This document shows positions 1 through 45,959 of a stretch of DNA of 45,959 bases, one piece after another. Numbering within the stretch: the stretch's first letter is position 1; every line of letters starts with the position of its first letter. Origin of the DNA: a virus; IMG/VR virus record IMGVR_UViG_3300021957_007082, positions 1-45,959 of that record. The stretch is one strand, 5' to 3'. The position numbers were made by a program, and so were the translations under genes. The notes below the pieces were generated by a model. That model was not told the origin of the DNA, made no database searches, and worked only from the letters and a program-made list of their open reading frames with translations.

Positions 1-109
1 TAGTGTCACTTGGTGACCCATTAGAGTGTTTCCCAATAATTGTAAAATTATCTGCCTGTGTCGTGTTTACGTATTGAGCTTGTAATGTAATTGTTACTGA
101 ATATGCCAT
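1..109 (-). CDS. N-terminal fragment of a structural protein (runs off the window)
   Basis: The ATG at 109-107 opens a frame that reads through the window edge, so only the first 36 residues (beginning MAYSVTITLQAQYVNTTQ) are visible. It follows the 1755-aa adhesin gene after a 69-base gap and has an A-rich leader with no Shine-Dalgarno motif. A TATTTATA motif lies 28 bases upstream. The visible peptide has a short beta-strand-like start followed by NFTIIGKHSNGSPSDT, which loosely resembles the N-terminus of the 1755-aa protein ([15 protein letters not shown]). I infer that it may begin another member of the same stalk/adhesin family, but 36 residues are too few to be sure. The gene is real on start context and position; its function is unknown. 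Confidence 0.6.
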   Translation of the reverse strand, partial: MAYSVTITLQAQYVNTTQADNFTIIGKHSNGSPSDT

Positions 110-136
110 TTGTTGTTTTTTTTTTATCTGTTTATT

Positions 137-143
137 ATAAATA
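137..143 (-). promoter_or_regulatory. TATTTAT motif, candidate late-promoter element
   Basis: The coding strand reads ATATTTATAATAAA here, 27 bases before the ATG at 109. The same motif occurs upstream of five other gene starts in the window. Immediately upstream is a small perfect inverted repeat, ATCGT/ACGAT (145-149 with 154-158, loop of four), which could be an operator-like site or a weak end-of-transcript hairpin for the preceding adhesin gene. The promoter role is inferred from repetition and position only. Confidence 0.35.
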
Positions 144-178
144 TATCGTTTTTACGATTTATTCGTTTTCTTATTATT

Positions 179-3100
179 TTATTCTGGTTTTATTACTTTA
201 CCACCACAATCCATCTCAGTTTCACATTCACTAAGTTCAAATGAGTTAATTGTTATATCATCATCATTATTCAGTGAGAATGTTGAACCGTTTGGACCAT
301 ACTTAAACATATAACTTATAGTTGATTTACTACAAAAACTGTATATAACTTCACTACCATCTTCATTTATTTCACCTAATTTTTCACTTAAGTTAATTTC
401 TGTCTCACCTTCTACACAGTCGTTAAGGATGTAATATAAATCGTTTGAGTTCTTAGGATTAGTACTTACTCTTACCTCAATACAATTACAACCGCTTACA
501 TCCTCATCACCAAACGTACTTTGTATTGTTGTAGTTGAAACACACCCATTTGCGTCTGTAACCACAACATAGTAATAACCTTCAGGTAAATTACTAAATG
601 TTTGTGAAGGATTTCCAGATGTGACACCTGTAATAGTTGCCACCAATGTTCCACCACCTGTCGTATATGGTGAGGTTGTGTCCTCGTATAATCTATATGT
701 TTTATTCCATGTTCCACCCGCAGATGTAACAGTAATATCACCGTTAACACCTGTGGTAAAGGATGTCATTGTTGCCGTATCATCTAAAGGTTCAATTACG
801 GTTATTTGATAAGATTGTTCACAACCGTCTTTGTCTTTAATTGTAATTGTACTTTTTCCTGCTGATAGACCCGTATACGTTTTAGGGAAAGTTGTTGTAT
901 AACTTCCCGAACCTATTTTAGAACTATATGTTGCTCCGTTACCTCCTGTTGGATTCGACACTGTTATTTCACCGTCACTACCACCATGACAACTTACACT
1001 ACTTGTTGTAAATGTCGCGTTTGGGGCGGTCTTATTTAGTTGTGCACTTCCTGATCGAACACAGTTAGCACTATCTTTGACTCTAATCAAATAGATAGCG
1101 GAACTTAAAGTGGAAAAAGTATTACTCGCTTGGTAACTAAATCCATTATTTAAAGAATATGTGTATGATCCACTACCCCCACTTGCATTAATTACTATTT
1201 CACCATCATTATCTCCACTACATGAAGGGTGTGTTAATGTGGTAGTAAAACTAACCTGTGTTGGTACCGTTATTGTTTTTGTGTATGTTCTTGTACATCC
1301 ATCACCGTCTCTAACAGTGATAGTATGTGAACCACCACTTAAATTACTGTATGTTTTAGGGAATGTTGTAGAATAACTTCCCGAACCTATTTTAGAACTA
1401 TATGTTCCACCGTTTCCACCAATTGGGTTAGACACTGTTATTGAACCTGTACCACCATAACACGTAGGATTTGATGACGATACAGTTGCTGTGACATCAC
1501 TTTTTTGAAGAATTACAGTAACTTGATCAGAACAACCATTTTGATCTACCGCATAAAATGCATATCCACCTGTGGTTAAACCTGTGAATGTGAGATCTGT
1601 TGTTAATGTCCCATTCATTCTATATGTTAATGATCCTGTACCACCACTCGCTTGGAATGTTATTGAACCATCATTCGAGTTACGACACGATGGGTGAGTA
1701 ACACTTTTTGTAGTTACATTAACCACCGGTGGTTGTGTAATAACATATGTATAACCTTTAGTACATCCATCACCATCTTTTATTGTTACGGTATGTGAAC
1801 CTACACTTACGTCTGTGAATTCGTATTCGGGTGGTAATCCCGAATTAAAGTTTACGTAACTTTGACTATCTAATTTAACCTGATATATTCCTCCGTTTCC
1901 ACCTGTTGGACTCGATACTGTTATTGTACCTGTACCACCATTACACGATACATGTTCAAGTACTGCAGTAAATGAAGGGTCGGTTTTTGTTAATGTAACA
2001 CTCTTACTCGTAATACAGTTATTACTATCTTTAACATATGCCGTTCTTGTTCCTATACCAAGTCCTGTGAACGTACCTGACGTAAAATAATTAATACCGT
2101 TTATTGAGTATAATTTAGTTCCTGTACCACCAGTAGATGTGATTACAATTTCACCATCACTATTTCCACGACACGTCGGATGTGTTACCGATGTGGTTAT
2201 TACTAAGTTTTGTGGATTATTTAATACAATTTGATACTCTGTTTCACACTGATTATTGTCTCTAACATATATGTAATATGGTGTTGCTCCTGATTTACCC
2301 GTAAATGTAACTGCTTGAGTAAAATTAGTCCAATTACCACTTGCAAATTTGTATTGGTAAGTTCCTCCATTTCCACCCGTAATTGCAGATAACGTAATAT
2401 CACCATCACTACCGTTATGACAGTTAGGTGCATTAGAATAAATTGATGCCGTTACTTGACTTCTATTTAATGTGGTAGATTTATTCACCACACAACCATT
2501 ACTATCTTTAACGTATAACGTATAATTTCCATTTGAAAGGTTTGAAAACGTATTGGATGCTTGATAATTAGTACCGTCTTTACTATAAGTATAAGAACCA
2601 GTCCCACCACTACCTGTAACAACAATTTCACCGTCACTATCAAATCTACATGTTGGTATTGTGTTTGAAACAGATATACCCATCACTGCGTTTTGTGTTA
2701 TGGTTTGTGTGTATGTTTTTACACATCCTTCACCATCTTTAATGTATATGGTATATGTGCCAGGTACTAATGATGTATATTCTTCAATAGTGTTATTTGG
2801 TAGGTCTATATAGGTACCTAATTTATTAATTTTTACCTGATATGTTCCACCGTTTCCACCCGATGGATTTGCCACCGATATAGTACCATCACCAGCCCCA
2901 TTACATGTGACATTTGTAAATGACCACGTTAATGTAGGTGCTGATTTTGATAATGTTAAACTACTTGATCCTGTTGTTGTACATAAATTACTATCTCTAA
3001 CGTCTAATGTGTAATTTCCAGTTGTTAAACCTGTGAAGGTTCCCGAAGGACCCCACTGAAAACCATCTTTAGTGTATTCATACGTACCACTACCTCCCGT

Positions 3101-5446
3101 TGCCGTTATAACTATCTCACCATCCGAACCGTCCCAACATATTGGGTCAGTATGTGTTGATGTAAACGATACTTGAGTTGGTTCTGTTATTGTTACTGAG
3201 AATTCTCTTTCACAGAAACTCCCATCCTGTATTGTTATCGTGTATGTACCCCCAGACAAATTACTTATTGTACGAGTAGTCCCATCATCATCTTCAAATT
3301 CTCCATCATCAAATTTTATCTTATACGGACCACCATTACCACCACCAATTTGAGTTATTCTAATTTCACCCGAACTGAGTCCATTACATAATGTATTTGT
3401 TTTGGATAGTGATAAAGTTATTGCCGACTTAATTAGTACTACCGTTCTTGAACTTGTACACCCATTTTCGTCAGTTGCAACTAAATTGTAATTACCTTCC
3501 CCCAAATTTGTTTGGGAAAGATCTGTAATTGCCACACCATTTAACGTATATGTTTTGGTTCCTGTTCCCCCACCAACGGTGAAAGTAATTGTACCATCAG
3601 AATCACCATCACATGTTGGATCTGTATGAGTATCGGATATGGATATTGCTGATGGTTTTGTAATTGTTTTACTTATAGTACCTATTTCATCATTACTATC
3701 TTTTATGTAAATTGTGTATGTCCCTGAATCGAGATTTGAAAATGTCGTTGATGTTTGGTAATTAGTACCGTTAATTGAATATGTATATGGTGAATCACCT
3801 CCCGTAGTTGAGGTAACCTCAATACTACCATTCCTTAAGTTGTTACATGTAATATTGGTCACATTCGCAGTTCCCGAAACGGTTACATTAGTAATTGTAA
3901 TTGTGATAATTTTCTCAACAAATAAACCTCCTTGGTCTGTCGATCTAACCCTTATTGAATATGAATTTTTTGTTTCATAATCATAAATTTCATCACTTTT
4001 TAGTGATGCCCCACTTATTGAGAATGAACTGTTATTTGTGGATCCCGCACCATTAACTAATGTATATGTGAACGTATTATTTGCATCAGGATCTGTCGTT
4101 GATAGAGTACCTATTGTCGTTCCTGTAGCAACATTCTCATCAATTGATGAGTTACTTAACCCGATTAAAGTAGGTGTTTCATTTACATCTAAAACAGTAA
4201 TCGTAAAAGTATCCGTATATGTATTATTTCCACTATCCGTGACAGTGACTTCAATTCCATATGAATTTTTAACTTCGTAATTGAATACAATATCGTTTTT
4301 AAGAACACCACTACTTGACAATGCAAACGACGCGTTGTCGTTACCACTACCCGTAAGTGAGTAAGTAAATGTTTCACCACTGTCAACATCTAAACCAGAA
4401 AAGACACCAATTGTTGTCCCTGTTGCTGTGTTTTCTTTTTGTTCGTCATTACTTAATGTTAATCCGTATGGTGTTTCATTTAAGTCGATAATGTCAACCT
4501 CAATTTCTCTTGTATTATATAAACCACCATCATCAGTTGCTTTAACATATAATGTGTATAAACTTTTTACCTCGTGATTAAAAACTTGTGCATTAGATAA
4601 AACCTCATTAGTTAACGTAAATGAATTATTGTCGGGGTAATTCGCACTATCTGTAAATTCCCACGTAATGGTTCCACCCTCGGTATCGTCAGCAACTAAA
4701 CTACCAATAGTAGTTCCTGTTACAGTATTCTCTGTTTGACTAAAATTTGGTAATCTAATCCTTGGTGATGTATTTGTTGTTACGTCTACATCAAAGTCAC
4801 AATTAATTGTTGGTGACGGAGATGGACTCGGTGTAGGGGTTGGTAATGCCGTCGGTCTCGGAGTTGCACTAAACGTCGGTGAAGGACTTGGGCTCGGTGA
4901 TGGACTCGGTGACGGAGACGGACTTGGGCTCGGTGATGGGGATGGACTTGGGCTTGGTGTAGGTGATGGACTCGGTGTGGGAGTTGGAGTTGCAATATCA
5001 ATGTCAACATCGAAATCACAATTTGGTGTTGGAGTTGGTGACGGACTTGGGCTCGGTGACGGAGACGGACTCGGTGACGGAGACGGTGTAGGTGTAGGGT
5101 TAGGGGTTGAACTTGGGCTCGGTGATGGACTCGGACTTGGTGATGGGGATGGTGTAGGACTTGGACTTGCGGTTGGTGTAGGAGTTGAAGTTGGTAGAGC
5201 GGTTGGGAGTAATAGAGTATCCTCAATTAAACACGAGTCGTTATATAGTAATACCGAAACTACGTTATCTGGTAATTCTACCTGTACACCAGGTGAGTTA
5301 ACTAAATCGTTATATGTAACACCAGTTGCAGGTAATGAAGTACTAACTCTTGTGGCAATATTTGACGGACCTATTTGGTCATAATATATCGTATAGAGAC
5401 TATGTGATGTCCCCGAATTAATTAATATGTTGAATATTCTTGCCAT
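179..5446 (-). CDS. Giant tail adhesin: Ser/Pro stalk, 3 cadherin-like and about 14 SprB-type repeats
   Basis: This 1755-aa protein is a modular surface adhesin, probably a tail or baseplate fibre. Residues 1-80 are a small N-terminal domain that probably docks to the virion. Residues about 80-220 are almost pure SP/TP dipeptides with two NCDFDVD motifs. Residues about 225-525 hold three cadherin-like repeats ([20 protein letters not shown] and [10 protein letters not shown] starts; DLNETP, DVNETP linkers; acidic DD/DPD calcium-type positions). Residues about 530-1640 hold about 14 repeats of the SprB type (C-x-G-x-S-D-G-E-I ... GGTG-Y ... G-Y-T-V-DSNGC). The last 110 residues form a Cys-containing C-terminal cap. 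SprB repeats are known from Flavobacterium gliding adhesins, so the match suggests binding to, or mimicry of, a Bacteroidota surface. There is no signal peptide or membrane segment, as expected for a virion protein. It lies just after the other stalk protein and shares stalk DNA with it. Confidence 0.85.
560..3860 (-). repeat. Alternating A/B SprB-type repeat array within the 1755-aa adhesin gene
   Basis: About fourteen repeats of roughly 75-90 residues each start with a Cys and an S/N-D-G motif and end near D-x-x-x-C. From the second repeat onward two classes alternate without exception. Class A has a TGGTGTYxYSxNG core. Class B has an [10 protein letters not shown]-x-x-K core. The last two B repeats are nearly identical (both contain [10 protein letters not shown] and TTFPKTY), pointing to a recent duplication of an A-B pair. 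The final repeat lacks its first Cys. Confidence 0.8.
4795..5215 (-). repeat. Low-complexity Ser-Pro/Thr-Pro stalk coding region (short array)
   Basis: On the coding strand this is a hexamer-like degenerate repeat encoding SP and TP dipeptides, interrupted by two NCDFDVD motifs near 4987-5020 and 4780-4805. The peptide [14 protein letters not shown] encoded here also occurs in the neighbouring 2719-aa protein, with near-identical DNA (compare 4841-4885 with 7161-7205). Such arrays are prone to slippage and recombination. Confidence 0.85.
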
Positions 5447-5465
5447 TATTAAAATATATACTTTT

Positions 5466-5476
5466 TATATCGTTTT
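5466..5476 (-). promoter_or_regulatory. AAAACGATATA element upstream of the 1755-aa adhesin
   Basis: The coding strand carries AAAACGATATA 20 bases before the ATG at 5446, followed by TATATATTTTAATA, a degenerate form of the TATTTAT motif. The identical 11-mer is found at 142-152, upstream of the gene that starts at 109. Shared leader sequence before two adhesin-type genes suggests a common promoter or a duplicated gene block. No function can be assigned from sequence alone. Confidence 0.3.
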
Positions 5477-5491
5477 ATGTACTCATTATTT

Positions 5492-8400
5492 TTAACAACC
5501 CGTAATGTTGTAACCTAAATTATTCATCGCACTTACAATTAAATCCAAATAATATTGTGGTGTACTTCCTGCAACCGTATCTTGAACACAACTAACTTCA
5601 GATTTATCACTTAATCCTGCAGTTCCATTGTAATAACCTGTTCCGTTAAACAACGCATCCATAAACGCTTGGTACTGTGGGTATGATTCATTTCCACTAC
5701 CATTTAAGGTATCCACTTGGAATATTATTCCTCTATGTGATGTTGGTGTGGTAGCGTTATCTAAATTAGTTCTTAAAAGTGCTATATCATTATTACCTGC
5801 TGTACTACCATTTGTCCAACCACTAACCGTTGGTGATTCTGCCTCATACGCACCATTACTTTCATCTGCGAATGCTAAATTCACCACATTATATGTTGGG
5901 TTGGATGGTTGAGTGGAAATCCAATTGATTGCTCTTTCATCATTTTTATTCGTTATTGTGACTCTTGAATTATATAAGTTAACATCATTATTGTAGAATG
6001 GTAATAAACAATTCTGTAAAAGACTATTCCTCATTGTTGTCAATGGACTTAAGGTTGAATTCATCGAACCTGAACTATCAAAGAATATGTTTATCTCTGT
6101 TTCAGTATTAACTACAATTGTTGGGGTTGGAGTTGGTGTGGGAGTTGTAGTTGGTTGTGGTTCAACTTCGTTCGCCGATCCATCAAAACTACAATCACAC
6201 AGAATATGTACATTAATTAATTTATTTAATACACTATTCCATTCTGTTACAATGACAATCGGATCATTATCCGAATCAATATATCTAATACCTGTATCAA
6301 ATAGTTTATTAGTTGATGTAGGTGTTAAAGTTCCATCTTTATGGTCAAAACTATTAACTTGAACACCAACAGGTGATACATATTCTCCAATACAACTTAT
6401 ATCATTACTATCTGTATATGATTTCACGTAAACCACACAATTATTATTATCGTACCACCACTCTTTACCTGTCTTAGAAACTCCTTGTGTTTCCGTACAG
6501 TAACCACCAAGGTCATTTATTGTTGGACCACTTTTCGATATATCAGTTATGACATATAAATTTTCAGGTATTTCCGTAGTACATTCTGTTGGACAATCTA
6601 TTGGATAGTCACCAGTAGTAATATCCACATCGAAATCACAATTAATTGTTGGTGTTGGAGATGGGGATGGACTCGGACTTGGTGAAGGACTTGGGCTCGG
6701 GCTTGGTGACGGAGACGGACTCGGGCTTGGTGTAGGTGTAGGACTCGCACTTGGTCTTGGAGTCGCACTAAACGTCGGAGACGGAGATGGACTCGGTGAT
6801 GGTGTAGGACTCGCACTTGGTTCTGGTGTCGAACTTGGACTTGGTGTTGGGGTTGGTGTAGCGATATCTATATCCACATCGAAATCACAGTTCGGAGTTG
6901 CCGATGGACTCGGTGATGGAGAAGGACTTGGTGTAGGACTCGCAGTTGGTTGTGGTGTTGGTACTGGTGTTGCACTTGGGCTTGGTGATGGACTTGGTGA
7001 TGGTGTAGGACTCGCACTTGGAGGTGGAGTTAAACTTGGGCTTGGTGTAGGTGTAGGGGTCGCAATGTCTATATCAACGTCAAAGTCACAATTCGGAGTT
7101 GCCGATGGACTCGGTGACGGACTTGGTGATGGTGATGGACTTGGGCTTGGTGTTGGGGTTGGTAATGCCGTCGGTCTTGGAGTCGCACTAAATGTCGGAG
7201 ACGGAGATGGACTCGGTGATGGAGTTGGACTTGCACTTGGTTCTGGTGTCGAACTTGGACTTGGTGTTGGAGTTGGAGTTGCAATATCAATATCAACGTC
7301 AAAGTCACAATTTGGTGTTGCTGATGGACTTGGGCTCGGACTTGGTGATGGTGTAGGACTTGCCGTCACACTTGGTGAAGGGGATGGGGAAGGAGTCGGT
7401 GATGATGTAGGTTGTGGTGTTGAACTTGGACTCGGTGTAGGAGTTGGTGTTGCAATATCTATATCCACATCAAAGTCACAGTTTGGTGTTGGGGATGGTG
7501 ATGGTGTAGGACTCGCACTTGGAGGTGGAGTTAAACTCGGACTTGGTGATGGTGTAGGACTTGCCGTCACACTTGGTGATGGACTTGGGCTCGGTGAAGG
7601 GGATGGAGTTGGACTCGCACTTGGTTCTGGTGTAGGGGTTGCAATATTAACATCAACATCGAAATCACAATTAATTGTTGGTGTAGGAGATGGGGATGGA
7701 CTCGGTGAAGGAGTTGGAAATTGTGTAGCATCAGGTGTTGCCGGTGGTGTCGCTGTTGGGTCAGGTGTCGGTGCTGGTGTTGCCGAAGGTGATGGGGTTG
7801 GAGTTGGTGTTGCAATATCAATGTCAACATCGAAATCACAGTTTGGTGTGGGTGTAGGACTCGCTGTTGTACTCGGTGATGGTGACGGAGATGGGGATGG
7901 ACTCGGTGATGGTGTAGGTGTAGGGTCAGGTGTTGCCGACAAACTTGGTGACGGAGATGGGCTTGGTGTAGGACTCGCACTTGGTTCTGGTGTAGGAGTC
8001 GCAATATTAATATCAATGTCGAAATCACAGTTCGGAGTTGCCGATGGACTTGGACTTGGAGTAGGAGTCGAACTTGGACTTGGCGATGGTGATGGGTTAG
8101 GAGTTGCCGATAAACTTGGTGAAGGACTTGGGCTCGGTGTAGGACTCGCACTTGGTTCTGGTGTAGGAGTCGCAATATTAATATCAATGTCGAAATCACA
8201 ATTTGCAGTTGGTGATGGACTCGGTGATGGACTCGGTGATGGAGACGGACTTGGAGTAGGAGTCGGTGTTGCAATATCTATATCCACATCGAAATCACAA
8301 TTCGCGGTTACTGATGGGGTTGGACTTGGGCTCGGTGAAGGGGATGGAGTTGGACTCGCACTTGGTTCTGGTGTAGGAGTCGCAATATTAATATCAATGT

Positions 8401-11400
8401 CGAAATCACAATTTGCAGTTACTGATGGTGTTGGACTTGGTGATGGTGTAGGAGTTGGTGTTGCAATATCTATATCCACATCGAAATCACAGTTCGCGGT
8501 TACCGATGGTGTTGGAGTTGGTGACGGAGATGGGCTTGGTGTAGGACTCGCACTTGGTTCTGGTGTAGGAGTCGCAATATTAACATCAACGTCAAAGTCA
8601 CAATTTGCAGTTGGTGATGGACTCGGTGATGGTGTAGGACTTGCCGTCACACTTGGTGATGGACTTGGGCTCGGTTCAGGGGTACTACTCGGTGCTGGTG
8701 TTGCACTCGGATTAGGAGTTACAGTTGGGTTAGGAGTACTACTTGGTTCTGGTGTTGAACTTGGTAATGGTGTTGAACTTAGTGATGGTGTAGGTGTTGG
8801 TTCAGGGGTACTGCTTGGTGCTGGTGTTGCACTCGGATTAGGGGTACTGCTTGGTTGTGGTGTTGAACTCGGATTAGGGGTACTGCTTGGTGCTGGTGAT
8901 GCAGTTGGGTTAGGTGTACTACTTGGTTCTGGTGTTGAACTCGGTAGTGGAGTTGCAGTTTGTTGTGGTGTTTCGGTTGGGAGTAATGTAGGGTTGGGGG
9001 TACTGCTTGGTGCTGGTGATACAGTTGGAAGTGGTGTTGGGTTAGGTGTCACAGTTGGGACTGGTGTTGGTAACAAAAGACAGTCAATGTCGTATATTGG
9101 TCGATTTAAGTCCTCAATAGATGGTATTACCGCACAATCCAATTGGTCTTGGAAGTATTGTTGTGCACTTAATGATAAGTCTTCAAATGTGTTCTGTGGG
9201 TAATGAATTAAAATACAATCTTCATCATCTCCATTATATAATATGACTTGTGGGTATTGTACGTTAGAATCTTGTGTAACTGTTAAATGATAAAACAATT
9301 CACGTTCACAATAATCCAAATCTAAACTTGTAATCTCAATAGGAAACCCTAATTCATTTATAAGGTAGTCACCCTTTATAAAGTAATCCTTATCGTAAGT
9401 ACAACATGGGTCAACACCTTGTTCTAATGGTCTTACAAATAAATCTTCGGGATACTTTTCAGTGAATTCCCATTGACCACTTACTTTAGTTAATACTCTT
9501 ACCTTTGTGTTCGGTAAAATTTTAAAACGTTCATTAATGACGTTCATTTTAATTGTACCTAAACAATCAATATTATCTACGGTAACCTCCGCGTAGTTCT
9601 GACCGAAGGAAAATCCGTTTAATACAGAGTCTCTAAAATCTTCGGAACTAAATGGACATGTCAGGTATTCACCCGAAAGTAATCTATCACCATCTCTAAC
9701 ATCTTGTGCCTTTGTTTGTATGATATCACCATTGTTGATCAACGTCTGTATATCCTGCCACTTGGTTGATGATGTTATATTTACTGAATTATTTGTTATT
9801 TCTAAAACATAACTATCTTGTTTTATTCCGTAATCAAACGTTGGACGATATTGTACTTTAGGTTGTATAGTATACCCTATGTAGTTGTCACAATATGTTA
9901 AACCACTCTGTACCTCTATTGGAAGGTCACCATTATCAGGATTTTCACCAGGTAAATAAGATTCTACCGAATATTCAATGTAATGACTTTTTGGTTCTGT
10001 TATATCTTCATTAATCGGATCCCACTCTAATTTTTGTTGTAGACCTTCTATTCTTACTTTTTGATCACAATTCGCAGCATCTGTAATTGATATATCAATA
10101 ATATCGTGTTCTCTAACGTCATTTACAACAAACGTACAACCCGATACATGATTAACAGTATATGATGGTGGTTCTGAAATACCCTCATTATAATCACCAA
10201 GACAATTAATGAATATATTGACGGGCCAATCCGTATTATATGGTGGACATTCTGTACATGGGTCTCCATCGTCAACAGTATCCTCATTTCCGAATGTTAT
10301 ACCAGAAACCTCAAAATAAACATCTGAAACCAACACACACTCATCAGGGTCTTCAGGTAGTGTGTACATTGTACCATCACCATAAACCTTAACTTTAGGA
10401 TCACACTTAGTGGTACCTGTTAAGTAAACCGAATCGAAATAAAAATCAAACGTACTCGGATCTAAACAATCAAAATCAACAGGTGTATATGTCACATAAG
10501 GTGATCCCGTTGCACTATATAATTGTAAGTTATAAACGTAGGGTACAATTGCAATTTTTTGAATACCATCCGTATCTGTAAAAATCCTATAATCTAACAG
10601 AGGTGCAAATTCGTAGTCATACGTTTCGGTCGATTTTGAAACACCATTAACATCATTAGTTGTATCACTAAGTTCGTTTGTGAATGATGTAGATATTGAT
10701 GTGTTACCACTTACTTTAAATTCTTCCCACCCCGCATGATTGTTTATTATACCACCAATACCATCGTATTTAGTTCTTTTGTAATATGTCTTATTGATTT
10801 GATTATCAATGATGTCTTTTATTTCATCAATCCAAAGACATTCTAAAATTTCTAATTGAGGTTCTAAATAACATTTGAAATCACATAATAGGGGTAAGTG
10901 TACCGTTTTATCAAATTTAGTACCACCACTCGTTATGGATTCTTGAGATAACGTCGTTATTCCTGAAAATTCAAGAAACTCAACTGTTTGTGCACAATTA
11001 TTATTATCAAAGTAGACATTTTCAATGTCAGTACATTCTGATGTTATTTCATATGGATCAAATAAACCCGCATGATTGTGGTTAGTAATAATTTGGTCAC
11101 ATGTTGACCCCGAAACTGTTTGTGTTTCACCACTAATAACAATATCAGTATCTCCAGTAAATGTTAAACCGTTAAAATCTATGTGAAGTGTATATGTTAC
11201 ACCACTAACAACCGTTAGTCCTCTAAAATTATCATGGTCACCTAAAATTGTCTCTAAATCTTCCTCAATTACATCTTCAAAATCAGGAAATAGGTTTTGT
11301 GTGAATTCGTTAGGTAAACATGGTTTTTCATATTCAAATTTAGATCTACCAATTCTACCGTTTTCAATAATATTACCACCAGTCCACAGTGTTGTGGCCG

Positions 11401-13651
11401 GAACAAATTGTTCAATTACTTGTGTCCAATAAGGACTCATTCGGTTTATAAATTCACTAACCGTTGGTAAACTATATGGGTTAGTTACTTTTGATAGGTA
11501 ACCTTCATATATGTCCTCTAACTGTATATAATTCTTTTTATACCGAATTATATGTGTGTTACGTATTTGTTCGTTTAAAACGTGTTCTGTGTACTCAGCA
11601 AAGGTGAAACCTGTCTGTGGATCTAACGATGCACGACCAAAGGTAACTTTTAGTTCTCTACTTTGTCTATATATGTCATTGTCAATACCTTGTGATGATG
11701 AAAGATATATTTGAATATTTTTTCTATTAAGTGTTCTTGAATCTTCATCTTCTAAAACCTCAGTCTTATCGTTATCAACCTCGTTGTGTAATTCATAACC
11801 ATAATCTAACCCCGAAAACTGTCTATATAAGTCAAAATAGTCCTCACCATAGGTGAAATCTTTATTTTTTGTTTTTATAACTTTAGGATTAGAAGTTAAA
11901 TCAGATCTGTCCGAATCTAATTCGGTTGATGATCTGTGTTCTAATGTGATTTCATACCAACCAGCACCTTTTTGGAAAAAAGTATCTTGATTTTCACTTT
12001 CAATACCCTTTATATCACCATATTGTGCTCTATCCGCCCTAAGGTTAACTGGATATTCTTCATCATTGTAAAGTGTGGACCCCGTTGTAGTTACACTGTT
12101 GTAACTAAAACCCGTTGTTGATAGTGAAGCCACTTTAAATGTTTTATCCCCTTGAATAAGGTCATAAACATCACTGTCAATATCACTCGTAGTCTTTTTT
12201 ACATTATCGTAACGGTAAACATATTCGTTAATATTAATTAGTGGTTCAGGTGCCCCAATGAATCTTAGAAAGAATTCAATTGCCTTTCTCGTACCTTTTG
12301 ATTTATAAATGTGTGCAAGATTGACAAGTAGTCGTCTATAAAACTCGGTCTCCGCTTCCACCATATTCATACCAACACCAATACCATCGTACTGACTCTC
12401 AACTCTTGTATAAAGTGAGTCTTGTAAATTCTTTTCGTCGAATAAATTAAGTGTATCTAAACCAAGTGTGTTAGATAAATTCTTTAGAAGTACATCAGGT
12501 AAGTTGTTAATACGATCGTAACTCACATTTCTCATGTAAGCTATATTATCAATAAACTTTTTAACCTTATCAAAACTATGCCCAAGTAATTGAGTTGCTG
12601 AGTCCATTCTTCTGTCCTCAGTATCGAATTCATATAAAGATGCGGTTGTTAAAAATCTTGAAACTACATTTGATTTATAATTATCAATTCGTTCACCGAG
12701 TGTACTTAACTCTTCAACATAACTTATGTACGCACTCCCCGATATCTTTAAATTCCATTTATCTCTATATAGTGGCCACGAGACTTGATTAGTTTTTAAC
12801 TCTGTTTTTGAACCATCTAAACTATCTTCAGGTGCCCTAAACTTTGCTGTATATTTTACTTTTGATTCACGATTTAATAGTATCGACTCTAAATCATCTA
12901 ATCCCTCAAAAAATTCCTCAACAACATTATTGTTAGGTCTAATTAAGAAACTTTCACCATACGTTGTCAACCCACCAAAAGGATCACCTTTTACTGTTAA
13001 ACTAATTAAACCGTCAATATTAACCTCAGTATAACTTATAATCCCATATGAAATAGAATCAATTTCTAAATTGTACCTTTTAAAAGAATCATAAAAACTC
13101 TTTATAATGTTTTCAGTTTCAGGTATTGTATTACTCTTTGGTTTTTCAAGAATAATATCTAACGGATTGAATACTTTACTTTTTTCAATCTGAAATGAAG
13201 TGACGTTAGTCTTTTTATTATAAACTGAATTTAGTGCTGTGAATACTGTGGACGCAACAGGTGTCTCTTTATCAACATAGAACCCCGCAGGGAACTTACC
13301 TATAATTCTTGATACCGATACCTGTAATCTTTGTTTTAGTGAACCAAATAAAGATTTACCCCCATCCTCCTTAGAGTTTCTAAAACTTACTTTTTCTTTT
13401 CTTCTTTCGGTTGTGGTTGTGGAAACATTATTTTCAATCGGTTCCTCTTCTTTAATATCTTCAAATGTTAGATACTCGGAAAATGGTTTTGATTGAAATG
13501 ACTTTCTATCTCTTTGAGGTATGTTTTTATCCAATGCAAAGTTCGCAGAGGTCAGCTGACTTGTACCATCGGTAATTTGTTTACCGACCAAGTTGTCATT
13601 AAAGGTTTCCCTTCCACTCGCCGCTTGACTTGGAACTTTTCTTTTCGCCAT
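5492..13651 (-). CDS. Baseplate-anchored stalk protein with C-terminal von Willebrand A domain
   Basis: This 2719-aa protein has three parts. Residues 1 to about 1520 are a structural region. It includes a patch near residue 450 ([18 protein letters not shown]) typical of P2 gpI-like tail proteins, which sit at the baseplate and carry receptor-binding parts; the rest of this region is beta-rich and not recognised. Residues about 1525-2335 are a Ser/Pro/Thr-Pro stalk with 13 copies of an NCDFDVDI(D/N)I motif. After a Cys-containing linker, residues about 2515-2719 form a von Willebrand A-type domain: hydrophobic strand INIFF, then D2525-S-S2527-G-S2529-M, a complete DxSxS metal-ion site. VWA domains bind protein or glycan ligands through a bound divalent metal, so this is a plausible receptor-binding tip. 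The ATG overlaps the stop of the preceding gene by one base (TAATG). The stalk has higher G+C than its surroundings. Baseplate attachment is inferred; stalk and VWA are read directly. Confidence 0.8.
6618..9075 (-). repeat. Ser-Pro/Thr-Pro stalk array with 13 NCDFDVDI-type punctuation motifs
   Basis: About 2.4 kb of degenerate tandem repeat encode SP, TP, SSTP and PSAS dipeptide-rich stalk. The promoter-distal three quarters are punctuated by 13 copies of the motif N-C-D-F-D-(V/I)-D-(V/I)-(D/N)-I-ATPTP, at irregular spacing of roughly 20-80 residues. Two sub-classes exist: [13 protein letters not shown] and (V/I)[12 protein letters not shown]. Larger blocks recur, for instance TFSATPRP followed by TALP or SASP. 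Each motif has one Cys and an alternating Asp/hydrophobic strand, so disulphide or calcium cross-linking between chains is possible. The absence of TTA, CTA and TCA codons leaves a long, meaningless open frame on the opposite strand. Confidence 0.85.
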
Positions 13652-14565
13652 TATTCTTGGATATCATCAAAATTTTTAGTGTCATCAATTTCATCTCTCT
13701 CTTCTCTGATTTCATATAATGTCTCATTGAACTCATCTTTAATTTCAAATAAGTTAAACTGTTTGTATATGTTGTCAGATTTGTCATAGATGGTATATAT
13801 ACCATCAGAAACTGATTTAGACTGATTACCGTAAAGTGCGTATGCTAACGTAGTGTCATCATGTTCTACCATATCAACTTCAATTGTTGTTGGGTTGAAG
13901 AATGTATTTGTTAAAATAATATTCTGTGATGGTTCACCTATAAATGGGACCGTATTTGGTCTATTTGTTGGTGCTGATGATGGTGTCACCGTTAGATACA
14001 AAAGATTCGTAGTCGAGTCAGTATATTGATATCTAATAGCCTTCTGTGATGTACTTGTTAAATTTGATACAATTGGTGTACAGTAGAATGAAGATGTAAC
14101 TACCCTATAAAAATTAGGTATTTTTGTTCCGTCGTCATTTAAATATTCTATTCTGTACCCCGTCAATCCTTGAGGTGTGAATTTATTTCTGTCCCCTGAT
14201 GGAACATTACTAATATCTACGATAATCCCTCTCACCGATGGTAAGGACGCTAAAATCCCACAGTCAGTAATACTTGTTCTAATTTGTTTAGGTCTTATAT
14301 GTAACGTGTACACACCCAACTCATCGAAATCAGACGAACTTAGTTTAAGATTATATAAACCACCCAATATTTCTGTATCAGGTGCGTTAGGGCTGTCCGT
14401 AGTATCTGAATTATGATATACAGGTGTTAGGACATCCTCCGAATTTAATTTTTTAAATTGCACAGGTGCCGTAGAGGTCCTCCCCGATACATAGTGAAAG
14501 AAAATTTCCACATCGGATGGTGATACATCTGCCGGTCTAATTGTGCCATAACTACCTACTGCCAT
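13651..14565 (-). CDS. Uncharacterised tail/baseplate-associated protein (304 aa)
   Basis: I do not recognise a named family. The protein is beta-rich, soluble and without a signal peptide or membrane segment. Residues about 20-100 look like an immunoglobulin-like fold (FFHYVSGRT ... [24 protein letters not shown]). The C-terminal 40 residues are strongly charged and probably helical ([20 protein letters not shown]). It starts at an ATG with an A/T-rich leader and a TATTTAT motif 13 bases upstream, and its stop overlaps the start of the 2719-aa stalk protein (TAATG), suggesting translational coupling. Location argues for a baseplate or fibre-attachment role, possibly as adaptor or assembly partner of that protein. 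The role is inference only. Confidence 0.75.
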
Positions 14566-14578
14566 ATTCTTTTAATTA

Positions 14579-14585
14579 ATAAATA
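14579..14585 (-). promoter_or_regulatory. TATTTAT motif, candidate late-promoter element
   Basis: The coding strand reads ATATTTATTAATTA, 13 bases before the ATG at 14565, in the 25-base gap after the 370-aa gene. It matches the motif found at five other structural or flanking gene starts. If used, it would begin a unit containing the 304-aa and 2719-aa genes. Confidence 0.3.
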
Positions 14586-14590
14586 TAATT

Positions 14591-15703
14591 CTATTGTTTT
14601 TTTACATTAAAAAACCCATTTCCATAAACAGATAATTCTCCAACGTTGTCTAATTCACCTAACCTTAGATTCATTTCCAACACCCCTTGCTTTCCACGTT
14701 CAACAAACACGTCCGAATAAATGGATGGTTCATCAATAAATCCGATGAAATGTTCGTTCCTCGTTAACATTTTATTAAACACTTCTTCCTGTTGGAAAGA
14801 AGTCGTTGTTCCTGTTATTGTTGTGTGACCGTCGTCATAATCTCTATATGTAAGGTTGTCAATAGTATAACCCGAATACGTTAGTCCAACACTGTCAGTC
14901 CCCGTCACCACACCGTTATAGGTGTTTTGTCCATATTTTTTTAATTCAGACATCCTACTTCTACCTATACCGGCAAAATATAATGTCGCATCTGAATCAT
15001 TATCAGTTATATCAAGATCATTGATATAATTTTGTGTTGCTGTTATCGATGTGTAAGGAATTGTGAATGGACCAAAATTTCCATTTGGGTTACTCACCGA
15101 AATATTTTTAGGTACTGTAATTTTTTTTGTTGTTTTTTTGTTTGCCCACACATTATTTAATGAGATTGATACATTATACGTTCCATTAGAACCATATGTG
15201 TGTTGTAGAAATGAGAGGTTATTACCCGTACCGACACTAATTGTGTTAGTATTACCGTCACCCCAATCAACATCGAAAGTTTCATTTACTATTATCTTTA
15301 GACTGTCTCGATCAACAGAATTATACAACCTAACAGTATTTCCACCTGTTATTGTATAATTAAAATTACATAATAACTCTGTTTGTTGTATATCACCATC
15401 AAAACCAACCATTCCACCCATCTCATCCGCAGTAGACTCTAAATAAACTGGTAGGTCGTAGGTATCATACGCCTCTTCTCTTGTTATTGTACTCCATGAC
15501 GTTCCTCCCCATCTATAATATCCTTCACTAAGACTTCCCGAATTGTAAACAACATCGTTTACTTCAGGACCAATATAAACACCATTAGATCCTGACCATG
15601 GAATAATATTATCGTTCGGGTCATACCATGTTTGGTCGGTTAACGACGTTAACGAACCAGTTTCTATTGATTTTAATCTTAATGTATATCTATTATTTTC
15701 CAT
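14591..15703 (-). CDS. Structural protein with a PKD-like domain (370 aa)
   Basis: The protein has an N-terminal region of about 130 residues without a recognised fold. It is followed by a PKD-like beta-sandwich at about residues 135-205, with the family hallmarks DVDWGDGNTNT and, about 20 residues on, QHTYGSNGTYNVSI. PKD domains are usually spacers or carbohydrate/protein-binding modules on extracellular proteins, and phages use them on tail fibres and heads. The C-terminal 45 residues are rich in strands (GVLEMNLRLGELDNVGELSV). The gene starts two bases after the stop of the 268-aa gene, so it is part of the structural operon. No enzymatic residues are apparent. I call it a virion surface or fibre protein by context. 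Confidence 0.75.
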   Translation of the reverse strand: MENNRYTLRLKSIETGSLTSLTDQTWYDPNDNIIPWSGSNGVYIGPEVNDVVYNSGSLSEGYYRWGGTSWSTITREEAYDTYDLPVYLESTADEMGGMVGFDGDIQQTELLCNFNYTITGGNTVRLYNSVDRDSLKIIVNETFDVDWGDGNTNTISVGTGNNLSFLQHTYGSNGTYNVSISLNNVWANKKTTKKITVPKNISVSNPNGNFGPFTIPYTSITATQNYINDLDITDNDSDATLYFAGIGRSRMSELKKYGQNTYNGVVTGTDSVGLTYSGYTIDNLTYRDYDDGHTTITGTTTSFQQEEVFNKMLTRNEHFIGFIDEPSIYSDVFVERGKQGVLEMNLRLGELDNVGELSVYGNGFFNVKKQ

Positions 15704-15705
15704 AA

Positions 15706-16512
15706 TTACGGTGTTGTGTCTTTCATTTCATAAAAATTAATTGGTGATGCAGACGTACCAATTCTATTTCCTGCGGTGTTTGTAACAGGATCATATTCAG
15801 ATATGGTGTAGTTGTATGATGGTGCATTGGTTTTATCCATACTAACTATGTAATAAAAATCCTCACCTTGTGTAGGTACTGATAAATCACTTAATGGGTT
15901 ATTAGTGAATTGTGATCGTTCACCGTTATACGCATTGTAAAACTTAGCGGTCATAAAAAATGTACCACCGATTAAAAGTGTCTCTTCAAGTACCGTATCA
16001 TCCTCAAACCAAAACAGATACATATTTTCTTTATTCTTAAATGGTGAACCCATAAACACAGGTATTTTTAACTCTTGACCTGAATCTAATTTAACTTCTT
16101 CACCAATCATTGGATTTAACATTTTAGAGAAAACCAATCTTCTATTTTGTCTATTAGGTTTAACATTGTCAGGTGTTTTATAAAATTCTAATTTGAAAAA
16201 ACTATTCTTTAAGGTTGTCACATTTATATCAGTCTGTTCAATACCCACAGTAAAGTAGTCTAACCCAACGTTATATGAGTTATTCTTTTTAAAGTAGAAA
16301 TAAAACCATATATCACTCTGTTGAATACCATTAGAGGTGTATGGTTTATGAATATACCTACACGTTTCATAATTCTCCACAGGATTAATTATATCCTCTA
16401 AAACCTCTCTTTCATACGTTTGAAATGATTCATCCCAACCAGCGTCAGTCCTAAAGTTTTGATTAGTTCCTATTACTATTTTTTTATCTCCGTTTACGTT
16501 TCTTAATTTCAT
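15706..16512 (-). CDS. Uncharacterised structural protein (268 aa)
   Basis: No family is recognised. The sequence is rich in aromatic residues and beta-strand patterns (DIWFYFYFKKNNSYNVGLDY, FFMTAKFYNAYNGERSQF), with no Cys-rich motif, signal peptide, membrane segment or nucleotide-binding motif. The ATG follows directly on the TAA stop of the upstream 590-aa gene (TAAATG), and the downstream 370-aa gene starts two bases after its own stop, so all three are tightly co-transcribed. The position between the baseplate wedge genes and the stalk proteins suggests a minor baseplate or fibre-connector component. This is an inference from context. Confidence 0.7.
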   Translation of the reverse strand: MKLRNVNGDKKIVIGTNQNFRTDAGWDESFQTYEREVLEDIINPVENYETCRYIHKPYTSNGIQQSDIWFYFYFKKNNSYNVGLDYFTVGIEQTDINVTTLKNSFFKLEFYKTPDNVKPNRQNRRLVFSKMLNPMIGEEVKLDSGQELKIPVFMGSPFKNKENMYLFWFEDDTVLEETLLIGGTFFMTAKFYNAYNGERSQFTNNPLSDLSVPTQGEDFYYIVSMDKTNAPSYNYTISEYDPVTNTAGNRIGTSASPINFYEMKDTTP

Positions 16513-18285
16513 TTAACAGTTTTCATCATCGTTCGTGAAACTTTTGATCCCAACACCTTTATTAAGGAATCTTTCTTCATTTCTAAACAAAAAGTTTATG
16601 TCACTTTGGACGTAGTGTTGACCATTAGTAAATGGGTGATTTGTACCAAAATTATCAGGATCAACATATCCATGATCATATAAATCTCTCCATTTCCATA
16701 CACCATTTAATTCGTCGTATATAACGTTTTCAGGTAAATTATGTATGTTATTTGTATTTGCGGTTTCCACGTAAGGGGATAATTCCCGTAATTTTATTCT
16801 ATTATGTGGTTGATATATTAACCCACTTGGGTTTGTTTGTGATACACCACCAAACCTTGCAGTGTTTAGTTGTCCATGGTTAAAAATGGTGTAATCGTTA
16901 GTAAGTTTATGAAACCCTTCACTTAATATCGTTTCTTTAAAATCTTGTTCGTTATATTCAACAAACGCACCGTCCAACACAGTCCCTAATGGTAATTCAT
17001 CACCTCTTTTAAAAGTAAGCCCATTAATGTTCTGTGTGGTAAATGGTAAATTAGTGTCAGATCCTGAAAAATTATAATCGTATTGTTCATCTACCCACGT
17101 ATTATGAAAATTAAACTTCCACCCGTTTCTTGGTGGATATTCAAAATACCCATTTTTATTTCTGAATGTGGTCGTTAGGTATACATTCGTTGGTGTGTAC
17201 CCTAAATTATTTTTCAAGCCCTTTATATCGATTGCATTTTTGAAATGGTATAGTACCGATTCAGGTCTATTTTGTTCAATATATACATCATTTCTACCGT
17301 CAGCAGTTTCAAATTGTAATTTTCTTTCAATTTCAAAAATTGGTGTTTCAAATCCCGCATTATCAATAATACAATCATCTACGGTAGTAATTGTTTTATG
17401 TTTGTGTACATAGTATTTTGAAGTGGTTTGTGAAACATTGGTTCTATCCAAACATCGTTGTCCGAAAACAACACCTATTGAATCCATAATACTTATTTGA
17501 CTTGTGGAAAATTCTGATTTTGATATGTTTATGATATATAATTCAGATTCATAATTATTATCACCCACAGATGAGACATTAAATACTCTGTCCTCTACAT
17601 TTGCAGATGTTAATGTATTACCCGAAAGAATAATATACTCACCCAAAGACATATTATGTTTTATAGGACTTGTTAGTTGGTATGATGTGTCGTAAACATC
17701 AACTCTAAAAGGAACCCCCGATTCTGCGGTAAAGTCATAGGTGGTTGCACCTGATAACGTATACCTCATCGGATGAGAACTGTCATGGTCATAGACATAA
17801 CTTATATGAAAATTCCAATTCCATGATGCTGAATCTAAAACAGTTATTGTAGAATGATCTGTGGGTCCTTCTAATGATATTGTTTGATTGAAATCACCAA
17901 TATTCGTAGAGGATGGTGGTTGAATCATATTAGACACTTCTCTAACAGTATCTCTTCTTATGAAAGCTAATTCATCATACGGTAGATATCCTTCCCAATT
18001 TGAATCTAATCCATCACCCAAATCATAAAGTCTATTTTTTAATGGATCATATGTTGTGGTCCCCGAATAAAGATTACGAAATATCATTTTAGTTTTACCA
18101 AATATTTTATACTTGGTACTTTCATTCCTTTCCTTTTTATATAGTTCCGCAATGTCAAGGATTATAGTTCTATCACCCTCGCGTAATAATTCCTCATCTC
18201 TTTCAAGACCAATCTTTAAATTTAAATCTTCTACGTCTGACCCACTATATCTTTTTGTTGGGTGTACAATTTTCTTTTTTATCAT
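16513..18285 (-). CDS. Uncharacterised tail/baseplate structural protein (590 aa)
   Basis: The protein begins with a lysine-rich segment and a charged, probably helical region (residues about 15-65), followed by a long beta-rich body with many Tyr, Asn and Thr residues. A hydrophilic DIDNDENC-type acidic tail with the final Cys ends the chain (FTNDDENC). No enzymatic motif, signal sequence or transmembrane segment is visible. The start codon overlaps the stop of the 1248-aa gene by four bases (ATGA), a strong sign of translational coupling and shared function. I do not recognise a named family and assign a virion structural role only from the gene neighbourhood. Confidence 0.75.
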   Translation of the reverse strand: MIKKKIVHPTKRYSGSDVEDLNLKIGLERDEELLREGDRTIILDIAELYKKERNESTKYKIFGKTKMIFRNLYSGTTTYDPLKNRLYDLGDGLDSNWEGYLPYDELAFIRRDTVREVSNMIQPPSSTNIGDFNQTISLEGPTDHSTITVLDSASWNWNFHISYVYDHDSSHPMRYTLSGATTYDFTAESGVPFRVDVYDTSYQLTSPIKHNMSLGEYIILSGNTLTSANVEDRVFNVSSVGDNNYESELYIINISKSEFSTSQISIMDSIGVVFGQRCLDRTNVSQTTSKYYVHKHKTITTVDDCIIDNAGFETPIFEIERKLQFETADGRNDVYIEQNRPESVLYHFKNAIDIKGLKNNLGYTPTNVYLTTTFRNKNGYFEYPPRNGWKFNFHNTWVDEQYDYNFSGSDTNLPFTTQNINGLTFKRGDELPLGTVLDGAFVEYNEQDFKETILSEGFHKLTNDYTIFNHGQLNTARFGGVSQTNPSGLIYQPHNRIKLRELSPYVETANTNNIHNLPENVIYDELNGVWKWRDLYDHGYVDPDNFGTNHPFTNGQHYVQSDINFLFRNEERFLNKGVGIKSFTNDDENC

Positions 18286-21200
18286 AATGGTCCGAATTTT
18301 TGTACAAACTTATTCCAAGCCGTTTTTCCTGTTCTTAAACCGAAGTAAAAGAAAAAGGGACCACCTATTGGTATTTCTGTTTCATTATAATTATCATTGT
18401 CACAATCCCTTAATGGTGGAAGAATAGCACCATTATAATAGTGTTCATTTATTTCGTCTGTTGGGTCTCCACCCGCATTTACAAGTGGTGCTGGTGTAGG
18501 TTCCATTAATGTGGGGGATGTCCACCCTCCTTGATATTTTGTTGAGTGAATTGTAGCTCGAACCCAATCTTGAGATTCAGATAAACCTGTATCTGAACCA
18601 AACCCATCACCTTGTTTGTTCCATTTATAGTATGGAATATCTTGAGCCGTTTCTGTCAGGTTACCCGCTTCATTAATACACAATCTCATTAATGTACCAT
18701 CTTTTTCTATTATTGCAGTATCTTCATCATCTTCAGAAAATCTAAAATCAACACCAACCGGTCCCTTCCCATCAAAAACAAATGCCCCACCTGGTGGGTA
18801 GTACGGACTTTCTATATCTTCATCTTCATAACCAAATATCCCCATTTGTGAATTGAAATTTAAAAGTTGGGCAACGTCACCATCTAATTTACCACCACCC
18901 CTTTTATCGAATAAATCCTTTGCTTGTAACTTACCCCTTTCTTTGATCTCTTTGGATTGTATAACATACTCCATTAAATCACCAATGTCTTGGTATGAAG
19001 TAGCACCAATACTTTTAGAAACGGAACAATTAACATCTAATTCAGGATCCACACATATTTCTTTTATATACATATTTCTTGGACCTAAATCCATTATTGT
19101 TGTTGGAAAATTAATCTCAAGGTCACGAGTTGAAGTTCTATTACCAATAAAATTACCGTTATCATATGGTGTTGAACGGTAATAGTAGTGAGCACCATTT
19201 TCATCTGTTTTTCTGAATATTAAATCCTTACAGAATTTTGCTGAAGTACCTCCTCTTCGTCTTCTGAACTGGAAAAAATAAAGTGACCCGTTCAACCAAC
19301 TATTTGAAAATGTGTAAGACGTAATTCCCGCACACATTAGTTTACCTAATAACTTTCTTTGTGAATAATCCCTTATTAAATTGGCATTCTTACCCGCATC
19401 ACCAACTATCGTGTAATTACCATCTCTAAACTCACTATATCCTGATGCCGTACCTACACCATGATATTTAATCGCGCACCTTCTACCTCTCGAACTACTC
19501 ACACTACTGTTCTCAGGAACATATGCCGATACCGTTACATTGATGTTAGTGGGGTTACGATCTGCACAGTCAGGGTCTCCAGCATCTTCAAATATATCAG
19601 AAGGGTATGGAGATAGAAAACTATCTGGATTTGGTATAAATGTCGAATAACTCGCTGTTCCCCCCCAATAACCTAAATTCATACCACCAAATGACCCGCC
19701 ATCATATATTACATCATACTTATCACATCCACCCTCAGCCTCCGTAATAGGATTAGTTGTCTCCGTTAATTCAGACACAAGATACACAGTATCGATTGTG
19801 ACTTGGTTCGAATTGGCTAATGCCGTACCCGCGAGGGTCTCAGGATATGGTGCACCACTATATCCGTTTGCAAATAGAACGGTTTCATATAAATCACTCA
19901 TAATCCCACCAAGGTTAGGTGATGTGAAGTCTACATCTTCAGCATAGTCAGACCCAAACCCCACAAAATAGTATGCATACTCCGCAGGTGATATAATTAT
20001 AGTATTACCGTCTGAATCAATACCCGTAACCTCTGGAACAGTAATAAATCTTATTATATAGTTTTTTTCTTGTTGGTTACCACCACTAAATGAAATATAA
20101 AGACTTTCATCTGGATCACCAAGAGTTTGGTTAACATCGAAACCGTGAGTACCCGTAACGTTGGTTTGGATAATGGTTGCCCCTGAAAGTAGTGCATAAT
20201 CTTCTTCATCACCAGATCCAACAACAACATAATCCTGTGTGACACCACCAGTAGTATTACTATTAATTTCACCATCGGTATTGTTACATTCATAACAGTC
20301 AGGATAGTTAACAAGTCCAAGAGATCGTATGGTGGATTTTTGGATATTTCGTGCAAATTTTGCAACTTTTTTAGATGCCTTTTTTATTGGACGAAAGTTT
20401 ATTGCTTCTGAAACATCAAAAACAAGTTCAATGACACTATCAATAACAAATTGTGTTATTAATAAATAAGTTTTTTCAAACCAATTAAGAATTATTATTA
20501 TTAAAAATTTAAATTTAAAATTACTTACAGCATCATTAATTGGGAAGTATTGATTATTATTTGGACAATCTTCTTCGATTGATGGTTGTATTTCTTTAAT
20601 ACCAATAAATGACTCATTTTTATCCCTTACTAAAAAATTAAAGGCTCTTTCCCACCATCCTGTATTATTATATTGATTAATAAATAAAGAGGGTGTATAT
20701 ACTCTATTATATCTAAATGAATAGAAGTAATCATTTGCATATCTTTCATCATTACCTTCACCACTTATATCGTCAATTGCGTCATTGTGGTAGTCGTCAA
20801 TGTCCGTTGAAAATGCATATGATTTAGGGTCGGGGTTAGGACCTGATTGATACTCTTTGATCTGAGGTACTAAATATTTACCACGGTATTGTTTCTTTGC
20901 TCCATTATCATTCTGAAGAGAAAATCTAAATCTATAAGTTCCTCTTGTTGCAATACCTTTATTTCTATCTTTTGTTGTTACCGTTTCACCAAATTCGTTA
21001 GTTATTACGTATCTCATGTTCATTGGAACTCTGAAAAAGAAATTACCGTCGTCATCAATCTCAGTATCTAACCCAACTGCTTCAAGTTTAGGTCTTCGAT
21101 AGTTTATAGATCCATCTCCGTTTAATTCGTATTCACCATCAAATCGTATTGCCTCAACATCACCCTTACCAGTCGTTAATGCACATTTTTCACCCATTTG

Positions 21201-22028
21201 ATTGTCTACGTTACATCTAACTCTTACTGATTCTTTACCACTATCAGTAAAAGATCCACCCATCATAATGGAATATGGTTCAATACGGATTCCTTGTTCT
21301 TTTAAATCAAAGTCAGTCCTTGTAATACCAATCTCACATAAATCTTCATTACCCCAAAAAGGATAAATTTCAATACTTTTTTCAAATGTTGTAATCTGAG
21401 GTAACCCTGAAATATTATTAGACTTCATAAACGTGTACCCATTTTCAAACTTTTGTTCGGATACACCTTCATATATAAAATCATAAGGTACAAGTGACTG
21501 ACATCCCATATCTGACATATCAACATCCACATGTATTATTTGTGGTCCAACAGGTACACCCCATATCATGAAATCACCTGAATCGTTAGTCTTTACAGTA
21601 TACTTATAATATTTTTCATAAACCTCTAAAACCTCTTCTCTGCCCAAGATATCTTCTTGGTCGGGGAAAGTACCCGTAGGTGTATGTCCAGTGTGTTGTT
21701 TTCTTGATGGTAGTAGATTATACCTATATCCGTCGTCATTTGTTTCGGATGTTGAAGTATATGGATACAATGCACTTATAATTGGGTCATCACTATCTTC
21801 ATCACTTAACGGTATAAAGATTGACACCCTCGCATTAGCAACACCATAACCATCATTTACAGAAATACGTCCTGCAACAACACCGTAGTCTGCACAAAGC
21901 GAAGCATAAACGTCTTGTTGTGTAAATTTAAGAGAAAGGATTTCTAAAAGATCATAGTCCTGTTTTAATTCAACAGTCAATTTTTGATCTTGCCCTATCT
22001 CAGTTCGTATTCTGTGTTTTTGTACCAT
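18282..22028 (-). CDS. Large tail protein with carboxypeptidase-regulatory-like N-terminus and a hydrophobic segment (1248 aa)
   Basis: Residues about 45-190 resemble the carboxypeptidase-regulatory/CnaB-like beta-sandwich seen on secreted Bacteroidota proteins (GVVAGRISVNDGYGVANARV, then TNDSGDFMIWGVPVG). The middle is beta-rich. Around residues 500-535 there is a markedly hydrophobic run (FKFLIIIILNW, then YLLITQFVIDSVIELVF), unusual for a tail protein, followed by a basic, Lys-rich helix. A Cys pair (YECNN, PDCYECN) follows. The C-terminal 30 residues are aromatic and basic (FFFYFGLRTGKTAWNKF). The protein lies just downstream of the gp25/gp6-like wedge genes, so a baseplate or tail-fibre role is likely. 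The hydrophobic segment could insert into a membrane during infection or form a buried core; the sequence cannot decide. Confidence 0.75.
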   Translation of the reverse strand: MVQKHRIRTEIGQDQKLTVELKQDYDLLEILSLKFTQQDVYASLCADYGVVAGRISVNDGYGVANARVSIFIPLSDEDSDDPIISALYPYTSTSETNDDGYRYNLLPSRKQHTGHTPTGTFPDQEDILGREEVLEVYEKYYKYTVKTNDSGDFMIWGVPVGPQIIHVDVDMSDMGCQSLVPYDFIYEGVSEQKFENGYTFMKSNNISGLPQITTFEKSIEIYPFWGNEDLCEIGITRTDFDLKEQGIRIEPYSIMMGGSFTDSGKESVRVRCNVDNQMGEKCALTTGKGDVEAIRFDGEYELNGDGSINYRRPKLEAVGLDTEIDDDGNFFFRVPMNMRYVITNEFGETVTTKDRNKGIATRGTYRFRFSLQNDNGAKKQYRGKYLVPQIKEYQSGPNPDPKSYAFSTDIDDYHNDAIDDISGEGNDERYANDYFYSFRYNRVYTPSLFINQYNNTGWWERAFNFLVRDKNESFIGIKEIQPSIEEDCPNNNQYFPINDAVSNFKFKFLIIIILNWFEKTYLLITQFVIDSVIELVFDVSEAINFRPIKKASKKVAKFARNIQKSTIRSLGLVNYPDCYECNNTDGEINSNTTGGVTQDYVVVGSGDEEDYALLSGATIIQTNVTGTHGFDVNQTLGDPDESLYISFSGGNQQEKNYIIRFITVPEVTGIDSDGNTIIISPAEYAYYFVGFGSDYAEDVDFTSPNLGGIMSDLYETVLFANGYSGAPYPETLAGTALANSNQVTIDTVYLVSELTETTNPITEAEGGCDKYDVIYDGGSFGGMNLGYWGGTASYSTFIPNPDSFLSPYPSDIFEDAGDPDCADRNPTNINVTVSAYVPENSSVSSSRGRRCAIKYHGVGTASGYSEFRDGNYTIVGDAGKNANLIRDYSQRKLLGKLMCAGITSYTFSNSWLNGSLYFFQFRRRRGGTSAKFCKDLIFRKTDENGAHYYYRSTPYDNGNFIGNRTSTRDLEINFPTTIMDLGPRNMYIKEICVDPELDVNCSVSKSIGATSYQDIGDLMEYVIQSKEIKERGKLQAKDLFDKRGGGKLDGDVAQLLNFNSQMGIFGYEDEDIESPYYPPGGAFVFDGKGPVGVDFRFSEDDEDTAIIEKDGTLMRLCINEAGNLTETAQDIPYYKWNKQGDGFGSDTGLSESQDWVRATIHSTKYQGGWTSPTLMEPTPAPLVNAGGDPTDEINEHYYNGAILPPLRDCDNDNYNETEIPIGGPFFFYFGLRTGKTAWNKFVQKFGPL

Positions 22029-22033
22029 ATAAT

Positions 22034-22040
22034 ATAAATA
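22034..22040 (-). promoter_or_regulatory. TATTTAT motif, candidate late-promoter element
   Basis: The coding strand reads CTATTTATATTATATGG, so the motif ends only five bases before the ATG at 22028. If it acts as a -10 element the transcript would be nearly leaderless; otherwise it may be an A/U-rich translation enhancer. It is located in a 59-base gap after the gp6-like gene, which holds no obvious terminator. Confidence 0.35.
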
Positions 22041-22087
22041 GATTACAACCTATTTTCCCATTATAATAATAATACAGAAAAACTTAA

Positions 22088-23920
22088 TTAAAATGTAGTG
22101 GAAGAGAGAGTTTTTATTCTAACTTTAATATCTTTCTTAGGGAATCTAATTTGAAAGATTTGGTTATTTTTCATATAGACTGTAGAATCTGATTGTTGTA
22201 TCTCCTTAGTTGCTTCACTAACATACCCTTGAGATACTTCTGCCATTGAATATTCACCTTCTGTTTTACCGAAGACTCTAAGGTCAACAACATTAACAAC
22301 ACCCACAACATCACCTATGGTTTTCTTTAACTCACCAACAAATAATGGATCACCCATCTTTCTACCTTCAATTGTGAAGTAGTTTGTTGCAGATTCTATT
22401 ACGTCTTTTAAAACATCAGTTTGTGTTGTGTTTTTATCAATAACTAAATCAATTTCTAAACCTAAATCTATTACTTCACCACTAACAATATCCAAATAAT
22501 CATTTATCATTCTATAGTTAGATAAATAATTCAAAATGTTATTTTTTAGTGTTGTTGAAACTGTGTCAGTTAAACTACCATCACTATTATATGAAAGTAA
22601 TTTAATTCTGATTTTGTTATCTTCCTCCATCACATTAACCTTTGCAGGTGCTCCGTATGTTGATGGCATTGTTTCTATTAATGACTTATAATCGTTAAGT
22701 GTAACCGCTCTATTTTGTGCTGAAAAGTTATATCCAACCATATTTCTAATTTCTTCGATTGTTGGTTGATCAGCTCCACCAACAGCGGGAGTTACATTTG
22801 CAACTCTCAATGATTGTACTACTTGATTATTTACATTGGTCAACGGACCGCTTACATTAAATTCCACATTATCTACACTTGTGATGACATTAACACCTAA
22901 ATTCGTGTTTTTACCACCTCCAATTCTGTATTTTATGAAAATCGTACTATTTGCTCTTGGTGTTGCACCTAACGATAAGTTATTTAAATAAGACCCAAGA
23001 CCTACTTTTAACGACCCGTTATTGAACGCATCTAAGTTATCTAATGGATCTATTGTTCCTGAACCAAAAGTCACTGACATGTAACCTTCTGGTGTATATT
23101 CACTAATGAATTTATTTGTAACCCTTTTGTTGTCACCAGCAATAAAATTCTTTTTATCTGACGACGATGTTGGGTTTGGGATGAAAACTTTGTCTTCCAT
23201 TAATGAATTTACCTCATACCATTTATTTGATGAGTTTGCAAATTCTGAAGAAGATGGGTTTGATGTAAAGTTTGTCCCTTCTTTATGTATAACTGATACC
23301 ACACCTAAAACATTTTGTTCGGGTAAGTATAATTTTAAAAATGGTTTTTGATCTTGTGAGGTAATTACTCTTCTATATACCCTTGACACACCGTTTACTA
23401 CCGCCTCACGTTTAGTTATTGTGTATGATATTAATTTATTATTACTATCAAAATTCGGTATTTTTAATCTATTTGGTTCCCCCTTATCATTAAATGGGTT
23501 TGAGAAATCCACATCTTCAATAGTTTCAAATGTTTGACCACCACCCGATACTTGAGCACCTGATCTAACAATTCCTAAGTATCTTTCATCTTCCTTATCC
23601 CCTCTTACAGGAACATTAATTGATAAGTCACATAATGATACTGATGGTCGATTACCTGGTATTCTCATACCGTATGTTTTTGCAATGTGAAATAAAGATT
23701 TTCTTTGTTGTGCGAAATCTAACATAGTCTCTTGCCAAACCCTATCAATGTGATAGTGTAGGTTATCACCAATTGCGGCATTTAAATCTAACAACACCGA
23801 AAATATCGACGCGTCGTTTGTATTCTTAACTAAATCAGGATAGTACTCTTTACTTAAATTAACAAGTTCTTCTCTTAGTCCTGCAAAATCTCTTGTTGAA
23901 TATGATATTTTCTTCGCCAT
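22088..23920 (-). CDS. gp6: Baseplate wedge protein, T4 gp6 / baseplate J family (610 aa)
   Basis: This is the wedge protein that forms the ring of the contractile-tail baseplate and changes conformation on host contact. The family signature is clear. An FGSG motif near residue 285 is followed by a TIFIKYRIGGGKNTNLG-type stretch, and then, near residue 380, GGADQPTIEEIRNM followed by AQNRAVTLNDYKSLI, diagnostic of gp6/gp47/J proteins. Its length is close to T4 gp6 (660 aa). N-terminal residues 1-80 (YSTRDFAGLREELVNLSKEY, DLNAAIGDNLHYHIDRVWQE) match the usual start. It begins one base after the stop of the gp25-like gene, the neighbour with which gp6 interacts in the wedge. Confidence 0.93.
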   Translation of the reverse strand: MAKKISYSTRDFAGLREELVNLSKEYYPDLVKNTNDASIFSVLLDLNAAIGDNLHYHIDRVWQETMLDFAQQRKSLFHIAKTYGMRIPGNRPSVSLCDLSINVPVRGDKEDERYLGIVRSGAQVSGGGQTFETIEDVDFSNPFNDKGEPNRLKIPNFDSNNKLISYTITKREAVVNGVSRVYRRVITSQDQKPFLKLYLPEQNVLGVVSVIHKEGTNFTSNPSSSEFANSSNKWYEVNSLMEDKVFIPNPTSSSDKKNFIAGDNKRVTNKFISEYTPEGYMSVTFGSGTIDPLDNLDAFNNGSLKVGLGSYLNNLSLGATPRANSTIFIKYRIGGGKNTNLGVNVITSVDNVEFNVSGPLTNVNNQVVQSLRVANVTPAVGGADQPTIEEIRNMVGYNFSAQNRAVTLNDYKSLIETMPSTYGAPAKVNVMEEDNKIRIKLLSYNSDGSLTDTVSTTLKNNILNYLSNYRMINDYLDIVSGEVIDLGLEIDLVIDKNTTQTDVLKDVIESATNYFTIEGRKMGDPLFVGELKKTIGDVVGVVNVVDLRVFGKTEGEYSMAEVSQGYVSEATKEIQQSDSTVYMKNNQIFQIRFPKKDIKVRIKTLSSTTF

Positions 23921-23921
23921 T

Positions 23922-24374
23922 TTATATATTAATTATAACAAAATCTGATGAGCTAAACGCACCATTATTAACCGTATAGTCTATTTTAACTTTTGCGGTA
24001 TACGGTTTAGTTGATGAGTCTCCCAATCTGAATAACCTATCATCTGTTTCTTCATCAACAGTTGTTACTGGATCTGTATCATCTTCTGCAGATTGTACCT
24101 TTATTGAATTTATATCTAAGTTTGGTAAGTATTTCTTACAACCTTCACGTATTTCTTCTTCTATTAAATTAAAAGTGACCATATCATTTTGGTCGAATAT
24201 ATATTCATATATTCTTGTACCAAACTCAGGTAAATAATATCTACTACCTTTCTTAGTTAAAATAAGGTGTATAAGGTTAGCCCTCACCTCTTTTTCGGGT
24301 GTAGTGGTTAACTTTAAATAATCTCCTGTTGTACTTTCTCTAAAAGGAAAGTCAATTCCATAGGTTACTGCCAT
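23922..24374 (-). CDS. gp25: Baseplate wedge protein, T4 gp25 / GPW family (150 aa)
   Basis: gp25 is a small baseplate wedge component that joins the inner baseplate to the sheath and helps initiate sheath assembly. The family pattern is present: GIDFPF at the N-terminus, then VRANLIHLILTKKGSRYYLP, EFGTRIYEYIFD and an EEEIREGCKKYLPNL helix. The frame is open to an ATG at 24392, but I choose the ATG at 24374 (MAVTYGIDFPF) because gp25 proteins start close to this motif and the extra six residues (MFIFIS) are atypical. The gene follows the terminator at 24413-24438 and begins a structural unit with gp6 downstream. Confidence 0.92.
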   Translation of the reverse strand: MAVTYGIDFPFRESTTGDYLKLTTTPEKEVRANLIHLILTKKGSRYYLPEFGTRIYEYIFDQNDMVTFNLIEEEIREGCKKYLPNLDINSIKVQSAEDDTDPVTTVDEETDDRLFRLGDSSTKPYTAKVKIDYTVNNGAFSSSDFVIINI

Positions 24375-24378
24375 ACTA

Positions 24379-24385
24379 ATAAATA
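24379..24385 (-). promoter_or_regulatory. TATTTAT motif, candidate late-promoter element
   Basis: The coding strand reads ATATTTATTAGTATGG; the motif ends four bases before the preferred gp25 start at 24374. It lies between the terminator of the replication unit and the first baseplate wedge gene, the place where a new transcript would have to begin. The very short spacing would give an almost leaderless message. Confidence 0.35.
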
Positions 24386-24412
24386 TAAACATTACTAAAA
24401 TGGTGTTAAATA

Positions 24413-24438
24413 AAAAACCCCCAATTAAGGAGGTTTTT
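24413..24438 (-). terminator. Intrinsic terminator after nrdA
   Basis: On the coding strand AAAAACCTCC and GGGGGTTTTT form a 10-bp stem (one G-U pair) around a six-base loop, followed by T-rich sequence. It separates the DNA-metabolism unit ending in nrdA from the gp25/gp6 baseplate unit. A-rich sequence on the other side would also let it work in the opposite direction. Confidence 0.85.
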
Positions 24439-24461
24439 AAAAAAATAAATAAAATATGGTT

Positions 24462-26906
24462 CTAAGAACCACATCCTTCACAATCAAATGGTGAATCATC
24501 GGGTCTAATATCCTGATTAGTTACCATTTTCAACTCTTTATTTTCACTTAAAAGTGAATTAGATGTTGGTATAGGGTTTTCTGTTACTTCTTTTTGTGGT
24601 TCAACCTCAGGTGTTTTCTTTTTAGATGTATTCACACCTAAACCTTTAAGTGGGTCAACCGCCGATCTTGTTCTTAAGTAATACATACCTGTTTTTAAAC
24701 CTAACTTCCACCCATGTAGGTGTGCTGCCAATAGTTTTGCTTTAGTAGCATTACTAATAAAAAGATTTAGTGATTGTGACTGATCAATAAATACTGATCT
24801 ATTGGCTGCCATATTCAAAAGTCTCTTTTGTGACATTTCCCATACTGTTTTAAAGACTTCTTTAATTTCTGTTGGGATTTCAGGTATATTTTGTACTGAC
24901 CCATTTTCCATAATTAATTTATCTTTAATGTCGTCACCCCATAAACCAACGGACATAAGTTCATTAACCAAATGTTTATTAATAACAATAAATTCACCCC
25001 CCAATGTTCTTCTTGAATACAGGTTCGTTGTGAATGGTTCAAATGCTTCGTTATTATTAAGGATCTGTGCGGTAGATGCGGTTGGCATCGGTGCAACTAA
25101 TAGGGAATTTCTAACACCAAACTTAATCACTTCTTTTCTAAGTGATGACCAGTCCCATCTACCAGATAGATCTTCATCGTTCAATCCCCACATTTGATAT
25201 TGGAAGATACCTTTCTCAATTGGTGATTCACTAATTGTTTCATATGGTCCATGTTTTTCAGCAAGATCTTTAGACGATGTCATTGCCGCAAAATATAACG
25301 TCTCAAAAATATCAGTCTGAAGAGTATTCCCTTCTTCTGACTCAAAAGGTATTTTTAACATACAAAAGACATCTGCCAATCCTTGAACACCAAGACCAAC
25401 AGGTCTATGACGAAAGTTAGAGTTTTTTGTTTCTTTTGTTGGATAAAAATTTAAATTAATTACATTATTTAAGTTTTTAACCACTTGATAAACATAGTCG
25501 TATAATAACTCGTGACTAAACTCACCATCAATAATATATTTTGGTAATGCAATAGATGCTAAGTTACACACAGCCTGTTCTTCAGGTGACGAATATTCAA
25601 TAATCTCAGTACAAAGATTAGAAGACTTGATTGTCCCTAAGTTTTGTTGATTTGATTTATAGTTAGCCGCGTCTTTATATAACATATATGGTGTACCCGT
25701 CTCAATCTGAGCAGTCAAGATAGCATCCATTAATTTTCTTGCCTTTAAAACTCTACGACCTTTCCCCTCACTTTCATATTTTTCATACAATTCAGTAAAG
25801 TTTTTGTTATCGGGTGAATCATAAACATCGGAGAGTCCAGGTGCCTCATCAGGTGAAAATAGTGTCCAATCACCATCCTCTTGTACTCTTTGCATGAATA
25901 AATCAGGTGTCCACATTGCAAGAAATAAATCCCTTGCTCTCATCTCTTCTTTACCGTGATTTTTTCTTAGGTCAATGAATTCAAAGACATCAGCATGCCA
26001 TGGTTCAAGGTACACAGCGAAAGAACCTTTTCTTTTACCACCTTGATTAATCCATCTTGCAACTTCGTTATACGTTTTCATCATAGGAAGTAAACCATCA
26101 GACTCACCACCAGTTCCTTTAATATAAGAACCCTTTGCTCTTACATCGTGAACGTGTAGTCCAATACCACCAGCCCACTTAGATATATTTGCAACGTCTT
26201 GAATAGTATCAAATAAACCGTTGATATCATCACCTTTGTTTCCAATTAGGAAACATGAGGACATTTGTGGTCTACGAGTACCCGCATTAAACAATGTTGG
26301 TGTTGCGTGAGTGTAAAAGTGTTGTGACAGATCATCATAGATTCTTAGTCCCATTTCAATATCACCATCACAAATACCCATTGCAACTCTCATATACATA
26401 TATTGTGGTCTCTCAACTATACGTTCACCAATCTTAAGTAAATAAGATCTCTCCAAAGTTTTAAACCCAAAGTAGTCAAAGTCAAAATCTCTTTCCTGTA
26501 CAATTGCACCATCAATAACCGCTCTATTCTTCTTAACAAAATTAAAAAGTTCATCAGATATCAAAGAAGATTCTTGTCCTGTTCTCGGTTCTATAAATGA
26601 ATACAATTCCTTAATAGATTGTGAGAATTTCTTTGGTGTTGTTTTGTGTAAGTTAGTTACTGCTAAACGTCCCGCTAACTTTGCATAGTCAGGATGTGTA
26701 GTGGTCATTGACGCTGCCGTCTCAGCGGCCAACGTATCTAATTCAGTTGAAGATATACCATCATATATACCTTGTGTGACTTTCAAAGTAATATATGTTG
26801 GGTCTACATAATCTAAATTTAAATCAGAACACAGCGAGGAAATTCTTCTTGTGATCTTATCATATCTCATTTCCTCTAAGGAACCGTCTCTTTTTTTAAC
26901 TTTCAT
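24462..26906 (-). CDS. nrdA: Class Ia ribonucleotide reductase, large (alpha) subunit
   Basis: NrdA reduces ribonucleoside diphosphates to deoxy forms, supplying dNTPs for phage replication, together with the NrdB radical subunit. Residues 1-90 are an ATP-cone allosteric domain (KRDGSLEEMRYDKITRRI). The catalytic cysteines are all present: SSC near residue 217, NLCTE near residue 430 and AVCNLASI near residue 444, corresponding to E. coli C225, C439 and C462. The radical-transfer Tyr pair is seen in GMYYLRTRSA near residue 738. The C-terminal redox tail ends in C809-E-G-C812, which is re-reduced by thioredoxin or glutaredoxin. At 814 residues it is slightly longer than typical because of a polar linker before the tail. 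The gene begins 12 bases after nrdB, so the order is nrdB-nrdA, and a terminator follows. No intein or frame break is seen. Confidence 0.97.
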   Translation of the reverse strand: MKVKKRDGSLEEMRYDKITRRISSLCSDLNLDYVDPTYITLKVTQGIYDGISSTELDTLAAETAASMTTTHPDYAKLAGRLAVTNLHKTTPKKFSQSIKELYSFIEPRTGQESSLISDELFNFVKKNRAVIDGAIVQERDFDFDYFGFKTLERSYLLKIGERIVERPQYMYMRVAMGICDGDIEMGLRIYDDLSQHFYTHATPTLFNAGTRRPQMSSCFLIGNKGDDINGLFDTIQDVANISKWAGGIGLHVHDVRAKGSYIKGTGGESDGLLPMMKTYNEVARWINQGGKRKGSFAVYLEPWHADVFEFIDLRKNHGKEEMRARDLFLAMWTPDLFMQRVQEDGDWTLFSPDEAPGLSDVYDSPDNKNFTELYEKYESEGKGRRVLKARKLMDAILTAQIETGTPYMLYKDAANYKSNQQNLGTIKSSNLCTEIIEYSSPEEQAVCNLASIALPKYIIDGEFSHELLYDYVYQVVKNLNNVINLNFYPTKETKNSNFRHRPVGLGVQGLADVFCMLKIPFESEEGNTLQTDIFETLYFAAMTSSKDLAEKHGPYETISESPIEKGIFQYQMWGLNDEDLSGRWDWSSLRKEVIKFGVRNSLLVAPMPTASTAQILNNNEAFEPFTTNLYSRRTLGGEFIVINKHLVNELMSVGLWGDDIKDKLIMENGSVQNIPEIPTEIKEVFKTVWEMSQKRLLNMAANRSVFIDQSQSLNLFISNATKAKLLAAHLHGWKLGLKTGMYYLRTRSAVDPLKGLGVNTSKKKTPEVEPQKEVTENPIPTSNSLLSENKELKMVTNQDIRPDDSPFDCEGCGS

Positions 26907-26918
26907 ATCTTATATATT

Positions 26919-27893
26919 TTAAAAATCCATTTCACCAAATGCAGAGTCTAAATCTTCATCTCCGTCGGTATTAACACCCGCCTTTTGATATTCAGCAACT
27001 CTCTTTTCAAAGAAATTAGTTTTTCCTTGTAATGCAATGTTTTGCATAAAATCAAATGGGTTCTCAGTATTAAACTTCTTTTCAATACCCAACGAATCTA
27101 ATAATCTGTCAGTAACGAATTCTAAATATTGTTCCATCAAGTCAGCATTCATACCAATTAATCTCACAGGTAATGCCTCAAGTATAAATTCTTTCTCAAT
27201 CTTTAAAGCTGATAAGATTATTTCTTCAATTCTTCCTTCAGGTAGTTTATTTTCAATGTGATTGTTATATAAGTGACATGCAAAATCACAGTGTAACCCT
27301 TCATCTCTTGAAATTAATTCATTGGAGAATGTTAGACCTGGCATTAAACCACGTTTCTTTAACCAAAATATTGAACAGAATGATCCTGAGAAGAATATAC
27401 CCTCTACCGCTGCGAACGCAATAAGTCTTTCAGCAAATGAATCAGATTCAATCCATTTAAGTGCCCATTCCGCTTTCTTTTGAATTGCGGGTATAGTTTC
27501 AATTGCGTTGAACAATCTATCTTGTTCTTGAGTATCCTTAATTAAGGAGTCAATTAATAACGAATAAGTCTCCGAGTGAATATTTTCCATTGCAATTTGA
27601 AAACCATAGAAGAACTTCGCTTCGGTGTATTGTACATCATTAATAAAGTTCTCAGCGAGATTTTCATTAACGATACCATCAGACGCCGCAAAAAACGCCA
27701 ATACGTGTTTTACGAAATGTCTCTCATCATCATTTAATTTATTAGTCCAATCACTTACATCTTGTTGTAAGTCAATTTCTTCAGCAGTCCAAAAACTTGC
27801 TTCTTGTTGTTTATAGTACTTCCAAATATCATTATGTGTTATTGGGAAAAGGACAAAACGTCCTGCATTTTCTTGTAAAATTTTTTCTGTCAT
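26919..27893 (-). CDS. nrdB: Class Ia ribonucleotide reductase, small (beta) subunit
   Basis: NrdB holds the di-iron centre that makes and stores the tyrosyl radical for NrdA. Ligands and radical site are visible: D in [12 protein letters not shown]-x-x-H-x-x-x-Y in ENIHSETYS near residue 103 (the Tyr equals E. coli Y122, so this is a radical-bearing Ia type rather than a Tyr-less variant), E in the [10 protein letters not shown] helix and E-x-x-H in RDEGLHCDF near residue 198. The C-terminal acidic tail ending in GEMDF is the usual NrdA-binding peptide. The 324-aa length is normal. The gene lies 15 bases after the helicase gene and 12 before nrdA, placing nucleotide supply and fork proteins in one transcript. 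Confidence 0.96.
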
Positions 27894-27908
27894 CTTATTT
27901 TAATTTAA

Positions 27909-29297
27909 TTATTGTTTTATTCCTTGAGATTGTTTGTACAATTGAGCCGCTCTCTCAGTATTTCTCTGAACTTTATTTTGTTCAAATCCTAACATAGTCA
28001 TCTGTTCCTCAAGAACGATGTCCATCATTGCATTATCAAACTTACAGTCACTGAAGGTAATACCATCTTGACCAATTCGTGATTTAACTAAAGTCACGTT
28101 AGCGGTTTTGTTTTCTTTTTGTTCATTTGATCTTGATATAGATAAAATGATGTGTGATGATTGTGCCTTTTTAATAGAACCACCGAAATGGTCAACACCT
28201 GGTACATCCACAGTACTTGATTGTCTGTTACCTTGAGCAGCAGTCCAAACACCGATATTCATTTCATGACACATAGATTCTATAGACCTAATAATTGCAC
28301 CCTCACCTTTCCACTCTTCACCATTTATTGACTTATCCGAAGTAAGACAGTCAATGTAGTCGATTAGTACTAAGTCGGGTTTTTGTCCTTGTGCAGAAAC
28401 TTTTCTAATAATTCTTTTAATATCACCCGTTGTTGATGTTCCATTAGGTAATCTAACTAACTTAAGACTACCAAAACCTTCTCTACTTGTTGCCTCTTCA
28501 ATCTTCTCTTGAACGTATGCCTTCTGTTCGCTCTGATGTTTAGCTTCAACACCTGACCAAACCGTAAAGTGTTTTCTTTGTATTTGTGCATTACTATCTT
28601 CAAAGAAGAACTGAATCACATTTTTACCCTGATTAACTGCAGTATTTGCAAACTTAGTTAGTATTGTTGTTTTACCTGTTCCTGTAGGTGCTAACACCAT
28701 ACCCAATTCACCATGTGATAATCCACCATCAAGTAAATTGTCTAAACCAGTAATACCTGTTTCCATTGGAGTCCTCATGTCGTTCTCCAACGCATCAGAA
28801 ATATTATCTAATATATCCACAACAACATCATCGGAAACACCCACTTGAAGTGCTTCAGCAATCATCTCTTCAATTCTATCATACGATTGGAAATCCCCAC
28901 CATGAATTAATTTATCCACATCTTTCAAAGTCTTCTTTAAACTCTGTTGTTTACAGAAATTAAGTGCCGTGTCCTTCACAAATGAAGGTGTGTGTACAGG
29001 ATCTTTTAAATTTTCAATCGCATCTAACGTGTCGATGTGAATCTTACTTGTTTTAGGGTTTGCAAGTGAACTTTCGGTAATCTTTTGTCTGACTGTTTCA
29101 TAGTCAGGTACTCTCGAATTGTAAGTATTAAACAACTCTTTTACATTTTGTACAATGTACTTAAAAGTAATATTGTCAAAATACTTACTGTCTAAAACTT
29201 CGAGGATTTGTTCCCCGTATTTTTTGTCTTCGATTATTGATTTTATTAATGTTTGTTGGAACTGATTACCCAACTCACCGAAATTCTTTTCTTGCAT
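27909..29297 (-). CDS. Replicative DNA helicase, DnaB / T4 gp41 type
   Basis: This is the hexameric 5'-3' helicase of the replication fork. Residues 1-160 form a helical N-terminal domain, the interface for primase in this family. The RecA-like ATPase core begins with ETGITGLDNLLDGGLSHGEL; the Walker A motif is APTGTGKTT near residues 203-211, Walker B is LVLIDYIDCL, and the sensor strand is VWTAAQGNRQSS, whose Gln and Arg-containing stretch corresponds to the H4/arginine region. The 462-aa length fits DnaB/gp41. It sits between the FEN nuclease/149-aa pair and nrdB. No primase gene is visible in the window, so it is presumably encoded elsewhere. Confidence 0.93.
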   Translation of the reverse strand: MQEKNFGELGNQFQQTLIKSIIEDKKYGEQILEVLDSKYFDNITFKYIVQNVKELFNTYNSRVPDYETVRQKITESSLANPKTSKIHIDTLDAIENLKDPVHTPSFVKDTALNFCKQQSLKKTLKDVDKLIHGGDFQSYDRIEEMIAEALQVGVSDDVVVDILDNISDALENDMRTPMETGITGLDNLLDGGLSHGELGMVLAPTGTGKTTILTKFANTAVNQGKNVIQFFFEDSNAQIQRKHFTVWSGVEAKHQSEQKAYVQEKIEEATSREGFGSLKLVRLPNGTSTTGDIKRIIRKVSAQGQKPDLVLIDYIDCLTSDKSINGEEWKGEGAIIRSIESMCHEMNIGVWTAAQGNRQSSTVDVPGVDHFGGSIKKAQSSHIILSISRSNEQKENKTANVTLVKSRIGQDGITFSDCKFDNAMMDIVLEEQMTMLGFEQNKVQRNTERAAQLYKQSQGIKQ

Positions 29298-29325
29298 GAT
29301 TATCTCAAATTTTTATATTATTATT

Positions 29326-29775
29326 CTACTTTGTTAAGTCATATGACATGTAATTTGTGGTCACATCATCATATGATAAGGTCTCAGATAAATCGTTTAA
29401 AATTCTTCTGAGTTTTGGTCTAATGTCTACCGAGTATCTTACCTTAGGTGGAAAGACATGTGCAGCGAATATCCTTTGAATAAATACTGCGTCATTTAAC
29501 TTAAGTTCAAGTAAAAAGTACTCTTCTTCTTCAGCTTCAGATGTGTTACCAGAGTCCAAAACGGGAAAATAGTTTTGATTACTACTAAGAAAATCCAATG
29601 TTTTTTCTTTCAAATCGTTTGAAATTTCTTCACAAATATTTGATACATCCGCACTAATATCTAAAGATCTTTTTGCTTTATGATTGAAATCCTTCACATT
29701 GAAGAATCTTTGACAAATTATATTACCACTTAGTGATAATAAAAATTCTACTTTAGTTGATTCGTGATTAGTCAT
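29326..29775 (-). CDS. Unknown protein with an internal duplication, in the replication operon (149 aa)
   Basis: No family is recognised. The protein consists of two similar halves: residues about 11-60 (FLLSLSGNIICQRFFNVKDF, then KAKRSLDI and ICEEISNDL) and residues about 85-140 (FLLELKLNDAVFIQRIFAAH, then KVRYSVDI and RRILNDL), separated by a Ser/Glu-rich linker. Shared positions are FLL-x-L, the QR-x-F pair, K-x-(K)R-x-S-x-DI and a terminal N-D-L helix. This pattern looks like a duplicated small alpha/beta unit. The gene overlaps the end of the nuclease gene by eight bases and precedes the helicase by 28, so it is embedded in the replisome operon. A role as replisome accessory, for instance loader or clamp-like adaptor, is possible but purely contextual. 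Confidence 0.8.
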   Translation of the reverse strand: MTNHESTKVEFLLSLSGNIICQRFFNVKDFNHKAKRSLDISADVSNICEEISNDLKEKTLDFLSSNQNYFPVLDSGNTSEAEEEEYFLLELKLNDAVFIQRIFAAHVFPPKVRYSVDIRPKLRRILNDLSETLSYDDVTTNYMSYDLTK

Positions 29776-30784
29776 GATTTTTAAATTTTATAATTCTTTT
29801 ATTTTTTTCTTTACGAGTTAGTCGTAAAAAAGGGTTGAGGAACTTTATCCACGCATCATCTGATTTAGGGAGAACGGTGAACATACCATCTTCCATCATC
29901 ATCTTCATCGTGTTCTTGTAGGATCTTCCTTCGGGATCCAAATTTTCATGGATAAGGTCGGTGATTGTTTCTCGAGCGTCTGGCGTAAGAAACGGTTGGT
30001 CTAAACTAACGATACTTTCGTTGAGGTTAAAAAACTCCTCACCGTAAATACCATATTTGGTAACCCCTGTTAAAAGGTTTTTTATTGTTTTATTATTCTT
30101 ATCTTCCTCAAATAATTGATTTGAACGTTCAATAATTTCTTTTAAAGTCACTGGTTTTGTTTTCAACTCAGGGAATAGTTTTAAAATTTTCTTTATCCCT
30201 AAATTATAGATACCTGTAATATTATCAGATCGATCACCACATACCATTTTAACGATTTTAACGTTCTGTATGTGTAGTTCTTGATGTTCGTATTGAATTA
30301 TATCATCTTGACTGTAAAGTTTCCTGTGAGATGGGTTATACACCCTTGTAGTGTCAGATACTAACTGAGCCAAATCCCCATCAGAAGAATAGATAATTGT
30401 ATTTTCTTTACTGTTTTGTGCGTATTCAGCAATACAATCATCCGCTTCACAAAAATCAAACTCACCTTGTCTAACATAAAGTTCTTCAAGGTATTGTTGA
30501 ATTCTTCTTCTCTGTTTTGTGTAGGATTCTTTTTCCTTGTCGGAACGAATTCTTTGTCTTCGGTTTTCCTTATAACGTGAGTACATCTTTTTACGAGTAG
30601 CAGCACCATCTTCACCATCCCAAAAAACAACTATCTTATCAAGTTTATATAACTCAAACGATTTTCTTAATGTGTTGATAAAATGGTATAACCCACCGAT
30701 GTGTTCTCCTTTATAGAAGTAATTTTTTACTCCATAAAATCCAATCGTAAGTAAGTTATCTCCGTCTACTAATAATACTGACAT
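29768..30784 (-). CDS. 5'-3' exonuclease / flap endonuclease (T4 RNase H-like, FEN family)
   Basis: The enzyme removes RNA primers and 5' flaps during lagging-strand synthesis. The acidic metal-binding residues of the FEN family are all in place: LLVDGDN at the N-terminus, VVFWDGE near residue 55, FCEADDCIAEYA near residue 110, YSSDGDLAQLV near residue 135 and VCGDRSDNITGI near residue 185, the last beginning the helix-hairpin-helix region (GIYNLGIKKILKLFPELK). A basic segment (KMYSRYKENRRQRIR) corresponds to the helical arch that threads the flap. At 338 aa it is about the size of T4 RNase H (305 aa). It starts 27 bases after uvsX ends and overlaps the 149-aa gene at its end. Confidence 0.93.
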   Translation of the reverse strand: MSVLLVDGDNLLTIGFYGVKNYFYKGEHIGGLYHFINTLRKSFELYKLDKIVVFWDGEDGAATRKKMYSRYKENRRQRIRSDKEKESYTKQRRRIQQYLEELYVRQGEFDFCEADDCIAEYAQNSKENTIIYSSDGDLAQLVSDTTRVYNPSHRKLYSQDDIIQYEHQELHIQNVKIVKMVCGDRSDNITGIYNLGIKKILKLFPELKTKPVTLKEIIERSNQLFEEDKNNKTIKNLLTGVTKYGIYGEEFFNLNESIVSLDQPFLTPDARETITDLIHENLDPEGRSYKNTMKMMMEDGMFTVLPKSDDAWIKFLNPFLRLTRKEKNKRIIKFKNHD

Positions 30785-30811
30785 TTATGACCTGTTATAA
30801 GGTTCAACAAT

Positions 30812-31810
30812 CTATTCTTTTTCTTCTTTTAAATCAAATTCACCCTCAATACCGAGTTTTTCTTTCCATAAAGCGGCGTGTTCTAATTTGTAAGACTCTA
30901 ACGACTTTTTCTCTTCAGCTGCGTCTTTACCCGATAAGAACCCGTGTGATGTTAGTATAATTCTACCATCTTCATACCCAAGTCCATTTACATGATTTTT
31001 CATGATTGAAATCTTAGACCTTGTAGCAAATCTCACTTTTCTCTTATCTTTAACAGCTGCAATTGGGTTAGTACCCGCATTCTTCTGATTACCAAATCTA
31101 AATACAAGTGTAGAATTTAACCATATTGATTCTCCACCCTTCGCCTTAATCTTTGGTTGACTAAATGGATTGTCGGGTAGTTCCACCCATGGTTGATTTA
31201 CAATAACAAGTGTGTTTGTAAATTCTGAATCAACTCTTCTTGAACCTGAAATTCTCTGATTCAAACCCATTCCGATTTTATCAGCTAACGTTGATGCGTT
31301 ATGTTGTTTACCACCTTTACCATCAAAAGTCATTTTACATGGTACTGATCCAACCGAATCCCATAAGAATAGTAAATCATATTCTAATTCACCTTTCTTC
31401 TGAGCGTCAATTAATTCATTTATATAATCAGTAATTTGTTCTATATATTGGAACTCATTATTGAAAAGGAAAAATCCATCATATTCAATCTCTCCTGTCT
31501 CCTCATCAACCAACTCCTCAACTTCGAGACCCATCATTTTAGCATGTGGGAAATCCCACTTCTGTTCTGTAATAACAAAAACAGGTAATACCCCTTTTTT
31601 CTGAGCATCTACCGCTGTTTTTACAAGTGCAGTTGTTTTACCCGTATCAGAATGACCTAACATCATATTAATATGTCCCATTGCCGGTCCTGGTAAACCT
31701 GTAGCGTCTAAAAAAGCATCACCCAAATCGAAAAATCTATCAGACTTAAATTTAGCCTGTTTAGAAAATTTCGCTTTAATACTTTTAAAATCTTTTTTCT
31801 TTATTGCCAT
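30812..31810 (-). CDS. uvsX: Recombinase, UvsX / RecA family
   Basis: This ATP-dependent strand-exchange protein forms filaments on single-stranded DNA and drives recombination-dependent replication and repair. Walker A is G52-H-S-D-T-G-K58-T-T60; Walker B is LLFLWDSVGSV near residue 145, and the following NTLVIVNQPW strand with KAKGGESIWLNSTLVFRFG corresponds to the loop-containing part of the RecA core. The 332-aa length is somewhat shorter than T4 UvsX (391 aa), with a short basic N-terminus (KKKDFKSIKAKFSKQAKFK) used for filament contact. The C-terminus is Glu/Lys-rich, as in RecA proteins. The start lies only 15 bases beyond the closing stem of the structured RNA element, so its expression may be tuned by that element. 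Confidence 0.94.
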   Translation of the reverse strand: MAIKKKDFKSIKAKFSKQAKFKSDRFFDLGDAFLDATGLPGPAMGHINMMLGHSDTGKTTALVKTAVDAQKKGVLPVFVITEQKWDFPHAKMMGLEVEELVDEETGEIEYDGFFLFNNEFQYIEQITDYINELIDAQKKGELEYDLLFLWDSVGSVPCKMTFDGKGGKQHNASTLADKIGMGLNQRISGSRRVDSEFTNTLVIVNQPWVELPDNPFSQPKIKAKGGESIWLNSTLVFRFGNQKNAGTNPIAAVKDKRKVRFATRSKISIMKNHVNGLGYEDGRIILTSHGFLSGKDAAEEKKSLESYKLEHAALWKEKLGIEGEFDLKEEKE

Positions 31811-31825
31811 ATTTGTAATATAAAA

Positions 31826-31909
31826 GGGTCCCCACTCTCGGGGCCGACAAATGGTCGGTTTCTTGCTCCACCAGATGTTTCCATCAAACTTTTTTTGAGG
31901 TGGGGACCC
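31826..31909 (-). ncRNA. Structured RNA element between the ssDNA-binding protein gene and uvsX
   Basis: The coding-strand transcript forms a perfect 10-bp closing stem, GGGUCCCCAC with GUGGGGACCC (31900-31909 with 31826-31835). It encloses a GAUG-GAAA-CAUC hairpin with a GNRA tetraloop (31874-31885) and a second hairpin CCGAC/GUCGG with loop CAUUU (31844-31858). The closing stem is followed directly by UUUUAUAUU, so the element could act as an elaborate terminator, a 3'-end stability structure for the upstream message, or a translation control region for uvsX, whose ATG lies 15 bases on. An internal GGUGG could also pair with CCACC of the closing stem, allowing two alternative folds. I could not match it to a known riboswitch or ribozyme core. 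Confidence 0.7.
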
Positions 31910-31922
31910 ATAGGTTATTTAG

Positions 31923-32756
31923 TTAAAATGGTAAATCATCCGATTTGGTTTCATTACTTTGTGGATCTACAACAGGTGTTGGATTCGAAAATTCAACGGT
32001 TGTTGGTTCGTTAGTTCCTACAAACTTCTTTTGATCATTGTCCCATCTTGGTGTTTCACCCAATGCAACCAATTCCAAATACTCAATAGGTTTTTTAGAA
32101 TAGACATCCTCCCACGTTTGTGTATCATTTGCCCATGCGTTTGCCTGTTCAGGATCTGTTGATAAAGGTCCAACATCTTCATACATTACAGAACTAATCG
32201 TTGTGTACTCACGACCATTAGGTGCTTTGTTTAAAGAAAGTGACAAAATTAAATCTCTACCTTCAGTTGGATGAGTAATATCACCTTTGTTCTTGAAGAT
32301 TGGGAAGATTTTATCTAAAGGTCCCTCTTGTTTGTAGTTATGCTTGAACCTCCAAAATTTAGGTCCATCTTCTTCGTTATCTCTATCGATAACTTTAACG
32401 ATGTAGAATTTTCTTGCGTTATAGGTTCTTGCGGTTTTTTTATCTTCCTCAATTCCTGTTGCAAGTAAACTATCTCTTACTTCGTTTAATGGTGATTTCT
32501 CACCTACTTGTGCTGGGTCATATATTTTCATCCAGTTATCATTAACTTGGAGTTCGTGGAATTTTACTTCTACAAATGGTGACCCTCCATCAGTGGCTGG
32601 TAGAATACGAAGTCTTTTTTCACCATTTCTCGTTCCTTTCGGTAAGATGGTTGTGAAGTATCTTTTTAGTCTTTCTTCACTTGAGATTCTGTTTCCGCCT
32701 GCGGATGGATTGTTGTTCTTTTGATACTGATTCAGTATCGCGTCGATTGTACTCAT
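31923..32756 (-). CDS. Single-stranded DNA-binding protein, T4 gp32-like
   Basis: This protein coats single-stranded DNA at the fork and recruits replication and recombination partners. An N-terminal basic segment (SSEERLKRYFTTILPKGTRNG) is followed by an OB-fold-like region with gp32-like features (RLRILPATDGGSPFVEVKFH, FWRFKHNYKQEGPLDKIFP). The last third is acidic and disordered and ends in SDDLPF, the same type of tip as bacterial SSB (DDIPF), which docks partner proteins. The 277-aa length fits gp32 (301 aa), but the protein contains no cysteine at all and so lacks gp32's zinc site. Its position directly before uvsX, with nuclease and helicase downstream, supports the assignment. A terminator lies just upstream, so it should have its own promoter in the 32757-32797 gap. 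Confidence 0.85.
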   Translation of the reverse strand: MSTIDAILNQYQKNNNPSAGGNRISSEERLKRYFTTILPKGTRNGEKRLRILPATDGGSPFVEVKFHELQVNDNWMKIYDPAQVGEKSPLNEVRDSLLATGIEEDKKTARTYNARKFYIVKVIDRDNEEDGPKFWRFKHNYKQEGPLDKIFPIFKNKGDITHPTEGRDLILSLSLNKAPNGREYTTISSVMYEDVGPLSTDPEQANAWANDTQTWEDVYSKKPIEYLELVALGETPRWDNDQKKFVGTNEPTTVEFSNPTPVVDPQSNETKSDDLPF

Positions 32757-32797
32757 AATTTAAATATTTATTTGTTTATAATAAAATATACACAAAA

Positions 32798-32826
32798 AAA
32801 GTCCAAAGGTCAACCCCCTGGACTTT
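32798..32826 (-). terminator. Intrinsic terminator after the Dps-like gene
   Basis: The coding strand has AAAGTCCA and TGGACTTT as a perfect 8-bp stem around a 13-base G-rich loop, followed by a run of T residues. It ends the three-gene unit 34072-32849 and isolates it from the ssDNA-binding protein gene. Confidence 0.85.
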
Positions 32827-32848
32827 ATTAATTTAAAAAATGTTGTTT

Positions 32849-33214
32849 TTACTTGAGTGTCAGTAAATAAGATAGTTTATTAACCTGTGCTAATATTTCG
32901 TCTTTGATGTTTAACAGATCAGTATCTTTTGGATTTATCTCCATTTGATGTAAACTACTTCTGACAGTTTTAATCATTCCGAGTAAATCAATATCAGAAA
33001 GATTTTGAATCGATATGTTCGTTTCTTCTTCTTCTAATTTAAATCTACCATATATACCCATAGCAATTTCTACGAAATTATCTATTAGATCATCTAACGC
33101 ATTGTATGTTTCTCCAAATGCAAGGTGTTTAGCGTGACTCTTGGTTTGCCAATGTAGTACTTTGAGTTGTGATTGAATCTCAAGAAAAAATTTTACATTA
33201 CCACTTAAGTTCAT
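32849..33214 (-). CDS. Small Dps/ferritin-like helical protein (121 aa)
   Basis: The protein is predicted to be almost all helix. Its core, LKVLHWQTKSHAKHLAFGET followed by YNALDDLIDNFVEIAMG, follows the pattern of Dps and ferritin-like four-helix proteins: a His-Trp pair, two further His, and the acidic L-D-D-x-I-D positions that bind iron in Dps. Short proteins of this type, labelled DUF5856 in my memory, are common in large phages and have no proven role. At 121 residues it is shorter than Dps (about 165 aa). The frame is open to an ATG at 33247, but I choose the ATG at 33214 because it follows the upstream stop by one base, while the longer form would overlap that gene by 32 bases. A role in DNA protection or iron handling is possible but unproven. 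Confidence 0.75.
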   Translation of the reverse strand: MNLSGNVKFFLEIQSQLKVLHWQTKSHAKHLAFGETYNALDDLIDNFVEIAMGIYGRFKLEEEETNISIQNLSDIDLLGMIKTVRSSLHQMEINPKDTDLLNIKDEILAQVNKLSYLLTLK

Positions 33215-33215
33215 A

Positions 33216-33866
33216 TTAATATTCGTCTTCGTCTTCTTTTTCTCCAAATGAAGCTCTCATTTCACCTGAATTTATATCGTCTAAGTCAGACTTAGTGATT
33301 ACATATTCGTTTTTACCACTTTTTTTCATTTCACTTTGTTTTTGTGAAAAGAAATCACTTGGGTTTTGATTGAATGGGTAAGAATCTAAAGACCTCATTT
33401 CGAGTTTTTCTTGTGGTGTTGGTTCTTTCATTTGAGTAACCTTACTTTCAAGACTATCAATTTTATTCATTACATCATCCATTTGAGAAAGTTTAGATTC
33501 CAAATCATCCAACTTACCAAATAAATCTCCCATTTTACCTAAAACCGCATCATTATCTGATTTACTTGAATCTAAATCGTTTTTAATGTTTTGTGTCATA
33601 TTAACCAAATCGGTGATGTCAATTTCTTCAGTATCAAAGTCCCCATCTGGTTCCTCAACATCAACAGGTGCATCATCAGTAGGTGCATCACCTGTAGGTA
33701 AATCATCAATAGGTGCATCATCAATAGGTGCATCATCAATAGGTGCATCACCTGTAGGTAAATCTGTAGGATCTATTTCTTCTTGTTCGTTTATAGGTTT
33801 TTTCTTATAGTTATTAATACTATTGTACCTATTTAGTTCTTCTTGTAATTGTTTTTCTAAACTCAT
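33216..33866 (-). CDS. Acidic coiled-coil protein with pentapeptide-type repeat (216 aa)
   Basis: No named family is recognised. Residues 1-30 are a helical N-terminal segment (SLEKQLQEELNRYNSINNY). Residues about 35-75 are a run of seven (A/L)-P-(I/T/V)-(D/G)-D units, very acidic and certainly disordered. Residues about 80-145 form a heptad-like helix (MGDLFGKLDDLESKLSQMDD, MNKIDSLESKVTQMK), a probable coiled coil. A polar tail ends in EKEDEDEY. The ATG is two bases from the stop of the 67-aa gene and its own stop is one base from the Dps-like start. Low-complexity acidic proteins of this type could be a scaffold, chaperone or internal virion protein; the sequence does not say which. Confidence 0.75.
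   Translation of the reverse strand: MSLEKQLQEELNRYNSINNYKKKPINEQEEIDPTDLPTGDAPIDDAPIDDAPIDDLPTGDAPTDDAPVDVEEPDGDFDTEEIDITDLVNMTQNIKNDLDSSKSDNDAVLGKMGDLFGKLDDLESKLSQMDDVMNKIDSLESKVTQMKEPTPQEKLEMRSLDSYPFNQNPSDFFSQKQSEMKKSGKNEYVITKSDLDDINSGEMRASFGEKEDEDEY
33666..33765 (-). repeat. 15-base tandem repeat encoding (A/L)-P-(I/T/V)-(D/G)-D
   Basis: About six and a half in-frame units of 15 bases run through the acidic gene. Three unit types occur, and two adjacent units at 33711-33740 are identical, which suggests recent duplication. Copy number may vary between related phages without breaking the frame. Confidence 0.85.
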
Positions 33867-33868
33867 GG

Positions 33869-34072
33869 TTAATCACTTAATAGTTGTCTACCGTCATCGG
33901 TAAGATATCTTTTATTAATTCTTTCAACAAGACCGTCTTTTGTACGTAGAGTATGACACACACCTGTATTCATATCACATACTTCTTGTTCTGTACCATC
34001 TTCGTTAAGATTTCTAACTTTCTTATTTGATAAGAAATTTTCAATAGCAGAACCCGCTTTTTTATTGTCCAT
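33869..34072 (-). CDS. Small conserved-looking protein (67 aa), function unknown
   Basis: The gene encodes a short, charged, soluble protein with two cysteines in C-D-M-N-T-G-V-C spacing, which could form a disulphide or a half metal site. N-terminal residues (KKAGSAIENFLSNKKVRNL) are probably helical. The remainder has a beta-hairpin look (GVCHTLRTKDGLVERINKRY). It starts a three-gene unit, has a TATTTATA motif 17 bases upstream, and is followed two bases after its stop by the acidic coiled-coil gene. No family is recognised and no function is proposed. Confidence 0.7.
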   Translation of the reverse strand: MDNKKAGSAIENFLSNKKVRNLNEDGTEQEVCDMNTGVCHTLRTKDGLVERINKRYLTDDGRQLLSD

Positions 34073-34089
34073 AATTTTGTCGTTTTATT

Positions 34090-34096
34090 ATAAATA
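34090..34096 (-). promoter_or_regulatory. TATTTAT motif, candidate late-promoter element
   Basis: The coding strand reads ATATTTATAATAAAACGAC, almost identical to the leader at 137-143 (ATATTTATAATAAA). It lies 17 bases before the ATG at 34072 in a 44-base gap that has no terminator. The near-identity of two leaders 34 kb apart is the best single argument for a real regulatory element. Confidence 0.4.
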
Positions 34097-34116
34097 TCAC
34101 AGTATTGGTAATTCTC

Positions 34117-37100
34117 TTAATTGAATATAAAATAAACAACATCACCCTTAGTTAATTTTAAATCCTTCATTAGTATTTGTGACATTGTTATTCCGTATTC
34201 ACCTCTACTACCAAAATCAATGGCACCTTGTATATTTCTATCGAGGTACGTAGGACCTGGTCCTCGGTCAAGAACAGAGTTGTGTGGTATTTCTTTACGT
34301 AAGTTATTTTTTGGGTTATAGAAGGTTGTAATTGTTGGGGATCCAAAAAGAGGTGTACTATCTTTTAGTACATTCATATTAAAAGGTGCGGTATAAAAGT
34401 ATTCTTTGTTTGTATCTCCTTTTATTTCTGACCATTTAATTTGACTTGGATTAACTGTTAACCCTTTTGCAAAATTACTTAACCCTAAATCATTATTATC
34501 TGATAAGTAAGGTTCAACTCGATCTACACGAGCCCTTAACCACCTACCATGATTTGCCGTGTAGTTACCTCGGTAATCAATTTTTTGTATTGTGGTGTCA
34601 CCATCTTTTCCATTAAACGGAATACCGTATTTGTTGTAACCCACCTCATTAATTATAGTTTCCCCTTTAATTGGTGATTGGTAGTCTGTACTAAAACTAC
34701 CATCTTTAGTTGTTATCGTTACGTATTCACCTTCTTTTTTAGCGTTTGTTTCATCAACTTTTTGTTTCGCAATCGCCCTTTTAAGTATTTTATCAAACAG
34801 AACTCTATATGTTGCAATAAATGAATCTTTAGGATTAGGTAATGAGTCTTTCGGCATTCTCACACCTTTAAAGGTTGTGGTCATAGAATTGTTTGCAATT
34901 GCATGTGACACTTCTACAATCCAATACGCCCCTGCAAATAGTGGTACGTTCTTGAGTTGGAAATACATTGTTGGTTGTATCATTGCATTACCCATTGCGG
35001 TTACAGTACACGTATATGACCTTGTTCTATATATGTCAAATAAATTTGTGTCAACCTGTAAAATACCTGACCCCGATTGTGATTTTGCAAGTCTCTCCAT
35101 CGCCACATTAGATTCAAAGGTATTTTTAAATTGTTTTTGATCTAAACTAATTCCTTTAAACATTTGTTGGTTTTGATCTCCGAAACTTACTTCAAACGCA
35201 ACCACCTTATTTGATTTGGATAAATTTGAATTATTAAAATAATCAGGATCCGTGATTAATATGGGGTTGTCTTGTGGACTTTCTAAATCAACACCATCGT
35301 CCTTATACATATACTTATCATTAATATCTGATAGATTTAAATGTTTAGATCCCCCCGATACGTATTGTAAGATTGCTTTCGGTGTTGAATATTCAGTATC
35401 TACTTCTAAGAATTTACCAAACATAACTGATGCGATGGTGTCTGAAGGTTTGACCCTTGTTCTTCTACTTTCATTTGCATAAAAGTTGATATATGCGGGT
35501 AATACCCTCATATCAATTCCCGTTTGTGCAATTAATATTCCAATTGTAGAATATAAATCAATGTTTGAGTTTTTGGTATCACCCAGTTGAATTAATTTCT
35601 TTAAGTCAATAAACAATTCATCACCAATATCTTTATTAGCCTTGTCTAAAAACATAAACTCTTCCATCAAGAGTCTTTGTCCCATCGAATTACCCGAAAT
35701 CCATTTGTCGTTTAAACTTTTAATGTCGTTATACAATTCCAACTTTATTGTGGTATCTTCATTATATCCCTTAATGATACCCAAATTGTTGTTTTTGTCT
35801 TTAAGTCTTTCTAAAGATGGTAATTTTCGGTAAATCTGATTTAAAAATAAACTTTGTCTACTGTTTTGTGGTGCCACTATTGATGTGGTAAGGTATTCAA
35901 TGAACGACGCCTTAGTAGTCACTCCACTCGATTTTTTATATCCTCCATATATTTGAATTAGTGGTCTGAATGCAAATACATTTTCCTCACTAAGTTCGAT
36001 ATTACTAATATTAAAAAAGTCTAAGTAATTTCCATCAATATCTTCACCAACATACAATTCTATATATTTTGAATTAGTACCAACTTGAGATGCATCAAAA
36101 CTACCAACAGACAAATCCCTTTTATTAAAATTAACATACCCATTTAAAATGTGAGGGTTTAATTCTTTTGGGTTAGAAATTGTTAATTCTAACATGTTCT
36201 GAGTAGTAAGAATATTTTCAGTCGCTTTCTTTTGATTTTCTTCTTGTCTTAAACCGATTGTATTAATTATTGATGGTACATTAAGGACATCACCATCTTT
36301 TTTCTCAACACTAACAATTTCTTTTAATAGATCTTGAAATTTTGGATAGTGAACAGTCTCATATTTTTTATATGGTGTATGACTATCAATCACCTCACTC
36401 GAAAAATCTAAAAACGCATCTTCAAATGAAGTTAGAATATCAGGACTAAAAGTACCTATTAAATCAATAACCTTTTCGTTGTTATTTGTCATACCCATGA
36501 AATACTCCTTAGGTGTTGGTAGTGTTTTACCCGTTACAACAAATTCACTTTCTTGATTATTTACCCAATTTACTCTAAAATTAAATTGTTCAGAATCATT
36601 AAAGTCTAAATAAAGTGTTCTTTTTTTATTGGTTCCTGTTGATGGGAGTATTGTTAATCTAAGATCTGTCGATGTAAAACGACTGTTATCAACAAATGAG
36701 TTGTAATATTTACCTTTAGTAGTATCAAACGCATTAATAAATAACGTGTTAGTCCCCACCACATTATCAAATGAGGTTGGTGTTGGATCATTTACATTGT
36801 AGAATAAATACCCATTTACCACTTGGTGATAAATTGCCGAGTATCGTGGATGTATACCCACATCTGATTGTGACGACCTTGTTATACTACTTGCGAATGT
36901 TAAGTTTAAATTGTTATCAAAATATTCATCACCATCAATTGGAGTGTTTAAACCTGAAAGTATATCCACATTGTTAATGATATGTTCTTTATATCTGTGA
37001 TACATTGACCCCCACTTTAATATTAAGTGATAAGGAATATAATGTGTAGACCCAATTTCTCTAAATAAAGACGACATTAAAATTTCATCTGAACCATCAA

Positions 37101-39723
37101 ATTTAATTGTGTCTTTTAGATCTTTAAATGGTAACGAATTTAATAAAAGGTATGCGGATGACTTATACTTACCAAAAGACTCACCACCAAAAAATCCCTC
37201 ATATATTGATTTGTGAAAATAAGGAGTATTTAAAATGTTTAACTTGGATTGGTCATCAATTTCAATTGTTTTATTGAACATGTTACCACCAACTTGACTT
37301 TCATTTATCCAACTACTTGGATTTATAGGACTACTTATAAAACCTTTTCCCGTATCAACCGTGAGTACACCACCAACATTTAGTTCTGTTTTTTCAAACG
37401 CACTTTTATTTAAATAACCTAAATAAGTATCAGAATTAAATGGGTATATTTTTGATCGATACTCATCACTTAAGTATTGATTTAGATTTGATTGTAATTT
37501 TTCATACTCACCATTTTTAGATGTTACCGTATCATCACCAGTATAATCTTTTAGTTGGTACGATTTTGTTGAATTATCCAACAAATAAGGTACCGTTATT
37601 TGGTTATCTTCGTGGTAAGGATATCTCTCAAAAGGTGAAAAAGATCTCATCAAATTTAAATGAGCTTCTCTACTCGTAATTTGACTGTCTTTTAATATAT
37701 CAATTAAGAAGTAATCCTCACCTGTTAAATTTTGTATAGTTTCAAATTCTCGTTTACCGAGTTCATTTAAGGTTGGTCCATTAAATGTATCATATAAAGT
37801 AATTAATTGTGACCTTTCGTATATTTCATATAAAAAAGAATCTAAATTTTTATCACTGTAAACACTACCTGGTAGTAAATCAAGTGTAGAAACTTTATTT
37901 GTACTCTTTTCTTCATTATTACTATCACCAAATTCAAATCTAATTGAACTCGTATTTGGTTCATTACCACCTTGATTATCTGTTCTTTGTGTTGATACCG
38001 CAGAATACTCTTCTACAAATTGTACTTCAGGCCATAACGTCATGTCGTCTGATCGTAACTTTTGTATTAAATCAGATTCAGCTGGATATGCAAGAACTTT
38101 AGTTGTTCCTGTACTTTGTTTTTTAATCTCAGGCCATGGATATATTGCTTCACCCACACTTTCATTAGTAAAACCTTTGATTATGTTTTTTCTTTCTTCA
38201 GAAACGTTAAACGCTTTGATATGAACACCTTTAAGTAACCTTATGTACGTATCCGCAGATGCCAATATTATTGCCACAATGTTTCGTATCGTAGGTTCAA
38301 AACCAATACCATCCTTTCCAGAAATAACTTCGTTCATTTTAAACTCAACACCATCTTGTAGTTTTGTTAATTCTTCTTGAAATGAATTTGATATTTTGTA
38401 CATATCATCAAATAACTTTTCAATTGCAACAGTAATTTTACCACCACCATTGGTTGTTGAATAGTAAGAACCAATATCTTTAATAGATTGATTTAAATTT
38501 ATTGATAGTTTTTTGAAATCCGCAGTAGTTCTTTGAGTCTCATTTCCAAAGATTTCACTGTCTTTTAATTTTTTTAGATTTTGTTTGATAATTGACTCTA
38601 AAGTACCACCCTTACCTTCTCCAACTATTGACTCTGTTGTATTGTTATTTGTCTTTGTTAGAAAAAAATGACGATCCAATGGATTATCACTTCCTGTTGG
38701 TATTGCAATAAATTCAGGTGTTAAATTTTTAGTTTGCCATGCTTGTACCTGACCAAAAAACAATCTGAGTTGATCTGACATTTCTTTTGATGCCACAAAT
38801 ATTTTCATATCCACGACTTCTCCAAAAATTTTCTTTTCTAATATCGGGTCTAATCTTTTTGCAATATCAATTACCTCTTTCAATGTTCTAACTGGCATGT
38901 CATCATCAATCAAACCCTTTCTTTTGTATTCGTCGAATATGGATTTAAGTGTGAGATATCCTTTAGAAGTTTTTGATATTACTTTTGTTACCTCTCCCGT
39001 TTTTTCGTTTGTTGTGGTATTTTTCGTTTGTTCAATACCATACATGTAAGGTGCATTTAATATCCCTTTTAGTGGAATATCACTTAGGTACGCATACGTT
39101 GACCCTATAAAAACACCAACACTTTCAAAATTTCCATTTCCATCATTGTATGATGAGTTGAAATCTGTCATGTGAAGTCTATATCTCATCGCTTTCCCAT
39201 AAAACCCCTTTACCGTTAAATAAAATATCGGCCATGGTTGGTGAAAGAATGCTTGATATGGTGAATTATCTGGTGATTCGAATAGTGTTTTACCTCTTAC
39301 ATCAACAAATTTTATAGTGACCTTGGGTACGAAGTTTGTACCCCTAACTTGGATATCAATACTTTGTATTCCAAATGCTTGTCCCGTATCATCGATTATT
39401 TCCGATCTTTTAAACTCAGCATCCCTTTTTGGATTATAAGTGTCCGTCCACGTTGTGTCTAAGTACTCACTGTTTTTGTTCTGTAAAAAGTTTAATGTTC
39501 CTTCCGCAACTGACGAAAGTGTATTTTGTTCACCACTTACTAAGGTTGTTCTCGGTATTAAATCCGCCTCAAGATTTACATAATAAACATAATTTTCAGC
39601 ATTAGTCCCTCTTGGTTCTACAATACCATCTGAAACAGTACTGTTCGGGTCAATCAGAATTAAGTTATTCTGATCAACCTTTACTAAAATTTTTTCATTA
39701 TTTGTAAGGTCGTTATTCGCCAT
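34117..39723 (-). CDS. Giant baseplate-hub-like tail protein (1868 aa)
   Basis: Most of this protein has no recognised family. The N-terminal 250 residues are beta-rich and include a region typical of large myovirus tail proteins (VRGTNFVPKVTIKFVDVRGK, YLTVKGFYGKAMRYRLH). Near residues 1580-1620 the sequence has the look of tail hub proteins of the gpD/gp27 kind (YFQLKNVPLFAGAYWIVEVS, HAIANNSMTTTFKGVRM). The last 60 residues contain a DRGPGP motif followed by R-N-I-Q-G-A-I-D-F-G, which loosely recalls RlpA/double-psi-barrel murein enzymes. No signal peptide is present. It overlaps the gp53-like gene by 11 bases and lies downstream of it, so it is part of the central baseplate. The hub call rests on a local pattern and position. 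Confidence 0.7.
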   Translation of the reverse strand: MANNDLTNNEKILVKVDQNNLILIDPNSTVSDGIVEPRGTNAENYVYYVNLEADLIPRTTLVSGEQNTLSSVAEGTLNFLQNKNSEYLDTTWTDTYNPKRDAEFKRSEIIDDTGQAFGIQSIDIQVRGTNFVPKVTIKFVDVRGKTLFESPDNSPYQAFFHQPWPIFYLTVKGFYGKAMRYRLHMTDFNSSYNDGNGNFESVGVFIGSTYAYLSDIPLKGILNAPYMYGIEQTKNTTTNEKTGEVTKVISKTSKGYLTLKSIFDEYKRKGLIDDDMPVRTLKEVIDIAKRLDPILEKKIFGEVVDMKIFVASKEMSDQLRLFFGQVQAWQTKNLTPEFIAIPTGSDNPLDRHFFLTKTNNNTTESIVGEGKGGTLESIIKQNLKKLKDSEIFGNETQRTTADFKKLSINLNQSIKDIGSYYSTTNGGGKITVAIEKLFDDMYKISNSFQEELTKLQDGVEFKMNEVISGKDGIGFEPTIRNIVAIILASADTYIRLLKGVHIKAFNVSEERKNIIKGFTNESVGEAIYPWPEIKKQSTGTTKVLAYPAESDLIQKLRSDDMTLWPEVQFVEEYSAVSTQRTDNQGGNEPNTSSIRFEFGDSNNEEKSTNKVSTLDLLPGSVYSDKNLDSFLYEIYERSQLITLYDTFNGPTLNELGKREFETIQNLTGEDYFLIDILKDSQITSREAHLNLMRSFSPFERYPYHEDNQITVPYLLDNSTKSYQLKDYTGDDTVTSKNGEYEKLQSNLNQYLSDEYRSKIYPFNSDTYLGYLNKSAFEKTELNVGGVLTVDTGKGFISSPINPSSWINESQVGGNMFNKTIEIDDQSKLNILNTPYFHKSIYEGFFGGESFGKYKSSAYLLLNSLPFKDLKDTIKFDGSDEILMSSLFREIGSTHYIPYHLILKWGSMYHRYKEHIINNVDILSGLNTPIDGDEYFDNNLNLTFASSITRSSQSDVGIHPRYSAIYHQVVNGYLFYNVNDPTPTSFDNVVGTNTLFINAFDTTKGKYYNSFVDNSRFTSTDLRLTILPSTGTNKKRTLYLDFNDSEQFNFRVNWVNNQESEFVVTGKTLPTPKEYFMGMTNNNEKVIDLIGTFSPDILTSFEDAFLDFSSEVIDSHTPYKKYETVHYPKFQDLLKEIVSVEKKDGDVLNVPSIINTIGLRQEENQKKATENILTTQNMLELTISNPKELNPHILNGYVNFNKRDLSVGSFDASQVGTNSKYIELYVGEDIDGNYLDFFNISNIELSEENVFAFRPLIQIYGGYKKSSGVTTKASFIEYLTTSIVAPQNSRQSLFLNQIYRKLPSLERLKDKNNNLGIIKGYNEDTTIKLELYNDIKSLNDKWISGNSMGQRLLMEEFMFLDKANKDIGDELFIDLKKLIQLGDTKNSNIDLYSTIGILIAQTGIDMRVLPAYINFYANESRRTRVKPSDTIASVMFGKFLEVDTEYSTPKAILQYVSGGSKHLNLSDINDKYMYKDDGVDLESPQDNPILITDPDYFNNSNLSKSNKVVAFEVSFGDQNQQMFKGISLDQKQFKNTFESNVAMERLAKSQSGSGILQVDTNLFDIYRTRSYTCTVTAMGNAMIQPTMYFQLKNVPLFAGAYWIVEVSHAIANNSMTTTFKGVRMPKDSLPNPKDSFIATYRVLFDKILKRAIAKQKVDETNAKKEGEYVTITTKDGSFSTDYQSPIKGETIINEVGYNKYGIPFNGKDGDTTIQKIDYRGNYTANHGRWLRARVDRVEPYLSDNNDLGLSNFAKGLTVNPSQIKWSEIKGDTNKEYFYTAPFNMNVLKDSTPLFGSPTITTFYNPKNNLRKEIPHNSVLDRGPGPTYLDRNIQGAIDFGSRGEYGITMSQILMKDLKLTKGDVVYFIFN

Positions 39724-40036
39724 AATATAAGTTGTACAATTCTACATTCCTTTTATATTCTTGTAATGTATTAACAAGTGGAAATGGTATTCTTAAAAGA
39801 AAGTTATCGGGTATTTCAAATTCAATACTACCCGCAGTTGGATTTGCTTGTAAAATTAACCAACCAAATACAGGTGTTCCATAATACTCCTGAGAGATTT
39901 TATCTAACCTGTTCTTACCTCTTTTAAATTGTACATACTTATCTGAGGACGTAATTTTGATTTCAATACCTGGTACAATTTTAAAGTCACCATCGTTCTC
40001 AAAAAACTCGTATCTGTTAAAATATTGTCTACTCAT
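39713..40036 (-). CDS. gp53: Baseplate wedge protein, T4 gp53-like / LysM-like (107 aa)
   Basis: gp53 joins baseplate wedges together around the hub. The family pattern is visible: KRGKNRLDKISQEYYGTPVF, then GWLILQANPTAGSIEFEIPD, with a final IPFPL. It is LysM-like in fold, with the YYGTP-x-x-GW-x-I-x-x-A-N core seen also in gpX-type tail proteins. The 107-aa length is shorter than T4 gp53 (196 aa) and nearer to stand-alone LysM-like tail proteins, so a gpX-type name is an alternative. The ATG overlaps the upstream stop by one base (TAATG), and its end overlaps the giant hub-like gene by 11 bases. Confidence 0.8.
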   Translation of the reverse strand: MSRQYFNRYEFFENDGDFKIVPGIEIKITSSDKYVQFKRGKNRLDKISQEYYGTPVFGWLILQANPTAGSIEFEIPDNFLLRIPFPLVNTLQEYKRNVELYNLYYGE

Positions 40037-43000
40037 TATTTCTCGACTTTAGTTGGTTTAAAATTATTCAGTGTACTTCCCAAAGTTTTCACCTGATCTA
40101 AATGGATTTTTTCTAAATTTTCTTTTTGTGTGCTGTCAGTAATCTCCGCAGTACTCGAGATTGTAAATTTAAGTTCACCATCACCTTTTAATTTCTTAAA
40201 CCTACTTAGGTTTATTTTTTCAGGTTTGGTTTCCTTTATAAATCTCTTAACTTTTCTTTCAATCCTTTTCTTTATATTATCACTAAAAAGTATATCGTCT
40301 TTATATACATCGGTTATACTTGTAAGATCATTCTCTTCAGATAATAATACGGATAAAATATCACTAAGTACAGTCACATCGACACTTAGTGAATTGAAAT
40401 TTATAGTTGTATCTATATCTTTTGTGAATTTGTCACTGTTTTTATCGAAGAAATCAATAAATATATCATACTCATCATATAATGTTGAAAAAGTAAATCC
40501 TGAAAGTGTTGCGTGTGTGTAGGTCTCATCTTTGATCTGACCATCACCAACATATTTAGTTAAATAATTTAATTTATCTAAACTTTCAATAACTAAGTTT
40601 CTTTTTGATCTAACGTCATTTAAACTTCCGACCGCCTCATCTAATTTTGATACTACCAATTCTTCGAGTTTTGGTCTTAGTACGGTGTTAGATCTTTCTA
40701 TTTTTTCAGGTGAGAGGAAATTGTCAAACTTAAACATTTCCGAAACATCCTCTGTTAAAATTGCAGAAACCATACTTGTTTTAAGTTCATTGATTCTACT
40801 GTTCAACTCTGTTGTTGAGGTATATTCACCTAACATCTCAATTGTTCTTGTACCAACATTAGATGTGTTTACTGTGAAAGTGTTTACCGTCCTGTAGGTT
40901 GGTGATAAAAGTAAACTATGTACCTGAGGTCCATATTTAACTAATATATCATCGTAGGTTGTTTTAAACGTCTCAAAGTAGTCCTCATATTGTTTAGCTA
41001 AGTCAGTTACAATGTTTTTATAATTTATAGTTTGTCCTGTTGGTTCAATAGAGGGAACTGTGGGGTCTCCCTCAGATTCTTGCCCTGTAGATTTATCTTT
41101 ATCAAGTTCACCAATGTAAACACCCTCATTAAGTTCTGGTACTGAATCACTGTTGTCCGCATCTGGTGAAGTATTAAGTCGATTCGCTTTTTGTAAATCG
41201 TCTAAGAATTCTTTTGTAAATTCTTTAGCGTCTTGTCCACCGATCGTAGAATTTGTCGAAATCGATCTCGGGTCATACATCTCGGTATTTGCGAAGAAGT
41301 TAGATGACAATGCGTTTTGTAACCTTTCGACAGGTTTTTCTAATCCTTGACCCCCAATAAAATTAACTTGTAATGTAACACTTGCAATCATTGGTTGTAC
41401 ACCAATACCTTCAGGGTTTAAATCCCATGGAGATTCATCATATGATATGTTTACATCTCTAATTGCAATTTTAGAATGGTAGAAATCACCTATCCTTACA
41501 ACACAAATTGGTGGTGGTCCGAAACTTGTGTTCCTTGCACGTAAATCCGCGTCGTTTGCAATTCCTTTAATTGGTATTGTATCACCAGGTCTTACACATT
41601 GTAATAAAAAATTAAGTCTTCCATTTAGTCCTTCAGGTGTTGTTGAATGAAATGCGGGATGAAAATACTTTAGTTTTTCAGTTAAACTTTTAAATGTGTT
41701 TGGTGAGTCTTCTTCAAGTACTTTAAAGTAGTAACACTCCGACAATGTCTTCATGATAATTTTTTTCATCATGTCAATTGGTGGTTTTTTAACCTTTGGT
41801 TGTTGGACCGTTCCATCGGGTGTTAATTTGTATTTTGGTATTTGATCAGGATCGTTAGGGTCTTCAGGTTGTTTATCATTAGGGATAATATTCATAACAA
41901 CCCCCGTATATCTACAAAAGAAAGTTATTGGTGCTGATTTCTTTAATGCCGAAGAACTCTCAATATTTTTAGAGTGACAGTCAATATTTGACGAACCACC
42001 ACCACCACTTAAACCACCTAACGTAGCATCGTCAACATTTTCACCAAAACTTGTTCCTCTAAAAGCAATCTCACCTTCAACACCTTCATATCCTAAGTCA
42101 CTAAATTTGTATTTTTGGAAAAAATCTTTTGGTCCTGTTCCGGCCGTAACCGATGTTTCCCATTTAACCGTCGTGTTATTACCTGGTTTTTCAATTTGTG
42201 AAATAATATCCTGAACGACTGAGTGTGCTCTTCTCATTGAGAGGTAAACATTGTAGTCGTCGTCAGCAACTGAAGATGTACTTGATTGTAAACCAAACGT
42301 TAATAGTTTAATTTCTTTGTTTTCAAGTCTTGTTTTAATTTCACTTAACTTATCTGAATATATACCATAGTTCTTATCTAATTTACTAAACCCTTCAGTA
42401 AGTCTATCTTTAGCTCCATTTATTTCGGCTGGTGTACCTGTTACGGTCTCACTTCCAAATATTACTTTTTTATCATTTTTCTTTGCCTCAGTTGCCGTTC
42501 CCGAAAATAAGGTCGTTAATCCACTGTCTAAATAACCTTGATACTCTGATTCTGAATACGAATTTTTAATGTCACTGTATAAGACTGTAGTGTTAACGTC
42601 TTTTGATCCTGATTTTCTTGGATAGTCATTTGGGAAGTATAAAGAAACTTCAAGTTTTTCTGGATCTTGTGCTATCGGTGTTGTGTCAAATTCTACAATT
42701 TCAGCATCTTCAGTAATTACCTTATATTTTAATATCTCTTCTTCAGTACCACCACCCTCTAAATAATTTTTTATTGCATCAGCATCTTCTTTTGTAATTG
42801 TTGTGTAAGTCCTAATTAATTCATAAAAATCAAGTTCTTCACATCCCGCAAAAAACGCATTGATGTAGTTGTCAGATTCTTCATCTGACATTCCTTTAAA
42901 GTGTTTCTGTACTAATAAGTTTAATATACTCGGATGATCTACAACAATCTTAAAAGAAATTTGTCCTGATCTTGAAGTATTTTGATATGTGTATATTGGT

Positions 43001-44835
43001 TCGGGTCTTCCTAAAAAATTATTCTCTTCCCACCTTGCATTATTTTGTTCAGTTACTTTAAGGTCATATGGTGGAAACCACATAACTCGACCACCATTAG
43101 GTCCTCTTTCACAGAATGGTAAATCACTTACCATAAAACCTGGTGTGTTTGATGTTTTCCATGCTAAATTCTCAAATGAGAACATATATTTTTTGGCAAC
43201 ATAACTACCATCCACTTTTTGAATGTTGGTTGATGATGCAAATGCAGTGTCTGGATCTCCGTTCTGTCCATTAGACATCGGAGCAATATTTAAGTTCCAC
43301 GGTGAAGTCATAACACTTGAATCAAACTTTCTTATATTTCCTGTTCTTTTCATTGTGTCAGACATATTCATGTATGATCTATCTTTAGTCCACACTCTAC
43401 AATATTCAACACCACCTTCATCACCCGTAAATTGGTCAACGTATTTTATTGCCGATCCTCTTGACATTAATGTATTTCCTTCTCTGAAAATTCTACTCGT
43501 TTGGTCTATTGCGTTTGCAACGTGACCTCTTGCGGCACCACCATCAGACGGCATTGAATCTAAAAGTTGTTGTGTCTTATCTAAAATTGAATCACTTCTA
43601 AAAGAATATGAATTTGACAAACTCTGTTCGAATTGTGATCTTTCACTATTAAACTCTTCATTGTTTGCCCCTAACTTATTTTTTGAGTTTTTACTGTACC
43701 ACGTAAGTTTACCACTTATTTGACCACCTTCAGATATATTTCTTTTAATTTCAAATAGTTCTGTTTGAATTGGATCAAATAATAAACTAAGATAGTAACT
43801 ACTTTTAACTACGTTTTCATTAAAATCATTCATTGCGTAGTTTACATCTTCACCTCTGTCATCACCAATGTATGCTTGTCCTTTAGGTGCTCCCGTTCCA
43901 AGAATATTATTAATTGCATCACCTATTTGGTTAGGAAAGTTGAATAATTTCGAAGATTGTTGTGACCTTGCGGTTTTGGTGTAGTTCGGTGCATATGTAG
44001 AAAAACTTAGGTTGTCGAAAAGAATTGCCTTTTGACCACTACCCATATATTCAATCATTAAATCTGAGGGTTTCCTACTTGGTTTTGGTCTTCTCTGTAT
44101 ACCTAATAAAGATCCCAACGCACCTGTAATATCTTGAAAAACCCTTCCTAATCCCGTCTGAGCTTCAGGTCTATTAACTATTGGATTCCTTGGGTCAGTT
44201 AAATAATCACCAGGTATTTCACTCCATGGAAACTCAACCCCCGCTACTGTTTGTACAAAATCAATTGCTTTACCCGCTAAGGTTTTTGCAACAGTAATTT
44301 TATAATTTTTCTCAATTAAGTCTTCTCGTCCTGTTATTAGATTGATAGCCGTAGCCGTATTCCCATTTAGAGCATCTATTAATCGTACCCTCCCGTATGT
44401 TGCAGCAACTAAATTTTGTGTAATTCTTGCGAGAACAGGTCCTTGTTTGTTGTTTTTAATGTTCCAAGCAGCAAACTGCATTAGTTTAGATTCCGACTCA
44501 TAGTCGTCGGTAGTCATAATACTAACTAAATTATTATATGTTCCTGCGGTGTAATAAGGATATAATCCCAAATCACTAAAACCAACTAAGTTTCTTAAAT
44601 TAGTAACAGTACTAAACTCATCAGCACCAAAAGTATTAAGGTTCTCGGGAACCGCTAAATAGGTTTGTAAGTTAGTTTCAACATCACCTGGATCTACATT
44701 TGCGTCGTCTCTTAATGTTTCAACAGAGTACGCACCACTATTAAATGTTTGTGGTCCGTTAGGTTGTTGTAGAGTTCTCGCAAGTATAGAATCTCTAAAC
44801 ATCTTCGTTGAATTAAAATCTAAGTAACTTGGCAT
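40036..44835 (-). CDS. Giant tail/baseplate protein with an OmpA-like patch (1599 aa)
   Basis: Residues 1-600 are not recognised; they are polar with a few helical segments. Near residues 835-875 there is an OmpA/MotB-like signature: KLLTFGLQSSTSSVADDDYN followed by VYLSMRRAHSVVQDI, matching the N-x-x-LS-x-RRA-x-xV core of peptidoglycan-binding OmpA domains. Near residues 1105-1165 there is a stretch like tail-tube-cap or baseplate-tube proteins (KIAIRDVNISYDESPWDLNP, VQPMIASVTLQVNFIGG). The C-terminal 350 residues are probably helical. The gene lies directly after the tape-measure gene, where T4-like phages and relatives place baseplate central proteins. The OmpA patch may help anchor to or locate the cell wall. 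Exact role unknown. Confidence 0.72.
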   Translation of the reverse strand: MPSYLDFNSTKMFRDSILARTLQQPNGPQTFNSGAYSVETLRDDANVDPGDVETNLQTYLAVPENLNTFGADEFSTVTNLRNLVGFSDLGLYPYYTAGTYNNLVSIMTTDDYESESKLMQFAAWNIKNNKQGPVLARITQNLVAATYGRVRLIDALNGNTATAINLITGREDLIEKNYKITVAKTLAGKAIDFVQTVAGVEFPWSEIPGDYLTDPRNPIVNRPEAQTGLGRVFQDITGALGSLLGIQRRPKPSRKPSDLMIEYMGSGQKAILFDNLSFSTYAPNYTKTARSQQSSKLFNFPNQIGDAINNILGTGAPKGQAYIGDDRGEDVNYAMNDFNENVVKSSYYLSLLFDPIQTELFEIKRNISEGGQISGKLTWYSKNSKNKLGANNEEFNSERSQFEQSLSNSYSFRSDSILDKTQQLLDSMPSDGGAARGHVANAIDQTSRIFREGNTLMSRGSAIKYVDQFTGDEGGVEYCRVWTKDRSYMNMSDTMKRTGNIRKFDSSVMTSPWNLNIAPMSNGQNGDPDTAFASSTNIQKVDGSYVAKKYMFSFENLAWKTSNTPGFMVSDLPFCERGPNGGRVMWFPPYDLKVTEQNNARWEENNFLGRPEPIYTYQNTSRSGQISFKIVVDHPSILNLLVQKHFKGMSDEESDNYINAFFAGCEELDFYELIRTYTTITKEDADAIKNYLEGGGTEEEILKYKVITEDAEIVEFDTTPIAQDPEKLEVSLYFPNDYPRKSGSKDVNTTVLYSDIKNSYSESEYQGYLDSGLTTLFSGTATEAKKNDKKVIFGSETVTGTPAEINGAKDRLTEGFSKLDKNYGIYSDKLSEIKTRLENKEIKLLTFGLQSSTSSVADDDYNVYLSMRRAHSVVQDIISQIEKPGNNTTVKWETSVTAGTGPKDFFQKYKFSDLGYEGVEGEIAFRGTSFGENVDDATLGGLSGGGGSSNIDCHSKNIESSSALKKSAPITFFCRYTGVVMNIIPNDKQPEDPNDPDQIPKYKLTPDGTVQQPKVKKPPIDMMKKIIMKTLSECYYFKVLEEDSPNTFKSLTEKLKYFHPAFHSTTPEGLNGRLNFLLQCVRPGDTIPIKGIANDADLRARNTSFGPPPICVVRIGDFYHSKIAIRDVNISYDESPWDLNPEGIGVQPMIASVTLQVNFIGGQGLEKPVERLQNALSSNFFANTEMYDPRSISTNSTIGGQDAKEFTKEFLDDLQKANRLNTSPDADNSDSVPELNEGVYIGELDKDKSTGQESEGDPTVPSIEPTGQTINYKNIVTDLAKQYEDYFETFKTTYDDILVKYGPQVHSLLLSPTYRTVNTFTVNTSNVGTRTIEMLGEYTSTTELNSRINELKTSMVSAILTEDVSEMFKFDNFLSPEKIERSNTVLRPKLEELVVSKLDEAVGSLNDVRSKRNLVIESLDKLNYLTKYVGDGQIKDETYTHATLSGFTFSTLYDEYDIFIDFFDKNSDKFTKDIDTTINFNSLSVDVTVLSDILSVLLSEENDLTSITDVYKDDILFSDNIKKRIERKVKRFIKETKPEKINLSRFKKLKGDGELKFTISSTAEITDSTQKENLEKIHLDQVKTLGSTLNNFKPTKVEK

Positions 44836-44850
44836 ATCTTATTTTATTAG

Positions 44851-44857
44851 ATAAATA
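44851..44857 (-). promoter_or_regulatory. TATTTAT motif, candidate late-promoter element
   Basis: The coding strand reads CTATTTATCTAATAAAATAAG, 15 bases before the ATG at 44835, in the 48-base gap after the tape-measure-like gene. It would drive the unit of the 1599-aa, gp53-like and 1868-aa genes, which overlap one another and share no further gap. Confidence 0.35.
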
Positions 44858-44883
44858 GATTCAAAAGTAAAATTTGATAAGTT

Positions 44884-45959
44884 TTATGGAGTATAACTAC
44901 GTTCGTCACTCTTCATTAAATCCGCCCAATATGAGGGATTACTTTGTAGTTGTCTTTGGTATGCACCCATCGCAGAATCTGACACATGTCTGAACACAAC
45001 CTCTTTTTTGTTATTTGATTGAGTTGTTGTTTGTTTCTTTTGTTCTTCTTGTGATTCCTTAATTTTGTTTGCTGATTCAGTTGCTTGATCTAATATAGCG
45101 TTTACACCCGCCATTTTATCTTTAATAAACGCAGCCGCAAAGTCAGATCCTTGATCACCTTTGTTACTTAACATGGTCCCTATATCTTTAGAATCCATAC
45201 CAAACAACGCTTTAGCCGCGGAATCACCAGTTTCAGCCGCTTGAATTCTCATAATACCTAAAATGTAGTTCACATCCCTCATAAGATTTTGAACCGCATT
45301 CGCTTGTTGTCTAACAATATCTTCAGGTGACATCGATTTAAACTCTTTTTGGTATTTCATTAACTCTTGAGCAACCGTGTCAGTCATTTCAGACACCTTA
45401 AATTCGGACTGACCTAACTTCTTCTGAAGTTCAGGGTTTTCAATTGCAATTGTCATTTCCCCATCTTTCATTTGGGCTATATTTGTAAGGAACCTTTTTG
45501 TTTCTTCAGGAACATCAATCCCCGACATGTCGTTCATTGCTTGCATTCTTTCGTTACCTGCAATTGCCCCCTTAGTAAGTTCAGATAATGAGATACCTGT
45601 TGCATCTGCCATATCCTTAGCCTTTCTAAGATTTACACCCACAACTTCAAACCTTCCCGTTTCGTTATTAAACGTAGCGAGACTTTCTGTAGATTTAAAT
45701 ATCGCGTCTTGTAGACCTTCGACATTGTTAGTTGCCATATACATCATTTCAAGAGGGTTATTTAATGCTCCCATAGCACCACCAACCACTTGTAGGTTAG
45801 CCGCCATTTCAAGTGCACCTTCGGGTGAAAACACTTTATCCGCAACTTGGAAAACACTATCAACACTCATTCTAAATTCTGTTGATTTTCTAACCATTTC
45901 CTCTAAACCTCGAATTCCTTTTTGGAAACCGAATTGATTTAGTTTATCTACGTTATCTT
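44884..45959 (-). CDS. Tape-measure-like tail protein, C-terminal part (start outside window)
   Basis: The frame stays open to the window edge, so this is the last 358 residues of a longer protein. It is helix-rich and low in aromatic residues, with Ala/Met/Gln-rich stretches typical of tape-measure proteins: EGALEMAANLQVVGGAMGAL, NPLEMMYMATNNVEGLQDAI, and a Gln/Lys-rich region near the end (IKESQEEQKKQTTTQSNNKK). An ATG at 45897 exists but is not the start, since 20 sense codons precede it without a stop (ending GFQKGIRGLEE). The tape measure sets tail length and sits inside the tube. Its position before the large baseplate genes is the normal one in myoviruses. The final residues (SYWADLMKSDERSYTP) would face the baseplate. 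Confidence 0.75.
   Translation of the reverse strand, partial: DNVDKLNQFGFQKGIRGLEEMVRKSTEFRMSVDSVFQVADKVFSPEGALEMAANLQVVGGAMGALNNPLEMMYMATNNVEGLQDAIFKSTESLATFNNETGRFEVVGVNLRKAKDMADATGISLSELTKGAIAGNERMQAMNDMSGIDVPEETKRFLTNIAQMKDGEMTIAIENPELQKKLGQSEFKVSEMTDTVAQELMKYQKEFKSMSPEDIVRQQANAVQNLMRDVNYILGIMRIQAAETGDSAAKALFGMDSKDIGTMLSNKGDQGSDFAAAFIKDKMAGVNAILDQATESANKIKESQEEQKKQTTTQSNNKKEVVFRHVSDSAMGAYQRQLQSNPSYWADLMKSDERSYTP

What the first reader, a model, noticed from the sequence alone, without database searches (positions are those of the whole stretch)
5492..13651. A baseplate-type protein fused through an 800-residue Ser/Pro stalk to a von Willebrand A domain
The sequence shows one uninterrupted frame with a P2 gpI-like KGT patch near residue 450, a long SP/TP stalk, and a C-terminal domain with an intact DxSxS metal-site motif (D2525, S2527, S2529). 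VWA domains are well known as metal-dependent ligand binders in adhesins and pili. A VWA tip on a baseplate-anchored phage stalk would be an unusual receptor-binding design, and the NCDFDVDI motifs would be potential metal or disulphide cross-links along it.
Basis: partly seen in the sequence, partly recalled or inferred. Interest (0 to 1): 0.8.

Follow-up and report, generated by a model that had tools for sequence, protein, structure and literature searches.

The report
Phage baseplate protein with VWA-like tip
An uncultured phage, probably of marine flavobacteria, carries a baseplate protein extended by a long Ser/Pro/Thr-rich stalk that ends in a VWA-like (adhesin-type) domain, and that domain turns out to be a widespread, previously unlabelled tip module that phages have attached to many different virion-type proteins.

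Summary
On the minus strand, 5492-13651 is one 2719-codon frame with KGT at residue 452, an 808-residue Ser/Pro/Thr-rich stalk with 13 NCDFD motifs, and DSSGS at 2525.

The N-terminal ~835 residues are a conserved baseplate protein. At least 96 viral contigs encode it, it lies in a gp25/baseplate-J operon, it has a counterpart in the cultured Flavobacterium phage immuto (gp109), and its KGT block aligns in register with P2 gpI.

The C-terminal 206 residues model confidently as an alpha/beta domain (pLDDT 89). It matches viral proteins named VWFA and, weakly but specifically, cellular VWA profiles. DxSGS is invariant in 49/49 relatives. The loop-3 Asp is D2596 (47/49). A loop-2 Thr is not conserved; an invariant Glu (E2572) lies nearby, so this is a divergent MIDAS-like site.

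The domain occurs in about 70 distinct proteins, within 10 residues of the C-terminus in 54 of 69. It was attached to this baseplate protein at least twice (one origin rejected, AU p=0.0035); in the window's lineage it sits exactly where relatives stop.

Best reading: a mobile, probably metal-dependent, binding tip. Ligand, metal and virion location are untested. VWA domains in phage and phage-tail-like fibres are known, so this is a new variant.

The parts
5492..13651 (-). Whole gene, 2719 aa: baseplate-type N-terminus, Ser/Pro/Thr stalk, subterminal domain, VWA-like tip
   Evidence: same architecture in L001
11147..13651 (-). Conserved N-terminal baseplate part, residues 1-835
   Evidence: at least 96 IMG/VR relatives; alignment A3; counterpart immuto gp109
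12152..12694 (-). gpI-like segment, residues 320-500, with KGT at 12290-12298
   Evidence: hhalign to P2 gpI-type profile in register at KGT, 7.8% against at most 0.8% in 60 shuffles
6644..9067 (-). Ser/Pro/Thr-rich stalk, residues 1529-2336
   Evidence: 71% S+P+T; diverged DNA-level repeats
6620..8605 (-). Span holding the 13 NCDFD[VI]D motifs, residues 1683-2344
6167..6619 (-). Subterminal domain, residues 2345-2495; in relatives without the VWA the protein ends about 10 residues after its VHILCDC motif
6113..6166 (-). Thr/Pro linker, residues 2496-2513, at the fusion point
5495..6112 (-). VWA-like domain, residues 2514-2719
   Evidence: AlphaFold2 pLDDT 89, pTM 0.87; BFVD matches to VWFA proteins; profile match to cellular VWA
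6065..6079 (-). DSSGS, MIDAS loop 1 (D2525, S2527, S2529)
   Evidence: 49/49 conserved
5861..5866 (-). D2596-E2597, proposed MIDAS loop-3 acidic pair after the third strand
   Evidence: D 47/49, E 49/49; strand 75-82 of the model ends just before it
5936..5938 (-). E2572, invariant acidic residue in the region where canonical VWA has the loop-2 Thr
   Evidence: 49/49
179..5446 (-). Neighbouring fibre-type gene: anchor domain, the same stalk motifs, cadherin and SprB repeats
   Evidence: Pfam; anchor homologues
22088..23920 (-). Baseplate J / gp6-type wedge gene of the same operon
   Evidence: Pfam Baseplate_J; immuto gp112 baseplate wedge protein E 4e-41
23922..24392 (-). gp25/gpW-type baseplate gene
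   Evidence: BLAST to immuto gp113 'baseplate assembly protein' E 1e-11

Best explanation
The gene encodes a structural protein of a contractile-tail phage. The first ~835 residues build it into the baseplate wedge as the gpI-type component (position inferred; homology shown). The Ser/Pro/Thr stalk carries a C-terminal VWA-like domain outward (inferred). The VWA-like domain acts as a ligand-binding tip, probably through a divalent metal held by DxSxS plus D2596/E2597 (and perhaps E2572), and helps the virion hold a surface polymer or protein of its host (inferred). Shown by sequence: the domain is a mobile C-terminal module, attached to this baseplate protein at least twice and to many other virion-type proteins.
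For: Baseplate part: operon with baseplate J and gp25-type genes; HMM E 1.2e-6 to immuto gp109, which lies in immuto's baseplate operon; KGT block in register with gpI. VWA-like fold: pLDDT 89; BFVD match E 1.7e-6 to a 'VWFA domain-containing protein', with 16 of the top 50 matches carrying VWA names; cellular VWA profile 16% against at most 0.3% for GDSL, response regulator, gp7, gpI and 30 shuffles. Tip role: within 10 aa of the C-terminus in 54 of 69 distinct proteins with a complete 3' end; added exactly at the ancestral end; two independent fusions, AU p=0.0035; also appended to a homologue of a Cellulophaga phage virion structural protein. Neighbouring gene is adhesin-like (cadherin, SprB). 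Precedents: Bt phage 0305phi8-36 gp164 (PMC2147016) and eCIS tail fibres (PMC12923769).
Against: No Pfam or PDB-sequence match to VWA for any member tested. Foldseek against the PDB gave no match below 1e-3, and its list mixes Rossmann-like folds. A loop-2 Thr is not conserved. The tip is not hypervariable (Ka/Ks 0.18) and its motifs are shared by phages of presumably different hosts, which could mean a conserved partner rather than a host receptor. No virion proteomics or binding data were found for these proteins. The N-terminal model is poor (pLDDT 54).
Confidence: 0.55

Rival explanations
1. The VWA-like domain is a docking module inside the virion: it binds another tail or fibre protein of the same phage (a connector), not a host receptor.
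For: The domain is well conserved (Ka/Ks 0.18, strongly conserved motifs such as LLPFYNND and invariant Y47, V51). VWA domains serve as protein-protein adaptors in other viruses, for example next to AAA ATPases (PMC7911831).
Against: It is attached to many unrelated proteins in contractile-tail phages and in phages with the Cellulophaga-type structural protein, with no shared partner gene identified; it sits at the extreme C-terminus, often after long stalks.
Confidence: 0.27
2. The domain is not a VWA but another Rossmann-like fold (flavodoxin-like, strand order 2-1-3-4-5) whose DxSGS motif does something else, such as an esterase-type or purely structural role.
For: PDB fold matches are weak and mixed, including PAF acetylhydrolase TM 0.49 and a response regulator. 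The model shows five strands, one fewer than canonical VWA.
Against: The profile match is specific to VWA and in register on DxSxS; GDSL and response-regulator profiles score at most 0.2%. BFVD matches are rich in VWFA names. No catalytic His is invariant.
Confidence: 0.15
3. The stalk and tip are a recombining, nearly neutral appendage or an assembly by-product of repetitive DNA, without a function of their own.
For: Low-complexity repeats; stalk length varies widely between relatives; repeats are prone to misassembly.
Against: Purifying selection on the tip (Ka/Ks 0.18) and on the stalk (0.21); the frame is kept over 2719 codons and in an independent contig; the tip recurs in about 70 proteins.
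Confidence: 0.03

Closest known systems
Bacillus thuringiensis phage 0305phi8-36 gp164 (central VWA domain in a baseplate/fibre gene)
   Same: VWA domain swapped into a gene of the baseplate/fibre region of a large phage (PMC2147016)
   Different: There the domain is central and was recognised as a bacterial VWA domain; here it is C-terminal, divergent and on a gpI-like baseplate protein
VWA domains in eCIS tail fibres (eBAP4 group)
   Same: VWA domain on fibres of phage-tail-like particles, in a network of swapped binding domains (PMC12923769)
   Different: Those are Pfam-detected VWA domains on eCIS fibres; the phage family here scores in no VWA model of Pfam
VWFA domain-containing protein of Virus NIOZ-UU157 (A0A7S9SU38) and A0A516LFG0
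   Same: Best fold matches to the tip (E 1.7e-6 and 3.8e-14)
   Different: Only 18% and 27% identity; other architectures
P2 gpI / T4 gp7 wedge proteins
   Same: KGT block and helix in register with gpI; operon with baseplate J and gp25-type genes
   Different: Sequence profile match weak; no detectable gp7 match; here extended by about 1900 residues
Flavobacterium phage immuto gp109 (cultured)
   Same: Homologous N-terminal part, baseplate operon, same KGT segment
   Different: 1265 aa; no Pfam or PHROG family and no annotation as a fibre or VWA protein

Membership tests
VWA domain (Pfam PF00092 and relatives) | Score above the family cut-off of a VWA model | tested here: not met
   0 Pfam families for the window domain and none of 16 members match VWA; PF00092 search of the window negative
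VWA domain (Pfam PF00092 and relatives) | Rossmann-like alpha/beta fold with VWA topology | tested here: inconclusive
   Confident alpha/beta model; viral VWFA matches but PDB matches weak and mixed; coordinates not available to check strand order
VWA domain (Pfam PF00092 and relatives) | Profile similarity to cellular VWA above controls | tested here: met
   16% probability, in register on DxSxS, against at most 0.3% for GDSL, response regulator, gp7, gpI and 30 shuffles
MIDAS metal site | DxSxS in loop 1 | tested here: met
   49/49
MIDAS metal site | Loop-2 Thr | tested here: not met
   No column in residues 61-80 of the domain exceeds 63% S/T; E2572 invariant nearby
MIDAS metal site | Loop-3 Asp | tested here: met
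   D2596 in 47/49, after the third strand of the model; D2647 ('VDT') is not conserved, 6/49
MIDAS metal site | Bound divalent cation | not testable with these tools
   needs a structure or binding assay
Tail_P2_I / gp7-type wedge protein | Match to family model PF09684 or PF21428 | tested here: not met
   one of 34 relatives hits Gp7_helical at 0.016 only
Tail_P2_I / gp7-type wedge protein | KGT segment homologous to gpI | tested here: met
   7.8% in register against at most 0.8% in 60 shuffles
Tail_P2_I / gp7-type wedge protein | Position in a baseplate operon with gpJ and gp25/gpW | tested here: met
Tail_P2_I / gp7-type wedge protein | Fold of the wedge trifurcation | tested here: inconclusive
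   Model pLDDT 54; no significant fold match
Phage receptor-binding protein | Binding to the host surface | not testable with these tools
   only position and modularity known

The most novel reading that the evidence does not exclude
A previously unnamed family of phage VWA-like domains with a divergent MIDAS (an invariant Glu in place of a conserved Thr) is a general, metal-dependent adhesion tip that phages of Bacteroidota and others transfer between baseplate, fibre and other tail proteins, including direct grafting onto a wedge protein so that the wedge itself carries the receptor-binding tip.
Probability: 0.35. Interest if true: 0.72.

Novelty: new variant of a known kind. Interest (0 to 1): 0.52.

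Why it matters
Receptor-binding modules of phages of Bacteroidota are little known. This defines a domain family that Pfam does not recognise but that can be found by sequence, shows that it is swapped as a C-terminal unit between unrelated virion-type proteins, and gives exact residues (D2525, S2527, S2529, E2572, D2596, E2597) for a test of metal-dependent adsorption. It also shows a core baseplate protein that itself carries a long stalk and tip, instead of docking a separate fibre.

Tried and rejected
Pfam, PHROGs and PDB-sequence searches of whole protein, tip and N-terminus: no informative match. tblastn of tip and N-terminus against cultured phages: none. AlphaFold of residues 1-835: poor model, fold search uninformative; one low-ranked match (rank 5, E 0.11) is to a 1031-residue chain of a Klebsiella phage baseplate and is not relied on. 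T4 gp7 profile: no match. Two scans for diverse gpI relatives returned only near-copies of P2 gpI. VDT at 2646-2648 considered as the third MIDAS loop and rejected: D2647 is kept in 6/49. Esterase (GDSL) reading rejected for lack of profile match and of an invariant His. The 712-aa ORF antisense to the stalk (7065-9203, +) rejected as an artefact of repetitive codons.

Full report
OBSERVATION. The gene lies on the minus strand, 13651 down to 5492, one frame of 2719 codons. KGT is at 452, 13 NCDFD motifs lie between 1683 and 2344, and DSSGS starts at 2525. The stalk (1529-2336, 808 residues) is 33% P, 23% S and 16% T. At the DNA level it is an array of diverged repeats. The window is a 46-kb IMG/VR virus fragment.

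N-TERMINUS. The first 840 residues have at least 96 relatives in IMG/VR, 80 of which were fetched. Among genes with a complete 3' end the part after residue ~840 differs greatly: two in L004 and L016 end at 987 aa, many others carry Thr/Pro or Ser/Pro stalks, and among the fetched loci only the L001 contig carries the VWA-like tip; many loci are cut off at the 3' end and cannot be judged. The operon includes a Baseplate_J protein that matches the 'baseplate wedge protein' of Flavobacterium phage immuto (E 4e-41) and a gp25-type gene. A profile of 34 N-termini (A3) finds immuto gp109, four genes after gp113 in immuto's baseplate operon, at E 1.2e-6; Microcystis phage Mel-JY01 has a BLAST match at residues 432-477, E 5e-5. 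Both cultured proteins carry the segment as 'TKGT'. Profile comparison with P2 gpI-type proteins aligns residues 439-478 in register on KGT, 7.8% for the 320-500 sub-profile against at most 0.8% in 60 column shuffles. This is weak in itself but specific. The curated models Tail_P2_I and Gp7_helical do not match and the AlphaFold model is poor, so I call it gpI-like, not a proven gpI or gp7.

TIP. The last 206 residues have no Pfam match. With 16 relatives AlphaFold2 gives pLDDT 89 and pTM 0.87, an alpha/beta domain. Against BFVD the best match is an unnamed viral protein (E 3.8e-14) and the second is a 'VWFA domain-containing protein' of Virus NIOZ-UU157 (E 1.7e-6); 16 of the first 50 have VWA names. 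Against the PDB nothing passes 1e-3; integrin beta3 and factor B appear among other Rossmann-like folds. A profile of 49 tips (A4) aligns to 35 cellular VWA domains at 16%, in register on DxSxS, against at most 0.3% for GDSL hydrolases, response regulators, gp7, gpI and 30 shuffled VWA profiles. D2525, S2527, G2528, S2529, E2572 and E2597 are invariant in 49/49, D2596 in 47/49. No loop-2 Thr is conserved. I conclude a divergent VWA-like domain with an atypical, probably metal-binding, site.

DISTRIBUTION AND ORIGIN. Two scans of viral contigs and one of genome contigs gave 70 distinct protein sequences with the tip, a few of them truncated views of the same gene, nearly all on viral contigs. 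Hosts of the module include gpI-like baseplate proteins (window, L001, L121, L125), ~370-aa fibre-region genes, SprB-type genes, and a virion structural protein family (phrog_14478 in L183; the same N-terminal type by eye in L010, L014, L131, L107). In L183, from a Flavobacteriaceae genome assembly, the first 1425 residues are 57% identical to the 'virion structural protein' of Cellulophaga phage phi13:2 and the VWA follows. The tip ends within 10 residues of the C-terminus in 54 of 69 proteins with a complete 3' end. In a tree of 49 tips the four baseplate fusions form two clades, and a single clade is rejected, AU p=0.0035. Relatives without the tip stop ~10 residues after 'VHILCDC(S/T)FEG'; in the window and L001 the linker and the VWA begin exactly there. 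Between window and L001, Ka/Ks is 0.04-0.10 in the baseplate part, 0.21 in the stalk, 0.29 in the subterminal domain and 0.18 in the tip; synonymous sites in the stalk are near saturation, so those values are rough.

MECHANISM. Shown: homology of the N-terminus to a baseplate-operon protein; modular, repeated acquisition of a C-terminal VWA-like domain; conservation of a MIDAS-like acidic cluster. Inferred: the N-terminus is in the wedge; the stalk projects; the tip binds a ligand through a metal. The main rival is an intra-virion docking role.

KNOWN RELATIVES. A VWA domain swapped into a fibre-region gene was described for Bt phage 0305phi8-36 gp164 (PMC2147016), and VWA domains occur in eCIS tail fibres (PMC12923769). 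In archaeal viruses VWA proteins sit beside AAA ATPases or CobS and are a different kind (PMC7911831, PMC8651126). The kind is therefore known; the divergent family, its spread and its grafting onto a baseplate core protein are the new parts. A host in Flavobacteriia is likely but not shown; a Microcystis phage shares the baseplate proteins.

Noticed in passing
7065-9203 (+): A 712-aa open frame antisense to the Ser/Pro stalk, rich in Gly/Leu/Val/Asp repeats; most likely an artefact of the repetitive codons.
   Followed up: partly
179-5446, and L001:10667-16804, L002:11802-13388, L105:4741-6630: A ~85-aa N-terminal domain ('[21 protein letters not shown]') is shared by several fibre-type genes of these phages, as if a common attachment module carries different stalks and tips.
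   Followed up: partly
L001:17511-18647: L001 has a second VWA-like copy in a separate 378-aa gene downstream; the window contig ends before the corresponding place.
   Followed up: yes
L023:3704-11350: The VWA-like domain is split by an insertion of about 200 residues (matches at 2089-2174 and 2383-2490).
   Followed up: no
L018:1871-11233: A 3120-aa protein with the tip inside it begins with a stretch that looks by eye like a Hint/intein start; Pfam gave no match.
   Followed up: partly
L184:3363-7298: A 1311-aa protein in a Verrucomicrobia assembly carries a distant copy of the domain; possibly a prophage.
   Followed up: no
24462-27893: Two genes that look by eye like the large and small ribonucleotide reductase subunits sit directly upstream of the baseplate genes.
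   Followed up: no
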